NCBI RefSeq assembly: GCF_030297015.1
Contig: NZ_AP028056.1
Coordinates: forward strand, 1,374,939 to 1,438,938
Direction of reading: 5' to 3'
Source: Brooklawnia propionicigenes
GTDB lineage: Bacteria > Actinomycetota > Actinomycetes > Propionibacteriales > Propionibacteriaceae
DNA length: 64,000 nt
This document shows positions 1 through 64,000 of this stretch, one piece after another (position 1 is the first letter of the stretch; each line of letters opens with the position of its first letter). Made by a program: the position numbers and the translations under genes. The notes below the pieces were generated by a model. The model searched no databases. It saw nothing but the letters and a program-made list of their open reading frames with translations, and was not told the DNA's origin.

Positions 1-84
1 CGGGTCACCTGGGTGAGCGCTGATGGCGACCGATTCGTCGTCCGCTTCGAGCCGCGCGATTCCCAGCCCGCGGACGAGTCCTGA
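1..84 (+). CDS. C-terminal end of an unidentified protein (cut by window edge)
   Basis: An open frame runs from the first base to a TGA at 82-84 and encodes 27 residues ending in QPADES. It is read on the same strand as the response regulator that starts 33 bp later, so it may belong to the same transcription unit. Too little is visible to name a family. The frame has the strong third-position GC bias of its neighbours, which supports coding, but it could also be chance in such GC-rich DNA. Confidence 0.45.
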   Translation, partial: RVTWVSADGDRFVVRFEPRDSQPADES

Positions 85-117
85 GACCCTCGAACCCGCC
101 ACAGCGGAAGTAATTGA

Positions 118-825
118 ATGTGGCAGTCTATGAGTATGCATATCCTTGTGGTTGATGACGATCAGGCTGTTCGCGACTCCCTGGCTCGTTCGCTGCAATA
201 CGGCAGCGGCTACGAGGTCAGCACCGCCGAGGACGGCCTGGAGGCTCTCGCCAAGCTCTCGTCCACCCGCCCCGATGCTGTCGTGATGGACGTCATGATG
301 CCCCGGCTCGACGGCCTGGAAACCACCCGAATGCTGCGCCAATCCGGCAACGATGTGCCGATCCTCATCCTGACGGCCCGCGACGCCGTCGGGGACCGGG
401 TCGACGGCCTGGATGCCGGGGCCGACGACTACATGGTCAAGCCCTTCTCCCTCGAAGAGCTCACCGCCAGAATCCGGGCGCTGACCCGGCGCTCGCGTCC
501 CGAATCGGATGCCACCCCCGAGACTCTGGTTTTCGATGATCTGCGGATGGACACCTCCTCACGCGAGGTGACCCGGCGAGGACGACGGATCAGCCTGACC
601 CGTACCGAGTTCGCCCTGCTGCAGACCTTCATGGAGCATCCGCGCCATGTGCTGGAGCGCAGTTGGTTGCTCAATGAGGTCTGGGGCTTCGACTTCCCGA
701 CGACGGCGAACTCGCTCGAGGTCTACATCGGATACCTCCGCCGGAAGACCGAGCAGGAAGGTGAGCCCCGCCTGATTCACACCGTGCGCGGGGTCGGCTA
801 TGTCCTGCGCGAAACTGCCCCGTGA
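118..825 (+). CDS. mprA: OmpR/PhoB-family response regulator (MprA-like)
   Basis: A DNA-binding response regulator of 235 aa that would be phosphorylated by the kinase encoded next. The receiver domain covers about residues 7-122, with the acidic pair in VVDDD near 12-15, phosphoacceptor Asp58 in VVMDVMMP and the conserved Lys in MVKPF. A winged-helix OmpR-type domain fills about 135-232 and ends in [14 protein letters not shown] 118 is preferred because GGAAG lies 7 bases upstream; ATGs at 130 or 136 would match the usual MprA N-terminus but sit too far from that site. The stop codon overlaps the kinase start. Sequence and gene order resemble mycobacterial MprAB, which responds to envelope stress; that role is inferred from the family. 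Confidence 0.85.
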
Positions 826-2255
826 TCCGCCGGCTCCACGATCTGCTGCGGCACCAGGAGCGCAACTCGCTGCAGATGCGGCTGGCCTATCTCACCGCCA
901 TCGGCGTTGCCCTGTCCGCCTTCTGCATCGGCATGGCCACCTACTTCACTGCGCGCAGCTCGATGTACAGCCAGCTCGACCAGGAACTCCTCGAGGTAGC
1001 CAGCTACGCGTCCGGGCCGATCAGCACCGATGTCGAGGGCCTCGGCGGAGTGAACGCGTCCGCCTTGCAGGCCACGAACATCACCATTCTGCTGGTGCGC
1101 GCCGACGGGGCAGTGACGCGCGTGCAGGGCATGAGCGACAACATCGACCCGGGCTATGAGGAAATCGCGATCGCCCGAACCCAGCTGGGCAGTTCGACGC
1201 GTTCGGTCGTCGGCACCGACGAGATGCCCTATCGCGTGGTGGCAGTGCCGTTGAGTACCGAATCCGGACGCTACGCGATCGTGCTGGCACGTCCGCTCGA
1301 GCCCACCTTGGCCACCTTGCGCGACGTCGGGACGCTGGTCGCGATCGCCGGGGCGTCGCTGGTCGTGCTCAGCGCGGTGATGGGCTATATCACCGGACGC
1401 CGGTTGATGGCCCCGCTGCGCGAGTTGTCCGGAGCCGTCACCCGGGTCTCCGAGACCGATGAACTGGCCCCACTCAGCCTGGTCGGCAGGACCGGCATCT
1501 ACACCGCAGATGAGATCGGCGATCTGTCCCGCAGCTTCGACACCATGATGCACTCGCTGGCGAGTTCTCGTGACCGGCAGCGCAGACTCATCGCCGACGC
1601 CGGGCACGAGTTGCGCACACCGCTGACCTCGATGCGCACCAACATCGAATTGCTGGTTGCGGACGAGAAGTCCGGCATGCTGCCGGCCGGCGCGCGCGCC
1701 GAAATCCTGACTGATGTCGCGGCTCAGCTCGGTGAGTTCACCTCGCTGGTCGGTGACCTGGTGCAGCTGAGCCGCGACGACATGGTGACGCCGAGCCCCG
1801 AGCCGCTCGACTTCGCAGATGTGGTGGCCTCAGCGGTGGAACGAGCCAAACGCCGCGGACCGAACCTGAACTTCGACGTCACCTTGGAGCCCCATTTCAT
1901 CGTCGGCGAGCCCGACACCTTGGAACGCGCGGTGACCAACCTGCTCGACAATGCCGTGAAATTCTCCCCCGAAAACGGCACCGTGCACATCCGGATGGCT
2001 GGTGACGAGCTCACGATCTGGGACGAAGGCCCCGGCATCGCTCCCGAAGACCTGCCGAAGATCTTCGACCGTTTCTTCCGCTCCAACAAAGCACGCAACA
2101 CGCCGGGCACCGGACTGGGCCTGTCGATCGTCGCGCACACCATCAACGCGCACGGCGGTACGGTCACCGCCGACAATCAGGAAGGGGCCGGCGCCAAGTT
2201 CATCGTTGTGCTGCCTGCTGCTCCCCCGGAGAAACTGGCCGAGTACGAGGATTAG
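822..2255 (+). CDS. mprB: Sensor histidine kinase (MprB-like)
   Basis: A membrane-bound sensor kinase of 477 aa and the partner of the preceding regulator. The GTG start lies in a GTGA overlap with the regulator stop, so translation is probably coupled. A first membrane helix is at about residues 20-43, followed by an extracytoplasmic loop and a second helix at about 171-192. Then come a HAMP region, a HisKA domain with phosphoacceptor His262 in [10 protein letters not shown], and a HATPase domain with the N box ([11 protein letters not shown]), G1 ([10 protein letters not shown]) and G2 (GTGLGLSIV). The kinase core is intact. The ligand or stress sensed cannot be read from sequence. Confidence 0.86.
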
Positions 2256-2312
2256 GGCCGCCCGCTGGGGCCAACGGTCCGGCTTGCACAGCCCTGGGGA
2301 CAACCCGCGAGA

Positions 2313-2347
2313 GTTTTCCACAGATGGATCCACACGCTGGGGAAAAC
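2313..2347. promoter_or_regulatory. Inverted repeat between convergent genes, with DnaA-box-like motifs
   Basis: Perfect 7-bp arms, GTTTTCC (2313-2319) and GGAAAAC (2341-2347), flank a 21-base spacer in the gap between the convergent kinase and lactate dehydrogenase genes. TTTTCCACA (2314-2322) and GGATCCACA (2327-2335) resemble the DnaA 9-mer. The position suits a bidirectional terminator, but there is no U-tract and the stem is short. Function is undecided. Confidence 0.25.
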
Positions 2348-2426
2348 TACATCGATGTAACTACTGCTGTGTGGTCAGTCCCGGCCGCGCACCCCGCCTG
2401 AATACGTCGTGGATCCGGGCCGCAGC

Positions 2427-3431
2427 TCAGTAACCCAGCGAGCGCGCGATGTCTCGCAGATGGATCGCTCCGGTCGTCAGGGCGTCGCGCTCGGCCATCG
2501 AGATGTAGGGCAGCAGCCGGCGTCCGGCACCCTCACGTCCGACGATGGTAGGCACCGACATGCAGACGTCGCTGATGCCCTCCCAGCCGTCCAGCAGGGT
2601 GGAGATCGTCAGCACCCGCTGCTCGTCATTGAGCACTGCGGCGATGATCCGCGATACCGCCAGGCCCACCGCATAGTTGGTGACGCCCTTGCCCTCGATG
2701 ATCTTGTAGGCCGACTCCATGACCTCGTGGCCGATGCGCGCACACAGGTCCGCGTCGAACGGGACGCCACTCTTCGTGGTTCCCCACCTGCTCAGCGGCA
2801 TATTCCCGATAACGGCCGAGGCCCACAGCGGCACTTCGGAATCGCCGTGCTCGCCGGCGACATAGGCGTGAATGTTCTGTACGGCGGTGCCGGTCTCCAG
2901 CGAGACCAGATAGCGCAGCCGGGAGGTGTCGAGCACCGTGCCGGAACCGAACATCTGGGTCGGCGACAGTCCCGAGATCTTCAAGGACGTATAGGTGACC
3001 ACGTCGACCGGATTCGCCACCAGGATGTAGACGGCGTGCGGGGCGACCGCGAGCAGACCGGGCAGGATCTTCTCCATGATCGAGACGGTCGTTCCGGCCA
3101 GATCCAGGCGCGACTGTCCGGGCTTCTGCTTGGCGCCGGCGGTGATGACCACCACATCGGCATCCCGGCAGATCTCGACATCGTCCGAGCCGGCAACCGA
3201 TGCCGCCGGGGTGAACTGGATGCCGTGCGCGATGTCGAGCGCCTCGGCCTCCACACGCTGCTTGTTGATGTCCTGCAGGACGACCTCGCGCGCGACCCCG
3301 CGGATCACGCAGGCGTAGGCGAGGGTCGAGCCGACGGCGCCCGCCCCGATAATCGCGACCTTGGTTGGACGGCTGTCGCGACGAGCCGGGTAGAGGGATT
3401 CGGGCACGTTGGTGGGAGTGGCTTCACTCAT
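2427..3431 (-). CDS. ldh: L-lactate dehydrogenase
   Basis: NAD-dependent L-lactate dehydrogenase of 334 aa, which interconverts pyruvate and L-lactate and re-oxidises NADH in fermentation. The Rossmann glycine motif is GAGAVGSTLAYA, followed by the ALDIAHG segment and the catalytic His loop in GEHGDSEVPLW. The start is placed at ATG 3431 because AGGAG lies upstream at the right spacing; the open frame runs a further 51 codons upstream, but that part lacks homology-like features. The gene is monocistronic and convergent with the sensor kinase. Malate dehydrogenase is a distant relative, but the GEHGDSEVPLW loop and overall pattern favour LDH. Confidence 0.9.
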   Translation of the reverse strand: MSEATPTNVPESLYPARRDSRPTKVAIIGAGAVGSTLAYACVIRGVAREVVLQDINKQRVEAEALDIAHGIQFTPAASVAGSDDVEICRDADVVVITAGAKQKPGQSRLDLAGTTVSIMEKILPGLLAVAPHAVYILVANPVDVVTYTSLKISGLSPTQMFGSGTVLDTSRLRYLVSLETGTAVQNIHAYVAGEHGDSEVPLWASAVIGNMPLSRWGTTKSGVPFDADLCARIGHEVMESAYKIIEGKGVTNYAVGLAVSRIIAAVLNDEQRVLTISTLLDGWEGISDVCMSVPTIVGREGAGRRLLPYISMAERDALTTGAIHLRDIARSLGY

Positions 3432-3654
3432 CAAGGTTTCTCCTGTCAGAGATGTCATGTCGGATGGCGAACTCCTGCCATTATCGCGTGCCTGCCCGCC
3501 GGTTGTCCCGGGTTCTATACGAGGATTTGCTCCAGTTCCCCGGATTCGAACCAGCGGGTCCGTATCCAACTCGTCGGGCCGCATACTTGACTACTGTGAG
3601 CTGTGTGCGGACGATGACCTGCCGCTGCCGCCAGCCGGAGCAAGGAGGCTGCTG

Positions 3655-4023
3655 ATGCAAACCGACCGCGAAGCGATCGAAGAGAACTACCGGAGCCAGT
3701 TGCACGCCCTGGTGGACAAGAACTTCACCACCCTCGACGGCCTACTGACCGCGGGTTTCACCCGCACCCACATCAACGGGCACACCCAGACCAAGCAGGA
3801 GTGGATCAACCAGCTCAAGCATGACCAGCTCGTCTACCACAGCTTCGAATTCCACGACACCAAGATCAAGATCGACGGCACCACCGCCACCCTGGTCGGC
3901 AAGGTCACCTCGGATGCCACGCTCTACGGCGAGCACCGGGTTTGGCAACTGCACATCCGCCAAACCTTCTTGAAGTCCGGCGGACGTTGGCAGGCGAGCC
4001 GCTCGATCGTCACCCAGTGGTGA
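3655..4023 (+). CDS. SnoaL/DUF4440-like (NTF2-fold) protein
   Basis: A small 122-aa protein with the layout of the NTF2-like/DUF4440 family: an N-terminal helix (REAIEENYRSQLHALVDKN), the LDGLLTAGFTRTHINGHTQ segment, then alternating beta strands ending in a conserved-looking WQASRSIVTQW. Such proteins are small cone-shaped dimers, some enzymes and some not; the substrate here is unknown. ATG 3655 is chosen because AAGGAGG lies at 3642-3648. The frame is open further upstream to 3409, but that region overlaps the divergent ldh start. The gene is convergent with ndh, with 5 bases between the stops. Confidence 0.7.
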   Translation: MQTDREAIEENYRSQLHALVDKNFTTLDGLLTAGFTRTHINGHTQTKQEWINQLKHDQLVYHSFEFHDTKIKIDGTTATLVGKVTSDATLYGEHRVWQLHIRQTFLKSGGRWQASRSIVTQW

Positions 4024-4028
4024 GCCGA

Positions 4029-5318
4029 TCAGGAGACGTCCTCGTCCTCTTCGGGAGCCTTCAGCTTCGACGGAGCATCGACATAGTCCCCGATGATGCC
4101 GACGGCTGACTTCGGCCACGACAGGTAGCGGACGCCCATGTTGAGCATCGCCGAGATGCGGTTGCGTCCACCCAGCAGCGTCGCGATGTGCACCAGCACC
4201 CACATCAGCCAGGCCGGGAAGCCGGTGAACTTGGTGCCGTTGGGCAGTTGCACGACCGCAGCATTACGTCCGATCGTCGCCATCGTGCCCTTGTCGTGGT
4301 ACACGAAAGTCTCCTGCGCCCCACCGTCCTGCGCCGCAAGGATGTTGTGGGCGACGAGCTTGCCCTGCTGAATGGCTGGCTGCGCCAACTGCGGCTGCGG
4401 CTCGGACTCGCACAGGCAGGCATCTCCGGCCGCATAGACGTCCTCGAAGCCCACGACCTGCTGGTCGGGCTCGACAAGGATGCGTCCGCCACGGCCCTGC
4501 GGCAGACCCCAGTCCTTCACCACCGAATGCGCACCGACGCCGCTGGCCCAGATGACGATGTCACAGGCGAGTTGTGAACCATCCGCGAAGTCGACGTGAT
4601 CGGGGAAGACCTCCTTGACCGCGGTGTTCAGGCGCACGTCCACACCCAGGCGCGCCAGGGCCCGCTTGGTGTAGCGCTGCAGCCGCCGGTCGAACGGGCC
4701 CAGCAGCCGGTCGGTCATCTCCACGAGCACGACATGGAAGTTGTCGACGCCGATCTCGGGGTAGAGCACCGGCAAGCCCTGGGTCTTCATCTCGGCCAGC
4801 GCCCCGGCGGTCTCGACCCCGGTGGGTCCGCCACCGACGACGATCGCACAGAAGCGCTTGTCCGGGTTGCGCTCGGCGGCCATCAACTCAAGGCCGGAGA
4901 AGATGATGTCGCGCACCTCGAGTGCCTGCCGGCGGGTGTAGATCCGGCGGGTGTACTCCTCCGCCCCGGGGATACCGAAGAAATTGGCGCCCACGCCCGG
5001 GGAGACGATCAGTTTGTCGTAGCCAATCGGCTGGCCGCGGCTCACGATGACCTGCTTCTTCTCGAAATCGATGCCGGTCACGGTCGCCCGGCGGAAGCTC
5101 GCGAGGTGGCTGCGATCGTTGGACGCCCAGCGGCGCAGCGAATATGTGACATCACCGGGGTTCAGTGCGCCGGTGGCCACCTGGTAGAGCAACGGCTGGA
5201 ATGTCGTGTACGCATGCCGGTCGATGATCATCACCTCGCGGCCTGCCTTGGTCAGCTCGTGCGCGGCCGTCAGCCCCGCGAATCCTCCACCGATGATCAC
5301 CACGCGCGATTCGCCCAT
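4029..5318 (-). CDS. ndh: Type II NADH:quinone oxidoreductase
   Basis: A single-subunit, non-proton-pumping NADH dehydrogenase of 429 aa that passes electrons from NADH to menaquinone at the inner face of the membrane. An FAD-binding motif VVIIGGGFAGLTAA is at about residues 6-19. A second, NADH-binding dinucleotide fold starts at about residue 158 (AIVVGGGPTGVETAG), and a third FAD contact is YAAGDAC near residue 300. The C-terminus holds the amphipathic membrane-anchoring segment (AWLMWVLVHIATLL) typical of bacterial NDH-2. Length is normal for the family. No clear ribosome-binding site precedes the ATG, so the message may be leaderless. Confidence 0.9.
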   Translation of the reverse strand: MGESRVVIIGGGFAGLTAAHELTKAGREVMIIDRHAYTTFQPLLYQVATGALNPGDVTYSLRRWASNDRSHLASFRRATVTGIDFEKKQVIVSRGQPIGYDKLIVSPGVGANFFGIPGAEEYTRRIYTRRQALEVRDIIFSGLELMAAERNPDKRFCAIVVGGGPTGVETAGALAEMKTQGLPVLYPEIGVDNFHVVLVEMTDRLLGPFDRRLQRYTKRALARLGVDVRLNTAVKEVFPDHVDFADGSQLACDIVIWASGVGAHSVVKDWGLPQGRGGRILVEPDQQVVGFEDVYAAGDACLCESEPQPQLAQPAIQQGKLVAHNILAAQDGGAQETFVYHDKGTMATIGRNAAVVQLPNGTKFTGFPAWLMWVLVHIATLLGGRNRISAMLNMGVRYLSWPKSAVGIIGDYVDAPSKLKAPEEDEDVS

Positions 5319-5467
5319 GGGTCATATTGTCTCTGGCCGGGGTCTGCCTGCTCAAGACTTTCCCGACAATGAGATTGCGTTATTCGCTCGGCCGGTCATC
5401 GCGTTTCGGCGCGAGGCGCTCCAAGAATGTCGTTCTGACAAGGTAATTCAGGAGTCAACTCGGGGGC

Positions 5468-6661
5468 TCAGCCGACCATACAGCTGCCCGGGGTGACCAG
5501 TTCGCTGTAAGCCGAAGCCGCATCGAGATAGGCCGACGTCGCGGCATCGGTGAGCACATAGCCGGTCTGGGCGTCCACGGTAGACATCGCGAAAACGGTG
5601 CCCGCCACGCGTCCGTCCGCAGTGAGCAACGGGCCTCCCGAATTGCCCGGACGCACTACTCCGCGGATGGCGTAGACCTCGCGCGCGACGCCCGGTCCTC
5701 CGTACAGGTCAGTGTTGTTCTCGATGATCGTGCCGCGAATGCGGGAGGCACTGAGATGGTAGGGCCCGCCGTACGGGAATCCGGCGACCACGGCGTCGGC
5801 ACCGGATGACTGGTTGTCGGTGGCCCGGGTCAACGGGGGCGCGCCGAGATCGGCAACATCCAAGATGGCCAGGTCGAGGTCTTCGTCGAACGCGACCACC
5901 CGGGCGTCCAGTTGCGGGCCGGTGCCGCCGACCGAGACGGTCACCGCGGAGGCGCCGGCTACCACGTGGGCGTTGGTGACGACGCGCTGGGCCGCGACCA
6001 CCCAGCCGCTGCCGGCCGAGTCGCTGCGGCAATTCGGGGCGTCCGAATAGACCTGGACGATGCTGGACGCCGCGGCCGCAACGCCGGGACTGTCGAGCGC
6101 ATCGCTGTCGGGTTCGGGAATCGGCAGGGTCGGTTCGTCACCACCGAAGACCTTCGGCAGTTCGGTGATGAGCAGGTCGGCCGCCTGTCCGGGAAGCCGA
6201 TCGAACTGCTCCGGAACTGCCTCGTTCAGCACCTGATACGACAGCGAGTTCTCGATTCCGGTACCCAGCGCAGCAGGCGCGAAAGGACGCACTGCCGCCA
6301 TCACGAACCAGCAGAGAAAGGCGGCCGCAACGGCCGAGGTCAGCCCGCCGAGCACGGCATCGAATCCGTGCGGCTTCTTGCCACGCCGGATTCGGTTCAC
6401 GATCAGTTGCGCCAGCAGATCTCCGACGATGCTCAATGCCACGACGACACAGACCAGCGTGAGGGTCCGGGCCAGGCGGCTGGCGTCCAGGAGCGGGAAG
6501 AATTCGACGAGCCGGGGACCCGCCCAGATGCCGGCCAGCGCGCCGCCGACGATACCGGCCAGGCCCAGCGCTCCGGCCAGCAGCCCGGTGCGGAAACCGG
6601 CCACGGCCCGGCCGATGATCGCGATCAGCACCAGCAGATCGATGATGGTCGCCAGTTGCAC
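5468..6661 (-). CDS. marP: MarP-type membrane serine protease (CvpA + trypsin-like)
   Basis: A 397-aa membrane protease. Four predicted helices of a CvpA-like domain occupy about residues 1-125, followed by a linker and a periplasmic chymotrypsin-fold domain at about 195-390. The catalytic triad is complete: His232 in TNAHVV, Asp263 in DLDLAIL and Ser341 in RPGNSGGPL. Cys211 and Cys394 may form the redox-sensitive disulfide described for M. tuberculosis MarP. The family protects mycobacteria from acid and oxidative stress by cleaving cell-wall enzymes; this role is inferred. The start is GTG, with GAGGGGG about 6 bases upstream. Confidence 0.85.
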   Translation of the reverse strand: MQLATIIDLLVLIAIIGRAVAGFRTGLLAGALGLAGIVGGALAGIWAGPRLVEFFPLLDASRLARTLTLVCVVVALSIVGDLLAQLIVNRIRRGKKPHGFDAVLGGLTSAVAAAFLCWFVMAAVRPFAPAALGTGIENSLSYQVLNEAVPEQFDRLPGQAADLLITELPKVFGGDEPTLPIPEPDSDALDSPGVAAAASSIVQVYSDAPNCRSDSAGSGWVVAAQRVVTNAHVVAGASAVTVSVGGTGPQLDARVVAFDEDLDLAILDVADLGAPPLTRATDNQSSGADAVVAGFPYGGPYHLSASRIRGTIIENNTDLYGGPGVAREVYAIRGVVRPGNSGGPLLTADGRVAGTVFAMSTVDAQTGYVLTDAATSAYLDAASAYSELVTPGSCMVG

Positions 6662-6759
6662 GTCGCCCCCTCACTCCGGATTCAAGATTGCCCGCTCAAA
6701 CTGTGCGAGCCAACCCGGGGGAGGGGGACGATGCGTTCAGAGAACTTGAAAGTGAACGA

Positions 6760-7290
6760 TCAGACGGCTTCGGCGCGCTCGTCGAGCGCATCGAGAGCAG
6801 CCCGTGACTCCTCGAGAATCATCGATTGCATGACCTCGCGGGCATTGTCCTCGGAGACGCCGATTGCCAGCGCGATCTCGGCCAGCAGCGGCGCCGACGC
6901 TTCCTTGAGCAGATCCTTCTCGCCGAGCGAGAGCGAACCACGCTCACGACGGCGTACCAGATCTCGCACGACAGCGGCCAGCTGCAGCGGATCGCCGGTG
7001 GCGATCGACGCGCGATTGGCCTTGTAGCGACGCGACCACTGGGGCTCTTCACCGACAGTCGGGCCGCTGAGCACCTCAGCCAGCCGGTCGAGCTCGCGGA
7101 CGCCCGCGACGTCACGGATGCCGATCTCGTCGGCCTTGCTGACGGGAATGCTGACCATCAGCTTGCTGCTGACGACCTCGAGTTCGGCGTAATCGACCCG
7201 TTCACCACGGACCGTGCGGGTCATGACCTTGGCCACCATGGCTGGACCGTGGTGGGGATGAATCACGGTCTGACCAACATGAAACTTCAT
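6760..7290 (-). CDS. carD: CarD-family RNA polymerase-binding regulator
   Basis: A 176-aa CarD family protein. The N-terminal Tudor-like RNA-polymerase interaction domain begins KFHVGQTVIHPHHGPAMV, and the C-terminal helical DNA-binding domain follows (SRRYKANRASIATGDP..). CarD binds the beta subunit and stabilises open complexes, especially at rRNA and other housekeeping promoters. The start is placed at ATG 7290, where GAGGG lies 7-11 bases upstream; the frame extends 14 codons further without support. In many actinobacteria carD is followed by ispD and ispF, but here it is not. The 198-base gap upstream should hold its promoter. Confidence 0.9.
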   Translation of the reverse strand: MKFHVGQTVIHPHHGPAMVAKVMTRTVRGERVDYAELEVVSSKLMVSIPVSKADEIGIRDVAGVRELDRLAEVLSGPTVGEEPQWSRRYKANRASIATGDPLQLAAVVRDLVRRRERGSLSLGEKDLLKEASAPLLAEIALAIGVSEDNAREVMQSMILEESRAALDALDERAEAV

Positions 7291-7488
7291 TGAATTACCC
7301 TCGCAACGTTTTCTCGCCGCCAAAACCCGCAAGCCGCAACTCGCACCACCGCGAGCTGTGAACTCGTGGTGAGAGCGGGGCCGTCCTTTGGTCCCGCAGG
7401 CCGGTAGTGATAGTTTACCAGATTAGGAGACGTATACCCTGCGGTTGGCGAATATCCCCTAGTCAGCCCGGGATTAGCGACTGCAGAG

Positions 7489-7941
7489 CTACAACATCGC
7501 GGAATCGTCGGCTGTGCCGCGTCCCAACCAGGCAGCGTCGGAGGGGTCGATCACCGCGGCGACAGCCGAGATCTCGACCAGAGCACCCCGGCGAGCCAGC
7601 TGCTCGACGATCGACACACTGATCAGGGGCAGCGAGTTCAGATCCAGATAGCCGGAGGCAGCTCGCTGGCACAGCGCCAGATCGACCCCCTCGACCACCT
7701 TGATCTCCAGACTCACCAGATCGGCTACGCCGGCACCGACAGCCTCCAGGCAGGCCATCACGTTCTTCATGGCCTGGGCGGTCTGGGCCGCCTCGTCGCC
7801 GAGCCCGATCCAGGCGCCGGCAGCGGTCACCGCGTTCTGGCCGCCGATGTAGAGCATCGAAGCGCCCGGCGGCACCAAGGTGGCCTGCGAGTAATACGGC
7901 GACTGCTCGAGGGACGCCGGATTGATGCGCTGCACGGCCAT
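7489..7941 (-). CDS. ridA: RidA/YjgF-family protein
   Basis: A 150-aa member of the Rid superfamily, small trimeric enzymes that hydrolyse reactive enamine/imine intermediates made by PLP enzymes. Visible features are the N-terminal RINPASLEQSPYYSQA strand, GGQNAVTAAGAWIG, and the C-terminal segment LPLISVSIVEQLARRGALVEISAVA with Arg and Glu near the active site. ATG 7941 is preferred because GGAGGAGG sits just upstream, inside the end of the preceding gene; the frame is open further but overlaps that gene. It follows the TIGR01777 gene with a one-base gap, so the two are probably cotranscribed. Confidence 0.82.
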   Translation of the reverse strand: MAVQRINPASLEQSPYYSQATLVPPGASMLYIGGQNAVTAAGAWIGLGDEAAQTAQAMKNVMACLEAVGAGVADLVSLEIKVVEGVDLALCQRAASGYLDLNSLPLISVSIVEQLARRGALVEISAVAAVIDPSDAAWLGRGTADDSAML

Positions 7942-7942
7942 C

Positions 7943-8836
7943 TCAGTCCTCCTCCGCCACCAGCCAGGTGACCAACTCGTCGAGGGTGCCCTGCTTGAAC
8001 GTGAAACCGCCCTCCAGCAGCACCTTCGGAATCTCATTCTGGCTCGCAACGATGTCGGTGGCCAAGTCACCCATGGCCAGCCGAAGCGCTGCGGTGGGCA
8101 CGCGCAGCCGGGCCGGGCGTCCCAAGCCGTCGGCAATGGCCCTGATCAACTCTCCGTTCGTGGTGGTGGCAGGCGATGCCAGGTTGACCGGTCCGGAGAT
8201 CTCGCTGTCGATCAGCCAGGCGATCGCACGCACCTCGTCACGCAGACTGATCCATGGCCAGATCTGCTCGCCGGTGCCCAGCGGTCCGCCCAGCCCGGCA
8301 CGCAGCATCGGCATCACCGGGCCGAGCGCGCCACCGCGATTGGACATCACCAAGCCGGTACGCACCAGCACGACTCTGCTTCCGGCATCTCGGGCCGAAT
8401 CCGTGGCGGCTTCCCATTTCTGGACGAGGTCGGCGAGGAAACCCGTGCCGGGCGGGCTGTCCTCGGTGAGCGGCTCGCGACCACGATCGCCGTAGAACCC
8501 GACAGCGGACGCGTTGATGAGGGTGACCTGCGGCCCGAGCTCGACGGCACAGCGGGCAAGCAACCGGGTGGCGTTGAGCCGACTGGACACCAGCTCCTCG
8601 CGATAGCGATCGGTCCACCGGCGGGCCAGCGGTGCGCCGGAGAGATTGACGAAGGCGTCCACCCCCGAACAGGCGGGCAGATTGATCTCGCCCCGAGCCG
8701 GGTCCCAGCCCACCTCGTCGAGTTCAACAGCAGCCTGGCGCACCAACCGCAGCACGTCGTGACCCTCGTCCCGCAACAGCGTCACCAGCGCGCTACCGAT
8801 GAGCCCTGATGACCCGCTCACTGCAATCGTCGCCAT
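7943..8836 (-). CDS. TIGR01777-family epimerase (extended SDR)
   Basis: A 297-aa atypical short-chain dehydrogenase of the TIGR01777/SulA-like family. The NAD(P)-binding motif GSSGLIGSAL is at the N-terminus, NLSGAPLARRW lies near 65-75, the SAVGFYGDRG segment carries the active-site Tyr, and a C-terminal DUF1731-like segment (VPTAALRLAMGDLATDIVASQ) follows. The physiological substrate is unknown. TACGAT sits about 8 bases before the ATG, compatible with a leaderless transcript. It forms a two-gene unit with ridA, whose ribosome-binding site lies in the last codons of this gene. Confidence 0.82.
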   Translation of the reverse strand: MATIAVSGSSGLIGSALVTLLRDEGHDVLRLVRQAAVELDEVGWDPARGEINLPACSGVDAFVNLSGAPLARRWTDRYREELVSSRLNATRLLARCAVELGPQVTLINASAVGFYGDRGREPLTEDSPPGTGFLADLVQKWEAATDSARDAGSRVVLVRTGLVMSNRGGALGPVMPMLRAGLGGPLGTGEQIWPWISLRDEVRAIAWLIDSEISGPVNLASPATTTNGELIRAIADGLGRPARLRVPTAALRLAMGDLATDIVASQNEIPKVLLEGGFTFKQGTLDELVTWLVAEED

Positions 8837-8863
8837 ACCCCGATCGTAGGCGCCCGCAAGCGG

Positions 8864-10561
8864 TCAGCGCCGACGTTTCTGGATGGCCGCCCACTCATCG
8901 CGCAGACCCACCGTGCGGTGGAAGTGCATCGGACGATCCGGATCGGCGGCGAAATAGCCCAGCCGCTCGAACTGGACGACCTCGCCCGGCGCGGTCTCGG
9001 TCAGCGCGGCCTCGACCTGGCATCCGTTCAGCAGCACGCGTGAGGCCGGGTTCAGGTCGTCCAATGGCTCGCCGGTGGCCTCACCGGGATTAGCCGTGGT
9101 GAACAGCCGGTCATAGAGGGCCACGGACGCCTCGACGGCATGCGGCCGTGAAACCCAGTGGATCGTCGACTTGACCTTGCGCCCATCGGGTGAGTTGCCG
9201 CCCTGGCTGGCCGGATCATAGGTAGCCAGCACCTCGACCACGTTGCCCTGGTCGTCGGTCACCACGTCGGTGGCGGTGACGAAATAAGCGCCACGCAGGC
9301 GCACCTCACGTCCGATCGAGAGCCGGTAGAACTTCGGCGGTGGCACTTCGGCGAAATCCTCGGCCTCGATGTACAACTCACCGGTGAAGGCGACCTTGCG
9401 GGTGCCGTCGTCGGCGTTCTCCGGATTGTTCATGACATCGAAGTAGTCGACTTGGCCGGCCGGCCAATTGGTGATGGTCAGCTTGATCGGGTGCAGCACC
9501 GCCATGCGGCGCTGGGCGATCTTGTTGAGATCGCGGCGCACATAGCTTTCCAGTTCCTCGATGGCATGCCGGGCGTTGGTCTTCGACACTCCCATGTCGC
9601 GGCAGAAGGCGACGATCGCCGAGGCCGGGTAGCCGCGCTTGCGCAGGCCGGCCAGGGTCGGCATCCGCGGATCGTCCCAGCCGTCCAGGATGCCTTCGGT
9701 GACCAGTTTCGCCAGCCGGCGCTTCGACGTCACCGTGTGGGTCAGCTCCAGGCGGGCGAACTCGATCTGCTTGGGCTTCTCGTAAGGCAGCGGCAGCTGC
9801 TCCAGGCACCAGTCGTAGAGCGGACGATGACTGACGAACTCCAGCGTGCACAGCGAGTGGGTCACACCCTCGATCGCGTCCGACTGGCCGTGCGCCCAGT
9901 CGTAGGTCGGGTAGATCACCCAGGCGTCGTGGGTGCGGTGATGGTGACCGCGGCGGATGCGATAGAGCACCGGATCACGCAGCTGCATATTCTCGTCGTT
10001 CATGTCGATCTTGGCGCGCAGCACCCGTGAGCCGTCGGCATATTCGCCGGCCCGCATGCGGCGGAACTGGTCGAGGTTCTCCTCGATCGGACGGTCACGG
10101 AAGGGTGAGTCGATGCCGGGTTTGCCGTAGCCGCCGCGCTGCGCGGAGATCGTCTCGCCGTCCTGTTCGTCGACATAGGCCAGCCCCTTGCCGATCAGGT
10201 ACTCGGCCCATTCGTAGAGCTGCTCGAAGTAGTCGGAGGCGTAGAAGACGTTCGCGGGCTCGAAGCCCAGCCAGCGCAGGTCGGCGATGATCGCGTCGAC
10301 GAACTCGGTCTCCTCGGTATCGGGATTGGTGTCGTCGAATCGCAGATTGCAGATTCCGTCGTAGTTCTGCGCCGAATCGAAATCGACCGTGATGGCCTTG
10401 GCATGCCCGATGTGCAGCTGGCCGTTCGGCTCGGGTGGGAAGCGGGTCTGCACTCGTCCGGAATAGGTGCCCTGTTCGTTGTCAGCGCGAATGATGTCGC
10501 TGATGAAATCGTTGGCTCCCGAGGACGAGGACACGGGGGTTGTGGACACAGACTCACTCAT
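8864..10561 (-). CDS. glnS: Glutaminyl-tRNA synthetase
   Basis: A class I aminoacyl-tRNA synthetase of 565 aa that charges tRNA-Gln directly. The class I HIGH signature is at residues 50-53 in PPEPNGQLHIGHAK, and the KMSKS-equivalent loop is VTSKRRL at 277-283. Both have the GlnRS rather than the GluRS form. A C-terminal beta-barrel anticodon-binding region follows (residues about 345-560). Many actinobacteria lack GlnRS and make Gln-tRNA with GatCAB; no gat genes are in this window, so it cannot be said whether both routes coexist. Length is typical. Confidence 0.92.
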   Translation of the reverse strand: MSESVSTTPVSSSSGANDFISDIIRADNEQGTYSGRVQTRFPPEPNGQLHIGHAKAITVDFDSAQNYDGICNLRFDDTNPDTEETEFVDAIIADLRWLGFEPANVFYASDYFEQLYEWAEYLIGKGLAYVDEQDGETISAQRGGYGKPGIDSPFRDRPIEENLDQFRRMRAGEYADGSRVLRAKIDMNDENMQLRDPVLYRIRRGHHHRTHDAWVIYPTYDWAHGQSDAIEGVTHSLCTLEFVSHRPLYDWCLEQLPLPYEKPKQIEFARLELTHTVTSKRRLAKLVTEGILDGWDDPRMPTLAGLRKRGYPASAIVAFCRDMGVSKTNARHAIEELESYVRRDLNKIAQRRMAVLHPIKLTITNWPAGQVDYFDVMNNPENADDGTRKVAFTGELYIEAEDFAEVPPPKFYRLSIGREVRLRGAYFVTATDVVTDDQGNVVEVLATYDPASQGGNSPDGRKVKSTIHWVSRPHAVEASVALYDRLFTTANPGEATGEPLDDLNPASRVLLNGCQVEAALTETAPGEVVQFERLGYFAADPDRPMHFHRTVGLRDEWAAIQKRRR

Positions 10562-10585
10562 ACTGAGGAATCCTATCGGCTGGAG

Positions 10586-10975
10586 CTACCGGCCGTTCTG
10601 CTTGCCGGCGCCGGTGATGCCGTTGATGAGACCGCTGATGACGCTGACGATGATCGATCCGATCAGTGCGGTTCCCCAACCGTCCACCGCGAAACCGACG
10701 CCCAGCTGGGCGCACAGCCACGAGCTCAGCATCAACATGGCGGCATTCACCACCAGCAGGAACAGCCCGAAGGTAAGGATGATGAAGCAGCCGCTCAATA
10801 CCTGGGCGATGGGTTTGACGATCGTGTTCACCAGTCCGATGACGACTGCGATCAGGAGAAACGTGACTGCCGCCGAGCCCGTGTCGTCCTGGGTCTGCAC
10901 CGAGATTCCCGGTAGCAGCAGCGCCGCGACCCACACGGCGATGGCGGTCGCGATGACGCGCAAGATGACATTCAT
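10586..10975 (-). CDS. Small phage-holin-4-like membrane protein
   Basis: A 129-aa integral membrane protein with four predicted helices: about residues 3-24, 38-60, 65-90 and 100-122. The pattern LIAVVIGLVNTIVKPIAQVLS followed by CFIILTFGLFLLVVNAAML is characteristic of the small DUF360/phage holin family 4 proteins (YvlD-like) found in many bacteria. No lytic role is implied. The start is uncertain: GGAGG lies only one base before ATG 10975, too close for good initiation, so a downstream TTG or an upstream start is possible. The function is unknown. Confidence 0.72.
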   Translation of the reverse strand: MNVILRVIATAIAVWVAALLLPGISVQTQDDTGSAAVTFLLIAVVIGLVNTIVKPIAQVLSGCFIILTFGLFLLVVNAAMLMLSSWLCAQLGVGFAVDGWGTALIGSIIVSVISGLINGITGAGKQNGR

Positions 10976-11051
10976 TCCTCCAGTGTGATCGAGTCGATGA
11001 GGGTTGCCGAACTGGTCTGCGTTACATTCAGGGGCAAAGTAGGGAGGGCCG

Positions 11052-12317
11052 ATGGACGAGCAGACCGGGCAGGGACCACACGAGCACGCCGGTCCGGACT
11101 TTGCGCCACCGGCCGGATATCGGCCGATGCAGGGCTGGCAGCCTGGCCAGGACACACCCGGCGACGCCTCGCCGTCCCCCCAGTACCCGGGCGCGGCACA
11201 ACGGTATCCGGCAACTGCCACGCCCTATCGTCCCGACACCGCTGCCCGACCCCAGGCCGGCATCCCCGAAGGCGGGAAACGCGCGAAACTCGGCGGCTGG
11301 CCGGTGGTCGGTGCGATCGCGCTCGGCCTGGTGTTGGCGACCGTCTGGTTCGTGGCCGGCCGTGACCCTGCCCCTGTCCAGATTCCGGCGCCGGCGACCA
11401 GCACACAGACCGCCCGGACGAACGACCCGACGACCACCGCAACACCTGCGATTCCGCACCAGCAGAGTACCCGCAATCCGCCGTGGCAGGTCACCCGGAA
11501 CGGTACTGATCCGCGTGCCGGGATGGCGCCCACCGTGCAGATGGGTGAGACCGCCGAGTTCCTCGACCCCGACGGCATCGGCCTGATCACCGTGCTGGAC
11601 GCGCAGTGGGTGGACCCGATCGCCGGACGCCAGATACCCGCGGGCTACTCGTACCTGGCGGTGCAGGTGCAGTTCGAATCGGTGGCGGGCACCGTGCGCT
11701 ACAGCCCGGTGGGTGCATACCTCGCCGATGCCGACGGCGGACGCTACACCTTCGGCTACAACTCCCGGATCGAGGACGAGTACCCCCAGTTCGAGATCGG
11801 CTATCTGGCCGAAAACGAGACGATGACCGGCTGGGTGATCTTCGAAGCGCCGAGGGCCGACATGACGTTCATCTTCGAGAGCTTCGAGGAGCAGGCCACT
11901 CGGGTGTCCATCCCCGGCGATGGACCGGTCGATCCGGTCACGCCACCGATCGAGTTGAACCGGTCGTTCGATGTGGACAGCTACTCGGGCAAGGGCCAGA
12001 TCACCGTGGTGGGGGCTGCCTGGTTCACCGGAGACACCGGGGCGCAGATGCTCGGCGTCAAGGGGCGGATCAGCACCGCGGAGGGCACCATCCATGTCTG
12101 CCCGATGGATTTCACCGTGATTGACGCCAAGGGCACCGAGTACGAGTACGACTTTGTCGGCCCCGAGGTCACCTATCGTCCCGAATTGGGCTGCGCCGAG
12201 GTCGTCGAGGGCGATCAGGTATCGGGCTGGATCTACTTCGTGGTGCCTGCCGACGAGATGACGCTGCAGGTCGGTGATGGCTTCGACGACTGGGGATCTG
12301 TGACTATTCCTGCTTGA
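11052..12317 (+). CDS. Membrane-anchored protein with two DUF4352-like domains
   Basis: A 421-aa protein with a Pro/Gln/Ala-rich cytoplasmic N-terminus (about residues 1-78), one transmembrane helix (about 83-102) and a large extracytoplasmic region. Two similar beta-rich segments follow. One spans about 155-280 (GETAEFLDPDG.., AENETMTGWVIFEAP), the other about 305-421 (FDVDSYSGKGQITVVG.., VEGDQVSGWIYFVVP). The shared pattern of a VxGWIxFxVP strand after an acidic turn is typical of DUF4352/Ig-like extracellular proteins. A ribosome-binding site AGGGAGG precedes the ATG. The next gene is also a membrane protein on the same strand, 66 bp downstream. The function is unknown. Confidence 0.68.
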   Translation: MDEQTGQGPHEHAGPDFAPPAGYRPMQGWQPGQDTPGDASPSPQYPGAAQRYPATATPYRPDTAARPQAGIPEGGKRAKLGGWPVVGAIALGLVLATVWFVAGRDPAPVQIPAPATSTQTARTNDPTTTATPAIPHQQSTRNPPWQVTRNGTDPRAGMAPTVQMGETAEFLDPDGIGLITVLDAQWVDPIAGRQIPAGYSYLAVQVQFESVAGTVRYSPVGAYLADADGGRYTFGYNSRIEDEYPQFEIGYLAENETMTGWVIFEAPRADMTFIFESFEEQATRVSIPGDGPVDPVTPPIELNRSFDVDSYSGKGQITVVGAAWFTGDTGAQMLGVKGRISTAEGTIHVCPMDFTVIDAKGTEYEYDFVGPEVTYRPELGCAEVVEGDQVSGWIYFVVPADEMTLQVGDGFDDWGSVTIPA

Positions 12318-12383
12318 TAGCGCCGTTCAAGCTTGCCTGCGGTTCGCTCAACTACCATGAATCTCAGGCAAGGGAGGACCCCA

Positions 12384-13118
12384 GTGAGCGAAGAACCTGC
12401 GACCCCCTCAACTGATGAGGTGGCCGGCTACGACACGGTCGATCAAGCGGCCGTGCCTGAGGCCGAATCCGAGCCCGTGGTCGTGCTCGAGGACTACGGG
12501 CCCCCACCTTCCCTGACCATCACGCTGGTCCTCCTGGTCGCACTGCTGGTCTCGGCACTGGTGCTGCTGGTGGCCGGGCTGTCACTGGCGGCCAAGCTGG
12601 ACGCGGCGTCTGCAGTCACCGTAACGGCGATTGCCCTGGGCGGGAGCCTGCTGATCTGGCATCTGCGGGCTCTGATCTTCGGCAGTGGGCGCCGGACCGC
12701 GATGATCAGCAGGTGGCCGTGGGTCGATCTGGTGGTGATCGCCGCTTTCGGTACGGCTACCGGATTCGCGCTGTTCGACATGCTCACCGGGGTGCGCAGC
12801 GCGGCACGCGTCGCGATGCTGTGCGCCGGCTTCGTGGGACTGGTGGCGACCCTGGTGGCGTTCGTGCGAGACACCGACCTGCACGATCGCGGGCTGTTCG
12901 CCGTCCAGCCTCCTGCCGCGGCGCAGCCGGCCGGCGAACCGGAGCCCGAACCCGAACCCGAGGTCTTCTTCGATCCGACCGAGGGTGCCGATCAACTGCG
13001 TCCGCGGGGTGCTTGGCCGCAGCCGCGCCGGGGCACCGCGGCCGATGCGTCCTTGTGGGACGAGCCCGAGTTCGAGGTCCAGGAGCCGCCCCGCCGGGCC
13101 CGCCGTGCCGCCGAATAG
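12384..13118 (+). CDS. Hypothetical four-helix membrane protein
   Basis: A 244-aa protein I do not recognise. The first 45 residues are acidic and hydrophilic. Four predicted helices follow at about 50-78, 83-107, 118-142 and 148-166. The C-terminal third is cytoplasmic-like, with a run of alternating Pro-Glu around residue 195 and an Arg-rich tail (RRARRAAE). GTG 12384 is chosen over the upstream ATG at 12333 because AGGGAGG lies 7 bases before it. It is probably cotranscribed with the DUF4352-like gene and is convergent with the helicase gene, 5 bases apart. Confidence 0.62.
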   Translation: MSEEPATPSTDEVAGYDTVDQAAVPEAESEPVVVLEDYGPPPSLTITLVLLVALLVSALVLLVAGLSLAAKLDAASAVTVTAIALGGSLLIWHLRALIFGSGRRTAMISRWPWVDLVVIAAFGTATGFALFDMLTGVRSAARVAMLCAGFVGLVATLVAFVRDTDLHDRGLFAVQPPAAAQPAGEPEPEPEPEVFFDPTEGADQLRPRGAWPQPRRGTAADASLWDEPEFEVQEPPRRARRAAE

Positions 13119-13123
13119 GGCGC

Positions 13124-14884
13124 TCAGCGGCCGAGCCAACGTTTGATGGTGCGGATCCGGGCATCCACCTGGTCCAAGCTGGCCTGGCCGAGCGGCGGAC
13201 CGCCGCATTCACGGCGAAGCCCCGCGTGCACATGCGAATGCGGAGTGCCCTTGAGCCTCGCGTACTGGGCGACCAGTGAGTTGAGTTCCTTGCGTTTGTC
13301 GGCGAGCTGGCGGTGCAGCGCCTGTTCGGGCGGCACCTTGTCCCGGCGCATCGTCCGCTCATGCCGTACGGTCTGCCGGCGCTGCCGCTCCTCGAGCAGG
13401 TGAGCCACCTGATCCGGCTCCAGCAAGCCGGGTAGACCCAGATAGTCCGCCTCGTCGTCGCTTGTCGGGGCGGCATGCATGCCGTAGGCCTGGGAGTCGA
13501 ACAGAACGTGATCGAAGATCGCCTCCGATGAGACCGCCTCGTACTCGTTGAGCAGATCGTCGGATGCCTGCTCCTGCTTGTTCGCCCGCTCCATCAGGGC
13601 TTCGGTCTCGGCCCAGATGTCGACCGCGTCCTGGTGTTTGGGGCGGCCCAGCACATGATCGCGCTGACGCTCGATGGAGGCGGCGTGGGCAAGGATGATC
13701 GGCACGGTAGGCAGGAAGACGGTGGCCAGCTCACCGCGCCGGCGGGCCCGCACGAAGCGTCCGACCGCCTGGGCGAAGAACAACGGGGTCGAGGTGGAGG
13801 TCGCGTAGACCCCGACCGCCAGCCGCGGCACGTCGACGCCCTCGGAGACCATCCGCACCGCGACCATCCAACGTGACTCATCCGCCGCGAACTGCTCGAT
13901 CCTGCCCGACGAGCTGGCGTCGTCCGACAACACCAGGGTCGGCTTCACGCCGCCGCAGATCTGCTCCAGCAGACGGGCATATGCCCTTGCGGTCCGCTGG
14001 TTCGCGGCGATCACCAGGCCTCCGGCGTCCGGCAGGTGGCGGCGCACCTCGCTCAGCCGGCGGTCCGCAGCACGCAGCACCGAGCCGATCCACTCGCCCT
14101 TCGGGTCCAAGGCGGTGCGCCACGCCTGGGAGGTGAGATCCTTGGTCATCACCTCACCGAGGTTGGCCGCGATCTCATCGCCGCTGGTGGTGCGCCAGCG
14201 CATCGGTCCGCCGTAGTTCATGAAGACGATCGGACGCACGACATGGTCTCGCAAGGCCTCGGCGTAGCCATAGACATAGTCGGCCCGGCTGATCAGCGAG
14301 CCGTCCGGCTGCTCGTCGTAGCTGACGAAGGGGATCGGGGTCTCGTCGCTGCGGAAGGGGGTTCCGGTGAGCGCCAGCCTGCGGGTGGCATGCCCGAACG
14401 CGTCCCGGATCGCATCGCCCCAGCTGCGCGAATCACCCGCGTGGTGAATCTCGTCGAAGATCACCAGCGTGGGGGTGGCCAGCGTCACCGCCTCGTAGTG
14501 CCAGGCGCGCACGGCCACGCCTGCGTAGGTGACCGCGACACCATCGAACTCGCGCGAGCGCCCACGGCGGGTGCCGGTGCCCGACGGATCGAGCTGAATA
14601 CCCACCTTGGCGGCTGCGTCCGCCCATTGGGTCTTCAGGTGCTCGGTCGGCACGACGACGATGATCCGGCTGACGGTCTTGGCGTTGAGCAGTTCCGCGG
14701 CGACGCGCAGCGCGAAGGTCGTCTTGCCTGCTCCCGGTGTGGCCACAGCCAGGAAGTCGCGGGGATCGCGGTCGCGATAGATCTGCAGCGCCGCGGCCTG
14801 CCAGGCACGCAGCCGCGCGGACGTACCCCACGGAGCGCGTTGCGGGAAGGCCGGCGAGAGCCGGTCGAAGGCTGCGCCGCTCAT
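13124..14884 (-). CDS. SF2 DEAD/DEAH-box helicase
   Basis: A superfamily 2 helicase of 586 aa of the type common in actinobacteria. Motif I is GAGKT at 51-55, motif II DEIH at 144-147, motif III LTGTPFR at about 172-178, and motif VI lies in QAVGRFVRARRRGE in the second RecA-like domain. The C-terminal 150 residues are charged and helical (EERQRRQTVRHERTMRRDK) and may form a coiled coil. The protein is probably cytoplasmic and acts on DNA or RNA; the substrate is unknown. The ATG lies in a stretch with no strong ribosome-binding site. It is distinct from, and not fused like, the helicase-sigma gene 1.8 kb away. Confidence 0.82.
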   Translation of the reverse strand: MSGAAFDRLSPAFPQRAPWGTSARLRAWQAAALQIYRDRDPRDFLAVATPGAGKTTFALRVAAELLNAKTVSRIIVVVPTEHLKTQWADAAAKVGIQLDPSGTGTRRGRSREFDGVAVTYAGVAVRAWHYEAVTLATPTLVIFDEIHHAGDSRSWGDAIRDAFGHATRRLALTGTPFRSDETPIPFVSYDEQPDGSLISRADYVYGYAEALRDHVVRPIVFMNYGGPMRWRTTSGDEIAANLGEVMTKDLTSQAWRTALDPKGEWIGSVLRAADRRLSEVRRHLPDAGGLVIAANQRTARAYARLLEQICGGVKPTLVLSDDASSSGRIEQFAADESRWMVAVRMVSEGVDVPRLAVGVYATSTSTPLFFAQAVGRFVRARRRGELATVFLPTVPIILAHAASIERQRDHVLGRPKHQDAVDIWAETEALMERANKQEQASDDLLNEYEAVSSEAIFDHVLFDSQAYGMHAAPTSDDEADYLGLPGLLEPDQVAHLLEERQRRQTVRHERTMRRDKVPPEQALHRQLADKRKELNSLVAQYARLKGTPHSHVHAGLRRECGGPPLGQASLDQVDARIRTIKRWLGR

Positions 14885-15097
14885 GAATGCACTGCGGTTG
14901 CGGGGAGCATGGTCAGCACATTGGGAAGCGACATAGGTTCATGACCTTAGCTCAGATCTGCCAGTTCTTCACGACCTTCGTCTTCGAGTCGCCCGGGTCG
15001 CCCGAACAGTCATGATCCTCCGCGGGGGTAGGCGAGATCTGGTGTACTGATTGATGCGTACGCGACCGGACGCGTGGGCGACTTCAAAGGAGAGGTC

Positions 15098-15403
15098 ATG
15101 AAACTGAAGGCTGCATTCATCTTCCTTGCTCCCGGCGCCAACTGGCAGACCGATCGGCAGACGGTCTCGACGCCGGGGGTCGATCTGACGGTGGTCGGTG
15201 CGCAGAACTACGCCGACTCGGTGGCCGCCGCGCAGGACCTGGTGTCGCAGGGGATTGCAGCCATCGAATTGTGCGGTGGGTTCGGCATCAACGGAACCGC
15301 CCAGATCAAAGCCGCCGTCCCCGCTACTGTCGCCGTGGGCGTCGTGCGCTTCGACGGCCATCCGGGATTGGACAACCAGAGCGGTGACTCGCTGTTCGGC
15401 TGA
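15098..15403 (+). CDS. DUF6506-family small protein
   Basis: A 101-aa protein starting MKLKAAFIFLAPGANW, which matches the conserved opening of DUF6506 proteins. The rest contains two further conserved-looking stretches, GIAAIELCGGFG and VAVGVVRFDGHPGLDNQ. No enzyme motif or membrane segment is visible. AAAGGAGAGG lies just before ATG 15098, so this start is preferred over the upstream one at 15074. It ends 14 bases from the convergent reductase gene. The biochemical role of the family is unknown. Confidence 0.72.
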   Translation: MKLKAAFIFLAPGANWQTDRQTVSTPGVDLTVVGAQNYADSVAAAQDLVSQGIAAIELCGGFGINGTAQIKAAVPATVAVGVVRFDGHPGLDNQSGDSLFG

Positions 15404-15417
15404 AGTGTGGGCGGTCC

Positions 15418-16506
15418 TCAGGCGGGGTACAGCGGATTGTGTCCGGCGGTCGGCTGCTCGTCCGGGCGTACCGGGCCGGGAGCGGTACCGTCACCGAAGG
15501 GCGTGCCGCCGAGTGCCTCTCGTCCATGCGGGGTGAGCAGACCCGACAGATCGGGACCCAGCGGTACGATCTTGGTCGGATTGATGTCGGTATGGACGAT
15601 GTAGTAGTGCTGCTTGATCTGGACGAAGTCGACGGTGTCGCCGAAGCCCGGAGTCTGGAAGAGATCGCGTAGGTAGCCCCACAGCACCGGGATCTCGGTG
15701 ATCTTGGAGCGGTTGCACTTGAAGTGGCCGTGGTAGACCGGGTCGAAACGCACCAGCGTGGTGAACAGGCGGATATCGGCCAGCGTGAGGTGATCGCTGA
15801 CCAGGTAGCGCCGGTCGGATAGCCGGTCGGTGATAACGTCGAGGGCCTCCCAGAGCTCGCGATAGGCCTTGTCATAGGCCTCCTGGCTGCCCGCGAAACC
15901 ACACTTGTAGACGCCGTTGTTGATCTTCGGGTAGATCAGTTCGTTGACCGATTCGATCTCGTCGACCAGCTCGTCGGGATACAGATCGGGGGCGCCGGCC
16001 CGCTGGTAGGGGCCCCACTCGCGGATGAAGTCGATGGTCATCTGATCGAAGTCGTTGGTGACGACCTTGCCGGAAACTATTTCGGCCATCGCGGGCACGG
16101 TGATGCCGCGCGGGTAGTCGGGGATTCGCGCGAAGTAGGCGTCCTGCAGGCGCGGAATCTTGAGGACGGGGTCGAGACCATCGGGGTAGACGCCGGCGTA
16201 GTTCCAGGATCGGACGTCGTGGGTGGGCGCGGCGAGGCTGAGCGAGAAGGCGTCCTCCAGGCCCATCAGACGGCGGACGATGACCGCCCGGTGCGCCCAC
16301 GGGCAGGCGCGAGCAGCCATCAGCCGATAGCGTCCGGGCTCGGCCGGCCACAGCAGTTCACCCACCCGGCCATCGGTGCCCGGCATCGGCTGCGGGCCGG
16401 ATCCAGCGGGTACCGAGGCCACGATTCGGTCGCTGATGTACCTGGCATCGCGCACGAACTCTCCGTCGGTCGAAGCGTTCTTCGCGTCCCCCGCCCAGTC
16501 GGTCAT
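15418..16506 (-). CDS. Xi-class GST / glutathionyl-hydroquinone-reductase-like protein
   Basis: A 362-aa protein of the YqjG/EcmB type (Xi-class glutathione transferases). The catalytic Cys is in the family signature CPWAHR, followed by a long thioredoxin-like insert and the C-terminal all-helical domain (NGVYKCGFAGSQEAYDKAY, LTLADIRLFTTLVRFDPVYHGHFKCN). In proteobacteria these enzymes reductively remove glutathione from glutathionyl-hydroquinones. Actinobacteria make mycothiol instead, and mshA-mshB are in this window, so the thiol partner may be mycothiol; that is inference. The start ATG 16506 has AAGGAGGAG upstream; the frame extends 25 codons further without support. Confidence 0.84.
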   Translation of the reverse strand: MTDWAGDAKNASTDGEFVRDARYISDRIVASVPAGSGPQPMPGTDGRVGELLWPAEPGRYRLMAARACPWAHRAVIVRRLMGLEDAFSLSLAAPTHDVRSWNYAGVYPDGLDPVLKIPRLQDAYFARIPDYPRGITVPAMAEIVSGKVVTNDFDQMTIDFIREWGPYQRAGAPDLYPDELVDEIESVNELIYPKINNGVYKCGFAGSQEAYDKAYRELWEALDVITDRLSDRRYLVSDHLTLADIRLFTTLVRFDPVYHGHFKCNRSKITEIPVLWGYLRDLFQTPGFGDTVDFVQIKQHYYIVHTDINPTKIVPLGPDLSGLLTPHGREALGGTPFGDGTAPGPVRPDEQPTAGHNPLYPA

Positions 16507-16660
16507 GGCTCCTCCTTGTAGTTGATACTTTGACTGTACCCAGCCACGGCCGCCCGGATCGCCGTTCGCCACCGGCTGCACTGCGGAAAACGTCAGGGAT
16601 GCGGGCTAACGTGATGCCCCAGAACCAAGGTCGCAGAACCCAGAGTCGGGGGGTCACGAA

Positions 16661-19177
16661 GTGCTTCGCATCGCAGGCGGCGTGCTGCAACCTGCCGGGC
16701 CGGCACGCGCGGAGATCTCGCTGTACGACTGGCAGCGCGAAGCCCTCGGTGCCTGGCGGCGGCAGAACCGGTCAGGCATGGTGCAAGCCGTGACCGGAGC
16801 GGGAAAGACCCGAGTCGGTGCAGCGGCGGTCGCCGAGGCGCTGGACGACGGCATGCGCGCGGTGGTGATCGTCCCCAGCCTTGTTCTGGTGCAGCAATGG
16901 CTGGCCACCCTGAGGGATCTGTTGCCCGGTGCGCGCGCCAGCGATGACATCCGGAGTCCTCTGGCCTGGCAGGTGCTCGTCATGACAGTGCAGTCGGCGT
17001 ACCGCAAGCCCGCGCTCATGCGGGGCGAAGAAGGGCTCCTGGTCGCCGATGAATGCCACCGCTACGGCGCGCAGGCATTCGCCCTCGCGCTGCGTCCCGA
17101 GTACCCGCGGCGGCTCGGACTCTCGGCGACTGTCGCCCGCGATGATGACGGCGATCGCATTCTGCGGAGCTATTTCGGTGACATCTGCTTCGATCTGGAC
17201 TACCCGCGGGCGGCCCGCGACCAGCTCATCGCGCCGTTCCGGATGGCCTTCGCGGCCGTGCCGCTGGAAGATACCGAGCGGGCTCGCTATGCAGAGATCG
17301 AAGAGGACCTGTACAAGGCGCGACACAGGCTGATCAAGCACTACGGCGTTCCCGCAGAGCCGATCGGTGAATTCCTCAAGGCGGTATCGCTGCTCGCCGA
17401 GGACCACACACTCGACGGCGGCGGCGGTCTGGCCCGGCACTACATGGCCCGGTTCTCCGACCGCCGGAAGTTGCTTGCGGGCACCCGGATGAAACTCCTG
17501 GCTCTCGCGGCCCTCACGCCGAGCATTCATGAATCATCCGGGACCATCGTCTTCACCCAGACCGTGGAGGCCAGCCGCCAGGTCGCCGAAGTGCTCGAGA
17601 CCACCGGCTGCACCGCGGCGGCGATCCACTCCGAGATGTCCAACGACCAGCGCGAAGCCCGACTCGATCTTTTTCGTGACAGATCACTCCAGGCCATCTC
17701 AGCGCCAAGGGTGCTGGACGAGGGCGTCGACGTGCCGGAGGCCGATCTGGGCATCGTCCTGGCCACCAACCGCAGCCGCCGTCAGATGATCCAACGGCTG
17801 GGACGCGTCCTTCGTCGCAAGCCGGGCAAGGAGGCGCGGTTCGTCGTCCTCTACGCCAAGCAGACGGTGGAAGACCCCTTCACTCAAGATCATCTTCCCG
17901 ATTTCTACGAGATCGCGAGGCCGGCGGCCACTGCGACGGAGTCCTTCGATCTTGAGCTCGCCAGCGAGGTGCCGCGGCTCCTGGAGTTTCTGGCGACCGG
18001 CGATCCCGGCCAGCCGCAGATCGTCAGCAGTCCGCGCGAGGACAGCTCGGATGCTGCGACCAGCGCGCCGGGCGCTGTTGCCCGGCGGCGCGGTAGAACG
18101 AGACCGGGACAGGCTCCGCCCGATGCGGGTCCGGCGGACTCGTGGTTCATGCCACTCAGCGACGACATCGTCCGCGACTACCTGGTGGCCATCGGACGGT
18201 ATCGGTTGTTGGAGGCTGAGGACGAGGTCCGGCTGGGCCGCCAGATCGAGTCGGGGCTGTATGCTCAGCACCTCTTGCAGGTGGGCGATGTCCGCTTCCC
18301 CCGGGCTGTGCTGGAACGCATCGCCCACCAGGGCGCACAAGCACGAGAGCTGATGATCACCAGCAATCTGCGCTTGGTCGTTTCGATCGCCAAGCGCTAC
18401 ACGGAGCAGGGTCTTGACCTCATCGACGTGATCCAGGAAGGCAATCTCGGCCTCATTCGTGCGGTCGAGAAGTTCGACTACCGCAGGGGATTCAAGTTTT
18501 CCACCTACGCCTCCTGGTGGATCAAGCAGGCCATCACCAGGGGACTGGCCGATCAGGGCCGCCTGATCCGGCTCCCGGTGCATTTCGTCGAGAAAGCCAG
18601 GACGGTCGATCGGCTACGCGGCAAAGAGAACCTCGGCTGGCCCGAGTTCGCACGACGCTATCCCGGCGGGCTGCCCGACCACGAGATCAGCGCGGACGAA
18701 CTGCAGCGCATGGCGCGGCTGATGCGACCAGTTCTGAGCATCCACGCCATCGTCGACGACGGCGACGAGGACTGCGTCGTGATGTCCCCGCTCGTCGGTG
18801 AAGTGGACGGTTCGTCCGAACAGGTGCTCGAGCGTCTGTCGAGATCAGAACAGCTGTCGCTGATGCTGAATCCGCTCGAACGGGAGGATCCCCGGCTTGC
18901 GTTCGTGCTTCGCTGCCGCTTCGGGCTGCAGACCGGCGAGGACGAGACCCTGGAAACCGTCGGCGCCCGGCTCGGCATCACCCGGGAGCGCGTCCGGCAA
19001 TTGGAAAAGGTCGCTCTCAACAGGTGCCTGGAGTTCGCCGAGTCGGCCGGGCTTGTTCGGGACAGTGATCAGACCGCCGAGGCCGGATATCGTGCTCGAA
19101 GGGGCTTCTTGGATACCGCCGTGCAGACCACCAACTACGTGCCCCGGCGGGCAGAACCACTCGCCGCCGGTAGCTGA
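16661..19177 (+). CDS. SF2 helicase fused to a sigma-70 factor
   Basis: An 838-aa single frame joining two normally separate proteins. Residues about 18-420 are an SF2 helicase: motif I TGAGKT 45-50, motif II DECH 130-133, motif III LSAT 154-157, and motif [11 protein letters not shown] 378-386. Residues about 421-500 are a Pro/Ala/Arg-rich linker. Residues about 500-795 are a group 1/2-like sigma-70. Its region 1.2 is around [21 protein letters not shown], region 2 runs from [15 protein letters not shown] through [19 protein letters not shown] to [13 protein letters not shown], region 3 is short, and region 4.2 ends [12 protein letters not shown]. Both halves keep their key residues. The start is GTG with a G-rich stretch upstream. 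A helicase that also selects promoters is a plausible inference; no function is known to me. The SOS-boxed HNH gene lies directly downstream. Confidence 0.88.
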
Positions 19178-19217
19178 GGCGGAGATTCCCTGAGGATATG
19201 TCGCGAAAGCCTCATAT

Positions 19218-19233
19218 TCGAACGTATGTTCGA
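19218..19233. promoter_or_regulatory. LexA (SOS) box overlapping the HNH endonuclease promoter
   Basis: TCGAACGTATGTTCGA fits the Gram-positive/actinobacterial LexA consensus CGAAC-N4-GTTCG exactly, with an extra T/A on each side. It lies directly upstream of a TAAACT -10-like hexamer (19235-19240) that ends 6 bases before the ATG at 19247, so LexA binding would block a leaderless transcript of the HNH gene. Confidence 0.85.
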
Positions 19234-19246
19234 GTAAACTTTAGTT

Positions 19247-20596
19247 ATGGAGGATCTCACCCGCGTCCCTTCGCTGCTGGTCGACCCGAAGACCAGCAGT
19301 GAAGCGTTCGATGCGTTGAATCACGCGCACCGGCAGCTGGTTGCTGCCGAGGTCGCCGAACTCGTGGCGATCACCCATGCCGCTGATCTGTGGCAGATCG
19401 ACCCGACCGCGGTAGGTGAAGGTATCGAAGCACTGATGCGGCCCGGCCATGATGGCACTCCCGAGGTCGGCGAATTCCTGGGGCTGGAGATCGGCGGGCT
19501 GCTGGGTATTTCGCCCCAGTCGGCGATCTGCCGGATCGGTGACGCACTAGATCTGCGGCATCGGCATCCGCTGTTGTGGAAAGCAATTCTGGCGGGCAAG
19601 ATCCGGGTGTGGCAGGCGACCAAGATCTGTGCCGCATGCTCGCATCTGTCCAGTGAAGCCGCCTTGAAGGTCGATCGCGCCATGAGCACCGGGGTGGGCA
19701 AGCTGCCATTCCCCCGGCTCATGAAAGCGCTGCCCGGCCAGATCGTGGCCGCCGACACTGAGCTTGCCCGCCATCGTGCCGAGGCGCGGCGCCAGGCCCG
19801 TCATGTTCGGGTTTCCCGGATCGAAGACGGCCACGTCAGTTTCTGGGGTCTGGTCAACCCAGTGGACGGGATCATGTTCGACCATGTGCTCAGCCAGCTC
19901 GCCAAGACCCTACCCACCAAACCCGAGGTGTTCGCCGGTGCCGATCTGGATCGTCGGCGGGCCGCCGCCTTCGGGATGCTGGTCCGCGACGCCTACCGCA
20001 GAATCCACGACATCCCCACAGACACCCCCACCCGACAGGGAGCAGGCCACTCCGATCGACCGATCCACACACTCGTGGTGCATATCTCGGCTGCCGATCC
20101 TGCGCTGTCTGCCATAGATCGTGGCCCGGCGACTGGGGTAGCCAGGGTAGAGGACTGGGGTCCGATCCTCACCAACCAACTACCGCGATTTCTCGCCGGT
20201 TCGAAAGTGATCATCCGACCGGTCATCGACCCCACCCAGATGGCACCAGCCGACGCCTACGAAACCCCTACCCGGATGCGGTTCGCCGTCGAACAGCGCA
20301 ACCCCGTCGACGTGTTCCCATGGGGCACCCGCAAAGCCAGCCGCTGCGACATGGATCACACCATCCCTTATGTCGACGGCTTACCCGGCCAAACCCGCCT
20401 CGACAACCTCGGACCGCTATCCCGCAAGACGCACCGAGCGAAAACCCACGGCAGATGGAAACTCGAACAACCCACCTCCGGTGTATTCCGCTGGACCTCA
20501 CCCCACGGCTACCGCTACGAAGTCACCCCATCCGGAACCACCCAGATACTCATACCCGCACCCCAGCCGTGCGACGTCAGCGCAGGACGGGCGTGA
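19247..20596 (+). CDS. DUF222/HNH endonuclease (13E12-type), probably SOS-regulated
   Basis: A 449-aa protein of the actinobacterial DUF222-HNH family, related to the 13E12 repeat proteins of mycobacteria. The helical DUF222 domain fills about residues 15-330. The C-terminal HNH nuclease motif is CDMDHTIPY (about 366-374), with the Asn in LDNLGPLS and the final His in KTHRAKTHGRW. No Shine-Dalgarno site precedes the ATG, which sits about 6 bases after a -10-like TAAACT, so the message is probably leaderless. A perfect LexA box overlaps this promoter. In M. tuberculosis, 13E12 family genes are part of the LexA regulon. The 3' end overlaps the convergent activase gene by 20 bases. Confidence 0.86.
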   Translation: MEDLTRVPSLLVDPKTSSEAFDALNHAHRQLVAAEVAELVAITHAADLWQIDPTAVGEGIEALMRPGHDGTPEVGEFLGLEIGGLLGISPQSAICRIGDALDLRHRHPLLWKAILAGKIRVWQATKICAACSHLSSEAALKVDRAMSTGVGKLPFPRLMKALPGQIVAADTELARHRAEARRQARHVRVSRIEDGHVSFWGLVNPVDGIMFDHVLSQLAKTLPTKPEVFAGADLDRRRAAAFGMLVRDAYRRIHDIPTDTPTRQGAGHSDRPIHTLVVHISAADPALSAIDRGPATGVARVEDWGPILTNQLPRFLAGSKVIIRPVIDPTQMAPADAYETPTRMRFAVEQRNPVDVFPWGTRKASRCDMDHTIPYVDGLPGQTRLDNLGPLSRKTHRAKTHGRWKLEQPTSGVFRWTSPHGYRYEVTPSGTTQILIPAPQPCDVSAGRA

Positions 20597-23500
20597 TGCC
20601 CAGCGGAATCGGCCCGGACCCACCAGTGCCGGCGCCCACCAGCTTCTGCACGGTCTTGACCTCACGGCCGGTCGGCTCGAACTCGGAATCCGCATCCGTC
20701 CAGGTGCTCAGCGTGCCGGCGTTCTTGTGCGCGGTGGCGACCATCAGCTTGATGCGGTTCAGCTGGTTGACCTCGGAGGCGCCCGGATCGTAGTCGATCG
20801 ACACGACGTTGGCGCTCGGGTACTGACGCCGCAGTTCGGCGAAGATTCCGCGTCCGACAACGTGGTTCGGCAGGCAGGCGAACGGCTGAGCGCAGATGAT
20901 GTTCGGCGTCCCGTGCTGGATCAGCTCGATCATCTCGCCGACCAGCAACCAGCCCTCGCCGGCCTGGGTGCCGAGCGAGATCACGGTCTTCGCCTTCTCG
21001 GCCAGCTGCTCGATGGACTCCGGCACATCGAACTTGCCGTTCGTCGCGGCCAGCGCCTTGTGCATGCGGCGTTCGTACTGCTCGATCGCCCAGACCCCGA
21101 ACCTGTTACCCATCCGGCCCTTCATGGTGCCGATGCCGAAGGTGTCCCACTTGTAGTCGGAGGTGTACATGCCCTGCAGGAAGAACGCGGCCAAGCCGGG
21201 CAGTACCGCCTCGCAGCCCTCCTCCTCGATCACCCGCACCGCATCGTTGTTTGCGTCCGGCTGGAACTTCACCAGGATCTCGCCGACCACGCCCACCCGT
21301 GGCTTGCGCGGAATGTTGAGCAGCGGCAGTTTGTCGAACTCCCGGACGATCTGGTTGATAAGCCAGGTGAAACCGATGCGGCGCCGTAGCGTCGGCGACC
21401 AGCCGCCGTTGTCGAAGAACTCCCGGGTGATGGCGTCCCAGCGACGGTAGAGCGCCATCGCCGAACCCTCATCACGCTCATAGGGACGCACCCGCAGCAG
21501 CACGATCTGCAACAGATCACCGAGCACCAGTGCCTCGATGCTGCGGTGCACCATGGCCGCACTCAACTTGAAGCCGGGGTTCGATTCGAGTCCCTGGGCA
21601 CTCACCGCGAGCACCGGCACCTGCGGGTAGCCGGCATCCTTCAGGCCCTTACGCAGCAGGCCGAGATAGTTCGTCGCGCGGCACATGCCACCGGTCTGGG
21701 TGATCGCCACCGTCGAGTTGTCGGGATCGGCCCCGCCCTGGACGAACTTGTTGATGAGCTGGCCGATCACCATGATCGCCGGGTAGCAAGCATCGTTGTT
21801 GACATGGCGCAGGCCGCACTCGACATCTTCGACCGACGCATGCTCCAGCACTTCGGCCTTGATGCCCGAGCGCCTCAAGACAGTCTCCAGCATCCGGAAG
21901 TGAATCGGCGCCATCTGCGGCACGTAGACGGTGTGCGTCTCGCGCTCAGCCAATCCGTAGACGGGGTTCGGGCCGGTGGTGTCGATCTCGGTGCTGGGAT
22001 CGAACGCCGGGCGCTCCTTGGTCGCCGCCTGGAGCGAACGCAGCCGGATCTTGGCGGCACCCAGGTTGGAGACCTCGTCGATCTTCAGCACGGTGTAGAC
22101 ATCGCCGACCTTCTCCAAGATCTCCTGCACCTGGTCGGTGGTGACTGCGTCCACGCCGCAGCCGAAGCTGTTGAGCTGCACGATGTTGAGATCGGGTTCG
22201 GTCCCCACCTGCGCGGCGGCCTCGTAGAGCCTGGTGTGGTAGGTCCACTGGTCGCGCACCCGCAGCGGACGCTCCATCCGCGACGTCGTCATGCCATTGG
22301 TCAGCGCATCCTCGCTGAGCACCGCCATGCCCAGCGTGGTGATCATCTCGGGGACGCCATGGTTGATCTCGGGATCGATGTGATACGGCCGACCGGCCAG
22401 CACGATGCCGCGGATGCCCTTCTCACGCATGTATTGCAGGGCCCGATCGCCCTCGGCCCTGATGTCGGCGTGCACCTGATCGAGTTCGGCATAGCCGGCC
22501 GCCACCGCACCCTTGGCCTCGGCCAGGCTGACATTCCAGTCGGCGAAGATGTCGACGATGCGTTCGGCCAGCTTCTCCGGGTTGTTCAGGTTGATGAAGG
22601 GGTCGAGGAACCTGACGTCCGGATCCCGCAACCGCTCGACGTTCTTCTCCAGCACCTGCGGGTAGAACGCCACGATCGGGCAGTTGTAGTTGTTGTCGGC
22701 TTCGTCGAACTGCTTGCGCTCGTAGTTGACGCACGGCATGAAGATCGTCTTGATGCCCTTGTCGAGCAGCCATTCGATGTGGCCGTGAGCGATCTTGGCC
22801 GGATAGCAGACGTTCTCGGAGGGGATCGATTCCATGCCGGTCTGGAACAGATCGTGACTGCTGCGTCCCGAGATGACGACCTTGAAGCCGAGTTCGGTGA
22901 GGATCGTGAACCACAGCGGGTAGTCCTCGTAGATGCCCAGCGCACGGGGAATGCCGATCTCCCCGCGGGTCGCCTTGGCGTCGGTCAACCGGCGGTAGCC
23001 GAAGACCCGCTTGTACTTGTAGTCGTAGAGGTTAGGGATCTCCGACTTCTTGGGCTTGGCATCCAGCGAGGCGCCGCGCTCGCAGCGGTTGCCCGAGACA
23101 TGCCGGGCACCGTCATCGAAGTTGGTGATGGTCAGCTTGCAGTGGTTCTGGCAGAGCTGGCAGGTGCGCTGCGCACTGGTGACGGTGAAACCGTCCAGGT
23201 TGCGTTCCATCATCGCCGAGACCGCGCCCGGCTCGTAATGCATCCGGGCGGTCAGCGCCGCACCGTAGGCACCCATCAGACCCGAAATGTTGGGACGCAC
23301 GACCTCGATACCGGTCTGCAGTTCGAACGCCCTCAGCACCGCATCGTTCAGGAACGTGCCGCCCTGGGCCACCACCTTGTCACCGAGCTCGGAGCTGTCA
23401 CGCATCTTCATCACCTTGTACAAGGCGTTGCGGACCACCGAGTAGCTCAGTCCGGCGGAGATATCGCCGATCGAGGCGCCCTCCTTCTGAGCCTGCTTGA

Positions 23501-24965
23501 CCGAGGAATTCATGAAGACGGTGCAGCGGCTGCCCAGGTCGACCGGCGCCGATGATTCCAGGCCGACCCTCGCGAAGTTGCGGACATCGGTATTCATGGT
23601 CTCGGCGAAGGTCTGCAAGAACGAGCCGCACCCGGCCGAGCAGGCCTCGTTGACCGAGATCGAGTCGACCGCTTCGTTGCGGATCTTGATGAACTTCATG
23701 TCCTGGCCGCCGATGTCGAGCAGGCTGGTCACTCCCGGGCAGACCGCGGACGCCGCACGGTAGTGCGCCATCGTCTCGATCTCGCCCTCATCGGCGTGCA
23801 ATGCGGACTTGACCAGGTCTTCTCCGTAGCCGGTGACGCAGGCGCGCCCGATGAAGGCACCGTGCGGGAGAGCCGCGATGACGTCCTTCGCGATGGCGAC
23901 GGCGGCCTTGACCGGATCTCCCTGATTGGAGTCGTAAGTCGAATGGACGATGGTGCCCTCGGCGTCCAGCACGACCGACTTGATGGTGGTCGAACCGGCA
24001 TCGATGCCCAGCCAGACCGGCCCGGTGACCCCGTCGAGGCTGCCCTGCGGGACGTCGGCCTTGGCGTGCCGTTCCCGGAACTCCTGCTTCTCCTGCTCGT
24101 TCAAGAACAGCGGACGCATGGTCCGGGTGGTCATCACGATCTGGTTGGCATTGGCGAGTTCGTTGGCCAGATGGGGCAGGCTCAGGGCCGGGCCCTGAGC
24201 GCTGAAAGCCGCGCCGAGGGCCACGTAGAGCTGGCCGTTGTCGGGGTTGACGAACTCGTCCACATTGTCGGTCAGGGCGCGGACGAAGGCCGCCCGCAAC
24301 TCGGACAGGAAGTGCAGCGGGCCGCCGAGGAAAATGACCTTGCCGCGGATCGGGCGTCCGCAGGCCAGACCGGCGACGGTCTGCGTGGCAACAGCCTGGA
24401 AGACCGACGCCGCGATATCGGAATGCGCCGCGCCCTGATTGAGCAGCGGCTGCACATCGGTCTTCGCGAAGACACCGCAGCGCGACGCGATCGGATACAG
24501 ATTCTCGTAGTCGGCGGCCAGATCGTTGAGGCCGGTGGCGTCCACTTTGAGCAGCGTGGCCATCTGGTCGATGAAGGCGCCGGTACCGCCGGCGCAGGTG
24601 CCGTTCATGCGCTGTTCGGGCACCGGGTGCAGGTAGGTGATCTTGGCGTCCTCGCCGCCGAGTTCGATCATCACATCGACATCGGGGTTGAGCCGCTCGA
24701 TCGCCGCCGTGGAGGCAATCACCTCCTGGACGAACTGGACACCCATCGCCTTGGCGACACCCAACCCACCCGAGCCGGTCATCGCCACGCAGACGGTGTC
24801 GGTCGGGAACTGCTTCTCGATGTCACGCAGCAACTTGGCCAGCTCGCCACGCACATCGGCATTATGGCGACGGTAATCGCTGAACAAGATCCGGTTGCCA
24901 TCGGTCACCACTGCTTTGACCGTGGTCGAACCTACATCGAGTCCCAGAGACAGTGTGGTGGTCAT
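20577..24965 (-). CDS. 2-hydroxyacyl-CoA dehydratase activase-type multidomain protein
   Basis: A 1462-aa protein with two ASKHA activase domains in tandem. The first starts LGLDVGSTTVKAVV and has GTCAGGTGAF; the second has LGIDAGSTTIKSVVLD near 320 and ACSAGCGSFL. A DUF2229 region follows (about 640-850, opening with a Cys pair CQLCQNHC), then a C-terminal region like the 2-hydroxyglutaryl-CoA dehydratase subunits. In clostridia the activase uses ATP and a [4Fe-4S] cluster to drive one electron into the dehydratase. What these giant fused proteins do is unknown. ATG 24965 is preferred because AAGGA lies just upstream. Two operators and a divergent TetR gene lie upstream. Confidence 0.82.
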   Translation of the reverse strand: MTTTLSLGLDVGSTTVKAVVTDGNRILFSDYRRHNADVRGELAKLLRDIEKQFPTDTVCVAMTGSGGLGVAKAMGVQFVQEVIASTAAIERLNPDVDVMIELGGEDAKITYLHPVPEQRMNGTCAGGTGAFIDQMATLLKVDATGLNDLAADYENLYPIASRCGVFAKTDVQPLLNQGAAHSDIAASVFQAVATQTVAGLACGRPIRGKVIFLGGPLHFLSELRAAFVRALTDNVDEFVNPDNGQLYVALGAAFSAQGPALSLPHLANELANANQIVMTTRTMRPLFLNEQEKQEFRERHAKADVPQGSLDGVTGPVWLGIDAGSTTIKSVVLDAEGTIVHSTYDSNQGDPVKAAVAIAKDVIAALPHGAFIGRACVTGYGEDLVKSALHADEGEIETMAHYRAASAVCPGVTSLLDIGGQDMKFIKIRNEAVDSISVNEACSAGCGSFLQTFAETMNTDVRNFARVGLESSAPVDLGSRCTVFMNSSVKQAQKEGASIGDISAGLSYSVVRNALYKVMKMRDSSELGDKVVAQGGTFLNDAVLRAFELQTGIEVVRPNISGLMGAYGAALTARMHYEPGAVSAMMERNLDGFTVTSAQRTCQLCQNHCKLTITNFDDGARHVSGNRCERGASLDAKPKKSEIPNLYDYKYKRVFGYRRLTDAKATRGEIGIPRALGIYEDYPLWFTILTELGFKVVISGRSSHDLFQTGMESIPSENVCYPAKIAHGHIEWLLDKGIKTIFMPCVNYERKQFDEADNNYNCPIVAFYPQVLEKNVERLRDPDVRFLDPFINLNNPEKLAERIVDIFADWNVSLAEAKGAVAAGYAELDQVHADIRAEGDRALQYMREKGIRGIVLAGRPYHIDPEINHGVPEMITTLGMAVLSEDALTNGMTTSRMERPLRVRDQWTYHTRLYEAAAQVGTEPDLNIVQLNSFGCGVDAVTTDQVQEILEKVGDVYTVLKIDEVSNLGAAKIRLRSLQAATKERPAFDPSTEIDTTGPNPVYGLAERETHTVYVPQMAPIHFRMLETVLRRSGIKAEVLEHASVEDVECGLRHVNNDACYPAIMVIGQLINKFVQGGADPDNSTVAITQTGGMCRATNYLGLLRKGLKDAGYPQVPVLAVSAQGLESNPGFKLSAAMVHRSIEALVLGDLLQIVLLRVRPYERDEGSAMALYRRWDAITREFFDNGGWSPTLRRRIGFTWLINQIVREFDKLPLLNIPRKPRVGVVGEILVKFQPDANNDAVRVIEEEGCEAVLPGLAAFFLQGMYTSDYKWDTFGIGTMKGRMGNRFGVWAIEQYERRMHKALAATNGKFDVPESIEQLAEKAKTVISLGTQAGEGWLLVGEMIELIQHGTPNIICAQPFACLPNHVVGRGIFAELRRQYPSANVVSIDYDPGASEVNQLNRIKLMVATAHKNAGTLSTWTDADSEFEPTGREVKTVQKLVGAGTGGSGPIPLGITPVLR

Positions 24966-24990
24966 GTCGTCCTTCATGAGCCTGGATGTG

Positions 24991-25008
24991 ACAGAACGCT
25001 CATTCTGT
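24991..25008. promoter_or_regulatory. Palindromic operator 1 (proximal to activase gene)
   Basis: ACAGAACGCTCATTCTGT has matching 6-base ends ACAGAA/TTCTGT and is 26 bases upstream of the activase start. It shares AGAACG..TTCT with operator 2, 38 bases away, which argues that both bind the same dimeric regulator, most likely the TetR protein encoded divergently. Confidence 0.65.
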
Positions 25009-25030
25009 TCGTGTATTCACGGTAACCCAC

Positions 25031-25044
25031 AGAACGATCGTTCT
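25031..25044. promoter_or_regulatory. Palindromic operator 2 (perfect)
   Basis: AGAACGATCGTTCT is a perfect 14-bp palindrome in the gap between the activase gene and the divergent TetR gene. Its half-site AGAACG recurs in operator 1. It is 134 bases upstream of the TetR start and about 66 upstream of the activase start, so it could control either or both promoters. Confidence 0.7.
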
Positions 25045-25177
25045 CCAATCCGAATGCCCTAGTGCGTCCTTAGTTGAAAGTTCAATACCGGCTGGCGCGG
25101 TCCTGGACCCGGTGCGACTACCGGTGGGTGTGGCCACGCCTGCCGTGCAACGGGTGCGGCGAGCTTAAGGTTGATCT

Positions 25178-25756
25178 GTGAACGAGAAATCGACCAGCAG
25201 GAACGCCATCATCGAGGCCGCTGCCATGTTGATCCGTCAGCATGGCGTGCAGGGCACCTCGGTGGCGCAGCTGGTTGCGGCGTCCGGCACCTCGGCGGGG
25301 GCGATCTACCATCACTTCAGCGGAAAGAATGCGGTCGTCGTCGAGGTGGCGCGGTCCGCGATCTCCATTCCGCTGGCGGCTCTGAAGGAATACCTGGACC
25401 GCCCGGCCTCGCCCGCCCAGCTGGCTTCGTATGCGATGAGCGCCCTCGAACTGGCCCCCGAGCTGGGCGAATTGCTGGCCCAGCTCGGCGCGGGTGCGAT
25501 CACCGACGACGCGCTGGGCCGCCGGCTGCGGGCCGAGTTCTCGATGCTGCGCGATTCGGTCGAGGAAACCATGCAGGCCTGGGCGCGGCTGAACGACGTT
25601 CCGGCCGCCCGGATCGAGGGCTACAGCCAACTGCTCGTCGGGCTGACTTTGGGTTACGCGTCGCAGCGGGTCCTCGTGGAGGGCTTCGACGAGCGGGTCT
25701 ACCTGAAGCAGGCGGTCGCCCTACTGCGGCTTCCGGAGGAGACGCCGCAAGGCTGA
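25178..25756 (+). CDS. TetR-family transcriptional regulator
   Basis: A 192-aa regulator with an N-terminal TetR helix-turn-helix at about residues 9-55 (AIIEAAAMLIRQHGVQGTSVAQLV, then GTSAGAIYHHFSGKNAV). The C-terminal ligand-binding part resembles the TetR_C_11/LmrA-type group. It is divergent from the activase gene, and the shared gap carries two copies of the same palindrome, so it probably represses the activase gene and itself. The ligand is unknown; a CoA thioester or fatty acid derivative is a guess from the neighbourhood. The start is GTG 25178, with only a weak AAGG upstream. Confidence 0.85.
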   Translation: MNEKSTSRNAIIEAAAMLIRQHGVQGTSVAQLVAASGTSAGAIYHHFSGKNAVVVEVARSAISIPLAALKEYLDRPASPAQLASYAMSALELAPELGELLAQLGAGAITDDALGRRLRAEFSMLRDSVEETMQAWARLNDVPAARIEGYSQLLVGLTLGYASQRVLVEGFDERVYLKQAVALLRLPEETPQG

Positions 25757-25790
25757 CCCCCGGACGCCGGATCGGTTCAATCCCTCGGCC

Positions 25791-27479
25791 TCACCAGGCA
25801 GACGCCGCGATGGACGCCGCGGCCGCGCGCCCGGCTACCATCGCTTCGGCGAGCCCGACCCCCGGGGCAGGATCGGCCGGGCCGGCCACCGAGGACGCCG
25901 CGGATCCGATCGCCCACAGCCCAGGCATCGGCCCGCCATCGGCCCGCAATACCCGGCTGAATTCGTCGGTCAGCAGACCGCCCTTGGTACCCAGATCGGC
26001 CGGCACCACCCGAACCGCGTAGAAGGGCGGCTTGGACACCGCACCCAGGCAGGGGTTGGGACGCGCCTTGCGGTCGCCGCGGGCCCGATCGGCGGTGCCC
26101 GCGCCGCGCTGAAAATCCTCGTCGTTGCCGTCGGCGGCATGCCGCTCGAACCGCCCGGCCGTCGCCTGCAGCCCGGACGCGTCGACCTTGATCTTCCAGG
26201 CCAGTTCGGGCAGGGTGCTCGCCGTGGTCACGAATCCCGACTTCTCGGCTGCTCGTGGCAGGCGCCCCGGCTCGACGTCACCGAGTGGGTAGCGCCTGCG
26301 GTGGTCGGAATCGACGATCAGCCAGGCGCTCATCTGCGGCCCCAGATCGTTGAATCTGGCATACAGCGCGCGGCAAAAGTCCACTCCGGCGCACGCTTCG
26401 TTGACGAACCGGCGCCCGGTCGAGTCGACGACGAAGCCGTGCGGCACGGCCAGCGAGCGTCCGGCGTCCTGAACCGGGACACCCGGGGCCCACAAGCCAG
26501 GACGCCACCAGGCATAGCCCATCCCGGCCAGCCCGAGCCCGAGCTCGCCGGCCCATTCCAGTTGGTCGGCGCCGGCCCGGGATGGCAGGCCGATCGTCCA
26601 ATCCGGACGAGAGGGCCTCGGCAGGAACTCGCGGCGCAGCGCGGCATCGGCTTCGAAGCCACCCTCGGCGAGAACCACCCCGCGACCGGCCAGCACCCGC
26701 ACCGTGCGGCCCCCTCGGTCGACGACGACACCAGCGACCCGCTCGGCCGTCTCGAAGTCGTTACCGGTGGAGGTCACCACCAGCCGGCGCACCGGAGCCT
26801 GCCACCAGATGTTCACCTGCAGCCGCTGACAGACCGCCAGCAGCGCCGACTCCAGCGCCACCGCACCGCCGCCCCAGCGGCGCCCCAGGGCGAATTCGCC
26901 CACCCGGCGCGCGCCGTGTTCGAGCTTGTCGAGAACGCCGTCGGTGCCGGAGCCGCCGCCGGCCGGCAAGAACTCCACGAGCCGGCCGATCGCCGTGGTC
27001 TCCACCAGCGCCGGCCTCAGCACCCGGCCGCTCGCCAGCGCCCCCGGAATATCGGGGTAGGCATCGCCGGCGGAATCCGGTTCCAGATCGACGCCCAGCG
27101 AAGCCAGCCAGCTCGCCAACCCGGCCGTGCCGGTCAGGAAGGCATGCCGGCGGGGAGCACTGCTGCATGGCTCGAAGTCGCCCACCACGCGGTCGAAATA
27201 ATCGCGGGCCGACGCGTAGTCATCGGCTGTCGGGCCGTCGCGGCCGGGCAGCCACAGCCGCCCACCCCGCGTCGCGGCGATGCCGCCGAGTTGGCCGGAG
27301 GGCTCGGCGACCAGCACCTCCAGACCCGCCTGACGGCAGGCGATGGCCGCACACAGCGCCCCGGGGGTACTGCCGACGATGACCACGTCGGTCATCAGGT
27401 CGGCCGCCGGGCGGTCCGTTACCGGCACTGGCAATCGCTGTGAATCGCCTCCGCTGCCCGAACGACCCGGCCGGGTCAC
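25791..27479 (-). CDS. FAD-dependent dehydrogenase, KstD/fumarate-reductase family
   Basis: A 562-aa flavoprotein. The dinucleotide-binding motif VVIVGSTPGALCAA starts about residue 32, with QLGGIAATRGG after it. The C-terminal signature PFYAVRVVPADLGTKGGLLTD..GLWAIGSAASSVAG is that of the 3-ketosteroid delta-1-dehydrogenase/fumarate reductase flavoprotein family. The second Gly of the usual GxGxxG is replaced, as in some relatives. The start is uncertain: GTG 27479 overlaps the stop of the upstream ligase gene (GTGA, suggesting coupling), while ATG 27395 would start just before the FAD motif. Cotranscription with the acyl-CoA ligase suggests a lipid, steroid or acyl-CoA substrate. Confidence 0.75.
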   Translation of the reverse strand: MTRPGRSGSGGDSQRLPVPVTDRPAADLMTDVVIVGSTPGALCAAIACRQAGLEVLVAEPSGQLGGIAATRGGRLWLPGRDGPTADDYASARDYFDRVVGDFEPCSSAPRRHAFLTGTAGLASWLASLGVDLEPDSAGDAYPDIPGALASGRVLRPALVETTAIGRLVEFLPAGGGSGTDGVLDKLEHGARRVGEFALGRRWGGGAVALESALLAVCQRLQVNIWWQAPVRRLVVTSTGNDFETAERVAGVVVDRGGRTVRVLAGRGVVLAEGGFEADAALRREFLPRPSRPDWTIGLPSRAGADQLEWAGELGLGLAGMGYAWWRPGLWAPGVPVQDAGRSLAVPHGFVVDSTGRRFVNEACAGVDFCRALYARFNDLGPQMSAWLIVDSDHRRRYPLGDVEPGRLPRAAEKSGFVTTASTLPELAWKIKVDASGLQATAGRFERHAADGNDEDFQRGAGTADRARGDRKARPNPCLGAVSKPPFYAVRVVPADLGTKGGLLTDEFSRVLRADGGPMPGLWAIGSAASSVAGPADPAPGVGLAEAMVAGRAAAASIAASAW

Positions 27480-29209
27480 TTGTGTGCGATCTGCTTGCGC
27501 ACCTCACCACGGAGCACCTTGCCCAGCAGCGAGCGGGGCAGCTCGTCCACCTTGATGAAGTGCCGGGGCACCTTGTAGGCGGCCAGGCTCTGTTTCGCCC
27601 AGGTGCGCAGTTCGTCGTCGTTCAGCTCGAAACCTTCAGCCGGGACGACCGCAGCGACGACTTCCTCGTCCCCGCGCTCGGTGGGTAGCCCCACCACCGC
27701 GACATCGTCGATCCCCTCGTGCTGTTTGAGCACCTGCTCGACCTCGCTGGGGCTGACGTTGAATCCGCCGGTGATGATGATCTCTTTCTTGCGGTCGACG
27801 ATCGTGGTGAAGCCCTCGTTGTCGACGGTGACCACGTCGCCGGTGCGCAACCAGCCATCCACCAGGGTGTCCGATGTCGTCTCCGGATCGCGCCAATATC
27901 CCTGGAAGACCTGGGGGCCCTTGATCAGCAGTTCTCCGGGCTCATCGACACCGACCTCGCGCGACGGATCGTCCACCTCGACGACCTTCATCAGGGTCGA
28001 CGGGAACGGGACACCGATCGTCCCGGACACCCTGGTCGGGAAGAACGGGTTGCCGAGCGCCACCGGGGATGCCTCGGTGAGCCCGTAGCCCTCGACCAGC
28101 AGCCCACTGGACACCGATTCCCACAGCTCGCGGGTCTCCTCGGGCAGCGCCATCGCACCGGAGATGCACCAGCGGGCACTCGCCAGCGACTGGCCGCGAT
28201 CCCGGGCGCCTTCTGCGGTGCGTTGGTACAGAATCGGCACAACGCAGTAGATGCTCGCTGGGTGCTTGTGCCAGGCGTCCAGGATCATCGCGGTGTCGGG
28301 TTTGGGGAACAGCACCTGACGGGACTGCTTGAGCACGCCGAAGGTGGTGTGCATGGTGACGCCGAAAGCATGGAACATCGGCAGCACCGCGTAGCTGGTT
28401 TCGCGTCGCGGCTCGGCTCCGAGCATCCACGCCTCGCCCTGCCGGGCGTTCGAATAGAGATTGAAGTGCGTGAGCATGGCACCCTTGGCGCTGCCGGTGG
28501 TGCCCGAGGTGTACTGGATGACGGCCAGATCATGCACATCCGGACGCGGGAAGCGGCGGCTGAGCGGGCGGTGCTTGATCAGCTTCTCCCAACTGATGGT
28601 CCCCTTGGTGCCGCTCGACAAGGCAGCGCGCTTCTTCTTGAGCGCCGGAACCGGCAGCCCCAGCGCCAGCTGCAGCCTCTTTGGCAGCGCCTTGATCAGG
28701 TTCACCGAGACCACGGTGGCCGGCCGCGCGTACGTGGGCAGCTCGTCGAGGGTGTGGATCGCCGAATCCAGGCAGATGGCCACCCGTGCCCCGTGGTCTT
28801 CGAAGAGCCGCTCCAGCTCGGGCGCCGTGTACAACGGATTGTGTTCGATGACCACCGCACCCAGCCGGAGCACGGCATAGAAGGCGATCAGATGCTGAGG
28901 ACAGTTCGGTAGCAACAGCGCCACCCGATCACCGGCCCGCACGCCGAGCCGGCGCAACCCTTCGGCAGCCCGCGCCACCCGGTCCCCCAGCTGCCGATAG
29001 GTCATCTCGGCACCGAAGAAATCCGTGGCCACGTGCGAGCCGCCTTCTCGCACCGCGGTCTCCAGCAATGTGGTCAGCGGCTTGGTGGGCAACTCGATCT
29101 CGGCGGGTACGCCCGGCTGGTAGTGCTTCGTCCAGTAGGGGGAACCGTCGTCGAGGGTCCGACGCCACGGCGGCAGGTCGGCTTGGGTCTGATTCGGATC
29201 GGTGGCCAT
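27476..29209 (-). CDS. fadD: Long-chain acyl-CoA ligase (FadD-like)
   Basis: An AMP-forming acyl-CoA synthetase of 577 aa that activates fatty acids with ATP and CoA. The P-loop-like motif YTSGTTGSAKGAM lies in the N-terminal domain, followed by the adenylate motif GYGLTEASP. The hinge region is GWLRTGDVV, and the C-terminal catalytic Lys is in the RSLLGKVLR segment. Length and motif order are typical of FadD15/FadD3-like ligases. ATG 29209 is taken as the start because the sequence before it is not conserved-looking. It is the first gene of a two-gene unit with the flavoprotein. An 87-bp palindromic element lies 59 bases upstream. Confidence 0.86.
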   Translation of the reverse strand: MATDPNQTQADLPPWRRTLDDGSPYWTKHYQPGVPAEIELPTKPLTTLLETAVREGGSHVATDFFGAEMTYRQLGDRVARAAEGLRRLGVRAGDRVALLLPNCPQHLIAFYAVLRLGAVVIEHNPLYTAPELERLFEDHGARVAICLDSAIHTLDELPTYARPATVVSVNLIKALPKRLQLALGLPVPALKKKRAALSSGTKGTISWEKLIKHRPLSRRFPRPDVHDLAVIQYTSGTTGSAKGAMLTHFNLYSNARQGEAWMLGAEPRRETSYAVLPMFHAFGVTMHTTFGVLKQSRQVLFPKPDTAMILDAWHKHPASIYCVVPILYQRTAEGARDRGQSLASARWCISGAMALPEETRELWESVSSGLLVEGYGLTEASPVALGNPFFPTRVSGTIGVPFPSTLMKVVEVDDPSREVGVDEPGELLIKGPQVFQGYWRDPETTSDTLVDGWLRTGDVVTVDNEGFTTIVDRKKEIIITGGFNVSPSEVEQVLKQHEGIDDVAVVGLPTERGDEEVVAAVVPAEGFELNDDELRTWAKQSLAAYKVPRHFIKVDELPRSLLGKVLRGEVRKQIAHK

Positions 29210-29267
29210 GTGTTGAATTCTTTCACAGCAGCCAGCCACATGACCGAGGACAACGGACACCACGGGC

Positions 29268-29354
29268 GTGCCTGATCTTCTTCACTTCGCCGGCTGGATC
29301 GATCCAAATGGCCGTTTCGGCGACTTCGGGCGCCAACTGAAGAAGATCAGGCAC
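29268..29354. repeat. 87-bp palindromic element, copy A
   Basis: Perfect 17-bp terminal inverted repeats (29268-29284 and 29338-29354, outer sequence GTGCCTGATCTTCTTCA) enclose 53 bp with an internal TGGATCGATCCA palindrome. It lies between the divergent fadD and prs genes. Copy B at 40986-41072 has the same length, termini and core, but in reverse orientation. Confidence 0.85.
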
Positions 29355-29437
29355 TGACGCGCGACCGGCCCTCAACCCGGGCCGCACCCACTAGGCTGAG
29401 AAGGTCAGCAACGCGAGGCTCGAAGGGATCTCACCGC

Positions 29438-30418
29438 GTGAAGGACATCGTCATCTTCTCCGGATCGGCGCACCAAACGTTCGCCAATCAGATCTGTGAA
29501 CACCTGGGCACCAGGGTGTCGCCGGTGCGCCTCAGCCGGTTCAGCAATGACTGCCTGCAGGCCCAGTTGCTGACCAATGTCCGGCAGCGCGACGTTTACA
29601 TCATCCAGCCGCTGGTTCCGCGAACTCAGGAACACCTGATGGAGTTGCTGCTGATGATCGATGCGGCCCGCGGAGCATCCGCAGCCCAGATCACCGCTGT
29701 GATTCCGCACTACTCCTACGCGCGTTCGGACAAGAAGGACGCCTCCCGCATATCGCTGGGCGGGCGCCTGGTCGCCGATCTCTTGGTCACTGCGGGGGTT
29801 TCGAGAGTGCTGACGATGCAGTTGCACTCGCCGCAGGTGCAGGGCTTCTTCAGCTGTCCGGTCGATCAGCTGACTGCGCTCGGGGTGCTGGCGGACCATT
29901 TCCGCGCCACCGATCTGAGCAATGGCGTAGTCGTCAGCCCCGACCTGGGCAACGCGAAGAACGCCACCCAGTTCGCCCGGCTACTCGGGCTGCCGGTCGC
30001 CGCCGGCAGCAAGCGGCGATTGGCAGATGACAGAGTGGTGGTCGATTCGATCGTCGGCGATGTCACCGGGCGGCACGCGATCGTGCTGGACGACGAGATC
30101 GCCACCGGCGGGTCGATCCTCGAGATCACCCAACGGCTCCGGGACTTCGGCGTTCTGTCGGTGACGGTTGCCTGCACCCATGGGCTGTTCGCCGGACGCG
30201 CCGTCGAGCGGCTGCGCGCCAACGATTTCATCGACAACGTGGTCGCCACCGACACCGTGCCGCCGCCGACCGGCTGGCCCGAACTGACCACGATCAGTGT
30301 CGCTCCGCTTTTCGCTGAAGCGATCGGACGCATCCATCAGGGACGCTCGGTCAGCAAGCTCTTCCAGGGCGTCGATCCCGTCTACGCTCCCCCCACCGCT
30401 CCCGCGGGGCTGTTCTGA
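29438..30418 (+). CDS. prs: Ribose-phosphate diphosphokinase (PRPP synthetase)
   Basis: A 326-aa PRPP synthetase that makes phosphoribosyl pyrophosphate from ribose 5-phosphate and ATP for nucleotide, His, Trp and NAD synthesis. It has the two-domain type I PRTase fold: FSGSAHQTFANQIC at the N-terminus, the flexible-loop region HYSYARSDKKDASR, the VVSPDLGNAKNATQFARLLG segment, and the PRPP-binding motif VLDDEIATGGS. The HSPQVQGFF stretch replaces the more common DLHAGQIQGFF, so this is a somewhat divergent class I member. The start is GTG with AAGGG about 9 bases upstream. Confidence 0.9.
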   Translation: MKDIVIFSGSAHQTFANQICEHLGTRVSPVRLSRFSNDCLQAQLLTNVRQRDVYIIQPLVPRTQEHLMELLLMIDAARGASAAQITAVIPHYSYARSDKKDASRISLGGRLVADLLVTAGVSRVLTMQLHSPQVQGFFSCPVDQLTALGVLADHFRATDLSNGVVVSPDLGNAKNATQFARLLGLPVAAGSKRRLADDRVVVDSIVGDVTGRHAIVLDDEIATGGSILEITQRLRDFGVLSVTVACTHGLFAGRAVERLRANDFIDNVVATDTVPPPTGWPELTTISVAPLFAEAIGRIHQGRSVSKLFQGVDPVYAPPTAPAGLF

Positions 30419-30869
30419 CCGGGTGCCTCAGATGCCGTGCGTCAGATGCGGTAGTCGGTCGGTCTCGCCTCGGTCAATGACGGTTTCCCCTGCTCCGGCG
30501 GAGAGGTCGGTGATGCTGCGGGGCTCTGAGAGCGAGGTTCGGCATCGACCACCGACGGCAGCGAGGGTAGCGTGACCTCCAGCCGCCAATAGCCCGGCGG
30601 TTTGCTGATCGTGATGTACCCGCCCGCCGCCCTGGCGCGCTCCTCGATGCCGAGCAGGCCGAACGACGGCCGAGTGGCCGCTTGCCTGGCGCTACGGGTG
30701 TGGTTGGTGAACTCGGCCACCACCGTGGAGCCCTGCTGCACAACCCGGATGCTGCAGTCGCTCCTCGCCGGCGCGTGCTGGATGATGTTGTTGACGGCTT
30801 CGACGCTGATCGCGGCGAGCGTGCGGCATTGCAGACTCGTCGGCGCATCGATCTTCAGATCGTGGGAGA

Positions 30870-30879
30870 CCGCGAAACC
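30870..30879. repeat. Target-site duplication, left
   Basis: CCGCGAAACC directly abuts the left end of the ISAs1-family element and is repeated exactly at its right end (32186-32195). Ten bases is in the range for ISAs1-family insertions and shows that the insertion is simple and probably recent. Confidence 0.9.
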
Positions 30880-32185
30880 CAGGGCCCCGGAAAGGTCGGT
30901 TGATGGGCCTGTGACTTGGGAGAACGTGGGGGTGTGACCGGCGTGGCGTGTGGGACGGGTGTGGCCTGTGGGGCTGGGATGGGAGTTGCCATACAACCTT
31001 CCCCGACCCAGGACCACACCCGCCGATGCCATCTTCCCCGACAGTCGGCGCGAGCAGGATCGAACGCGCCGGTGACCTGATGACCGCCTTGAACCATGTT
31101 CCCGATCCCCGAGACCCACGCGGGGTCCGCTACCCGCTGGCCGGGATGCTCGCCGTCGCAGTGTGTGCGGTGCTCGCCGGAGCGCGCTCGTTCGCAGCGA
31201 TCGGGGACTGGGCGCTGGATCTCGACGCTGGGCACCTGGACCGGCTCGACTTGGAACGCGCGCCGGTGGAGTCCACACTGCGCAAACTGTTCGCCCGGAT
31301 CGACGCGGCCGCTCTGGATGCTGCGCTGGCGGTGTTCGCCTGGTGCCGGGTCCGCCACATCGCAGGCCGTCGGGTTGTCGCGATCGACGGCAAGACGGTG
31401 CGGGGTGCACGCTCCAAAGCGGGCAGCGCACCGCATCTGATTGCCGCACTCGACCACGCCACAGGCGTCGTGCTCGGCCAGCACGCGGTCGAGGCGAAGA
31501 GCAATGAGATCCCTGCGGTGCGGGATCTGCTCGCCGGCTTTGACCCGGCTGACTTGGCCGGATGCGTGATCACAGCCGATGCGATGCACACCCAAGACGA
31601 CACCGCCAAGGCCATCATCGCTGCCGGCGCGGACTATGTGTTCACCGTCAAGGCCAACCGCCCCACCCTGCTGGCAGCGCTCAAAGCGCTGCCCTGGAAC
31701 AAGGTGCCCGTCGGATCGACCTCGACCCAGCACGGCCACGGCAGGCGCGCCACGCGAACCATCAAGGTCATTGAGACGCCCACCCTGCCCGGCTGGCCGG
31801 AGTTCACCGGCGCGGCCCAGGTCGCCCAGCTACGCCGCACAGTCACCAAGAACGGGAAGAAGACCGTCGAGGTGGTGTACCTGATCACCTCCGCCGACCA
31901 TCACGACGCGCCACCGGCGACCCTGGCCGCCTGGGTCCAAGGGCACTGGTCGATCGAGAACGCCCTGCACTGGGTCCGCGACGTCACCTACGACGAAGAC
32001 CGCTCCCACGTCCGCACCGGCCACGCCGCCCATGTCATGGCCAGCCTGCGCAACACCGCGATCTCGATCCTGCGACTCACCGGCTGGGACAACATCGCCA
32101 CCGCCCTACGCCACCACGCCCGCAACCCCGAAAGAGCCATCACATGCGCCCTCACAAGCTGAAACAAGACCTTTCCGGGGCCCTG
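30880..32185 (+). mobile_element. ISAs1-family insertion sequence, complete
   Basis: A 1306-bp element bounded by perfect 18-bp inverted repeats (CAGGGCCCCGGAAAGGTC at 30880-30897 and its complement at 32168-32185) and flanked by 10-bp direct repeats. It carries one intact transposase gene read left to right. With intact ends, an intact transposase and identical target duplications, it is likely functional. It disrupts the histidine kinase gene in the opposite orientation. Confidence 0.93.
31026..32162 (+). CDS. ISAs1-family transposase
   Basis: A 378-aa DDE transposase of the ISAs1 family. The N-terminal DUF4338/DDE_Tnp_1-associated part includes HVPDPRDPRGVRYPLAGML. The catalytic residues are Asp in VVAIDGKTVRGA, Asp in VITADAMHTQ and Glu in HWSIENALHWVRDV, with the family signature YDEDRSHVRTGHA after it. 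ATG 31026 is chosen because the protein then opens like other family members; the frame is open from 30948. It has no frameshift or stop and ends 6 bases before the right inverted repeat. Confidence 0.92.
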   Translation: MPSSPTVGASRIERAGDLMTALNHVPDPRDPRGVRYPLAGMLAVAVCAVLAGARSFAAIGDWALDLDAGHLDRLDLERAPVESTLRKLFARIDAAALDAALAVFAWCRVRHIAGRRVVAIDGKTVRGARSKAGSAPHLIAALDHATGVVLGQHAVEAKSNEIPAVRDLLAGFDPADLAGCVITADAMHTQDDTAKAIIAAGADYVFTVKANRPTLLAALKALPWNKVPVGSTSTQHGHGRRATRTIKVIETPTLPGWPEFTGAAQVAQLRRTVTKNGKKTVEVVYLITSADHHDAPPATLAAWVQGHWSIENALHWVRDVTYDEDRSHVRTGHAAHVMASLRNTAISILRLTGWDNIATALRHHARNPERAITCALTS

Positions 32186-32195
32186 CCGCGAAACC
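32186..32195. repeat. Target-site duplication, right
   Basis: The second copy of CCGCGAAACC, immediately outside the right inverted repeat of the IS and inside the kinase coding sequence. Confidence 0.9.
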
Positions 32196-32998
32196 GAGTG
32201 CGGCCAGCCGGTCGGCCTGACCTTCGATGAGCGCGGTCAAGGCATCGGCGTCGATGATCTGTGGCTGGCCATCGCTGAGGTTGGGATTGTCCTGGCGCAA
32301 ACCGGTCAGCAGCAGGCGCAGCTCGTGGGCCGCGTCATTACAAGAGGTCGCGATCTCGGTGAATTCCCGGCTCAGCTCGGGCGGGGTATCAGGGTGCAGA
32401 GCCGCCATGTGCGCGAGCATGGCGGCCTGCGAGATCTTGTGAACAGCGTTGTCGTGCAGTTCGCGGGCGAGTTCCAGGCGCAGCTCGGCCAACCGCTCGT
32501 CCGCTCGCTGCCGCTCGTTCTCCAGCTGTTGGCGCGACGACCGTATCACCAGGCCCGCGCCCAGGCTCAGCGCCAGGAGGGTCGGGAAGATCGCGACGAT
32601 GGCAAGCGTGAGCGGACGATCACCGGTCGCGTGGACGAACATCGTGTAGAAGCCGAGACCGACCAGGACGAGAGTGATCGCGATGGCATACCGAGACCAG
32701 AGCCGCACAGCCGCAATGATCGGCACGAACAGCGCCAGCCCGGCGGCCGAAACCTGGTCGGGCGGCAACGTGAGCGAGATGAGCAAGCCGACGCAGACCA
32801 ACGCCGTACCGAGCAGGACTGCGATCCCCGAAACGGCCGCACCGACGCCGAACACCGCCAGCGTCAGCCAGGTCAACGCTGTTTCCGGGGGACTGGAGAT
32901 GCCGATGCCGACCGCCAGCAGTGCCAGCGACAACTCCACCCATCCGGACTGCAAGAATCGGTAGAGCCCCCCGAATCTGTGGGAGGCCAGCGAGCTGG

Positions 32999-33121
32999 TT
33001 AGCGGCATACCCAGAAGAAGACCTGGCAGTACCAGGCCTCTCCGCTGCTGAAGTTCGTGATGACCAATCCGGCGATCGCCGCATACTTGGCGATTGCGGA
33101 CACAGTGATCGGTGCGCTCAT
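32999..33121 (-). CDS. 40-residue peptide upstream of the histidine kinase
   Basis: A small ORF of 40 codons between the response regulator and the kinase. It begins ATG at 33121 with GGAG about 5 bases upstream and ends TAA at 32999, 10 bases past the kinase start codon in another frame. The peptide has a hydrophobic middle (IAKYAAIAGLVITNF) and ends YCQVFFWVCR, with two Cys six residues apart. Its position, ribosome-binding site and overlap suggest real translation, either to couple kinase expression or as a small membrane or signal peptide. I recognise no family. Confidence 0.45.
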   Translation of the reverse strand: MSAPITVSAIAKYAAIAGLVITNFSSGEAWYCQVFFWVCR

Positions 33122-33192
33122 GGCAACTCCTTCCCGCGATGGTTGGCTACAGGCTAACCCGCGGCACGGCCTTCACAGGAACGCACACCGGC

Positions 33193-33879
33193 TCAATCAA
33201 CTTTGGTTGATTGACCCTTGCGCTCGTCGACGAGTCCCCATTCGTAGGCCAGGGTCGCGATCTCGGCACGATTACGCCTGTCGAGCCGCGTCAGCAGGCG
33301 GCTCACGTAGGTCTTCACGGTGCTGATGGAGTAGCCCAGCCGGGTACCGATCTGGGCGTTCGTCAGTCCGTAGCCGATCAGCCGGACGAGGTCGACCTCG
33401 GTCGCCGAAAGGTCGGCCGGGGGCTGCGTCCGGGTCTGCACGCGGGCTAGTACCTGGCAGACCAGTTGCGGAGAGATCAGCGCGTCACCGGAATGCGCGC
33501 TGCGCACCCCATGCTGGATGAGTTCGGGGCTGTCCGATTTGAGCAGGAAGCCGGACGCACCGGCAGACAACGCGTCGATCAGGAGTTCATCGCTGGCCAG
33601 CGCGGTGAAGCAGAGCACCTTGAGGTTGAACGGGCTGCGGGTCAGCCGCCGGGTCGTCTCGATGCCGTTCAGCCGGGGCATGTGGATGTCGACGATAGCG
33701 ACATCGGCGGCCACTTCGGTGGCCAGCTGGATCGCCTCCAGTCCGTCATTGGCAACTCCAACCAGCTGAATGCCGTCGGCCACGGCCAGATAGGCGGCGA
33801 TGGCGCGCTGCGCGAGCGCCTCGTCCTCGACGAGGAGCACCCGGATCGTGCCCTGATCGGGCTCGCCGATCATCCTCAC
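33193..33879 (-). CDS. NarL/LuxR-family response regulator
   Basis: A 228-aa response regulator. The receiver domain (about residues 12-128) has the acidic pair in LLVEDEALAQ and phosphoacceptor Asp in VAIVDIHMPRLNG. The C-terminal LuxR/GerE helix-turn-helix (about 160-215) reads LSATEVDLVRLIGYGLTNAQIG then STVKTYVSRLL. The start is GTG 33879, overlapping the stop of the deacetylase gene (GTGA). Its natural partner is the NarL-type kinase downstream, now broken by the IS, so the regulator may be an orphan in this strain. The target genes are not known. Confidence 0.88.
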   Translation of the reverse strand: MRMIGEPDQGTIRVLLVEDEALAQRAIAAYLAVADGIQLVGVANDGLEAIQLATEVAADVAIVDIHMPRLNGIETTRRLTRSPFNLKVLCFTALASDELLIDALSAGASGFLLKSDSPELIQHGVRSAHSGDALISPQLVCQVLARVQTRTQPPADLSATEVDLVRLIGYGLTNAQIGTRLGYSISTVKTYVSRLLTRLDRRNRAEIATLAYEWGLVDERKGQSTKVD

Positions 33880-34655
33880 GGGATGACCCTATCCGCCTTC
33901 ACTCGCAGCCCGGCCCTCAGGGGCAGGGCCTGATGCTGACCGCCGACATGGACGATGTGGTCATCGACCACGGTGAGCTGGGTGGCGTAGCAGCGCAACG
34001 CCTGGATCACCGTCTGCTTGCGATCGGACAGATCGAACCACTCGAACCCGTCGGTGTCGGGATCCGAGGCGACTTCGACAAGCGGCAGGCCGGCGGCCTC
34101 AGCAGCAACAGCCGCGAGTTCGTGAGCCCGAACATGATCGGGATGCCCGTAGCTGCCCAGCCGGTCATAGCCCACGACGACCGTCGGCCGGACCCGATCG
34201 ATCAGCGCCAGCAGGTCGGCGACCTCGTCGTCCAGGCGGGACGCGGTGAAGGTGTCCGGATCGTCGATATCGGCGGGCCCGGCCAGGCCTTCGGCCACCC
34301 AGCGCATCCCGGAATCGTGGTAGTCCCGTCGTCCGAGCCCGGCGGCCCTGGCAGGTGGCGTCCCCAAAAAGTAGGACGCAGCCACTCCGAGCGTCTCGAT
34401 AGCGTGCGCCAGCTCTGCCTCGCGCACCCGGACCAACTCATCTGCCGTAGTCGATGCGGGCAGCACCCCCGAAACGATTTCGCCCTGCTCGCCCCGGGTG
34501 CAGGTCAGCACGCTCACCGGCAGCCCCTGGGCCGCCAGCCACGCCAGCAGGGAGCCGGTCTGCACGGTCTCGTCGTCGGGATGGGCGTGCACGAACAGCG
34601 GAACTATTGAGTCGGATTCGGCAGCGCCGGCAAGCACATCGAGTGGCGTCCTCAT
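33876..34655 (-). CDS. mshB: PIG-L deacetylase, MshB-like (mycothiol synthesis)
   Basis: A 259-aa zinc-dependent deacetylase of the PIG-L family. The zinc/catalytic motif AHPDDE is near residue 24, and the second zinc-binding motif YGHPDHVRAHE near 162. In mycothiol synthesis MshB removes the acetyl group from GlcNAc-inositol. The assignment rests on the motif pair and on the MshA-like gene directly upstream, which overlaps it by 4 bases (ATGA). The mycothiol conjugate amidase Mca is a close paralogue and cannot be excluded. The protein is shorter than most MshB (about 290 aa). Confidence 0.72.
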   Translation of the reverse strand: MRTPLDVLAGAAESDSIVPLFVHAHPDDETVQTGSLLAWLAAQGLPVSVLTCTRGEQGEIVSGVLPASTTADELVRVREAELAHAIETLGVAASYFLGTPPARAAGLGRRDYHDSGMRWVAEGLAGPADIDDPDTFTASRLDDEVADLLALIDRVRPTVVVGYDRLGSYGHPDHVRAHELAAVAAEAAGLPLVEVASDPDTDGFEWFDLSDRKQTVIQALRCYATQLTVVDDHIVHVGGQHQALPLRAGLRVKADRVIP

Positions 34656-35902
34656 GGCGCCACCTCCTGAAGGTAGATGGTCTCCAATTCTTTGGCCACG
34701 ACCGGCCAGGCGCGGGTCAGCGCGAACTCGCGACCGGCCCGCCCGAACGCGGCACGGTACTCGGGTTCATGGGTGAACCTGCTCACCGCCTCGGCCCACA
34801 CCTCGGGATCGCGGCTGTCGAGCAACAATCCGGTCACGTCGTCGATCACCGACTCCGGCATGCCCCCATTTCGGCTGGCCACCACCGGGACGCCCGAAGC
34901 CGATGCCTCCAGATTGATCAGACCGTAGGTCTCGGAACGACTGGGGTTCAGCAGCGCGCAGGCACCGCGCATCATGGCGGCCAGCTCGTCGCGGTCCTGC
35001 GAGCCGAGATAGGTCACCTCATCGGTCAGCCCCAGCGAGTCGACCAGATCGCGCAATTCCTGGGTGTACCACGAGAAATCGGCCGACGTCTCTCCGGCGA
35101 TCACCAGTCGTGGACGCTCGCCGGCCGGCATCGCCGCGAGCATCCGCACTGCCAGATCGGGTGCCTTCAGCGGCTGAAGTCGCGCGGCGAACAGGAGGTA
35201 ACAGCCGTCCCAGGCCCAATGCGGTTCGCCGGGACGAAGCGGCCGGAACTGATCGACGTTCACCCCCGGGTGCACCACCCGCACGCATTCGGGGGCGGCC
35301 CCCAGGCGTTCGACGATGGTCGCCTTCTCGGCCTGGCTGACCGCGATGATCCCGTCCGACTGCTCGGCGACCAAGCGCTCGCCGGCATTGCGTCCGGATG
35401 ATTCGGGCTGTTCGCCGTCGTCGAGCGGGGCACCGGCCGGTGCCGCCACCGAGTGATAGCTCTGCAGATGCGGCACCCCGGCGGCGCGGGCGATCGGCAG
35501 CGCCGCCACCCCGGAGAACCAGTGATGCGAATGGACGATATCGACGTCGGCACCCTCCGAACGCCACCAACGAGCCAGCGCCTGACTGAACGGCTCGATC
35601 AAGACCTCCTGCTCGCTCTTCGCGACCGGCTCGGCAGGTCCCGCGTCCAGATTGAACAGCCGCACTCCCGGCGACAGCTCGACCACGAAGGGCGCAGCCG
35701 GATCGTCGCGCCGGGTCAGTAGGTCGACGCGATGTCCGCGCTCGGCCAGCGCCAGGGCGGAATTGAGCGCCACCACGTTCATCCCGCCCGCATCCGCCGA
35801 TCCTGGGGACGCCGTGGGTGAGGTATGCATCGAGACCATCACCACACGCAAAGATCTGGCGGCAGGCTCTATCAGATCAGCGCTGGTCACCTGCACACTC
35901 AA
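34652..35902 (-). CDS. mshA: GT4 glycosyltransferase, MshA-like
   Basis: A 416-aa family 4 glycosyltransferase. The N-terminal signature SPTASPGSADAGGMNV is close to the MshA motif that binds inositol phosphate, followed by VDIVHSHHWFSG. The C-terminal GT-B domain has the nucleotide-sugar site SRSETYGLINLEASASG. MshA makes GlcNAc-inositol phosphate, the first committed step to mycothiol. The apparent start is TTG 35902; GTG 35896 is an alternative, and no strong ribosome-binding site is visible. A CTCAAT-N5-ATTGAG palindrome overlaps the start. It heads an operon with mshB, a response regulator and a histidine kinase. Confidence 0.78.
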   Translation of the reverse strand: MSVQVTSADLIEPAARSLRVVMVSMHTSPTASPGSADAGGMNVVALNSALALAERGHRVDLLTRRDDPAAPFVVELSPGVRLFNLDAGPAEPVAKSEQEVLIEPFSQALARWWRSEGADVDIVHSHHWFSGVAALPIARAAGVPHLQSYHSVAAPAGAPLDDGEQPESSGRNAGERLVAEQSDGIIAVSQAEKATIVERLGAAPECVRVVHPGVNVDQFRPLRPGEPHWAWDGCYLLFAARLQPLKAPDLAVRMLAAMPAGERPRLVIAGETSADFSWYTQELRDLVDSLGLTDEVTYLGSQDRDELAAMMRGACALLNPSRSETYGLINLEASASGVPVVASRNGGMPESVIDDVTGLLLDSRDPEVWAEAVSRFTHEPEYRAAFGRAGREFALTRAWPVVAKELETIYLQEVAP

Positions 35903-35914
35903 TCATGAATTGAG
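35898..35914. promoter_or_regulatory. Palindrome overlapping the mshA start
   Basis: CTCAATCATGAATTGAG has perfect 6-base arms around a 5-base centre and contains the TTG start codon of mshA. The position fits a repressor site or a translational control element for the mshA-mshB-two-component operon. Confidence 0.35.
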
Positions 35915-36043
35915 CGTGAACGTCTCATGTGCTCATCAGGTAGCTCCTGCACCGTCGGCGAAGCTCGTGGTCAGCCGAACGACACCCCGGAAACTGGCAA
36001 CTTCGGATGACGAACGCCGCCGGGGCACGTAGGTTATGGATAC

Positions 36044-36916
36044 ATGACGGACATCGAGCTTCCCGAGGGCATCACGCTCCTCGACGCCCCGCTCGCCGGC
36101 ATCAAGGTTGATACCCCCGCAGCCACTGGCGTCATCTATTTCAACGGTGCACACATCGCCGCATGGACACCGGCCGGTCAGCATCCGGTGTTGTGGCTGA
36201 GCGACCAGGCGATCCTGGAACCGGGCAAGGCGATTCGAGGCGGCATCCCGTTGTTGTGGCCATGGTTCGGCGCCGGCGACGACGGCCAGCACACGCCCAT
36301 GCACGGAATTGCGCGGGTATCCACCTGGAATCTGCTGCGCGCGAAGGTCAGTCCCGCGGGAACGGCCAACATCGTCCTCGGCCTCGACGGCGCTGCGGTC
36401 GACCCCGGGCTGGCACCGGACCTGCCTCGCGATTATCGGCTCGAATTGCACATTTCGATGGGCAAGACCCTGATCGTGCAGCTCGTGGTCTTCGCCGGCG
36501 ACTCCGAGCTGTTCTTCGAGGACGGCCTGCACAGCTACTTCGCGGTCGGCGACATCCACAAGACCCGGATCGAGGGCTTGGACGGCGCCGCCTACAGCGA
36601 CCGGCTGACCGACGGCTGCGCCACTCAGCAAGGCGCCGTGAGCTTCGAAGGCGAAACCGACCGCATCTACGAATCGCGTGAAACCCTGCGGATCATCGAC
36701 GATGAATGGAACCGGACGCTGCTGATCGAGAAGGTCGGATCTGCCCAGTCGGTGATCTGGAATCCCTGGATCGCCAAGGCCGCGGCCACCCCCGATCTGG
36801 GCGATGACGACTGGCAGGAGTTCGTCTGCGCCGAGGCGGTCAACGTCCGCGATCAGTCGGTCAACGTGGAGCCGGGTGGCCGGCACCTGATCAGCCAGAC
36901 GATCTCGATCATCTGA
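36044..36916 (+). CDS. D-hexose-6-phosphate mutarotase (aldose 1-epimerase-like)
   Basis: A 290-aa protein of the YeaD-type aldose epimerase family. Conserved elements are GKAIRGGIPLLWPWFG near residue 63, MHGIARVSTW with the catalytic His around 87, FEDGLHSYFAVGDI with the second His, and the C-terminal VWNPWIAK followed by FVCAEAVN carrying the catalytic Glu. It would interconvert alpha and beta glucose 6-phosphate, feeding glycolysis or trehalose/glycogen metabolism. Start ATG 36044 lies shortly after an AT-richer, promoter-like stretch without a clear ribosome-binding site. It is divergent from mshA. Confidence 0.85.
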   Translation: MTDIELPEGITLLDAPLAGIKVDTPAATGVIYFNGAHIAAWTPAGQHPVLWLSDQAILEPGKAIRGGIPLLWPWFGAGDDGQHTPMHGIARVSTWNLLRAKVSPAGTANIVLGLDGAAVDPGLAPDLPRDYRLELHISMGKTLIVQLVVFAGDSELFFEDGLHSYFAVGDIHKTRIEGLDGAAYSDRLTDGCATQQGAVSFEGETDRIYESRETLRIIDDEWNRTLLIEKVGSAQSVIWNPWIAKAAATPDLGDDDWQEFVCAEAVNVRDQSVNVEPGGRHLISQTISII

Positions 36917-36929
36917 GTTCGAGCTGGAG

Positions 36930-37433
36930 TCAGCGTCCGTATCCCTGCGGGTACTGCGGGCCCCAGCCCTGCTGTGCAGGCTGGCCGGGCTGGGCATAGC
37001 TCGGCCCGGACTGGGACGGGTAGCCCTGCTGGCTGGGGTAGGCCTGTGGTTGACCGGGCTGCTGACCCATCGGACCGGAAACCGGCGGCGGGAGCTGTTC
37101 GTCGGGAGTCTTCGCGTCCTGAATCGACTGCGGAGTGGCACCTTGCTCTCCCTCACCGACGGGCACCACCTGGACAGCGGTGCCGATCGCGGTGACCCCG
37201 GCGCCGAACCTGTCGGAGTGGAAGACGTCGATCGAGTGGCCGATGACGGCATTCGCGGCACGCTGCTGGGCCTGCTGAACCATCATCCGTACCGCCTGCT
37301 CGCGAGCGAGATAGACCATCTCGGCCTGCCCCATGTTGGGACGCCCCTGCTGCTGGCTCCCCACGCCGAAGACCTCACCCAGTACCGCCTCGATCCGGTA
37401 ACCCGGGATCTGGCTTATCGTGACCACCAACAT
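36930..37433 (-). CDS. YbjQ/UPF0145-family protein with Pro/Gln/Gly-rich tail
   Basis: A 167-aa protein. The first 105 residues match the YbjQ (UPF0145, DUF74) fold, with the characteristic IPGYRIEAVLGEVFG near the N-terminus, REQAVRMMVQQAQQRAANAVIG in the helix, and DRFGAGVTAIGTAVQV at the end. YbjQ proteins are small pentameric beta-rich proteins of unknown role. The rest (about 106-167) is a low-complexity tail rich in Pro, Gln, Gly, Tyr and Ser, which is not part of the usual family. Start ATG 37433 is chosen because upstream codons overlap the nadE promoter region. Confidence 0.78.
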   Translation of the reverse strand: MLVVTISQIPGYRIEAVLGEVFGVGSQQQGRPNMGQAEMVYLAREQAVRMMVQQAQQRAANAVIGHSIDVFHSDRFGAGVTAIGTAVQVVPVGEGEQGATPQSIQDAKTPDEQLPPPVSGPMGQQPGQPQAYPSQQGYPSQSGPSYAQPGQPAQQGWGPQYPQGYGR

Positions 37434-37506
37434 GGCACCAAGACTAGTGATCCGCGGTGCCCGAGTCGTCGGAGACCAAACCACCATGTCTACTAGGCTC
37501 ACTGGG

Positions 37507-39552
37507 GTGAACTTCCGCTCGATTTATGATCAGGGCTTCGTCCGGATCGCCGCCTGCAGCAACCGCACGTCGATCGCGATCCCGCCCGACAACGCGGCCA
37601 CCATCATCGGCATCGCCCGCACGCTGGACGCCGAGGGTGCTGCCCTGGCGGTCTTCCCCGAGCTGTGCCTGACCGGCTACGCGATCGACGATCTGCTGCT
37701 CAACGACGTCGTGCTGAACGCCACGCTGGCGGCGATCGAGACGCTACGCGCAGCCACCGCCGATCTGTTGCCGGCGATCGTGGTGGGAGCTCCGCTGCGC
37801 AACGGCAACCGGCTCTACAACTGCGCTGTCGTGCTGCATCGCGGACGCGTGCTGGGCGTGGTGCCGAAGAGCTACCTGCCCAACTACCGGGAGTTCTACG
37901 AGAAGCGGCATTTCGCCGAGGCACCGCGGTGGTCGGACGACAAGCCGCTGATCGCCTTGGCGGGGGTCAAGGACGCCGACGCCGTGCCCTTCGGCGCGGG
38001 CATCGTCTTCCGGGCCGTCGATCTGCCCGATTTCTGCTTCTCGGTCGAGATCTGCGAAGACATGTGGGTGCCGCTGCCACCGAGCACGCTGGCCGCCATG
38101 CGTGGCGCCACGGTACTGGTGAATATCTCGGGCTCCCCCATCACGGTCGGACGCGCCGACGACCGCGAGCTGCTCTGCCGCAGCGCGTCGGCCCGCGGTC
38201 TGGCGGCCTACGTCTATGCGGCGGGCGGGCCGGGCGAATCGTCCACCGATCTGTCGTGGGACGGCCAGACATCGATCCACGAGAACGGGGCTCTGCTGGC
38301 CTCGACCGAGCGCTTCCCGGCGGATTCGTCGTGGTGCATCACCGACATCGACCTCGACCTGCTGCGCCAGGAGCGGATGCGGCAGAACAGCTTCAACGAC
38401 TGCGCCGAACGATTCCTGGACGCCGACAGTGGCCCGATCGTCGATTTCACCCTCGACCCGCCGCACGGCGACATCGGTCTGCGTCGCCAGGTCGACCGCT
38501 TCCCGTTCGTCCCCGACGATCCCAGCCGGCTGGCCCAGGACTGCTACGAGGCATACAGCATCCAGGTGTACGGGCTGAAGCAACGGCTGCGCTCGATCGG
38601 CGAGCCGAAGGTCGTCATCGGCGTGTCCGGGGGTCTGGATTCGACCCACGCGCTGCTGGTGGCGGCCCGCGCGATGGACGAACTCGGGCGCCCGCGATCG
38701 GACATTCTCGCATTCACCATGCCCGGCTTCGCCACCTCCGATCACACCCGCAACAATGCAACGGAGTTGGCCACCGCCCTGGGCTGCACCTTCGAGACCC
38801 TGGATATCCGTCCGGCCGCCGAGCAGATGCTGCGCGATATCGGGCATCCGGGCGACGTCTACGACGTGACCTACGAGAACGTGCAGGCAGGGCTGCGCAC
38901 CGATTTCCTCTTCCGCATCGCCAACCAGCGCGCCGGCATCGTGCTGGGTACCGGCGACCTGTCCGAACTCGCCCTGGGCTGGTGCACGTACGGGGTCGGC
39001 GACCAGATGAACCACTACGGCGTGAACTCCGGGGTGCCGAAGACCCTGATCCAGCATCTGATCCGCTGGGTGATCAGCAATGGTGAGTTCAGCGCTCGGG
39101 TCAACGACGTGCTGCAGTCGATCCTCAATACCGAGATCTCCCCCGAGCTGGTGCCCACCTTCGACGACGCCAAGCCGCAGAGCACCCAGGACACCATCGG
39201 CCCCTACAACCTGCACGACTTCTTCCTCTACTGGACGCTGCGTCACGGCATGCGGCCGAGCAGGATCGCCTATCTCGCCGAGCACGCCTGGGCGGACGAA
39301 CAGGCCGGCCAGTGGCCGCAGGGCTACCCCGCCGACGAGCGGGTCGCCTACGATCTGCCGACGATCAAACGCTGGCTGGCGGTCTACGGCAGGCGGTTTT
39401 TCGCCAACCAGTTCAAGCGTTCGGCCCTGCCCAACGGTCCGAAGGTAGTGGCCGGCGGATCGCTGTCGCCGCGCGGCGACTGGCGGATGCCCTCGGACGC
39501 CTCGTCCAGGCTCTGGCTGGCCGACATGGAGCGTATTCCCGGCCAGCAGTGA
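37507..39552 (+). CDS. nadE: Glutamine-dependent NAD+ synthetase
   Basis: A 681-aa bifunctional enzyme that makes NAD from deamido-NAD, ATP and glutamine. The N-terminal nitrilase-type glutaminase domain has the Glu52-Lys121-Cys183 triad (FPELCLTGY, PKSYLPNYREFYEK, EICEDMW). The C-terminal synthetase domain has the ATP-pyrophosphatase loop GVSGGLDSTHALL and the ELATALGC and TGDLSELALGW segments. GTG 37507 is chosen because the protein then begins NFRSIYDQGFVRIAAC, as in mycobacterial NadE; in-frame ATGs lie further upstream. The mobile channel region is intact. It is followed 23 bp later by lpdA on the same strand. Confidence 0.92.
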   Translation: MNFRSIYDQGFVRIAACSNRTSIAIPPDNAATIIGIARTLDAEGAALAVFPELCLTGYAIDDLLLNDVVLNATLAAIETLRAATADLLPAIVVGAPLRNGNRLYNCAVVLHRGRVLGVVPKSYLPNYREFYEKRHFAEAPRWSDDKPLIALAGVKDADAVPFGAGIVFRAVDLPDFCFSVEICEDMWVPLPPSTLAAMRGATVLVNISGSPITVGRADDRELLCRSASARGLAAYVYAAGGPGESSTDLSWDGQTSIHENGALLASTERFPADSSWCITDIDLDLLRQERMRQNSFNDCAERFLDADSGPIVDFTLDPPHGDIGLRRQVDRFPFVPDDPSRLAQDCYEAYSIQVYGLKQRLRSIGEPKVVIGVSGGLDSTHALLVAARAMDELGRPRSDILAFTMPGFATSDHTRNNATELATALGCTFETLDIRPAAEQMLRDIGHPGDVYDVTYENVQAGLRTDFLFRIANQRAGIVLGTGDLSELALGWCTYGVGDQMNHYGVNSGVPKTLIQHLIRWVISNGEFSARVNDVLQSILNTEISPELVPTFDDAKPQSTQDTIGPYNLHDFFLYWTLRHGMRPSRIAYLAEHAWADEQAGQWPQGYPADERVAYDLPTIKRWLAVYGRRFFANQFKRSALPNGPKVVAGGSLSPRGDWRMPSDASSRLWLADMERIPGQQ

Positions 39553-39575
39553 GCTCGACCGCCACAATGGGTGCC

Positions 39576-40982
39576 ATGGCGAACGTGGTGATCATTGGTG
39601 GCGGACCGGGCGGGTACGAGGCGGCCATGGTGGCAGCTCAACTCGGCGGCTCGGTGACCCTCATCGAGGACGAGGGCATGGGCGGCTCGGCGGTGCTGAC
39701 CGATGTGGTGCCCTCCAAGTCGCTGATCGCCACGGCCGAGGTGATGACGCGAGTGCGGCACAGCCGCGAACTCGGTCTGGTGCCGGCCGATCCATCGTTG
39801 AGCGAACTGCGGCAGGCCGTCCGGGTCGATCTGGCCGGAATCAACGAGCGGCTGCTCGGCCTGGCGGCGGCGCAGAGCCACGACATCGCCGAATCTCTGA
39901 CGCGTCAGGGCGTCCGGCTGATTCACGGACGAGGCCGCCTGCTCGGCACCGACCGGGTGCTGGCCGCGACATCGTCCGGCGACGAACAGCTGCCGAGCGA
40001 CATCACCCTGATTTCGGTGGGCACGCGCCCCCGCGAGCTCGCCGAGGCCAAACCCGACGGCGAGCGGATCCTGACCTGGAAGCAGCTCTACAACCTGACC
40101 GAACTGCCCGAACGCCTGATCGTGGTCGGTTCGGGTGTTACCGGGGCCGAGTTCGCGGGAGCCTACAACCAGCTCGGCGTCGACGTCGTGCTGGTGTCAT
40201 CGCGCGATCAGGTGCTGCCCAGCGAGGACCCGGACGCGGCGAAGGTCATCCAGGAGGTCTTCGAGAGCTCCGGGATGACCATCATGTCGCGCTCGCGAGC
40301 CCAGTCGGCACGCCGCGAGGGCGAGCGGGTGATCCTGACCCTGGCCGATGGGCGAACCGTCGAGGGCAGTCATCTGCTGATGGCGGTCGGCTCCATCCCG
40401 AACACCGACGATCTCGGGCTCGCCGAACACGGGGTGAGTCTGAAGCCCAGCGGTCACATCGAGGTCGACCGGATGTCGCGCACCACCGCGCGGGGGGTCT
40501 ATGCGGCCGGCGACTGCACGGGGGTTTTTCCGCTCGCCTCGGTGGCCGCCATGCAAGGTCGCATCGCCATGTGGCATGCCCTCGGCGATGCGGTGCAGCC
40601 CCTCGATCTGCGCTCGATCGCTTCCAATGTCTTCACCGCACCGGAGATCGCCACCGTGGGCATCACCCAGCAGCAGATCGACTCCGGCCGGCTCGCGGTG
40701 CGTCGCGTCACGTTGCCACTGGCCGGCAACGCCCGGGCGAAGATGCAGGGCCACTACGACGGTTTCGTCAAGCTCTTCTGCCTCCCGACCACCGGAATCA
40801 TCGTCGGCGGAGTTGTCGTCGCGCCCGGTGCGAGTGAGCTGATCTACTCGCTGTCGTTGTGCGTGTCGGCACGATTGACCGTCGATCAGGCCGCGCGGGC
40901 GTTCACCGTCTTCCCCTCACTGTCCGGGTCGATCTCCGAAGCGGGGCGTCAGTTGCACAGCGTCGAGGACGCCGGCCTGTAG
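39576..40982 (+). CDS. lpdA: LpdA-type NAD(P)H-quinone dehydrogenase (flavoprotein disulfide reductase family)
   Basis: A 468-aa flavoprotein of the lipoamide dehydrogenase superfamily. FAD-binding GGGPGGYEAA is at the N-terminus, NAD(P)-binding VVGSGVTGAEFAG near 186, the second FAD motif VYAAGDCTG near 308, and a C-terminal dimerisation domain follows. The redox CxxxxC is absent: the corresponding stretch reads GMGGSAVLTDVVPSKSL. This is the hallmark of mycobacterial LpdA (Rv3303c), which reduces quinones rather than lipoamide. A soluble transhydrogenase role is an alternative. It lies directly after nadE; an 87-bp palindromic repeat starts 4 bases after its stop. Confidence 0.85.
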   Translation: MANVVIIGGGPGGYEAAMVAAQLGGSVTLIEDEGMGGSAVLTDVVPSKSLIATAEVMTRVRHSRELGLVPADPSLSELRQAVRVDLAGINERLLGLAAAQSHDIAESLTRQGVRLIHGRGRLLGTDRVLAATSSGDEQLPSDITLISVGTRPRELAEAKPDGERILTWKQLYNLTELPERLIVVGSGVTGAEFAGAYNQLGVDVVLVSSRDQVLPSEDPDAAKVIQEVFESSGMTIMSRSRAQSARREGERVILTLADGRTVEGSHLLMAVGSIPNTDDLGLAEHGVSLKPSGHIEVDRMSRTTARGVYAAGDCTGVFPLASVAAMQGRIAMWHALGDAVQPLDLRSIASNVFTAPEIATVGITQQQIDSGRLAVRRVTLPLAGNARAKMQGHYDGFVKLFCLPTTGIIVGGVVVAPGASELIYSLSLCVSARLTVDQAARAFTVFPSLSGSISEAGRQLHSVEDAGL

Positions 40983-40985
40983 GCG

Positions 40986-41072
40986 TGCCTCATCTTCTTC
41001 ACCTGAGGCGTTTCTGCCCGGAATCTGGCATCTGGATCGATCCAATGGCCGAACTGAAGAAGATCAGGCACG
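40986..41072. repeat. 87-bp palindromic element, copy B
   Basis: 17-bp terminal inverted repeats with one mismatch (40986-41002 and 41056-41072) enclose 53 bp that align with copy A in reverse orientation, including the central TGGATCGATCCA. It sits between lpdA and ilvE, both read rightwards. Confidence 0.85.
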
Positions 41073-41121
41073 GCGTGACCTCGCGAAACCATCGCGGGCG
41101 GCGGGCACTAAACTCGGCTCC

Positions 41122-42198
41122 ATGTCCGCATTCGCCGTTGATCCGACCGTCCCCCGTGCCAGCGCAACCGATATCGCCGTTGCTCTCCAGGATCCCGGAT
41201 TCGGGCGTTATTTCGTCGATCACATGGCCCAGGCGACCTGGAGTGCCGCCGACGGCTGGCACGACAAGGCGCTGCTGGCCACCGGCCCGCTCTCGCTGCA
41301 TCCGGCGGTCTCCGGGCTGCACTACGGACAGCAGATCTTCGAAGGCCTCAAGGCCTACCGCCACGCGGACGATTCGGTCTGGATGTTCCGTCCGGAGAAG
41401 AACGCTGCCCGCTTCGCGCATTCGGCCGCCCGCATGCAGATGCCGGCATTGCCGACCGAGGACTTCATCGAATCGGTCACCAAAGTCGTCCAGCTGAACC
41501 TCGACTGGGTTCCCCAGGCCGAGGGGGAACAGAGCCTGTACCTGCGGCCGTTCATGTTCGCCTCCGAGATACAGATCGGCGTGAAGGCGTCCGACTACTA
41601 CACCTACATCTGCCTGGGCATGCCGGTGATGCCGTTCTACCCGCAGCCGCTGACGCTGTGGGTCAGCCCCACCTACAGCCGGTCGATGGCCGGTGGCACC
41701 GGGGACGCCAAGTGCGGCGGCAACTACGGCGCGTCCATGATCGCCGAAGCCGAAGCGCACCGCAACGGCTGCACCCAGGTGCTGTGGCTCGACTCCGCCA
41801 CGCGCAGCTGGGTCGAGGAGGGCGGCACGATGAACTTCCTCGTCATCACCGAATCGGGCGAACTCGTCACCCCCGAACTGAACGGTCGGATCCTCGCCGG
41901 CATCACCCGCGACAGCCTGCTGACACTCGCCGAGAGCCACGGCCTGCGTCCGGTCGAACGTCCCCTGGCGTTTGCCGAGCTGTGCGAGGGCATCACGTCC
42001 GGGCGCATCACCGAAGTGCTCGCCTGCGGCACCGCGGCGGTGGTGAGTCCGGTCGTCGGCATCAAGTCGCCCGAGATCGACCTGACCGTCGGCGATGGCA
42101 CCCCCGGCGCCAAGACCCTGGAGCTGCGGGCGCATCTGACCGGCATCCAGTTCGGCACCGAACCCGACATCCACGGCTGGATGCGCCGGGTCGGCTGA
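41122..42198 (+). CDS. ilvE: Branched-chain amino acid aminotransferase
   Basis: A 358-aa class IV PLP aminotransferase that catalyses the last step of Val, Leu and Ile synthesis and the first of their breakdown. The Schiff-base Lys is Lys197 in AKCGGNYGAS. Other family motifs are YGQQIFEGLKAYR near 69, YLRPFMFASE near 140, and EEGGTMNFLVI with the PLP-contacting Glu. The length is that of the actinobacterial, eukaryote-like group of BCATs. No clear ribosome-binding site is evident immediately upstream. Confidence 0.92.
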   Translation: MSAFAVDPTVPRASATDIAVALQDPGFGRYFVDHMAQATWSAADGWHDKALLATGPLSLHPAVSGLHYGQQIFEGLKAYRHADDSVWMFRPEKNAARFAHSAARMQMPALPTEDFIESVTKVVQLNLDWVPQAEGEQSLYLRPFMFASEIQIGVKASDYYTYICLGMPVMPFYPQPLTLWVSPTYSRSMAGGTGDAKCGGNYGASMIAEAEAHRNGCTQVLWLDSATRSWVEEGGTMNFLVITESGELVTPELNGRILAGITRDSLLTLAESHGLRPVERPLAFAELCEGITSGRITEVLACGTAAVVSPVVGIKSPEIDLTVGDGTPGAKTLELRAHLTGIQFGTEPDIHGWMRRVG

Positions 42199-42311
42199 CC
42201 TCGGCACCGGCTGCCAGCCGGTGGCAGGGCAGTTGCCAACGATCGTGGACCACCGGTTCGTCCGCGCTCTAGGCTGAAACCAAGTTCGCCAGGGCCGTCG
42301 CAAGGAATGAC

Positions 42312-44558
42312 ATGAACGAGCAAGCACCGGCACAGCCAGTCAGAATCGGAGTTCTCACCAGCGGCGGAGATGCCCAAGGGATGAACGCCGCGGTGCGCGC
42401 AGTCGTGCGTACCGCCATCCATCGGGGAGCCGAGGTCTTCGCGATCTTCGAGGGCTACCAGGGCATGATCGACGGCGGGAACGGCATCCGGCCGTTCGGC
42501 TGGGACGACGTCGGTTCGATCCTCGCCCGCGGTGGCACGGTCATCGGAACCTTCCGCAGCACGGAGTTCCGCACCCGCGAGGGACGCCTGAAGGCCACCC
42601 GCAATCTGATCGAACGCGGCATCGACCGGCTGGTGGTGATCGGTGGCGACGGCAGCCTGACCGGCCTCGACACCTTGCGCCAGGAATGGCCCGGCCTGCT
42701 CGACGAATTGGTCGCCAACGGCGACATCACCGCCGAACTGGCCGCTCAGCACGCGAATCTGATCATCGCGGGACTGGTCGGATCGATCGACAACGACCTG
42801 GTCGGCGTCGATTCCACGATCGGATCCGACACTGCGCTGCACCGCATCATGGACGCCATCGACGCGCTGAGCAGCACCGCGGCCAGTCACCAGCGCAGCT
42901 TCGTGCTCGAGGTGATGGGGCGGCACTGCGGCTATCTGGCGCTGGCTGCGGCGATCGCGGGCGGCTGCGACTACGTGCTGATTCCCGAGAACCCGCCGGC
43001 CGAGGGCTGGGAAGACGACATGTGCCAGATCCTGCGCACCGCGCGGGCCCGCGGGCGGCGCGATTCGATCGTGGTGGTGGCCGAAGGCGCCACCGACCGG
43101 GCGGGCAATCCGATTCGCAGCGAGTACGTCCGGCAGGTCATCGAGGACCACCTGCACGAGGCGACCCGCACCACCATCCTCGGACATGTGCAGCGCGGCG
43201 GCACGCCCAGCGCCTACGACCGCTGGGCGTCGACCTGGCTGGGTTACGAGGCCGTCAAGGAACTGCTGAACCCCTCGGTTCCCGGCGAAGCCAAGGTGAT
43301 CGGCATGCTGGGCAACGATGTCGTCCGGTTGCCGTTGGCGGGCGCGGTGCAGGCAACTCAGCGGGTTCCCGACCTGATTGCGTCCGGCGACTACATCGGG
43401 GCGATGGACGCGCGTGGCCCGTCGTTCAACGAACTCGACGCCATCTTCAGCGAGCTGACCAAGCCCGCCCGCTTCGTGGCGCCCGACGGGGCCAAGCGCA
43501 TCGCGATCATCCATGCCGGTGGGCTCGCCCCGGGCATGAACACCGCTGCCTCGATAGCGGTGCGGCTCGGCATCTCGCGGGGTTTCGCGATGGTGGGCAT
43601 CCGCAACGGCTTCGAGGGCTTGCGCAAGGGCGATGCCCGCGATCTGGGCTGGGACGACGTGGAGGGCTGGATCGGTTCGGGGGGCGCCGAACTCGGGCTA
43701 CGCCGGGCGGTACCGACCCCTGAAGACCTGTACAAGCTCAGCCGTTCGCTGGAAGAACTCCGGGTCGACGGACTGCTGGTGATCGGCGGGTGGAATGCCT
43801 ACCAGGCCGCCTATCTGCTGCATTCGGAACGATCGCGCTACCCCGCTTTCCGGATTCCGATCGTGGCGGTGCCGGCGTCCATCGACAACAACCTCCCGGG
43901 CACCGAGCTGGCCGTGGGCGCAGACACGGCACTCAACGTCGACGTTGCCTCGATCGACATGATCAAGATGAGCGGTGCGGCGACCACCCGTTGTTTCGTG
44001 GTGGAGACGATGGGCCGCTACTGCGGATTCCTGGCGCTGATGAGCGGAATCGCCGGCGGCGCAGAGCGCGTCTACCTGAACGAGGAAGGCGTCGAACTGG
44101 GTGAGCTGGCCTACGACGTGGCCTGGCTGCAGCGCAGCTTCGCCGCCGGACGACGGCTCTTCTTGGCCATCCGCAACGAGGAAGCGTCCGATTCGTACAC
44201 CACCGAGTTCATGGGCCAGATGCTCGAGGGGGCCAGCAACGGCAACTACGACGTCCGCACCCACATCATCGGTCACCTCCAGCAGGGCGGGGAGCCGACG
44301 CCGGCGGACCGCCTGCTGGCGGCGCGGGTGGTCAGTACCGGCCTGCGACGGATGGCCCAAGCGCTCGAGGCGGGCGAGCCGGACGGCTGGTACGTGGGCC
44401 TGCAGTTCTCCAAGATCACCACCTCACCGATGTCGCACATGATGGACGACATGGACGTGCGCCACCGCCGTCCGAAGAAGCAGTGGTGGATGCAGCTCCA
44501 GCGCGTGCTGCAGGCGGTCAGTGATCAGCCCGGGCCACGCCGCAAGAAGACCCGCTGA
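42312..44558 (+). CDS. pfk: Tandem-domain, eukaryote-like ATP 6-phosphofructokinase
   Basis: A 748-aa phosphofructokinase made of two PFK domains in tandem, unlike the usual 320-aa bacterial enzyme. The N-half keeps the catalytic set: nucleotide-binding GGDGS 111-115, catalytic Asp in GSIDND 158-163, EVMGRHCGYLAL 200-211 and GHVQRGGTPSAYDR 291-304. These strings are very close to animal and fungal PFK. The C-half is degenerate at the ATP site (GGWNA 492-496) and has ASIDNNLPG, TETMGRYCG-like and GHLQQGG motifs, like the regulatory half of eukaryotic PFK. Gly after GGD supports ATP rather than pyrophosphate use. AAGGAATGAC precedes the ATG. Allosteric control is inferred. Confidence 0.9.
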   Translation: MNEQAPAQPVRIGVLTSGGDAQGMNAAVRAVVRTAIHRGAEVFAIFEGYQGMIDGGNGIRPFGWDDVGSILARGGTVIGTFRSTEFRTREGRLKATRNLIERGIDRLVVIGGDGSLTGLDTLRQEWPGLLDELVANGDITAELAAQHANLIIAGLVGSIDNDLVGVDSTIGSDTALHRIMDAIDALSSTAASHQRSFVLEVMGRHCGYLALAAAIAGGCDYVLIPENPPAEGWEDDMCQILRTARARGRRDSIVVVAEGATDRAGNPIRSEYVRQVIEDHLHEATRTTILGHVQRGGTPSAYDRWASTWLGYEAVKELLNPSVPGEAKVIGMLGNDVVRLPLAGAVQATQRVPDLIASGDYIGAMDARGPSFNELDAIFSELTKPARFVAPDGAKRIAIIHAGGLAPGMNTAASIAVRLGISRGFAMVGIRNGFEGLRKGDARDLGWDDVEGWIGSGGAELGLRRAVPTPEDLYKLSRSLEELRVDGLLVIGGWNAYQAAYLLHSERSRYPAFRIPIVAVPASIDNNLPGTELAVGADTALNVDVASIDMIKMSGAATTRCFVVETMGRYCGFLALMSGIAGGAERVYLNEEGVELGELAYDVAWLQRSFAAGRRLFLAIRNEEASDSYTTEFMGQMLEGASNGNYDVRTHIIGHLQQGGEPTPADRLLAARVVSTGLRRMAQALEAGEPDGWYVGLQFSKITTSPMSHMMDDMDVRHRRPKKQWWMQLQRVLQAVSDQPGPRRKKTR

Positions 44559-44575
44559 ACGAGGAGACTATATAG

Positions 44576-44678
44576 CTGTCTAGCGCTGATTCTAGAGTGA
44601 CCTAGATGAAGCAATCGCAGGATCGAGGAATGAACTTTCGATCCGGATATGCGCGCCTCTTCCATCAGCACTAGACAG
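44576..44678. repeat. 103-bp nested inverted-repeat element
   Basis: Outer arms CTGTCTAGCGCTGAT (44576-44590) and ATCAGCACTAGACAG (44664-44678) pair over 15 bp with one mismatch. Inside are two smaller hairpins, TCTAG..CTAGA and GGATCGA..TCGATCC. It begins 18 bp after the pfk stop and ends 18 bp before the ATPase start. It could be a folded RNA leader, a terminator or a miniature mobile element. Confidence 0.6.
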
Positions 44679-44695
44679 CCGAATAGAGTCCTCGC

Positions 44696-45880
44696 ATGGA
44701 CCCGATCCGCAACCCCTACGCCCCTGGCGCCGGTCAGCGTCCCCCCGAACTCGCCGGACGCGACGAGCAGTTGCACGCCTTCGATGTCGTGCTCGAACGA
44801 ATCGCACGCGGCCGACCCGAACGGTCGGTGATCCTCACCGGCCTGCGCGGGGTCGGCAAGACGGTGCTGCTGAATGCGCTGAGATCGGCTGCGGTGCGCT
44901 CGGGCTGGGGCACCGGCAAATTCGAGGCGCGTCCTGATCAGGGAATCCGGCGTCCGATGGGGGCCGCCCTGCACACCGCGGTGCGCGAGCTGGCTCATCC
45001 GGACGCGAACACGACGCTGGGCACGATCCGTTCGTTCATCGAACGCGACGCGGGCCCCCGCGCCAAACTGGCCGAGCGCTGGAACCCCGGCATCCAGGTA
45101 CCCCCGACCCCCGGCCGCGCGGATTCGGGAGACATCGAGATCGACCTCGTCGAGCTGTTCACCGACGTCGGAGGCCTGGCCGCCGACAAGGGCGTGGGCG
45201 TGGCGGTCTGCATCGACGAGATGCAGGACCTGAGGGCCGACGACCTGTCGGCGCTGTGCGCAGCCTGCCACGAGATCAGCCAGCTGGGGCTGCCGCTGAT
45301 CATCGTCGGGGCGGGGCTGCCGCATCTGCCGACGGCGCTCAGCGCGTCCAAGAGCTATTCCGAGCGGCTCTTCCGCTATCTGCGCATCGACCGCCTCGAC
45401 CGGGCGGCCGCCGATCTCGCACTGCAGGCCCCCGCCGAGGAAGAAGACGCGAGCTTCGACGAGGGCGCGCTGGCGGCGATGTACCAGGTGACCAGCGGTT
45501 ATCCCTACTTCATTCAGGCCTACGGCAAGGTCGTCTGGGATCTCGCCCCGGCCTCACCGATCACGGCCGACGATATCGCGGTCGCGACGCCCGAGGCCGA
45601 GGCCGAATTGGCGGTCGGCTTCTTCGGCAGCCGCTACGAGCGGGCGACCCCGGCCGAGCGCGAATACCTGCGGGCGATCGCCGAACTCGCCGACCCCGAC
45701 AGTTCGACCGAGGGTGTCGCCACCAGCGCTGTCGCCGAGAAGCTCGACCGAACCCCGCAGTCCCTGTCCCCCGCCCGCGATGCCCTGCTGAAGAAGGGGC
45801 TCGTCTACGCCTGCGAGCGCGGCCAGGTCGCATTCACGGTGCCGCACTTCGGGCGCTATCTTCGAGCCCAGATGGCCTGA
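44696..45880 (+). CDS. AAA (Orc1/AAA_16-like) ATPase with winged-helix tail
   Basis: A 394-aa ATP-binding protein of the AAA_16/ORC-like group. Walker A is GLRGVGKT at 49-56, and Walker B is VCIDEMQDL near 170. The sensor 1 region is LIIVGAGLPHLP, and a C-terminal winged-helix-like domain follows (STEGVATSAVAEKLDRTPQSL..HFGRYLRAQ). Such proteins are widespread in actinobacteria; some act in phage defence or as regulators, but the function is mostly unknown. The upstream region is a structured 103-bp element, and no Shine-Dalgarno site is visible. The last codon and stop (GCCTGA) begin a sequence like the arm of the 87-bp repeat. Confidence 0.78.
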   Translation: MDPIRNPYAPGAGQRPPELAGRDEQLHAFDVVLERIARGRPERSVILTGLRGVGKTVLLNALRSAAVRSGWGTGKFEARPDQGIRRPMGAALHTAVRELAHPDANTTLGTIRSFIERDAGPRAKLAERWNPGIQVPPTPGRADSGDIEIDLVELFTDVGGLAADKGVGVAVCIDEMQDLRADDLSALCAACHEISQLGLPLIIVGAGLPHLPTALSASKSYSERLFRYLRIDRLDRAAADLALQAPAEEEDASFDEGALAAMYQVTSGYPYFIQAYGKVVWDLAPASPITADDIAVATPEAEAELAVGFFGSRYERATPAEREYLRAIAELADPDSSTEGVATSAVAEKLDRTPQSLSPARDALLKKGLVYACERGQVAFTVPHFGRYLRAQMA

Positions 45881-45911
45881 TCTTCGTTCCGCCCTGATCT
45901 TCATTACGGCG

Positions 45912-45971
45912 GCGACGCATGATCATTTGTCTCACCAAGCGGAGCGCCTTTCGGCGTAATCCCTGCGTCGC
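45912..45971 (+). promoter_or_regulatory. Stem-loop region upstream of the CBM48 gene
   Basis: Perfect 8-bp arms GCGACGCA (45912-45919) and TGCGTCGC (45964-45971) enclose an inner hairpin GCGCC-TTTC-GGCGT. It ends 45 bases before the start of the small glycan-binding protein gene. It may be a terminator for the ATPase gene or a folded leader of the next. Confidence 0.35.
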
Positions 45972-46016
45972 ATAACGTTTTGATCTACCGAGCCAGAGCA
46001 AAGGTGGAGCACAAAG

Positions 46017-46292
46017 GTGATTCGCAGGCAGCCCCGCAAAGAGGCAGTCGCCGTGACATTTCTCCTGCCGAAGAATCACCCGTTCGCCCCGGTGAGCGTG
46101 GTGGGTAATTTCAACCAGTGGCAGCCGCACCGGCATCCGATGATCAAGCGCCCCGACGGCACCCTGAGCACCACTGTGCTCTTCTCAACGGGAGCCGTCG
46201 TTCGTTTCCGCTACCTAGGTCGAGACGGCACTTGGTTCGATGACCCGGACGCGGACAGAATCGATCATGAGGGTTGCATGATCTACATTTGA
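46017..46292 (+). CDS. Small isoamylase early-set (CBM48-like) protein
   Basis: A 91-aa protein that is essentially one CBM48/AMPK glycogen-binding domain. VTFLLPKNHPFAPVSVVGNFNQW carries the conserved VxGNFNxW glycan-binding turn, then HPMIKRPDGT and the FRYLGRDGTWFDDPDAD strand that normally precedes the catalytic domain of branching enzymes. No catalytic domain follows. It probably binds alpha-glucans, in line with the nearby GH13 gene. The start is GTG 46017, with AAGGTGG about 10 bases upstream. Confidence 0.82.
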   Translation: MIRRQPRKEAVAVTFLLPKNHPFAPVSVVGNFNQWQPHRHPMIKRPDGTLSTTVLFSTGAVVRFRYLGRDGTWFDDPDADRIDHEGCMIYI

Positions 46293-46319
46293 TCCACAGC
46301 TGAGAGAGGACGACCGATC

Positions 46320-46616
46320 ATGGCCAATCTGGAGTTCCGTGACAACAAGGCGGGATTCCGCTATGAGGCACTGGAAGACGGCGAACTGGTGAGCCAGATC
46401 GACTACACGATCGACGGCGACGTGATGACGTTCACCCACACCGGCACACCCCCGCAGCATCGCGGCCGCAAGCTGGCCGACCGGCTTACCCGCTGGGCGC
46501 TCGATGACGTGCGCGCCAACGGACGCAGGGTGGTGCCGCTGTGCCCGTTCACCGCATCGTTCATCTCACTTCATGCGCCCGACTACGACGACATCGTCGT
46601 GCAGCGGCTGCACTGA
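46320..46616 (+). CDS. Small GNAT-like N-acetyltransferase (YidJ/GTNL type)
   Basis: A 98-aa protein of the short Gcn5-related acetyltransferase group (COG2388). The acetyl-CoA pyrophosphate loop is in PPQHRGRKLADRLTRWALDDVR (Q/RxxGxG/A-like), and VVPLCPFTASFIS is the family C-terminal motif with a conserved Cys. Related human and bacterial proteins are small acetyltransferases with unknown targets. GAGAGAGG lies before the ATG. It is 27 bp downstream of the CBM48 gene and probably in the same unit. Confidence 0.82.
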   Translation: MANLEFRDNKAGFRYEALEDGELVSQIDYTIDGDVMTFTHTGTPPQHRGRKLADRLTRWALDDVRANGRRVVPLCPFTASFISLHAPDYDDIVVQRLH

Positions 46617-46637
46617 GAACGGCCGGGCGCTCGGCCC

Positions 46638-47885
46638 TCAGTCGGGCCGCCGGGGACTCTCGTATCGGTAGCTTTCGCCCTGTGGACCGCTGATGACGAC
46701 ACTGCATCCGGCCTCGAGGTCGAGGTCGACCTGCAGCCAATCGTCTCCGGCCCGGCTGCGATAGACCAGTCGCTGGTTGGTCAGCTCGGTCATCTTGTGG
46801 CGGGCATTCACCAGCCACGGGTTGCGTCGGCGCAGCGCGATCAACGCGCGGTATTCGTCCAGCAGCCACGGCAGCGGCGGCCGCCACTGGTCAGCGCTGG
46901 CGGGCAGTTCGGGGCGGATCTCGTCATCGCCGCCCGGCCGCTCGTACTTCGTCCCCTCGAGACCGCCCTCGTCACCGTAATAGACCGAGGGCATCCCCCC
47001 GACCGTGCACAGCACGGCCATCGCCAGCACCGCGCCCTGCGGCCCGACCAGCGTCGTGATGCGAGTGACGTCGTGGTTGCCGATGAAGGTCAGCGGACGA
47101 GTCAGATCCAGCAGCTCATCATGCCTGGTCAACGTCCAGTCGAGCTCGAAGAAGTTGGCGTCGTTGAGGCTGCTCCAGATGGCTTTCCACAGTTCGTAGG
47201 CCGTCACCGACTCGAGGGTCGACGCCTTGAGGCGGTCCAGATCGGAGTGGATCACTTCTCCGGTGAACAGCGCGTCCGGGTACTGCGCGCGCACGTCGGG
47301 CAGCACGGTCGCCCAGAAGTGCGGCTCGACCGCATAGGCGGCGTCCAACCGCCAGCCGTCGATACCGCGCGCCAGCCAGTGACGCATCACATCGCCGACC
47401 AGTTTCACCACCCCCGGGCTGGAGTGATTGAGCCGGACGAGATCGTCGCTGCCCTCGAAGTTCAACCGGGTCGGCGGGTTGGTCGAATAGTCGATGTAGA
47501 ACCAGTCGGCAGTCGGGGCATCGGGTGAGGCGAGCGCTGATTGCAGCGCTGGGAAGTCCTGGCTGACGTGGTTGAACACGCCGTCCAGCAGGATTCTGAT
47601 GCCTCGGGCATGGCAGGCCGCGACCAGCGAATCGAAGTCGGCATCGTCGCCCAGCCGCGGATCGATGCTGAAGTAGTCGAGAGTGTCGTAGCCGTGCGAG
47701 CGCGAAGTGAAGATCGGGCCCAGCAGCAGACCGTTGCAGCCCAGGCTCACCAGGTGGTCGAGCCAGCCCTCCACGCGGATCAGCCGATGACCCTCGGACG
47801 GGTCAGTAGGGTGCAATGCGCCGGTCATCCCGAGTGGATAGACGGCATACCAAACAGCGGTATCCGTCCAGCCGGGTGCGGTCAT
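46638..47885 (-). CDS. GH13 alpha-amylase family glycoside hydrolase
   Basis: A 415-aa single-domain GH13 enzyme with a (beta/alpha)8 barrel and no signal peptide, so probably cytoplasmic. Region I is DGVFNHVS (101-108), region II GWRLDAAYA with nucleophile Asp181, region III FTGEVI with acid/base Glu210, and region IV FIGNHDVTR with Asp272. It would act on alpha-1,4-glucans such as maltodextrins or glycogen. The protein is short, with only a small C-terminal beta domain. ATG 47885 has GAGGAGG 7 bases upstream. It is divergent from a TetR gene with a palindromic operator between. Confidence 0.87.
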   Translation of the reverse strand: MTAPGWTDTAVWYAVYPLGMTGALHPTDPSEGHRLIRVEGWLDHLVSLGCNGLLLGPIFTSRSHGYDTLDYFSIDPRLGDDADFDSLVAACHARGIRILLDGVFNHVSQDFPALQSALASPDAPTADWFYIDYSTNPPTRLNFEGSDDLVRLNHSSPGVVKLVGDVMRHWLARGIDGWRLDAAYAVEPHFWATVLPDVRAQYPDALFTGEVIHSDLDRLKASTLESVTAYELWKAIWSSLNDANFFELDWTLTRHDELLDLTRPLTFIGNHDVTRITTLVGPQGAVLAMAVLCTVGGMPSVYYGDEGGLEGTKYERPGGDDEIRPELPASADQWRPPLPWLLDEYRALIALRRRNPWLVNARHKMTELTNQRLVYRSRAGDDWLQVDLDLEAGCSVVISGPQGESYRYESPRRPD

Positions 47886-47939
47886 GGTGCGCCTCCTCGC
47901 AGGTCACGCACGGGCTGCCGTGTCGCCGCGCGTCCTTCT

Positions 47940-47956
47940 AGTGAGATTAGCTCACT
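47940..47956. promoter_or_regulatory. Palindromic operator between GH13 and TetR genes
   Basis: AGTGAGATTAGCTCACT has perfect 6-base arms around ATTAG. It is 18 bases upstream of the TetR start and 55 upstream of the GH13 start. The -10-like TACGAT lies between it and the TetR ATG. Autoregulation by the TetR protein, possibly with control of GH13, is the likely role. Confidence 0.6.
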
Positions 47957-47974
47957 TAAGCCTACGATGTCGCC

Positions 47975-48613
47975 ATGAGCAGGACAGATCGCCACCCGCG
48001 CCGCCGTCTCGATCCTGCGACCCGCCAGAGCGACATCCTGACCGCTGCCGCCGAGGCCTTCGCGTCCGAACCCTATGAACAGGTCTCGATGGCCGAGGTC
48101 GCCCGGCAGGCGCAGGCGTCCGAAGCGCTGCTCTACCGCTATTTCGGCTCCAAGCCGGCCCTGTATGCCGAGGTGCTGCGCACCAGTCTGCAGGCCATCG
48201 AGAATCGCCGCCGGGCAGCGGTCGCCGCATTGGCGCCCAAACCTTCGGCTCGTGGACAGCTGACCACCGCTGTGGAGGTCTACCTGGACGCTCTGGCCGA
48301 GCGCACACCTGCGTGGGCGACCGCGATCCTCACCGGCAGCAACGACCCGGCCGAGGCACTGCCGGTGCGCGCCGAAATCCGCGATCAGCGGCTGGCGGCG
48401 CTGCGCGCGATCGCGGCCCCGCAATCGGTCAGCGAGTATGCACTTCAGGGTTTCCTGGGGTTCGTCGACGCGGCCTGCCGGGTCTGGATCGAGCGCGGCT
48501 GTCCGGAGGCCGACCGCGCCGAGGTTGCCGGCGCCGCCGTGAACGCGCTGCTGGGTCCGGCCGACGAGGGCCGTTCCGAGGCGAGTCGGCACGGCAAGTT
48601 CGGCCGCCGCTGA
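47975..48613 (+). CDS. TetR-family transcriptional regulator
   Basis: A 212-aa regulator. The N-terminal helix-turn-helix is at about residues 14-62 (ILTAAAEAFASEPYEQVSMAEVARQA, then ASEALLYRYFGSKPALYAEVL). The C-terminal domain is helical and ends with Arg/Gly/His-rich residues. It is divergent from GH13, with a palindromic operator in the gap, and 22 bp upstream of a PfkB-type kinase on the same strand. A role in sugar or glucan metabolism is suggested only by these neighbours. No Shine-Dalgarno site is visible, so it may be leaderless. Confidence 0.87.
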   Translation: MSRTDRHPRRRLDPATRQSDILTAAAEAFASEPYEQVSMAEVARQAQASEALLYRYFGSKPALYAEVLRTSLQAIENRRRAAVAALAPKPSARGQLTTAVEVYLDALAERTPAWATAILTGSNDPAEALPVRAEIRDQRLAALRAIAAPQSVSEYALQGFLGFVDAACRVWIERGCPEADRAEVAGAAVNALLGPADEGRSEASRHGKFGRR

Positions 48614-48635
48614 GCCGATCTTCTACGATGGCCGC

Positions 48636-49454
48636 ATGGCCCCTGTGATCGTCTGCGTCGGACTGACTACCATCGATATCGCTCAGGTGGTGGACGCGCT
48701 GCCCGCTGCGGACAGCAAGATCACTGCTGACCGGGCCTGGCTGGATGTAGGCGGGCCTGCCGCCAACGCGGCGCGGGTGGCTCACCGGGAGGGCTGCCAG
48801 GTGCGCCTGGTCACCGCGCTCGGCGATTCTTCGCTGGCCATGCTCGCCCGCGAGCGACTCGACGGCATCGAGATCATCGACATCGCGCCGCCCGACTGCC
48901 AGCTGCCGGTGTCAACGATCTTCATCACCCCCGACGGCAGCCGCGCGGTGGTCTCACGCAACGCGGCCGCACTTGAGTCCGCTGGGTCACCGGGCGCCGA
49001 GGTGCTCAAAGATGTCGATGTCGTGTTGCATGATGGGCATCTGTTGGAGGCCTCGCTGCTGCTGGCCCAGAACCCGGCACCGATTCAGGTGCTCGATGGC
49101 GGCTCCTGGAAGCCGGGCCTGGAACTGCTGCTGCCGCTGCTCGATGTGGCCGTCGTGTCGGCTGACTTCGCGCTTCCCGGCAGCACACCGGACCAGGCCC
49201 TGGACGATCTCGCCGGCTTCGGAATCCCACGGCTGGCACGCAGCCGCGGCGCAGAGCCCGTGCAGGCGATGATCGGCGAGCAACTGGGCATCTTCCCCGT
49301 CCCACAGGTCGAGGCGGTCGACACCACCGGCGCCGGCGACGTGCTGCACGGGTCGCTGATCGCCCAGCTCGCCGGCGGAATCGATTTCACCGCCGCACTT
49401 CGGAACGCGATCACGCAGGCTTCCGAATCGGTCACCCACTACGGGGTTCTCTAG
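48636..49454 (+). CDS. PfkB-family carbohydrate kinase
   Basis: A 272-aa ribokinase-family sugar kinase. The N-terminal PfkB signature is LDVGGPAANAARVAHREG, and the C-terminal signature DTTGAGDVLHGSLIAQLAGG contains the catalytic Asp and anion hole. The substrate is not clear: the protein is shorter than most ribokinases and fructokinases and lacks strong substrate-specific motifs. It follows the TetR gene closely and may be cotranscribed with it. Confidence 0.83.
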   Translation: MAPVIVCVGLTTIDIAQVVDALPAADSKITADRAWLDVGGPAANAARVAHREGCQVRLVTALGDSSLAMLARERLDGIEIIDIAPPDCQLPVSTIFITPDGSRAVVSRNAAALESAGSPGAEVLKDVDVVLHDGHLLEASLLLAQNPAPIQVLDGGSWKPGLELLLPLLDVAVVSADFALPGSTPDQALDDLAGFGIPRLARSRGAEPVQAMIGEQLGIFPVPQVEAVDTTGAGDVLHGSLIAQLAGGIDFTAALRNAITQASESVTHYGVL

Positions 49455-49561
49455 ATCTTCGGGAAGCCAGTACTGGGCTATCTCCGCCACGTACGACGCT
49501 GCGGTCGAAAGCGGCGGCGGTCACATCATCTGAATCGTCCGCTGACTCCTCGCAAAGGGTA

Positions 49562-49738
49562 TCAATGCCTGAAGAGTCGAGAGAAGATGTTTGCACTGGA
49601 CGACGGGCTTTCGTTTTGCCCCTGATGACCGGCACACCACTGACTGGCGGGCACGGATCGTTTGACGTCATCAATATGTTGGCCGCAACCGGCCCAGGTG
49701 GTCTTTCCGCAGGTCTTACAGGTAATCGCTCGGCACAT
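49562..49738 (-). CDS. Small Cys-rich (zinc-ribbon-like) protein
   Basis: A 58-aa protein of a short actinobacterial family. Conserved residues are Cys2, Cys7 and Cys10 (ITCKTCGKTTWAGCGQH), Cys18, His21, then VPASQWC with Cys35 and His38, suggesting a metal site. The start at ATG 49738 lies 17 bases after the CstR-like gene, with a purine-rich GAAAGAAG upstream, so it is probably the last gene of the reactive-sulfur operon. The family often occurs alone in other genomes, so the link to sulfur is only positional. Confidence 0.7.
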   Translation of the reverse strand: MCRAITCKTCGKTTWAGCGQHIDDVKRSVPASQWCAGHQGQNESPSSSANIFSRLFRH

Positions 49739-49754
49739 GATGTGGCTTCTTTCT

Positions 49755-50030
49755 TTAGGAGAGAGTGAGGAACAGCTTTTCGAGTTCACCGATGGACAGG
49801 CCATCGGAGTCATCGGAGTCGGGATCTACAAGGCAGTCCTTCATCGCGGAGGAGATGATTACGAATCCCGCGCGATCTAATGCAGACGAGACTGCGGCCA
49901 GCTGAGTGACCACGTCGCGGCACGATCCACCCGCCTCGACGGTCGCGATGACCGCGTTGAGTTGACCGCGAGCACGATTGAGACGATTGAGAACGCGCCG
50001 CTGCGCCGCCGGATCTGCCGAGTTACTCAT
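49755..50030 (-). CDS. cstR: CsoR/FrmR-family repressor, CstR-like (persulfide sensor)
   Basis: A 91-aa all-helical DUF156 repressor. Copper-sensing CsoR proteins use Cys-His-Cys. Here Cys37 (GGSCRDVV) and Cys66 (KDC) are present, but the His four residues before the second Cys is Ala62. That two-Cys, no-His pattern is the mark of CstR, which senses per- and polysulfides by forming a Cys-Cys polysulfide link. The gene order agrees: it overlaps by 8 bases a CoA-disulfide reductase/rhodanese gene. A CsoR-type operator ATACCCC-TG-GGGGTAT lies upstream of the operon. Confidence 0.83.
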   Translation of the reverse strand: MSNSADPAAQRRVLNRLNRARGQLNAVIATVEAGGSCRDVVTQLAAVSSALDRAGFVIISSAMKDCLVDPDSDDSDGLSIGELEKLFLTLS

Positions 50031-51711
50031 GGCCGGCACCTCCGCCCACCAACACGTCGCTGGCCGCATCGCCGAGTACAGAACGTAGGCTGCTCATGCC
50101 TCCGGACAACGATGCCGAGTCGAAGCCTGATTGGGCCAAGATGCGATGTGCAATGGCCGACCGCACACCTGAGGCACACAGCACCCGCACCGGACGACCG
50201 GCTGCCGCGGCGCGTACCTCATCGAGCCGTTCACGAAGCTGAGTGTGCGCGATATTCAACGCGCCGGGGAGGTGCCCCGTGCTGAACTCGGCCGGGCTGC
50301 GAACATCCAAGATCAAGGCGGTCTCGGCCACCTCATCACGGTCTTGGGCATACCACAGCCGAAGCGTGCCATCGAGCAGATTGGCACCGACCATGCCCAC
50401 CAGGTTGATGGCGTCTTTTGCCTGTCCGTAGGGCGGCGAGTAGGCCAAATCAAGATCGATCAGATCGGGAACACGTAGTCCGGCTCGAATCGCGGTGGCA
50501 AGCACGTCGATACGTTTGTCGACGCCATCACTGCCCACGGCTTGAGCGCCGAGTAGTCGTCCATCGGATGCGGCCATGTGCACCACCAGGTGCACCGGCA
50601 CTGCTCCAGGGAAGTATCCTGCGTGTTGATTGGGGTGCAGATGAAGCGTCTGGTAGTCGATTCCCGCATCATCGAGGGACTTTCTGTTTGCGCCGGTAAT
50701 GGCGGCGGTGAGTTCGCCCACCCGAACGATCGCGGTGCCCACCGCGGCGGGAATCGCTCGCGCGCCGGTGGGACGGATGATGTCGTCGGCGACCTGTCGA
50801 CCGGCCCGGTTAGCTGGGCCTGCCAGCGCAACCGGGCGGCGGGCACCGGTGACAGCATCGATGCTCACCACGGCATCACCCACTGCCCACACATCCGGAA
50901 TCGATGTGCGTCCGTGCTCGTCGACGACGATGGCGCCGCGCTCACAGCTGATACCTGCAGCCTCGAATACCTCGGTATCGGGCCGAACACCGAGCGAGGC
51001 GACCACGACATCTGCCGGCAAACGCGTGCCATCGGTGAGCACCACCGTGTCGCGGTCCTCGTTGTGTTCGATCCTCGTAGCACCTATCCCTGCCCGCACT
51101 GTGACACCCAGACGACGAAGCTCTGCGGTCACATAGTGGGCGGTCTCAGTCTCCAACGGAGGCAGCACGTGCTCGGCAAGTTCGACGACGGTGACATCGA
51201 GACCCTGTCGCGCCAAGGCTTCGGCCGCCTCGAGTCCAATGAATCCTGCACCCAAGACCACCCCGTGGCGAGCGCCGCCGCTCACGATGGCCTGCAGATC
51301 GATCGCGTCGTCCACGGTTCGCAGGGTGCGGACTCTCGGTGAATCGAGGCCGTCGATCGGCGGTCGCAGTGCAACGGCACCGGGCGCGAGGACGAGCGCA
51401 TCGTAGGTGAGCTGGGTAGTGGCGCCCGCCGATCGCACGCTCACGCTATGTCGTGCGGTGTCGAGCCCGATGACCTCACTTCGAGTGCGCACATCCAGAT
51501 TCAGCGACGCGCGTAGCGATGCTGGGGTTTGCACCAGCAGGCGTTGCTCGTCATCGATCTCGCCGCCGACGTAGTAGGGCAGACCGCAATTGGCGAACGA
51601 CACATGTTCGCCGGCCTCCAAGACAACGATCTGTGCGTCTTCATCCAGACGACGGGCGCGTGCTGCGCAACTCATACCGCCGGCCACGCCGCCGACTACG
51701 ACTATTCTCAT
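50023..51711 (-). CDS. CoA-disulfide reductase / rhodanese fusion
   Basis: A 562-aa flavoprotein of the CoADR-Rhd type. FAD motif VVVGGVAGGMSCAARAR is at the N-terminus, the redox-active Cys is Cys42 in SFANCGLPYYVGG, NAD-binding VVLGAGFIGLEAAEAL near 150, and YTS/SPPYGQAKDAINLVG precedes the C-terminal rhodanese domain (about 460-560) with active-site Cys512 in RVLCASGVRS. Such enzymes reduce CoA persulfides and polysulfides and pass sulfane sulfur to the rhodanese domain. Its start overlaps the stop of a truncated thioredoxin (ATGA), and its end overlaps cstR. Confidence 0.9.
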   Translation of the reverse strand: MRIVVVGGVAGGMSCAARARRLDEDAQIVVLEAGEHVSFANCGLPYYVGGEIDDEQRLLVQTPASLRASLNLDVRTRSEVIGLDTARHSVSVRSAGATTQLTYDALVLAPGAVALRPPIDGLDSPRVRTLRTVDDAIDLQAIVSGGARHGVVLGAGFIGLEAAEALARQGLDVTVVELAEHVLPPLETETAHYVTAELRRLGVTVRAGIGATRIEHNEDRDTVVLTDGTRLPADVVVASLGVRPDTEVFEAAGISCERGAIVVDEHGRTSIPDVWAVGDAVVSIDAVTGARRPVALAGPANRAGRQVADDIIRPTGARAIPAAVGTAIVRVGELTAAITGANRKSLDDAGIDYQTLHLHPNQHAGYFPGAVPVHLVVHMAASDGRLLGAQAVGSDGVDKRIDVLATAIRAGLRVPDLIDLDLAYSPPYGQAKDAINLVGMVGANLLDGTLRLWYAQDRDEVAETALILDVRSPAEFSTGHLPGALNIAHTQLRERLDEVRAAAAGRPVRVLCASGVRSAIAHRILAQSGFDSASLSGGMSSLRSVLGDAASDVLVGGGAGHE

Positions 51712-51869
51712 CGCGCTACCTTTCGATCTGCGGCGTCAGCCTGTTCTTCAAAGATGGGGGCGAAGCCTCGGCAAGGAGCGCACCACTGCGCCCAGAAACC
51801 CACCAAGACGACGTCGCGGCTCGCCGCCGTCTCGCTCAGCGTCGCCTCACTGATCTTGCGTATGCCCAT
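51708..51869 (-). CDS. Short (truncated) thioredoxin, first gene of the sulfur operon
   Basis: A 53-aa ORF with a clear thioredoxin N-terminal half. VVLVGFWAQWCAPCRGFAPIF carries the active-site WCAPC at 29-33, after which the frame ends at TGA 51708, overlapping the CoADR start (ATGA). Normal thioredoxin is about 105 aa, so strands beta4-beta5 and the last helix are missing. The ATG lies 12 bases from the CsoR-type operator with GAGG at close range. Either it is a decayed gene kept for translational coupling, or a real mini-protein. Confidence 0.72.
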   Translation of the reverse strand: MGIRKISEATLSETAASRDVVLVGFWAQWCAPCRGFAPIFEEQADAADRKVAR

Positions 51870-51880
51870 GCCTCGGAACT

Positions 51881-51896
51881 ATACCCCTGGGGGTAT
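51881..51896. promoter_or_regulatory. CsoR/CstR-type operator
   Basis: ATACCCCTGGGGGTAT has 7-bp perfect arms (ATACCCC/GGGGTAT) around TG, the form bound by CsoR-family repressors. It lies 12 bases upstream of the truncated thioredoxin start, so it should control the whole operon down to cstR and the small Cys-rich gene. Confidence 0.85.
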
Positions 51897-52046
51897 TTTC
51901 TGCCAAATGTTCGCTCCTGGTCCGCGCAGGAGGGCTTCGTCCCTGAGACCGGACGATCGTTCGAAGGAACATCCCGTCAACGGCCACCGATCGCGCCGCG
52001 CACAGACGCAGGGCTGACGAAGCGCTATCGGTCTGGGAGAGCCAAC

Positions 52047-52277
52047 TCAGGCCAGCGCTTGAGTACCGATCATCGAGAGCATCTGCGGCTTCTTTTGGCT
52101 CTCGCTGCTGGGAATCGCGGTGTAGACCGAGAGCGCATGCGATTGGTCTTGATCCTCGTCATTCTGGGCGGGGCCGCCCTCTCTACCCGAGACGCGGCCG
52201 CGGACCTTCTTCGGGCCCCACTCATTGACGTACTCGCTGAAGACTGAGGTTTTCTCCTCGCAGGTGTCTGCGGACAT
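52047..52277 (-). CDS. Possible hypothetical protein
   Basis: A 76-codon frame starting ATG 52277 with high third-position GC and a hydrophilic product (KKVRGRVSGREGG, then NDEDQDQS). The third-position bias suggests that it is or was coding, but no ribosome-binding site, family motif or neighbour supports it. It lies at the start of the decay zone. It may be a fragment of a larger gene. Treat as doubtful. Confidence 0.25.
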   Translation of the reverse strand: MSADTCEEKTSVFSEYVNEWGPKKVRGRVSGREGGPAQNDEDQDQSHALSVYTAIPSSESQKKPQMLSMIGTQALA

Positions 52278-52506
52278 CAGCCGGGAACAGCACAGCGAAC
52301 AGATAAGAAACACTCAACACACGACGCCGGCCAGACGACAACACGGGATTCCTCGAATAAGTCTTCGGATCGGAGCAGCTTCCCCGCGTTTCGACCACGA
52401 GCACTGTACAATAATAATTCGTAATCCGGGAGCCCGATGGGGGCACCGCTTTTGTCGCCACGTATCGATACCATTATTTTCTTACATTTGCCATGAGGTG
52501 ATCAGC

Positions 52507-52614
52507 GTGCGTTTTCTTGAATCGGACTTGCTATGTGACGAACAGGGCATAAGTGACGAAGAGTTTTCGGTTATTCTGACGCGGCGTGAGTTGAGCGTTC
52601 TGCTGGAGCGATAA
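52507..52614 (+). CDS. Possible 35-residue small protein
   Basis: A GTG-initiated 35-codon ORF with GAGGTG 6 bases upstream. The product is acidic and ends FSVILTRRELSVLLER. It sits in a locally AT-richer patch with a TTGTCG..CATTAT promoter-like pair before it. Base composition differs from the surrounding genome, which points to acquired DNA. There is no recognisable family. Confidence 0.3.
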   Translation: MRFLESDLLCDEQGISDEEFSVILTRRELSVLLER

Positions 52615-52780
52615 ACGAGACTCTCGAAGCACTTGACGATTGGGAGTTTGAAACCAGGATGGGCGCGACTCAGGCGGAGGTTCTGAGCTTGCAGAGTCAA
52701 ATCTGGAGCTTGCTTCGATGAGGCCAGTAAGCAGACATCTTCCTGAAGTCCCCAGGCGCATAAGAGTGATGTGAAATTGA

Positions 52781-53197
52781 GTAGTTTACCCAAAGGGCCA
52801 GGCGCGTGCGAATCAGCTTGCTGCGGATATTGAGGCTGCTGGTGGCAAGGTTCTTGCCGGGCTTAATCCAGGGGCGGCGTATGGTCCGATGCCGGTGCGA
52901 ACTGTGTACCTGCCGTAGATGGCGATGCGTACGGGAGCGTCGTTGTTGCTCGGGCGCTTGTTAAGCTGGTTGGGCTTGAATACTGCTTCTTTGGCTGGTG
53001 CTCCGGGGGATCTGCTTGTTAATCCGGTCGTCGGGGTCCGATGCCAGGCTGTGGAGGCCCGGGTTGCGCAGGGGCGAGGGGAACGGCTGCAATCGTATGT
53101 CCCTCCTACCACGTCGGAACCGTTGCGCTATCTGGTTCCTGTTGAGGATCGGCGGGAGCGGGTGTTCGAGAGTTCGCCGCGTGGGTGGAGGAGGCGA
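52781..53197 (+). pseudogene. Decayed gene fragment(s), unidentified
   Basis: A frame without a start codon from 52781 gives a protein-like stretch (YPKGQARANQLAADIE, then LNPGAAYGPMP) and stops at TAG 52918. Protein-like stretches continue in the other two frames (DGDAYGSVVVARALVKLVGL, then TTSEPLRYLVPVEDRRERVF) up to about 53190. Alternating frames with T-rich third positions suggest a gene that has collected frameshifts. The family cannot be named, and the frame joins are inferred. Confidence 0.35.
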
Positions 53198-53521
53198 TCA
53201 GAGCCGAGGGTTGACCTTGTGGGTCACGTCGATGCCGTAGGGTTTGAGCTTTGTTTGCGCCACAGCGAGGATGTCCTGCGCTGTGGTCGACGGCGGTGCT
53301 GCGCTCTCGATTCGGATCCGGACCGGGCGGTTCAGCAGTTCGGGATAGTGGCTCGCGAGCCCGCCGTCGAGGACGAACTGGGCGTAGGTGTTGAGCTTGG
53401 CCTTCAGCAGTGCGATGTCGTCGAGTGCCCAGGCGCCTTCCTTCACGATCACTAGGAGTGCGCTTCCGTCGGGTTCCTCGGCGACCAGGTCGATCACCTC
53501 GGTGTCGTGTAGGCCTGCCAT
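53198..53521 (-). CDS. DUF6572-family protein
   Basis: A 107-aa protein with the DUF6572 pattern: TEVIDLVAEEPDGSALLVIVKEGAW, then LLKAKLNTYAQFVLDGGLASHYPELLNRPVRIRIES and DILAVAQTKLKPYGIDV. These proteins are often encoded near immunity or toxin loci; the function is unknown. The ATG lies 2 bases after the stop of the upstream HTH pseudogene (TGACATGG), as in a coupled gene pair. The frame is intact. Confidence 0.7.
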   Translation of the reverse strand: MAGLHDTEVIDLVAEEPDGSALLVIVKEGAWALDDIALLKAKLNTYAQFVLDGGLASHYPELLNRPVRIRIESAAPPSTTAQDILAVAQTKLKPYGIDVTHKVNPRL

Positions 53522-53522
53522 G

Positions 53523-53720
53523 TCAGCTGGCGGCCAGTTCGCGGGCTTGGTGGCGGAGGACTGCGCCTTCGATGAGGGCGCGGACGACTTCGAGGGTAGG
53601 TTGGTTGGTGTCGGCTTCTTAGCGTCGGAGCTGGGTGACGTGGACGCCGATGGCGACGGCGAGGCGGGCGGAGTTCATGGCGGCCAGGCGCTCCAGCAGG
53701 TTGGTTGGTGGTGTGTCCAT
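53523..53720 (-). pseudogene. XRE-type HTH gene with an in-frame ochre stop
   Basis: ATG 53720, with GGAGG 14 bases upstream (GGAGGAGG, the second half closer), opens a 66-codon frame broken by TAA at 53619-53621. Before the stop: LAVAIGVHVTQLRR. After it: EADTNQPTLEVVRALIEGA. Together they match the second half of an XRE helix-turn-helix, where a Tyr or Trp normally sits at the stop position (TQLRRYEAG). It is upstream of, and almost overlaps, the DUF6572 gene. A point mutation is the simplest explanation. Confidence 0.6.
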
Positions 53721-53755
53721 TGTCGTGCTACCTCCTCCAGTGACGATCGTAGACA

Positions 53756-53965
53756 ATGAAGTCTGGAGTTTTGCAGAAGCTCCAAGACCTGGCCCAGCGA
53801 GTGTTTTTCAATCTCGAGGGCATCGACGTATGGTCGGCAGTCAGTCGGGTCGCTCCAGGTAAGGGCGGTGCGACAGACTGGGAACTACTTCAGATTCAGA
53901 AAGGGGATTTTGTGAATCTTGAATTCCGGCAAGGTGTTCAGCGAGCTGGGAATCCATTCCGGTGA
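53756..53965 (+). CDS. Small hypothetical protein, coupled to a truncated ORF
   Basis: A 69-codon frame (opening KSGVLQKLQDLAQRVFFN). It ends in TGA at 53963-53965, overlapping the GTG of the next frame (GTGA), which is a sign of genuine translational coupling. Third positions are less GC-rich than in housekeeping genes, so it is probably acquired. The family is unknown. Confidence 0.4.
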   Translation: MKSGVLQKLQDLAQRVFFNLEGIDVWSAVSRVAPGKGGATDWELLQIQKGDFVNLEFRQGVQRAGNPFR

Positions 53966-54084
53966 TTGCAGTATATTCGGATCGCGAGTTTAAGATATGG
54001 GACTATCGGGTCAGTCATGGGTCGTTACTGATCCGCAGCCCGAAGGGAACTGGGATTAGCCTCGATCTTTCATTGGTGGTCTGA
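53962..54084 (+). pseudogene. N-terminal fragment cut by the IS1380 element
   Basis: Starts GTG 53962 in a GTGA overlap. The first 31 codons (VIAVYSDREFKIWDYRVSHG and on to about SPKGTG) look like the opening of a hypothetical protein family with the motif YRVSHGxLLIRSP. The IS1380 end begins at 54056, and the last ten codons to the stop at 54084 come from the IS. The C-terminus is not found on the other side of the IS. Confidence 0.5.
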
Positions 54085-55742
54085 TGATGGTCGGACCGTG
54101 GGTTGTCCGCTGGTCTGTTGTTGATTGTGGCATGTGGGTGTGATGGATCGCCGCGTGTCGTTCGCGGTGGGCGGGCTGTCCAGACCGGGGGTTTCTGGGT
54201 GGTGGGTGGTCAAGGGCTGGTTGTGGCGGGTCAGCCGGCTGGGGCGGGCAGTGCACGGAGCGCTGTGGCCGCTGAGATGATCACCGAGGCCCATGCGTGT
54301 CGGGCTGAGATGTGAAGGACTGTGTGGCGGGCGTGTCGGGCGAGGACTGCTGGGGTTTGGAAGAGGCGTAGTCGTAGGCGTTTGGGTTCCCATCGGCGGG
54401 CTTGGTGGTCGGGTAGTGCGAGGAGTCCGGTCCAGGCGAGGAGTTCGGCGGCAATCGCGACGAGTTGACACCAGATCCGGTTTTGTCCGAACCCGTGCAG
54501 GGGCAGGTTGGTCAGGCCGGTGTCTTTCGCGTTGCGGATGCGGTCTTCGCAGCGGGCTCTGCGGCGGTGGCGTAGTTCCAGATCGGCGAGTTGACCGTGG
54601 CTGGTGTTGGTGGCGAACGCGGTCAGCCGGTAGCCGTCGACGTCATCGAATCGGAGTTGGGCTCCGGGGTGGGGGCGCTCACGGCGCACGATGACCCGCA
54701 TCCCGGCAGGCCAACCCGACAGATCCATGATGCCGGTGAACTCGGCCACGTCCGCGCCGGCGCGGATACCGCCCGCACTGTCGTAGGCCGGTGTCCATAC
54801 GTGGTCGGGGATCAGCTGGTAGAGGCTGGCGGTGTCCATCGGGAGGGTGAACCCGACCGAGTACGACACGCGGCGGCGTACCAACGTTTCTACCGTCTGA
54901 TGGGTGGCGCCGGCCCCGTCGATACGGATCAGGACTTTGCGGCCCGGGCGCGGGCCGAGGCCGGCCTGGTCCAGTGCGGCAGCGATCACCTGCTGGTGAT
55001 CGCTGGCGGTGTTCGATCCCGCGTTACCGGGCCGCAGCATGATCACCAACGGCTCGCCGGTGCCGCTGCTGCCGTGGTCGGCGAATGCGCATAACGGGTG
55101 GAACCCGTAGCCTTTCTTGAACGTCGGCGCGGCGTGTTCCTTGTCCGAGTGCGCGGTGACCAGCGTGGCGTCCAGGTCGATGATCAACGGATGAGCGGGG
55201 TTGATACCCGCAGTCGGGGCGTTGTCTCCAGCCAGTCCCCACGCAGCCGGGTGGTCTTCCGCGCCATGGCGATCGCTTTCACCACCGTGTCGGGATCGGC
55301 ACCCAGCACTGTGATCAGCCGCGATACCGTCGCATCCGAGGCGACCGGCCCGAACAGCCCGGGCTCGGCCCGGATCACCGCGAGATCGGAAAGGCAGTCC
55401 CCACCGACCGCTAAACTGATCGCCAGATCAGTGATGATCTTGCCCGGATCATGGTGTGACAACGGTTTACGCCACGGCGACAATGCCGCCGACAGTTCCC
55501 GGTCCAAACCCGTCACCCGGATCGTTTCAGCCAGCAACACCGCGCCGGCCTGACCGGCCGCCGGCACTGATGCGGTATCAATCCGAACACAGGGATACAA
55601 CCCGATAGACTTCACCTTGAAGGTGCTCCTTGATCTTGCAGAACAGCGACTCTTGACAAGCCCTATTCTCCCAAGCCAGGAGCATCTTCACCTAATCCCG
55701 CAACCAGCCCTCAAACCCCCAACGACGAAATCTCGAGGCTAA
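54056..55742 (-). mobile_element. IS1380-family insertion sequence, transposase frameshifted
   Basis: A 1687-bp element, the right size for IS1380. Its ends read inward as TTAGCCTCGATCTTTCATTGG (from 54056) and TTAGCCTCGAGATTTCGTCG (from 55742, complement), imperfect inverted repeats. The same terminus recurs at 56092 in a second copy. No target duplication is evident, in line with later rearrangement of the right flank. Its one gene, on the minus strand, is broken by a frameshift. Confidence 0.82.
54231..55615 (-). pseudogene. IS1380-family transposase with a frameshift
   Basis: The N-terminal part (GTG 55615 to a stop at 55184) encodes GLYPCVRIDTASVPAAGQAG and SHHDPGKIITDLAISLAVGGDC. The C-terminal part continues in another frame from about 55255 to 54231 (PAHPLIIDLDATLVTAHS, then the DDE domain with HQTVETLVRRR and ARCEDRIRNAKDTG). 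Joining them gives about 460 aa, the normal length. In the other frame AAWGLAGDNAPTAGIN is readable before LIIDLD, which places the shift near 55255. Almost certainly inactive. Confidence 0.85.
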
Positions 55743-55763
55743 CGGGCGGCTAGAGTCAGGGCT

Positions 55764-56078
55764 GTGGGCCCGTATCTGCCAAAGATGAAGACCCGGTCGG
55801 GTACGACTGCAGTGCAGATCGTGGAAAAGAGGCACGGCCGTCGGGTGATCGTGGAGCATCTGGGGTCGGTCCATACCGATGCTGAACTGGCGGCGTTGAT
55901 GCGGGCCGGCCAAGACAGGCTCCATGCCGGCCAGTCCGCCTTCGAGTCGGGTATCGATCCCCACGGTGCGCCGGTAGCAGCGGTCGCGGTGAGCGCCGGA
56001 ATGTGGTCGAAACTTCTGATGGATGCTATCCGGGCCTCGTGGGCCCCGAAGACGTCCGAGAAGTCCTCAGCGATCTAG
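55764..56078 (+). pseudogene. N-terminal fragment of an IS1634/IS4-like transposase
   Basis: GTG 55764 opens GPYLPKMKTRSGTTAVQIVEK followed by VIVEHLGSVHTDAELAALMRAG, the characteristic N-terminus of IS1634-family transposases (xKTxSGAxAVQIV..EHIGSAHxDAEL). The rest of the roughly 530-aa protein, with the catalytic domain, is missing. Lies between two IS1380 ends. Confidence 0.72.
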
Positions 56079-56091
56079 GAATTCTGAGGCA

Positions 56092-56335
56092 CTAACCTCG
56101 GGCTTTCATCGTTGAGGGCTGGGGCGGGTATGGCGTAGGCGTGGAAAGTGCTCCTGACCTGGGAGAATAGGACTTGTCTAGAGTTCATATTCGGCCAGTT
56201 CGAGGAGCACCTTCAAGGTGAACAATACCGGCTTGTATCCACGTGTCCGTGTTGACAGTGCCGATGTGCCGGCGGTTGGTCATGCGGGCGGGGTGATGCT
56301 GACCGAGACCGTGCGTGTCACAGGCCTGGACCCCG
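56092..56335 (+). mobile_element. 5' remnant of a second IS1380-family element
   Basis: The terminus CTAACCTCGGGCTTTCATCG at 56092 matches the end of the first IS1380. A leader with GGGAGAATAGGACTTGTC and the AGGAGCACCTTCAAGGTG start region follows. The transposase opens at GTG 56218 (GLYPRVRVDSADVPAVGHAG, ETVRVTGLD) and is lost about 56330. The orientation is opposite to the first copy. Confidence 0.75.
56218..56335 (+). pseudogene. IS1380-family transposase, N-terminal fragment
   Basis: About 39 codons match the first transposase (NNTGLYPRVRVDSADVPAVG to RVTGLD), then homology stops abruptly. The frame continues in unrelated sequence to 56511. No catalytic residues are present. Confidence 0.78.
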
Positions 56336-56674
56336 CCGTCGACACCGTGACCACGCTCCAGCGCGGCCGTGGTGGGCGGTGGCTGGCGCGTTGTCGAGGT
56401 ACTTCTAGCGTCGCCCACATTTGCAGAAGTGCCGAAGCCCGGCAGTCTGTCAGCAGTGTTTCGTCATCCGTAGACAGCAGTCCTGTACGCCTCCGGGTAT
56501 CTCGGCCTTGACCTGGCGCTGCGTACCGAGCAGGGCAGCGTATGACAGACCGTGCTGGACGCCAGACAGTCGACGCCAGATGGCGCGGAGGAACGGTGCC
56601 AGTTCCCAGATAGGCATTGGTCTGCTCCGGTGGGCGGTCGAGAAAGGGCTCCTCGGGCTGGAGCGAGGCAGGAA
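56336..56674. other. No recognisable gene
   Basis: A 339-base stretch between the IS1380 fragment and the HAD remnant. Open frames occur on both strands, but none has a start, ribosome-binding site or family motif that I can support. An imperfect inverted repeat GGTACTTCT..AGAAGTGCC spans about 56396-56431. Probably residue of earlier insertions and deletions. Confidence 0.5.
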
Positions 56675-57073
56675 TCAGGTCAGCCCGAGGCACTTGAAAG
56701 CCTCGGCGAGCCCGTCCTCGGTCACCGAAGGAGCGACGTGGTCTGCGATGGCCTTGAGTTCCTCGGGCGCGTTGCCCATCGCGACGCCTACATCGCAGAA
56801 CTCGATCATCGCCCGGTCACTTGCTGCGTCACCGAATGCGTAGGTGCGCTCGACTTCCGGCAACGTCGCCAGAAGGTCCCGAACCGCATGCACCTTATCG
56901 ACCCCGGAGACCGCGAATTCGCCGAACTCCGGCCGATTTCCGGAGGCCGACCAGGTGGTCACCTTTAGCCGATCGCCGAAAGCCTGGACCGCCGCCTCGA
57001 AATGGTCCGGGTTCAGCACGAAGCTGATCTTCGCCACATCATCCCGACGCAGTTCGCCGTCGAAGATCATGTA
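56675..57073 (-). pseudogene. C-terminal half of a Cof-type HAD hydrolase
   Basis: About 132 residues of a HAD-IIB (Cof/YidA-like) phosphatase. SFVLNPDHFEAAVQAFGDRL is from the cap domain, GEFAVSGVDKVHAVRDLL carries the motif III Lys, and TYAFGDAASDRAMIEFCDVGVAMGNA is motif IV. The N-terminal DxDGT nucleophile motif is missing because an IS30 fragment abuts at about 57073. An ATG at 57070 lies at the junction by chance. Not expected to be active. Confidence 0.75.
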
Positions 57074-57245
57074 ACACCGGGATGCCGGTGACGGCTGTGA
57101 ACTTGGCGTGCGCCGACATCTGTCTTCCACGGTCCCAGGTCAGCGACCGGGCCAACTCGGCGGGCAACGACCCCATCGTCGCCGTCAGAGCGTTGGTCAT
57201 CGTGACCGCCCCATAGCCGGCCAACGCGGCACCTTCACAACGCAC
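57074..57245 (-). pseudogene. IS30-family transposase fragment
   Basis: About 57 residues matching the core of IS30 transposases: NALTATMGSLPAELARSLTW, then DRGRQMSAHAKFTAVTGIPV, around the second catalytic Asp. The protein is missing on both sides. The fragment ends 2 bases from the PIG-V-like gene and abuts the HAD remnant, so an IS30 insertion and deletion probably removed the HAD N-terminus. Confidence 0.8.
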
Positions 57246-57246
57246 C

Positions 57247-58344
57247 TCAGGACGCCCAGGCGCCGGTGCCGAACAAGTAAGCCCACCAGCAGATCAGCGC
57301 CAGATCAGCGACCAGCAGCAACAGGCGCAGCACGTTCCAGACCGACCGCGCCCCGGATGACTTCGGACGCCAGCTCAGTGCCAGTGCGAGCAGTCCGAAC
57401 AGCGGGAACCACAGCAGCACCGCTCGGTTGACCGACATGAACCACCCGGAACTGCTGAGCACGATCACATTGACCGCCACCCAGGTGAACTCGGCCCAGC
57501 GGCGCTTCGTCAGGCACCACAGCGCGGCCACATAGCCGAGCGCCACCGACACGATTTCGAAGCGGAACATCACCGGCACCTCGGGACGATCGGGCCAGTG
57601 CGACTCAGCAGTCAATGGCCAGGTCGCCTTCAGCGCGTCCCAAGGCCACGACAGGTTACGCTGCCAGCCCTGCCCCTGAGCCGAATACCAGGCCGACCAC
57701 GAGCCGGTGTGCTGATGCAAGAAGAGCGCATAGGCGCCCAGCACAGCGGCCGGCACCAGCAGCCAGGCGCAGTCCCGTAGCTTCTTCACGAACGGTCTGG
57801 AGCCCTGGGTCACCACCATGATGCCCAGCGCAGCGATGAGGAATAGTCCCGAGATCCTCAGCGCGCAAGCAATCGAGGCCAGTGCGGCGACCTGTCCCCA
57901 GCGGGCTTTGAGGCCACGTTCCCAGGCCCAGAAGGCTGCGGCACAGAAGAACGGTTCGGTATAGGGCACGGCGGTGAAGACCGTCATCGGGGCCAACAGC
58001 CACAGGCAGGCCATCCACACCCCGCCGATGCGGTGCAATGCCCAGGCGGCAAGCCCGGACGCGGCCTGCGCCGCAATCGCGGTCGAGATCACCATGGGTA
58101 ACCCGAGCGCCCCGAAACCCGCCATCAGCAGCGGCAGACCGGGAAAGAAGGCAACATCGAGCGGGTCACGGTAGCCATTGATCGCGATGGTCAGGTAGTG
58201 CTCGACGTCCCAGCGGGTCAACACCTGGTCGAGCGAGGCGCCGGTGCTGGTCATGATGTAGGCCGCCACGCCCAGGAGCATGGCCCGGGTAGCCAGCCAG
58301 GTGATGATGACCAGGCGCGCACCCCGGCGATGGGTTCGCGTCAC
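57247..58344 (-). CDS. PIG-V-like mannosyltransferase (integral membrane)
   Basis: A 365-aa polytopic membrane protein with about eight to ten helices. The first loop has the conserved acidic motif RWDVEHYLTIAINGY, followed by FFPGLPLLM and WLLAPMTVFTAVPYTEP. These are signatures of PIG-V-type GT-C mannosyltransferases, which use polyprenyl-phosphate mannose. It is likely to act in glycolipid, lipoglycan or protein mannosylation at the outer face of the membrane. It overlaps the upstream GT87-like gene by 4 bases and is the last gene of the ponA operon. The acceptor is unknown. Confidence 0.82.
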   Translation of the reverse strand: MTRTHRRGARLVIITWLATRAMLLGVAAYIMTSTGASLDQVLTRWDVEHYLTIAINGYRDPLDVAFFPGLPLLMAGFGALGLPMVISTAIAAQAASGLAAWALHRIGGVWMACLWLLAPMTVFTAVPYTEPFFCAAAFWAWERGLKARWGQVAALASIACALRISGLFLIAALGIMVVTQGSRPFVKKLRDCAWLLVPAAVLGAYALFLHQHTGSWSAWYSAQGQGWQRNLSWPWDALKATWPLTAESHWPDRPEVPVMFRFEIVSVALGYVAALWCLTKRRWAEFTWVAVNVIVLSSSGWFMSVNRAVLLWFPLFGLLALALSWRPKSSGARSVWNVLRLLLLVADLALICWWAYLFGTGAWAS

Positions 58345-59846
58345 CGGACGATCGCCGCAGTCTCAGCAGCGGTGTCGTTCGCAGAATCGTCGACGGGATC
58401 GAGTTCGTCGTCCTCGGCCATCCGCCTGGCCTCGGCGGCCCTCCGGGCCCGATCCTGCATCGCCACCAGCCAGGCCGCATCCGGGGCGTGATTGACCACC
58501 CCGCCGAGCGGATCGTCCACCATCGGCAATCGCACCGGGTCGTTCCACGGAGACCTGATGTCCTCGATCACCCGCATCGCGAACCACAGCTGGATGCCGA
58601 CCCGGATGATCACCGCGATCCAGTACATCCATTCCCACTGGCTGCCCAGTCCGATCGCGCCCTCAAGGAATCCCCAGATCGCGGCGTAGTAGATCGCCTC
58701 ACCCAGCGTCCAGATCGCCACATCGAAGACTTTGGGGCGGGCCAGCACGACGATCGGGAGCAACCAGAGCGCATACTGCGGTGAGTAGACCTTGTTGAAG
58801 ATCAAGAAGCACAGCATCACCAGCAAGATGACCTGTGCCAGCCGTGGCCGGCGGGGTGCGCTGAGCACCAGCCAGCAGACCGCGGCGCCGCTGATCGCCA
58901 TGCAGACGAACGCGATGGCCGAGACCGCGGGAAGCTTGAGACCGGCCAGCGTGAGCACGTACCAGATGGAGCCGAGATCGGCGCCGCGGTCCGCATTCAG
59001 CGTCCAGAACTTGCTCCAGCCCTGCCAGGCGAAGATCATCACCGGCACGTTCACCGCCAGCCAGGCGACTACGGCGCCGATCCAGGCGCGCGCCAGCGCC
59101 CGGTAGTGGCCCGATCGCACGCAGATCAGGGTGATCGCGACCAAGACCAGCACGGGATAGAACTTGGCCGCGAACGCCAGGCCGAGCACGCCGCCGGCGA
59201 TGAAGGGGTACTTGCGGCTCCAGATCAGCAGGCCGATCGACGTCAGCATGACCGCGAACATGTCCCAGTTGATCAGGCCGTTCAGTGCGACGATCGGCGA
59301 TGCAGCGATGAGCAGCGCGTCCCAGACTCGCACCGGGCCGGCGTAACCGACCCGGGGTGAGTCGCGGCCCATCTTCAGATGCGCCCAGACGGTGACCACG
59401 AAGCAGACGAACAGCGCGATCGCATTCACTTGAAAGAACAGCTGGGAGGCCGCCAGCTGCTCGTCGAAGGTCGCCTCCGGCGAGATAACCGCCCCGAGCA
59501 GGCCGGTAATCGCCCTGGTCACAGCGAGAAAGCCGCCAGTCAGCACCGGATACTCGAGCGCTATATCGGTGTATATCCCTGACCCAATACTCAGATCGCG
59601 ATTCAGATAGAGAATCGGGATGTCGCTGTAACACATCCGTAGGAAGGGATTCGGGAACGCATCACCGAGTAGCGGACGACACGGCACCTGACGCCAGACC
59701 AAGATCAACCAGGTCAGCGTCGCCGCGGTGAACGCAAAGAAAGCCGGGTTGAACCACAAGCCGACCCTGCGGGCCCGTGACCCCAGGGGCCCGCCCACAC
59801 GGTAGGTGAAATCGACCGGTTCGCTCACCCGGCCATTGTCTCGCAC
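58341..59846 (-). CDS. GT87-like (DUF2029) membrane glycosyltransferase
   Basis: A 501-aa polytopic protein with about ten membrane helices. The extracytoplasmic acidic motif is in MCYSDIPILYLNRDL, EYPVLTGGFLAVTR follows, and the C-terminal half includes FNKVYSPQYALWLLPIVV, all seen in the actinobacterial homologues next to ponA (Rv0051-like). GT87 enzymes transfer mannose from polyprenyl-phosphate mannose. The C-terminus is a hydrophilic Asp/Glu/Ala tail. The start is GTG 59846, overlapping the end of ponA; GTG 59828 is an alternative. It lies in a four-gene operon with ponA. Confidence 0.82.
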   Translation of the reverse strand: MRDNGRVSEPVDFTYRVGGPLGSRARRVGLWFNPAFFAFTAATLTWLILVWRQVPCRPLLGDAFPNPFLRMCYSDIPILYLNRDLSIGSGIYTDIALEYPVLTGGFLAVTRAITGLLGAVISPEATFDEQLAASQLFFQVNAIALFVCFVVTVWAHLKMGRDSPRVGYAGPVRVWDALLIAASPIVALNGLINWDMFAVMLTSIGLLIWSRKYPFIAGGVLGLAFAAKFYPVLVLVAITLICVRSGHYRALARAWIGAVVAWLAVNVPVMIFAWQGWSKFWTLNADRGADLGSIWYVLTLAGLKLPAVSAIAFVCMAISGAAVCWLVLSAPRRPRLAQVILLVMLCFLIFNKVYSPQYALWLLPIVVLARPKVFDVAIWTLGEAIYYAAIWGFLEGAIGLGSQWEWMYWIAVIIRVGIQLWFAMRVIEDIRSPWNDPVRLPMVDDPLGGVVNHAPDAAWLVAMQDRARRAAEARRMAEDDELDPVDDSANDTAAETAAIVR

Positions 59847-59847
59847 G

Positions 59848-62088
59848 TCAGCCAGAACGCCCGGTCCTGGTCGGTTCCTCCGGCTCCGGGGCCTCGGTCG
59901 TCTCGGGAGCCGTGGTCTCCGGACCAGTCGGTTCGGGCTCCTCGGTGGTCTCGACAGGACGCGTGGTCTCCGGGGCCGATGTCTCCTCGGGCTCGGTCGT
60001 CTCAGTCGGCTGCGGGGCTGCTGAGGTGGCGCTGGTCACCGGCAACGTGTTACGCACCGTCGGCTGGATATTGGCCGGCGGATCGAAGTCGACGAACGGC
60101 AGGCCATCGGTGGCCACTGCCATGTACGAATTCCACACATCGGTCGGGTAGCCGGCGCCGTAGAACGCGCCGCTGCCCGGACGTGCGTAGACGTCCAGGT
60201 TCTGGTTTCCGTCGTCACCGGCCACCATCACCACTGCTGTGGCGATCTGCTTGGTGTAGCCGCACAGCCAGGCCGAACGGGTGATCTGCTTGGTGGCGCC
60301 GTCTTGGCCCACCGCGATCCCCTCGGTTCCGGTCTTGCCCGCCACATCGCGTCCGTCGACCGCACTGACCGTCGAGCCGGCCACCGCGCCCGACAGCGCA
60401 TAGCTGAGGTCTTGGGCGACCGGTGTCTCGATCGCTTGCACGCCCTCGGAATTGCCGCTGTAGACCACGTTTCCGGACGCGTCGCGCACCTCGGCAACGA
60501 TGTGGGTTTCGTTGCGCACTCCGTTGCCGGCCAGTGTGGCGTAGCCGGTCGCGTTGTCCAGTGCGGTGACCTCGCCCTCGCCCAGCACCATGCGGTTCAC
60601 CTGGGGTGCCCAGCTGTCGTCCTCAGGGATGCCCGCATCATTGGCGGCTCGGATGAGTTCTTCGGTGCCGTTCGGGATGCGTGCGATCAGGTCAACGAAC
60701 GAGGTATTGATCGAGTCCTGGATCGCCTTCTGCAGTGTGACCGTGCCGTAGTTGTAGGCGGAGTCATTCTGGACGGGTTCGGTGTCGCCCTCCGGGGTGT
60801 AGGTGGACCCGCGCAGCGTCGAACTCAGCCCGAAGCCGTTGCGCAGACCCGCGACAGCGCCCCAGACCTTGAAAGTGGACGCGGCGTAGCGCGGTGTGGT
60901 CGCCCAGTTGCGCGAGTTCGAGACGAAGTCGGAACCGCCGTACAAAGCCAGAATCCCGCCGGTGCCGACATCGATCGAAGCCAGGCCGACGTGCAGATCG
61001 TCAGCGGACGGCTTGACCCGGTTGCCTTCGTCGTCGGTGATGTAGTAGGCGTTGTCAACAGCCCTTTGCACGGTGGACTCGGCGGCGTCGATGGCAGCCT
61101 GCTGCATCCGGGCGTCCACTGTGGTGATGATCGTCAGGCCACCGCCGTTGATCTGCTCCGGGGTGAAGCCCTGGGCCTCGAGCTCGCTGGTGGCCATCTC
61201 GATCAGGAACCCATTCGGGCCGCCGTAGACATCGCTCACCGGGATGTCCGGGAACTCGGGAAGCTGGTTGTAGTACTGGTCGTGTTGTTCCTGGGTGATG
61301 GATCCTATCGGGTCGAGCATGCCGTCGATCACGTAGTTGTACCGCTGTAGCAGCGCCTGCCTGGCGTTGTCGCCGCTGGCGGGATCGAGCGTGGACGGCG
61401 TGTTGACCATCGCGGCCAGCGCTGCGGACTGGTCGATCGTCAGGTCTGCGGCGCTCACGTTGAAGTAGGCCTGAGCTGCCGCTTCGATGCCGTACGCGCC
61501 GCGTCCGAAGTAGATGGTGTTGAGGTAGCCCTCGAGCACCTCTTCCTTCGACGCGGTGTTGTCCATCTTGATGGCCAACGCCAGTTCGGTGAACTTGCGC
61601 GAGAAGGTCTGGTCGCTGGTGAGATACCGGATCTTGATGTACTGCTGAGTGATCGTCGAGCCGCCGCCGCTGATCTCACGATTGGTCAGGATGCCCCAGA
61701 ATGCGCGACCCATGCCCTTGAGGTCGACGCCCTGGTTCGTCCAGAAGGTGCGATCCTCGGCAGCAACCACTGCATCCTTGATCGACTGCGGCATGTCGTC
61801 GTAGGAGATGTTCGTGCGGTTCTGGATGGCCAGCGAGCCGAGCTCAGAGGTGCCATCCCGGAAGTAGAGCCGGGTCGTCTGAGTGGTGAAGTCGGCGTTG
61901 GGATCGGGCAGCTCAGTCCTCTCGTAGAAGACAATGCCGATGACGGCGGCGATCAGGAGCAACGCCAGTACGACGATGCCCGCAATCTTGGCCACACGGC
62001 CAAGCGGTCCGCCCTTGTCCTTCTTCGCGGAGTTGCCGGATTTACCCGGCTTTGCCGCACGCTTCGGGCTTTTTGCCTTCTCAGCCAT
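59848..62088 (-). CDS. ponA: Class A penicillin-binding protein (PonA)
   Basis: A 746-aa bifunctional peptidoglycan synthase. Residues 1-33 are Lys-rich and cytoplasmic, with one membrane helix at about 34-54. The GT51 glycosyltransferase domain has catalytic Glu111 in EDRTFWTNQGVD and GGSTITQQY. The transpeptidase domain has Ser404-x-x-Lys (STFK), SIN 459-461 and KTG 585-587. The tail after about 690 is a Thr/Glu/Pro-rich extracellular linker of variable repeats, common in actinobacterial PonA and a likely O-mannosylation target. ATG 62088 has GAGG upstream and overlaps the DUF5318 gene by 8 bases. Confidence 0.93.
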   Translation of the reverse strand: MAEKAKSPKRAAKPGKSGNSAKKDKGGPLGRVAKIAGIVVLALLLIAAVIGIVFYERTELPDPNADFTTQTTRLYFRDGTSELGSLAIQNRTNISYDDMPQSIKDAVVAAEDRTFWTNQGVDLKGMGRAFWGILTNREISGGGSTITQQYIKIRYLTSDQTFSRKFTELALAIKMDNTASKEEVLEGYLNTIYFGRGAYGIEAAAQAYFNVSAADLTIDQSAALAAMVNTPSTLDPASGDNARQALLQRYNYVIDGMLDPIGSITQEQHDQYYNQLPEFPDIPVSDVYGGPNGFLIEMATSELEAQGFTPEQINGGGLTIITTVDARMQQAAIDAAESTVQRAVDNAYYITDDEGNRVKPSADDLHVGLASIDVGTGGILALYGGSDFVSNSRNWATTPRYAASTFKVWGAVAGLRNGFGLSSTLRGSTYTPEGDTEPVQNDSAYNYGTVTLQKAIQDSINTSFVDLIARIPNGTEELIRAANDAGIPEDDSWAPQVNRMVLGEGEVTALDNATGYATLAGNGVRNETHIVAEVRDASGNVVYSGNSEGVQAIETPVAQDLSYALSGAVAGSTVSAVDGRDVAGKTGTEGIAVGQDGATKQITRSAWLCGYTKQIATAVVMVAGDDGNQNLDVYARPGSGAFYGAGYPTDVWNSYMAVATDGLPFVDFDPPANIQPTVRNTLPVTSATSAAPQPTETTEPEETSAPETTRPVETTEEPEPTGPETTAPETTEAPEPEEPTRTGRSG

Positions 62089-62515
62089 AGATGTCCTCAA
62101 CTGTCTGCTGTCTGCGAGGCGGACGGCGACGCTGGCCGTCGCCCAACACGAACGTCTCTATTAGATGGTTCCAGCCGCAATCAGGGCAAATCTCCACGAC
62201 ACGCACCTTGAACTCACCGAATTCGTCCTGCATCTGCGCGAGCTCCTCGTCCGACTTGATGCGGCCCGAGAACTGCCCGAGTTGATCGCCGAAAACGTAG
62301 TTGAGCAGCGTCAGCCGGTCGGAGACGCAAACCGGGCAGTCGCGTCCCGCCAACGAGCCATGATGCAGCGCCGATCGGACGAGGAGGGGGTCCGCGTCAC
62401 ACGGGTCGAGGCCAGCCAGCAGGGCTTGTGGATGACGCATCGCTTCGAGGGTCGCCCGCCGTTGCAGGGCATGGCTCACCTGCTCACGCTGGGTGCGGAA
62501 GCGCTGCGAAGCCAT
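62081..62515 (-). CDS. DUF5318-family protein
   Basis: A 144-aa protein matching DUF5318, the small gene upstream of ponA in mycobacteria (Rv0049-like). RREQVSHAL-like and LLAGLDPCDADPLLVRSA segments precede a zinc-binding-like CPVC (DCPVC) and a second pair in VEICPDCGWNHL. A four-Cys metal site is likely. ATG 62515 is preferred; TAGGCT lies about 9 bases upstream without a Shine-Dalgarno site, which fits a leaderless operon promoter. It is the first gene of the DUF5318-ponA-GT87-PIG-V operon. Confidence 0.82.
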   Translation of the reverse strand: MASQRFRTQREQVSHALQRRATLEAMRHPQALLAGLDPCDADPLLVRSALHHGSLAGRDCPVCVSDRLTLLNYVFGDQLGQFSGRIKSDEELAQMQDEFGEFKVRVVEICPDCGWNHLIETFVLGDGQRRRPPRRQQTVEDIYG

Positions 62516-62622
62516 GCGCACAAGCCTAAACCGGTAAGTCAACCAGGCCGGTTCGGCCGTGTTGATGCCGGGCGGCAGCGGCTAGTAGGATGAGCGAGCC
62601 CGCGTGGGTTCACGCAGGTGTC

Positions 62623-62695
62623 GGGGCATTAGCTCAGCTGGTAGAGCGACGGCTTTGCAAGCCGTAGGTCAGGGGTTCGAGCCCCCTATGCTCCA
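62623..62695 (+). tRNA. tRNA-Ala (anticodon TGC)
   Basis: A 73-nt cloverleaf. Acceptor stem GGGGCAT pairs with ATGCTCC (62688-62694) with one G-U, discriminator A at 62695. The D arm is GCTCAGCTGGTAGAGC, the anticodon arm CGGCTTTGCAAGCCG with TGC, and the T arm has GGTTCGAGCC. CCA is not encoded. The sequence 3' of it belongs to a mobile element whose recombinase reading frame runs antisense through the tRNA. Confidence 0.95.
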
Positions 62696-64000
62696 CCCAA
62701 TGTGTCTTACGGGAACACGCGACATCGGAAGATGTGGAGTGTTCCCGTTCGGCTTCCTTGCCTCTGGTCGCCTCGCGGACGATCGTTGCGAATGGCTCTG
62801 CGAGGCGTGGACGTAGCTGCTCGTCTTCGGTGATCTCCAGCCGCGTGTAAAACGCTTGGTTCGCGAGCCTCCTGCTGCCGTCGTCAGAGCGCGCGTAGGC
62901 CCGGTGCGCGTCGGTCAGCAGCCTCAGGCTGTCGTGGAGGAACGCGCGCCCACCGGTGTGTTGTTCGTCCTGCTGGGCGAGGCGCTGCTCGATGTCGGCC
63001 AGGCCGGTCCGGATGCGGTCTTGGTGCCGCTTGAGCGTCGGGAGGTCGATGGCGTCGGCGAAGTGCGCGCCCAGCAGCTTGTCGCTCTCGGCCTCCAGAC
63101 GTGCCCGGTTCGCGGTGAGGTCGGCGAACTCCTGATCCCGCCCGACACTGCGCTTGTCGAAGGCAGCGTCGACCTCGGCGGCGAGGTGCCGATAGTCGTC
63201 TTCGCTGATCGTGATCGAGGCGTATGAGTCCTCGACCAGCCGTTCCGCAACCTGCACGGGAACCGCGCGCCGAGTGCAACTCGTCTTCTTCGCGGCTCGA
63301 CCCGAGCAGACGAAGTAGGCGTAGGTCGTGCCGCGCGGGTTGGTCGCGAAGTCCAGCAGCATCCGCGACCCGCACGATCCGCAGTGCAGCAGGCCTTTCA
63401 GGTGGTGGGCGTGGGTGACGTGTCGCGTCATCCTGGCGTTGCGCGCCTTCAGCAGCGATTGCACCTGGTCAAACAGCGCGGGCTCCACCAGTGGCTTGTG
63501 CGCGCCGGGATGCAGCGCTCCCTTGTAGCGGATCACTCCGGCGTAGTACGGGTTCGTGAGTAGCTTGTAGAGGGTGTTCTTCCCCAGCGGCTTCGATGGC
63601 CGTTTCGGCGACGGCACCGTCGTCAATCCCCGGGCGGTGAGTTCACGCAACAGCCCGGTGACCGAGGTCTCGCCCCAGGCGTAGGTCTCGAACGCCCACC
63701 GGATCAACGGTGCGCGCTCGGGATCGACCTCGACCGTTCGAACCTCGCGGCCGTGCTCGTCGGTGCGACGGACGTTGAGGTAGCCGACCGGGGCGCGCAT
63801 CGGGGTTCCGCCCTGCGCGAGCTTCTGGGTGAGGCCTTTGGTGACTTCGGTGGCGAGGTTGCGGCTGTAGAACTCCGCGATGGACGACATGATTCCGTGG
63901 ACCAGCATCCCCGATGGGGTTTGGTCGATCGACTCCGTCGCCGATACCAAGGTGACGCCTGCGGCGAGAAGGGCTTCGTGAATCCTCACGTCATCAGCGC
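62634..64000 (-). CDS. Large serine recombinase, C-terminal part (runs off window)
   Basis: The frame is open from the window edge to a TGA at 62634. The visible 455 residues begin within the resolvase domain (HEALLAAGVTLVSATESID, then FYSRNLATEVTKG). The recombinase domain follows (GYLNVRR.., LLTNPYYAGVIRYKG), then a zinc ribbon (LLHCGSCGSRM..YFVCSG..SCTRR) and a coiled coil. The catalytic Ser lies beyond the window. The last about 20 residues (HRGLEPLTYGLQSRRSTS) are encoded by the antisense of the tRNA-Ala gene, so the tRNA 3' part is presumably the attachment site of an integrated element. Confidence 0.88.
   Translation of the reverse strand, partial: ADDVRIHEALLAAGVTLVSATESIDQTPSGMLVHGIMSSIAEFYSRNLATEVTKGLTQKLAQGGTPMRAPVGYLNVRRTDEHGREVRTVEVDPERAPLIRWAFETYAWGETSVTGLLRELTARGLTTVPSPKRPSKPLGKNTLYKLLTNPYYAGVIRYKGALHPGAHKPLVEPALFDQVQSLLKARNARMTRHVTHAHHLKGLLHCGSCGSRMLLDFATNPRGTTYAYFVCSGRAAKKTSCTRRAVPVQVAERLVEDSYASITISEDDYRHLAAEVDAAFDKRSVGRDQEFADLTANRARLEAESDKLLGAHFADAIDLPTLKRHQDRIRTGLADIEQRLAQQDEQHTGGRAFLHDSLRLLTDAHRAYARSDDGSRRLANQAFYTRLEITEDEQLRPRLAEPFATIVREATRGKEAEREHSTSSDVACSRKTHWVEHRGLEPLTYGLQSRRSTS

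Follow-up and report, generated by a model that had tools for sequence, protein, structure and literature searches.

A large serine recombinase gene of Brooklawnia propionicigenes that reads into a tRNA gene and is very likely split by the integration of its own element

How does the gene of an integrase come to end inside the tRNA gene that it targets, and what becomes of this end when the element leaves? The question is raised by the last bases of the window, as we call the whole stretch of 64,000 nt of Brooklawnia propionicigenes DNA that was analyzed (positions 1374939-1438938 of a 3.21-Mb single-contig genome), where the gene of a large serine recombinase (LSR) reads 64 bases of tRNA-Ala(TGC) antisense. 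A preliminary description of this DNA had proposed that the recombinase frame enters the 3' end of the tRNA, reads its antisense strand and stops inside it, that an integrated island begins at the window edge, and that the C-terminus may differ between the integrated and excised states. From the comparisons presented here, we consider it very likely that the window ends in the attL site of a 7,568-bp element whose attP lies inside its own LSR gene, and that this gene is split on integration. The boundaries could be traced in the sequences exactly in two other elements and by homology in the window's element. The sequences compared also show the split of the gene, an open frame when its halves are joined, purifying selection on the orphan half and the in-frame reuse of this half by stacked neighbours.

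On the minus strand, the LSR frame enters the window at its edge, stops at 62634 and takes its C-terminal HRGLEPLTYGLQSRRSTS from the tRNA antisense (Table 1), in agreement with the preliminary description. When the sequence past the window edge is included, the complete LSR counts 561 aa from an ATG (window-equivalent 62634-64319) and presents the Pfam domains Resolvase, Recombinase and Zn_ribbon_recom, in that order. These LSR domains score above the Pfam cut-off in the recombinases P0001, P0002 and P0004, and the zinc ribbon of P0003 scores 25.2 against a cut-off of 25.3. Each of three tRNA-Ala genes of this genome (TGC, CGC and GGC) is entered antisense by an LSR in the same frame, and the two further LSRs, at CGC and GGC, are 52% and 46% identical to the LSR of the window. 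Because these three tRNA-Ala genes and the relatives surveyed below repeat the layout, the reading of the LSR into the tRNA is not due to chance. The constancy of the antisense frame results from the geometry of the tRNA (the distance from the 3' end to the T-loop) and is not by itself a sign of selection.

Table 1. Features at the end of the window (positions of the window).
Feature	Position	Strand	Basis or remark
tRNA-Ala(TGC), host target and attB half, intact when integrated	62623..62697	+	ARAGORN
LSR gene, 3' part; 5' end beyond the window, to window-equivalent 64319	62634..64000	-	
C-terminal tail of the integrated state, from tRNA antisense (EHRGLEPLTYGLQSRRSTS)	62637..62693	-	same type of tail in 63/64 tRNA-borne relatives
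attL core CCACC	62693..62697	.	position by homology with the exact cases; these 5 bp recur at the distal junction
P' arm of attP (ACGGGAACACGCGAC); inverted partner arm 7.6 kb off, at the distal end	62709..62723	.	dyad 19/30
Host flank: 153-aa reading frame adjoining the tRNA	62081..62542	-	homologous DNA beside the same tRNA in element-free relatives

The far end of the element was located outside the window, 7,568 bp away from core to core. The proposal that an integrated island begins at the window edge is supported. The two ends have the 5-bp CCACC in common at the place given by homology, and their longest common word is the 7-bp TGCTCCA, which lies 13 bases further inward and is in phase as well. 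The crossover point is accordingly ambiguous in this element, between CCACC, favored by homology, and the nearby TGCTCCA. Among the genomes compared, no empty-site partner was found for it. An orphan ORF (genome 1444921-1445220, minus strand) starts from the distal junction, whose core lies at 1445199; it is on the same strand as the LSR and encodes a helix-turn-helix (HTH)-like domain. When the ends were joined in silico, a single open frame of 634 aa was obtained, consisting of LSR, linker and HTH (SRKTHWV/GAMEHYGNRRPRVERL...HTH, the slash marking the join). Since the joined ends open as one LSR-linker-HTH frame, attP would lie inside the recombinase gene. As the preliminary description had suggested, the C-terminus differs between the integrated and the joined arrangement; by this reconstruction, the joined ends add an HTH-like domain.

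A second copy of the 3' part of the tRNA, which had also been anticipated, is absent: exact matches to the tRNA 3' half are at most 11 bp long in the 95 kb examined, none of them at the far end of the element, and the two exact cases described below share only 6 and 9 bp at the tRNA 3' end. This bears on the view that the locus is an island of the ordinary type, in which the tRNA 3' end is duplicated and the antisense tail is an artefact of ORF calling. The tRNA target and the orientation of int are typical of such islands; however, the lack of a long tRNA repeat, the short cores of the exact cases and the presence of the other half of the LSR gene at the far end make this view highly improbable, and the two exact cases already contradict it. 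The genes between int and the tail include one for a TetR-type regulator. An Eco57I/N6-type methyltransferase and a BsuBI/PstI-type restriction enzyme form a type II restriction-modification pair, which is carried together with a GmrSD-N protein as cargo (genome 1440416-1444899). Element A of another genome of the species (G002) carries a related restriction-modification pair, as judged by eye, and different genes otherwise.

Two complete sets of att sites were obtained by comparison with natural pre-insertion states. In G002, a 6,966-bp element lies between tRNA-Ala(GGC) and a neighbouring element, and our genome represents the empty site, with the neighbour directly at tRNA-Ala(GGC). In this quartet attB, attL and attR are exact, the core is the 9-bp TCCACATAA, and the joined element contains one intact frame, LSR followed by ...LYVE/AMERCGNRRQRVERLVSAW...LTDTEVDAMRTARAQGISVTALARQFGVHRGTVWARTSPHT. 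The second quartet is given by a 76,286-bp insertion at the tRNA-Ala(CGC) of our genome, with the 6-bp core TCCACC. Its natural pre-insertion state is the contig L074, which matches the joined flanks of our genome at 549/550 bases; L074 is 100% identical over 5,844 bp to the second recombinase copy of our genome (P0004) and lies directly at tRNA-Ala(CGC). The recombinase of the 76-kb insertion (P0002) and the tail at the opposite end of this insertion are in frame when joined. The C-terminus of the second copy differs between these two otherwise identical sequences because a neighbour has integrated. A non-tRNA target for this copy was considered and rejected, its odd tail being the far end of the 76-kb insertion. 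The tail of L126 is 92% identical to that of the second copy and shares its contig with L135, a P0002-like recombinase located at tRNA-Ala(TGC), in agreement with an arrangement like that of the 76-kb insertion. L074 is filed under a Caldisericales MAG, with 5.8 kb at 100% identity to an actinobacterial genome, and has probably been mis-binned.

The tail of the third recombinase of our genome (P0003) was searched for and not found. A synteny break at genome 1461471 was discarded as a distal end; it corresponds to the end of a protein gene, with a separate duplication in G002. There, downstream of tRNA-Ala(TGC) (contig G002:C40), two copies of the 3' end of a protein gene lie about 2.2 kb from each other, an arrangement reminiscent of the att sites of a further element. 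We take the duplicated gene to be a D-2-hydroxyacid dehydrogenase. The arms of the reconstructed attP sites form inverted repeats in three of four reconstructions, with a dyad of 19/30 that is reached by 2-3 of 2000 shuffles (3 of 2000 for the window's element). The dyad was not significant for the 76-kb insertion (1100 of 2000 shuffles).

We then examined the tails across relatives of the recombinase. One scan of genome contigs yielded 522 relatives, and the best 80 of them constitute our survey. Sequence comparison revealed tails of the first HTH family in 19 of these best 80 loci, all on the recombinase strand; among them, L100 is a weak match, L127 is partial and L129 is contiguous with the LSR. 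The phase of the junction was assessed in a blind test on 15 loci with both a tail and a tRNA in view, i.e., 14 survey loci and the window's element (L095, L121 and L130, with a tail and no tRNA in view, were left out, as were L100 and L129). The longest word common to both ends was in phase in 12 of the 15 loci, one of two tied words was in phase in two (L073 and L096) and L127 was out of phase. When the ends were joined from Val codon to Val codon, all 17 recognised loci were open to the HTH end, the phase being imposed by construction. Openness and the shared GTG are not imposed in this way, save in L076, for which an upstream Val was taken. The 17 loci comprise 15 survey loci, our own TGC locus and our second copy, representing about 13 distinct elements; L127 (tail start unrecognised), L129 and L130 (no int-side junction) and L100 were left out. 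The loci are not all independent: L074 is the element of our second copy, and L094, L101 and L108 are close copies.

The orphan tails evolve as coding sequences. Outside the attP arm, 16 tails presented a median dN/dS of 0.28 (range 0.13-0.53; 114/120 pairs, the six others being too alike; L100, L119, L121, L127 and L130 were left out of this set). The pooled pN/pS was 0.36 in frame vs 1.39, 1.35, 1.12, 0.53 and 1.46 in the five other frames. These values indicate purifying selection on the orphan tails, acting in the reading frame that they have when fused to the recombinase. The orphan fragment could also represent a separate small gene, of a regulator for example, that would start in the integrated state at a GTG in the core or at an ATG just after it. 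A GTG is found at the junction in 15/15 survey loci compared, and many tails have an ATG three codons on. Yet several tails lack the ATG (VDSIDHY, VDLTEHY and VGAIGRR), and in four loci an upstream recombinase reads into the fragment in frame. Moreover, the integrated fragment starts at the core after a locus-specific flank, with no conserved upstream sequence and no conserved ribosome site or promoter seen. We therefore regard a separate gene as quite improbable; the simplest reason for the constraint on the tail would be its expression within the fused gene. In L073, L076 and L096, the flank before the tail contains an inverted repeat that resembles, by eye, the terminator of the tRNA itself.

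The fused frame is also encountered where elements are stacked. In three cases (a P0003-type recombinase in G002, L095 and L108), the older recombinase reads in frame into the HTH tail of the newcomer. Their LSRs belong to distinct lineages, as judged by eye, and end in one shared HTH family; the older LSR of L108 is frameshifted further upstream. L129 is a contiguous LSR-HTH gene in which a different LSR is in frame with such a tail, and it may represent either a stack or an intact attP; neither a tRNA nor a further P0001-like recombinase was found within the 21.5 kb examined around it. On another contig of the genus (G005:C269; L063 9324-15887), four orphan HTH tails, all degenerate, follow one another close to tRNA-Ala(TGC), and remnants of recombinases adjoin the tRNA; the region resembles an ancient stack of elements that have since decayed.

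The natural L129 protein (618 aa) was modelled with AlphaFold (mean pLDDT 75.9, pTM 0.33). Foldseek returned serine integrase complexes as the best matches (E 9.4e-20), with a global TM of only 0.20-0.37, and the model is consistent with an LSR fold with long coiled helices. The linker (residues 517-576) is unstructured in the model (pLDDT about 29) and is followed by a three-helix end (residues 583-617; pLDDT 86-92). The tail modelled alone gave a poor result (pLDDT 62), its Pfam HTH matches were below the curated cut-offs, and a PDB profile search with it yielded a weak match to the uncharacterized protein 2lvs (E 0.0026). On this combined evidence we call the end of the tail HTH-like. The swap of C-termini may be incidental: attP would overlap the 3' end of int for the sake of module packing, both forms would act alike, and neither the antisense tail nor the HTH part would have a function in the recombinase. 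In favor of this idea, integration leaves all the LSR domains in place, the linker with attP is disordered in the prediction, and the sequence and length of the antisense tail vary freely with the tRNA. However, the orphan tails, although deprived of their 5' half, are under purifying selection in the fused-gene frame, and the word common to the two ends is in phase in most loci. An incidental swap is quite possible in our view, if somewhat doubtful.

Reading into a tRNA is frequent among the relatives. Of the best 80 of 522, 64 were classed by an automatic test as reading tRNA antisense; L108 brings the total to 65, and the tRNAs targeted by these 65 correspond to six amino acids. For the 64 loci, most targets are tRNA-Ala (TGC 24, GGC 12 and CGC 10), the others being tRNA-Val (TAC 5, CAC 4 and GAC 1), Lys (3), Met (3), Arg (1) and Leu (1). 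The motif G/R-[LFIV]-E-[PL]-x-T, which corresponds to the antisense of the T-arm, is present in 63/64 tRNA-borne relatives of this best-80 set. The remaining 15 of the 80 were inspected by eye. Six stop at a contig end, the motif being present in L069, L082 and L121; L100, L126, L129 and L130 run into HTH-type tails; L124 begins such a tail and then departs from it; L112 has an early stop; L122 is broken beside tRNA-Ala(GGC); and L090 and L114 present the motif without a called tRNA. In L053 and L091, the recombinase frame crosses the antisense of tRNA-Val and tRNA-Cys and continues into tRNA-Gly, forming a multi-tRNA antisense tail. L025 contains two near-identical transposase-like frames (13081-13965 and 17035-17919; 294 aa each, by eye), 4 kb apart, which flank a recombinase fragment.

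Of 396 genomes drawn evenly from the phylum, eight (our own included) matched at E 1e-120, and four of the seven others are at a tRNA in view. Within the genus, the layout at tRNA-Ala(TGC) is patchy among the eight genomes searched. An intact LSR was found there in our genome, and G005 has an LSR at this tRNA on a contig that ends inside the tRNA. Remnants lie beside it in G002 (60 residues), G004, G005 (on another contig) and G007, and only the tRNA itself matched in G001, G003 and G006. The arrangement is thus not fixed in all relatives; such fixation is what the preliminary description would have held against its proposal. L094 and L108 carry the same element (99.6% identity over 7,040 bp) in differently named hosts. 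The element of L101 is ~94% identical to both copies and lies at another tRNA; part of L101 is found in G002:C31. The recombinases of L093 and L102 are identical over their 474 shared residues and diverge at the junction, one being at tRNA-Val(TAC) and the other at tRNA-Ala(TGC). A tree of 68 recombinases implies at least 33 changes of isoacceptor and 15 of amino acid, as a rough count from a tree with long branches and no shuffle control.

We propose the following mechanism for the element of the window. The gene joined end to end would encode 634 aa, in which the LSR core would be followed by a disordered linker, where attP is located, and then by an HTH-like domain at the C-terminus. Recombination with the tRNA 3' end would cut the gene within the linker: the catalytic part would stay at the tRNA, ending in tRNA-antisense codons, and the HTH part would be left at the far end without its 5' half. 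Excision would then restore the full LSR-HTH gene. We infer the existence of the circle, the production of the long protein and a difference in activity between the two forms. Most likely, the HTH form would act in the free state, by binding attP or a promoter or in integration, and the loss of the HTH after integration would limit further recombination for as long as neither excision nor a stacking element brings it back. An excised circle or a free attP was searched for without success: 50,697 records of phages and 72,556 of plasmids gave no match with at least 60% identity, and one attP pattern found no match in viral contigs. The contig L068 was considered as a closed circle and rejected, with no terminal overlap at the lengths tried and no recombinase match.

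Functionally, the layout may represent a control switch, an autoregulator or an incidental arrangement with a conserved tail. A more far-reaching view, held tentatively and with slightly less than even confidence, is that the att reaction edits its own enzyme: the circle would encode LSR-HTH and the integrated element LSR with an antisense tail, the swap would set the direction or the level of recombination, and the in-frame HTH of a stacking newcomer may wake an older recombinase. A stricter version, which we find unlikely, is a directionality switch in which the long form integrates and the short form excises, or the reverse. In its favor, form and state are coupled by the att reaction, and none of the four cargo genes of the window's element that were compared with Pfam was identified as an excisionase. 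Two other elements carry a gene beside int and divergent from it (L025 9041-9757 and G002:C31 249754-250566) for related proteins of 238 and 270 aa (by eye) with a zinc-finger-like cysteine stretch; these are candidates for an accessory or directionality factor. Against a switch of this kind, known serine integrases rely on a separate directionality factor. The family turns the question of how an integrase tells the free from the integrated state into a testable one. The elements concerned are small, some carry restriction-modification genes, and they move between hosts, as the 7-kb element that is 99.6% identical in two of them illustrates.

Compared with PhiC31, Bxb1 and the 4KIS integrase, this family has the same domain order, a similar predicted fold, a short core and a dyad attP; it differs from them by the extra C-terminal HTH-like part past attP and by its tRNA targets. 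Multi-targeting LSRs have been described as a clade marked by DUF4368 and relaxed specificity (PMC10083194), and here too one enzyme cluster uses several target genes; in contrast to that clade as described there, the target genes here encode tRNAs that share their 3' end and T-arm. The term tRNA is absent from the main text of this large survey of LSRs (PMC10083194). The presence of the same LSR core at different tRNA genes suggests that it accepts many tRNA 3' ends, which is of interest for genome tools.

Changes of a protein by integration are known from mycobacteriophage BPs, whose integration-dependent immunity relies on a repressor that is truncated on integration (PMC4557955). As in the BPs system described there, attP lies in a coding sequence and integration yields a shorter C-terminus with a different property; the gene switched in BPs is the repressor (PMC4557955), whereas here it is the recombinase. 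A search of the open-access literature, mostly of titles and abstracts and with the subscription literature mostly outside its scope, revealed no recognised bacterial serine case of a self-splitting integrase.

The closest parallel is found in the archaeal "suicidal" integrases of the SSV, pTN3 and pT26-2 type, which are tyrosine recombinases and exclusively archaeal according to a 2021 review (PMC8371274). In the systems that this review covers, attP is likewise inside the integrase gene, integration splits the gene, many tRNAs are targeted, and related elements can re-supply or recombine parts (PMC8371274). In our family, attP falls within the integrase coding sequence in the two exact quartets, whose joined frames are open. 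Unlike the archaeal enzymes, the family is bacterial and has serine recombinase domains; the archaeal split strands the catalytic domain on one fragment, whereas here the LSR domains stay together and only the HTH-like part is removed. By Pfam domains and the model, the enzyme is thus not a tyrosine recombinase and its core is not broken up. The principle of the suicidal integrase would be extended by this family to bacteria and to the other recombinase superfamily; the family works like the suicidal integrases without being a member of them.
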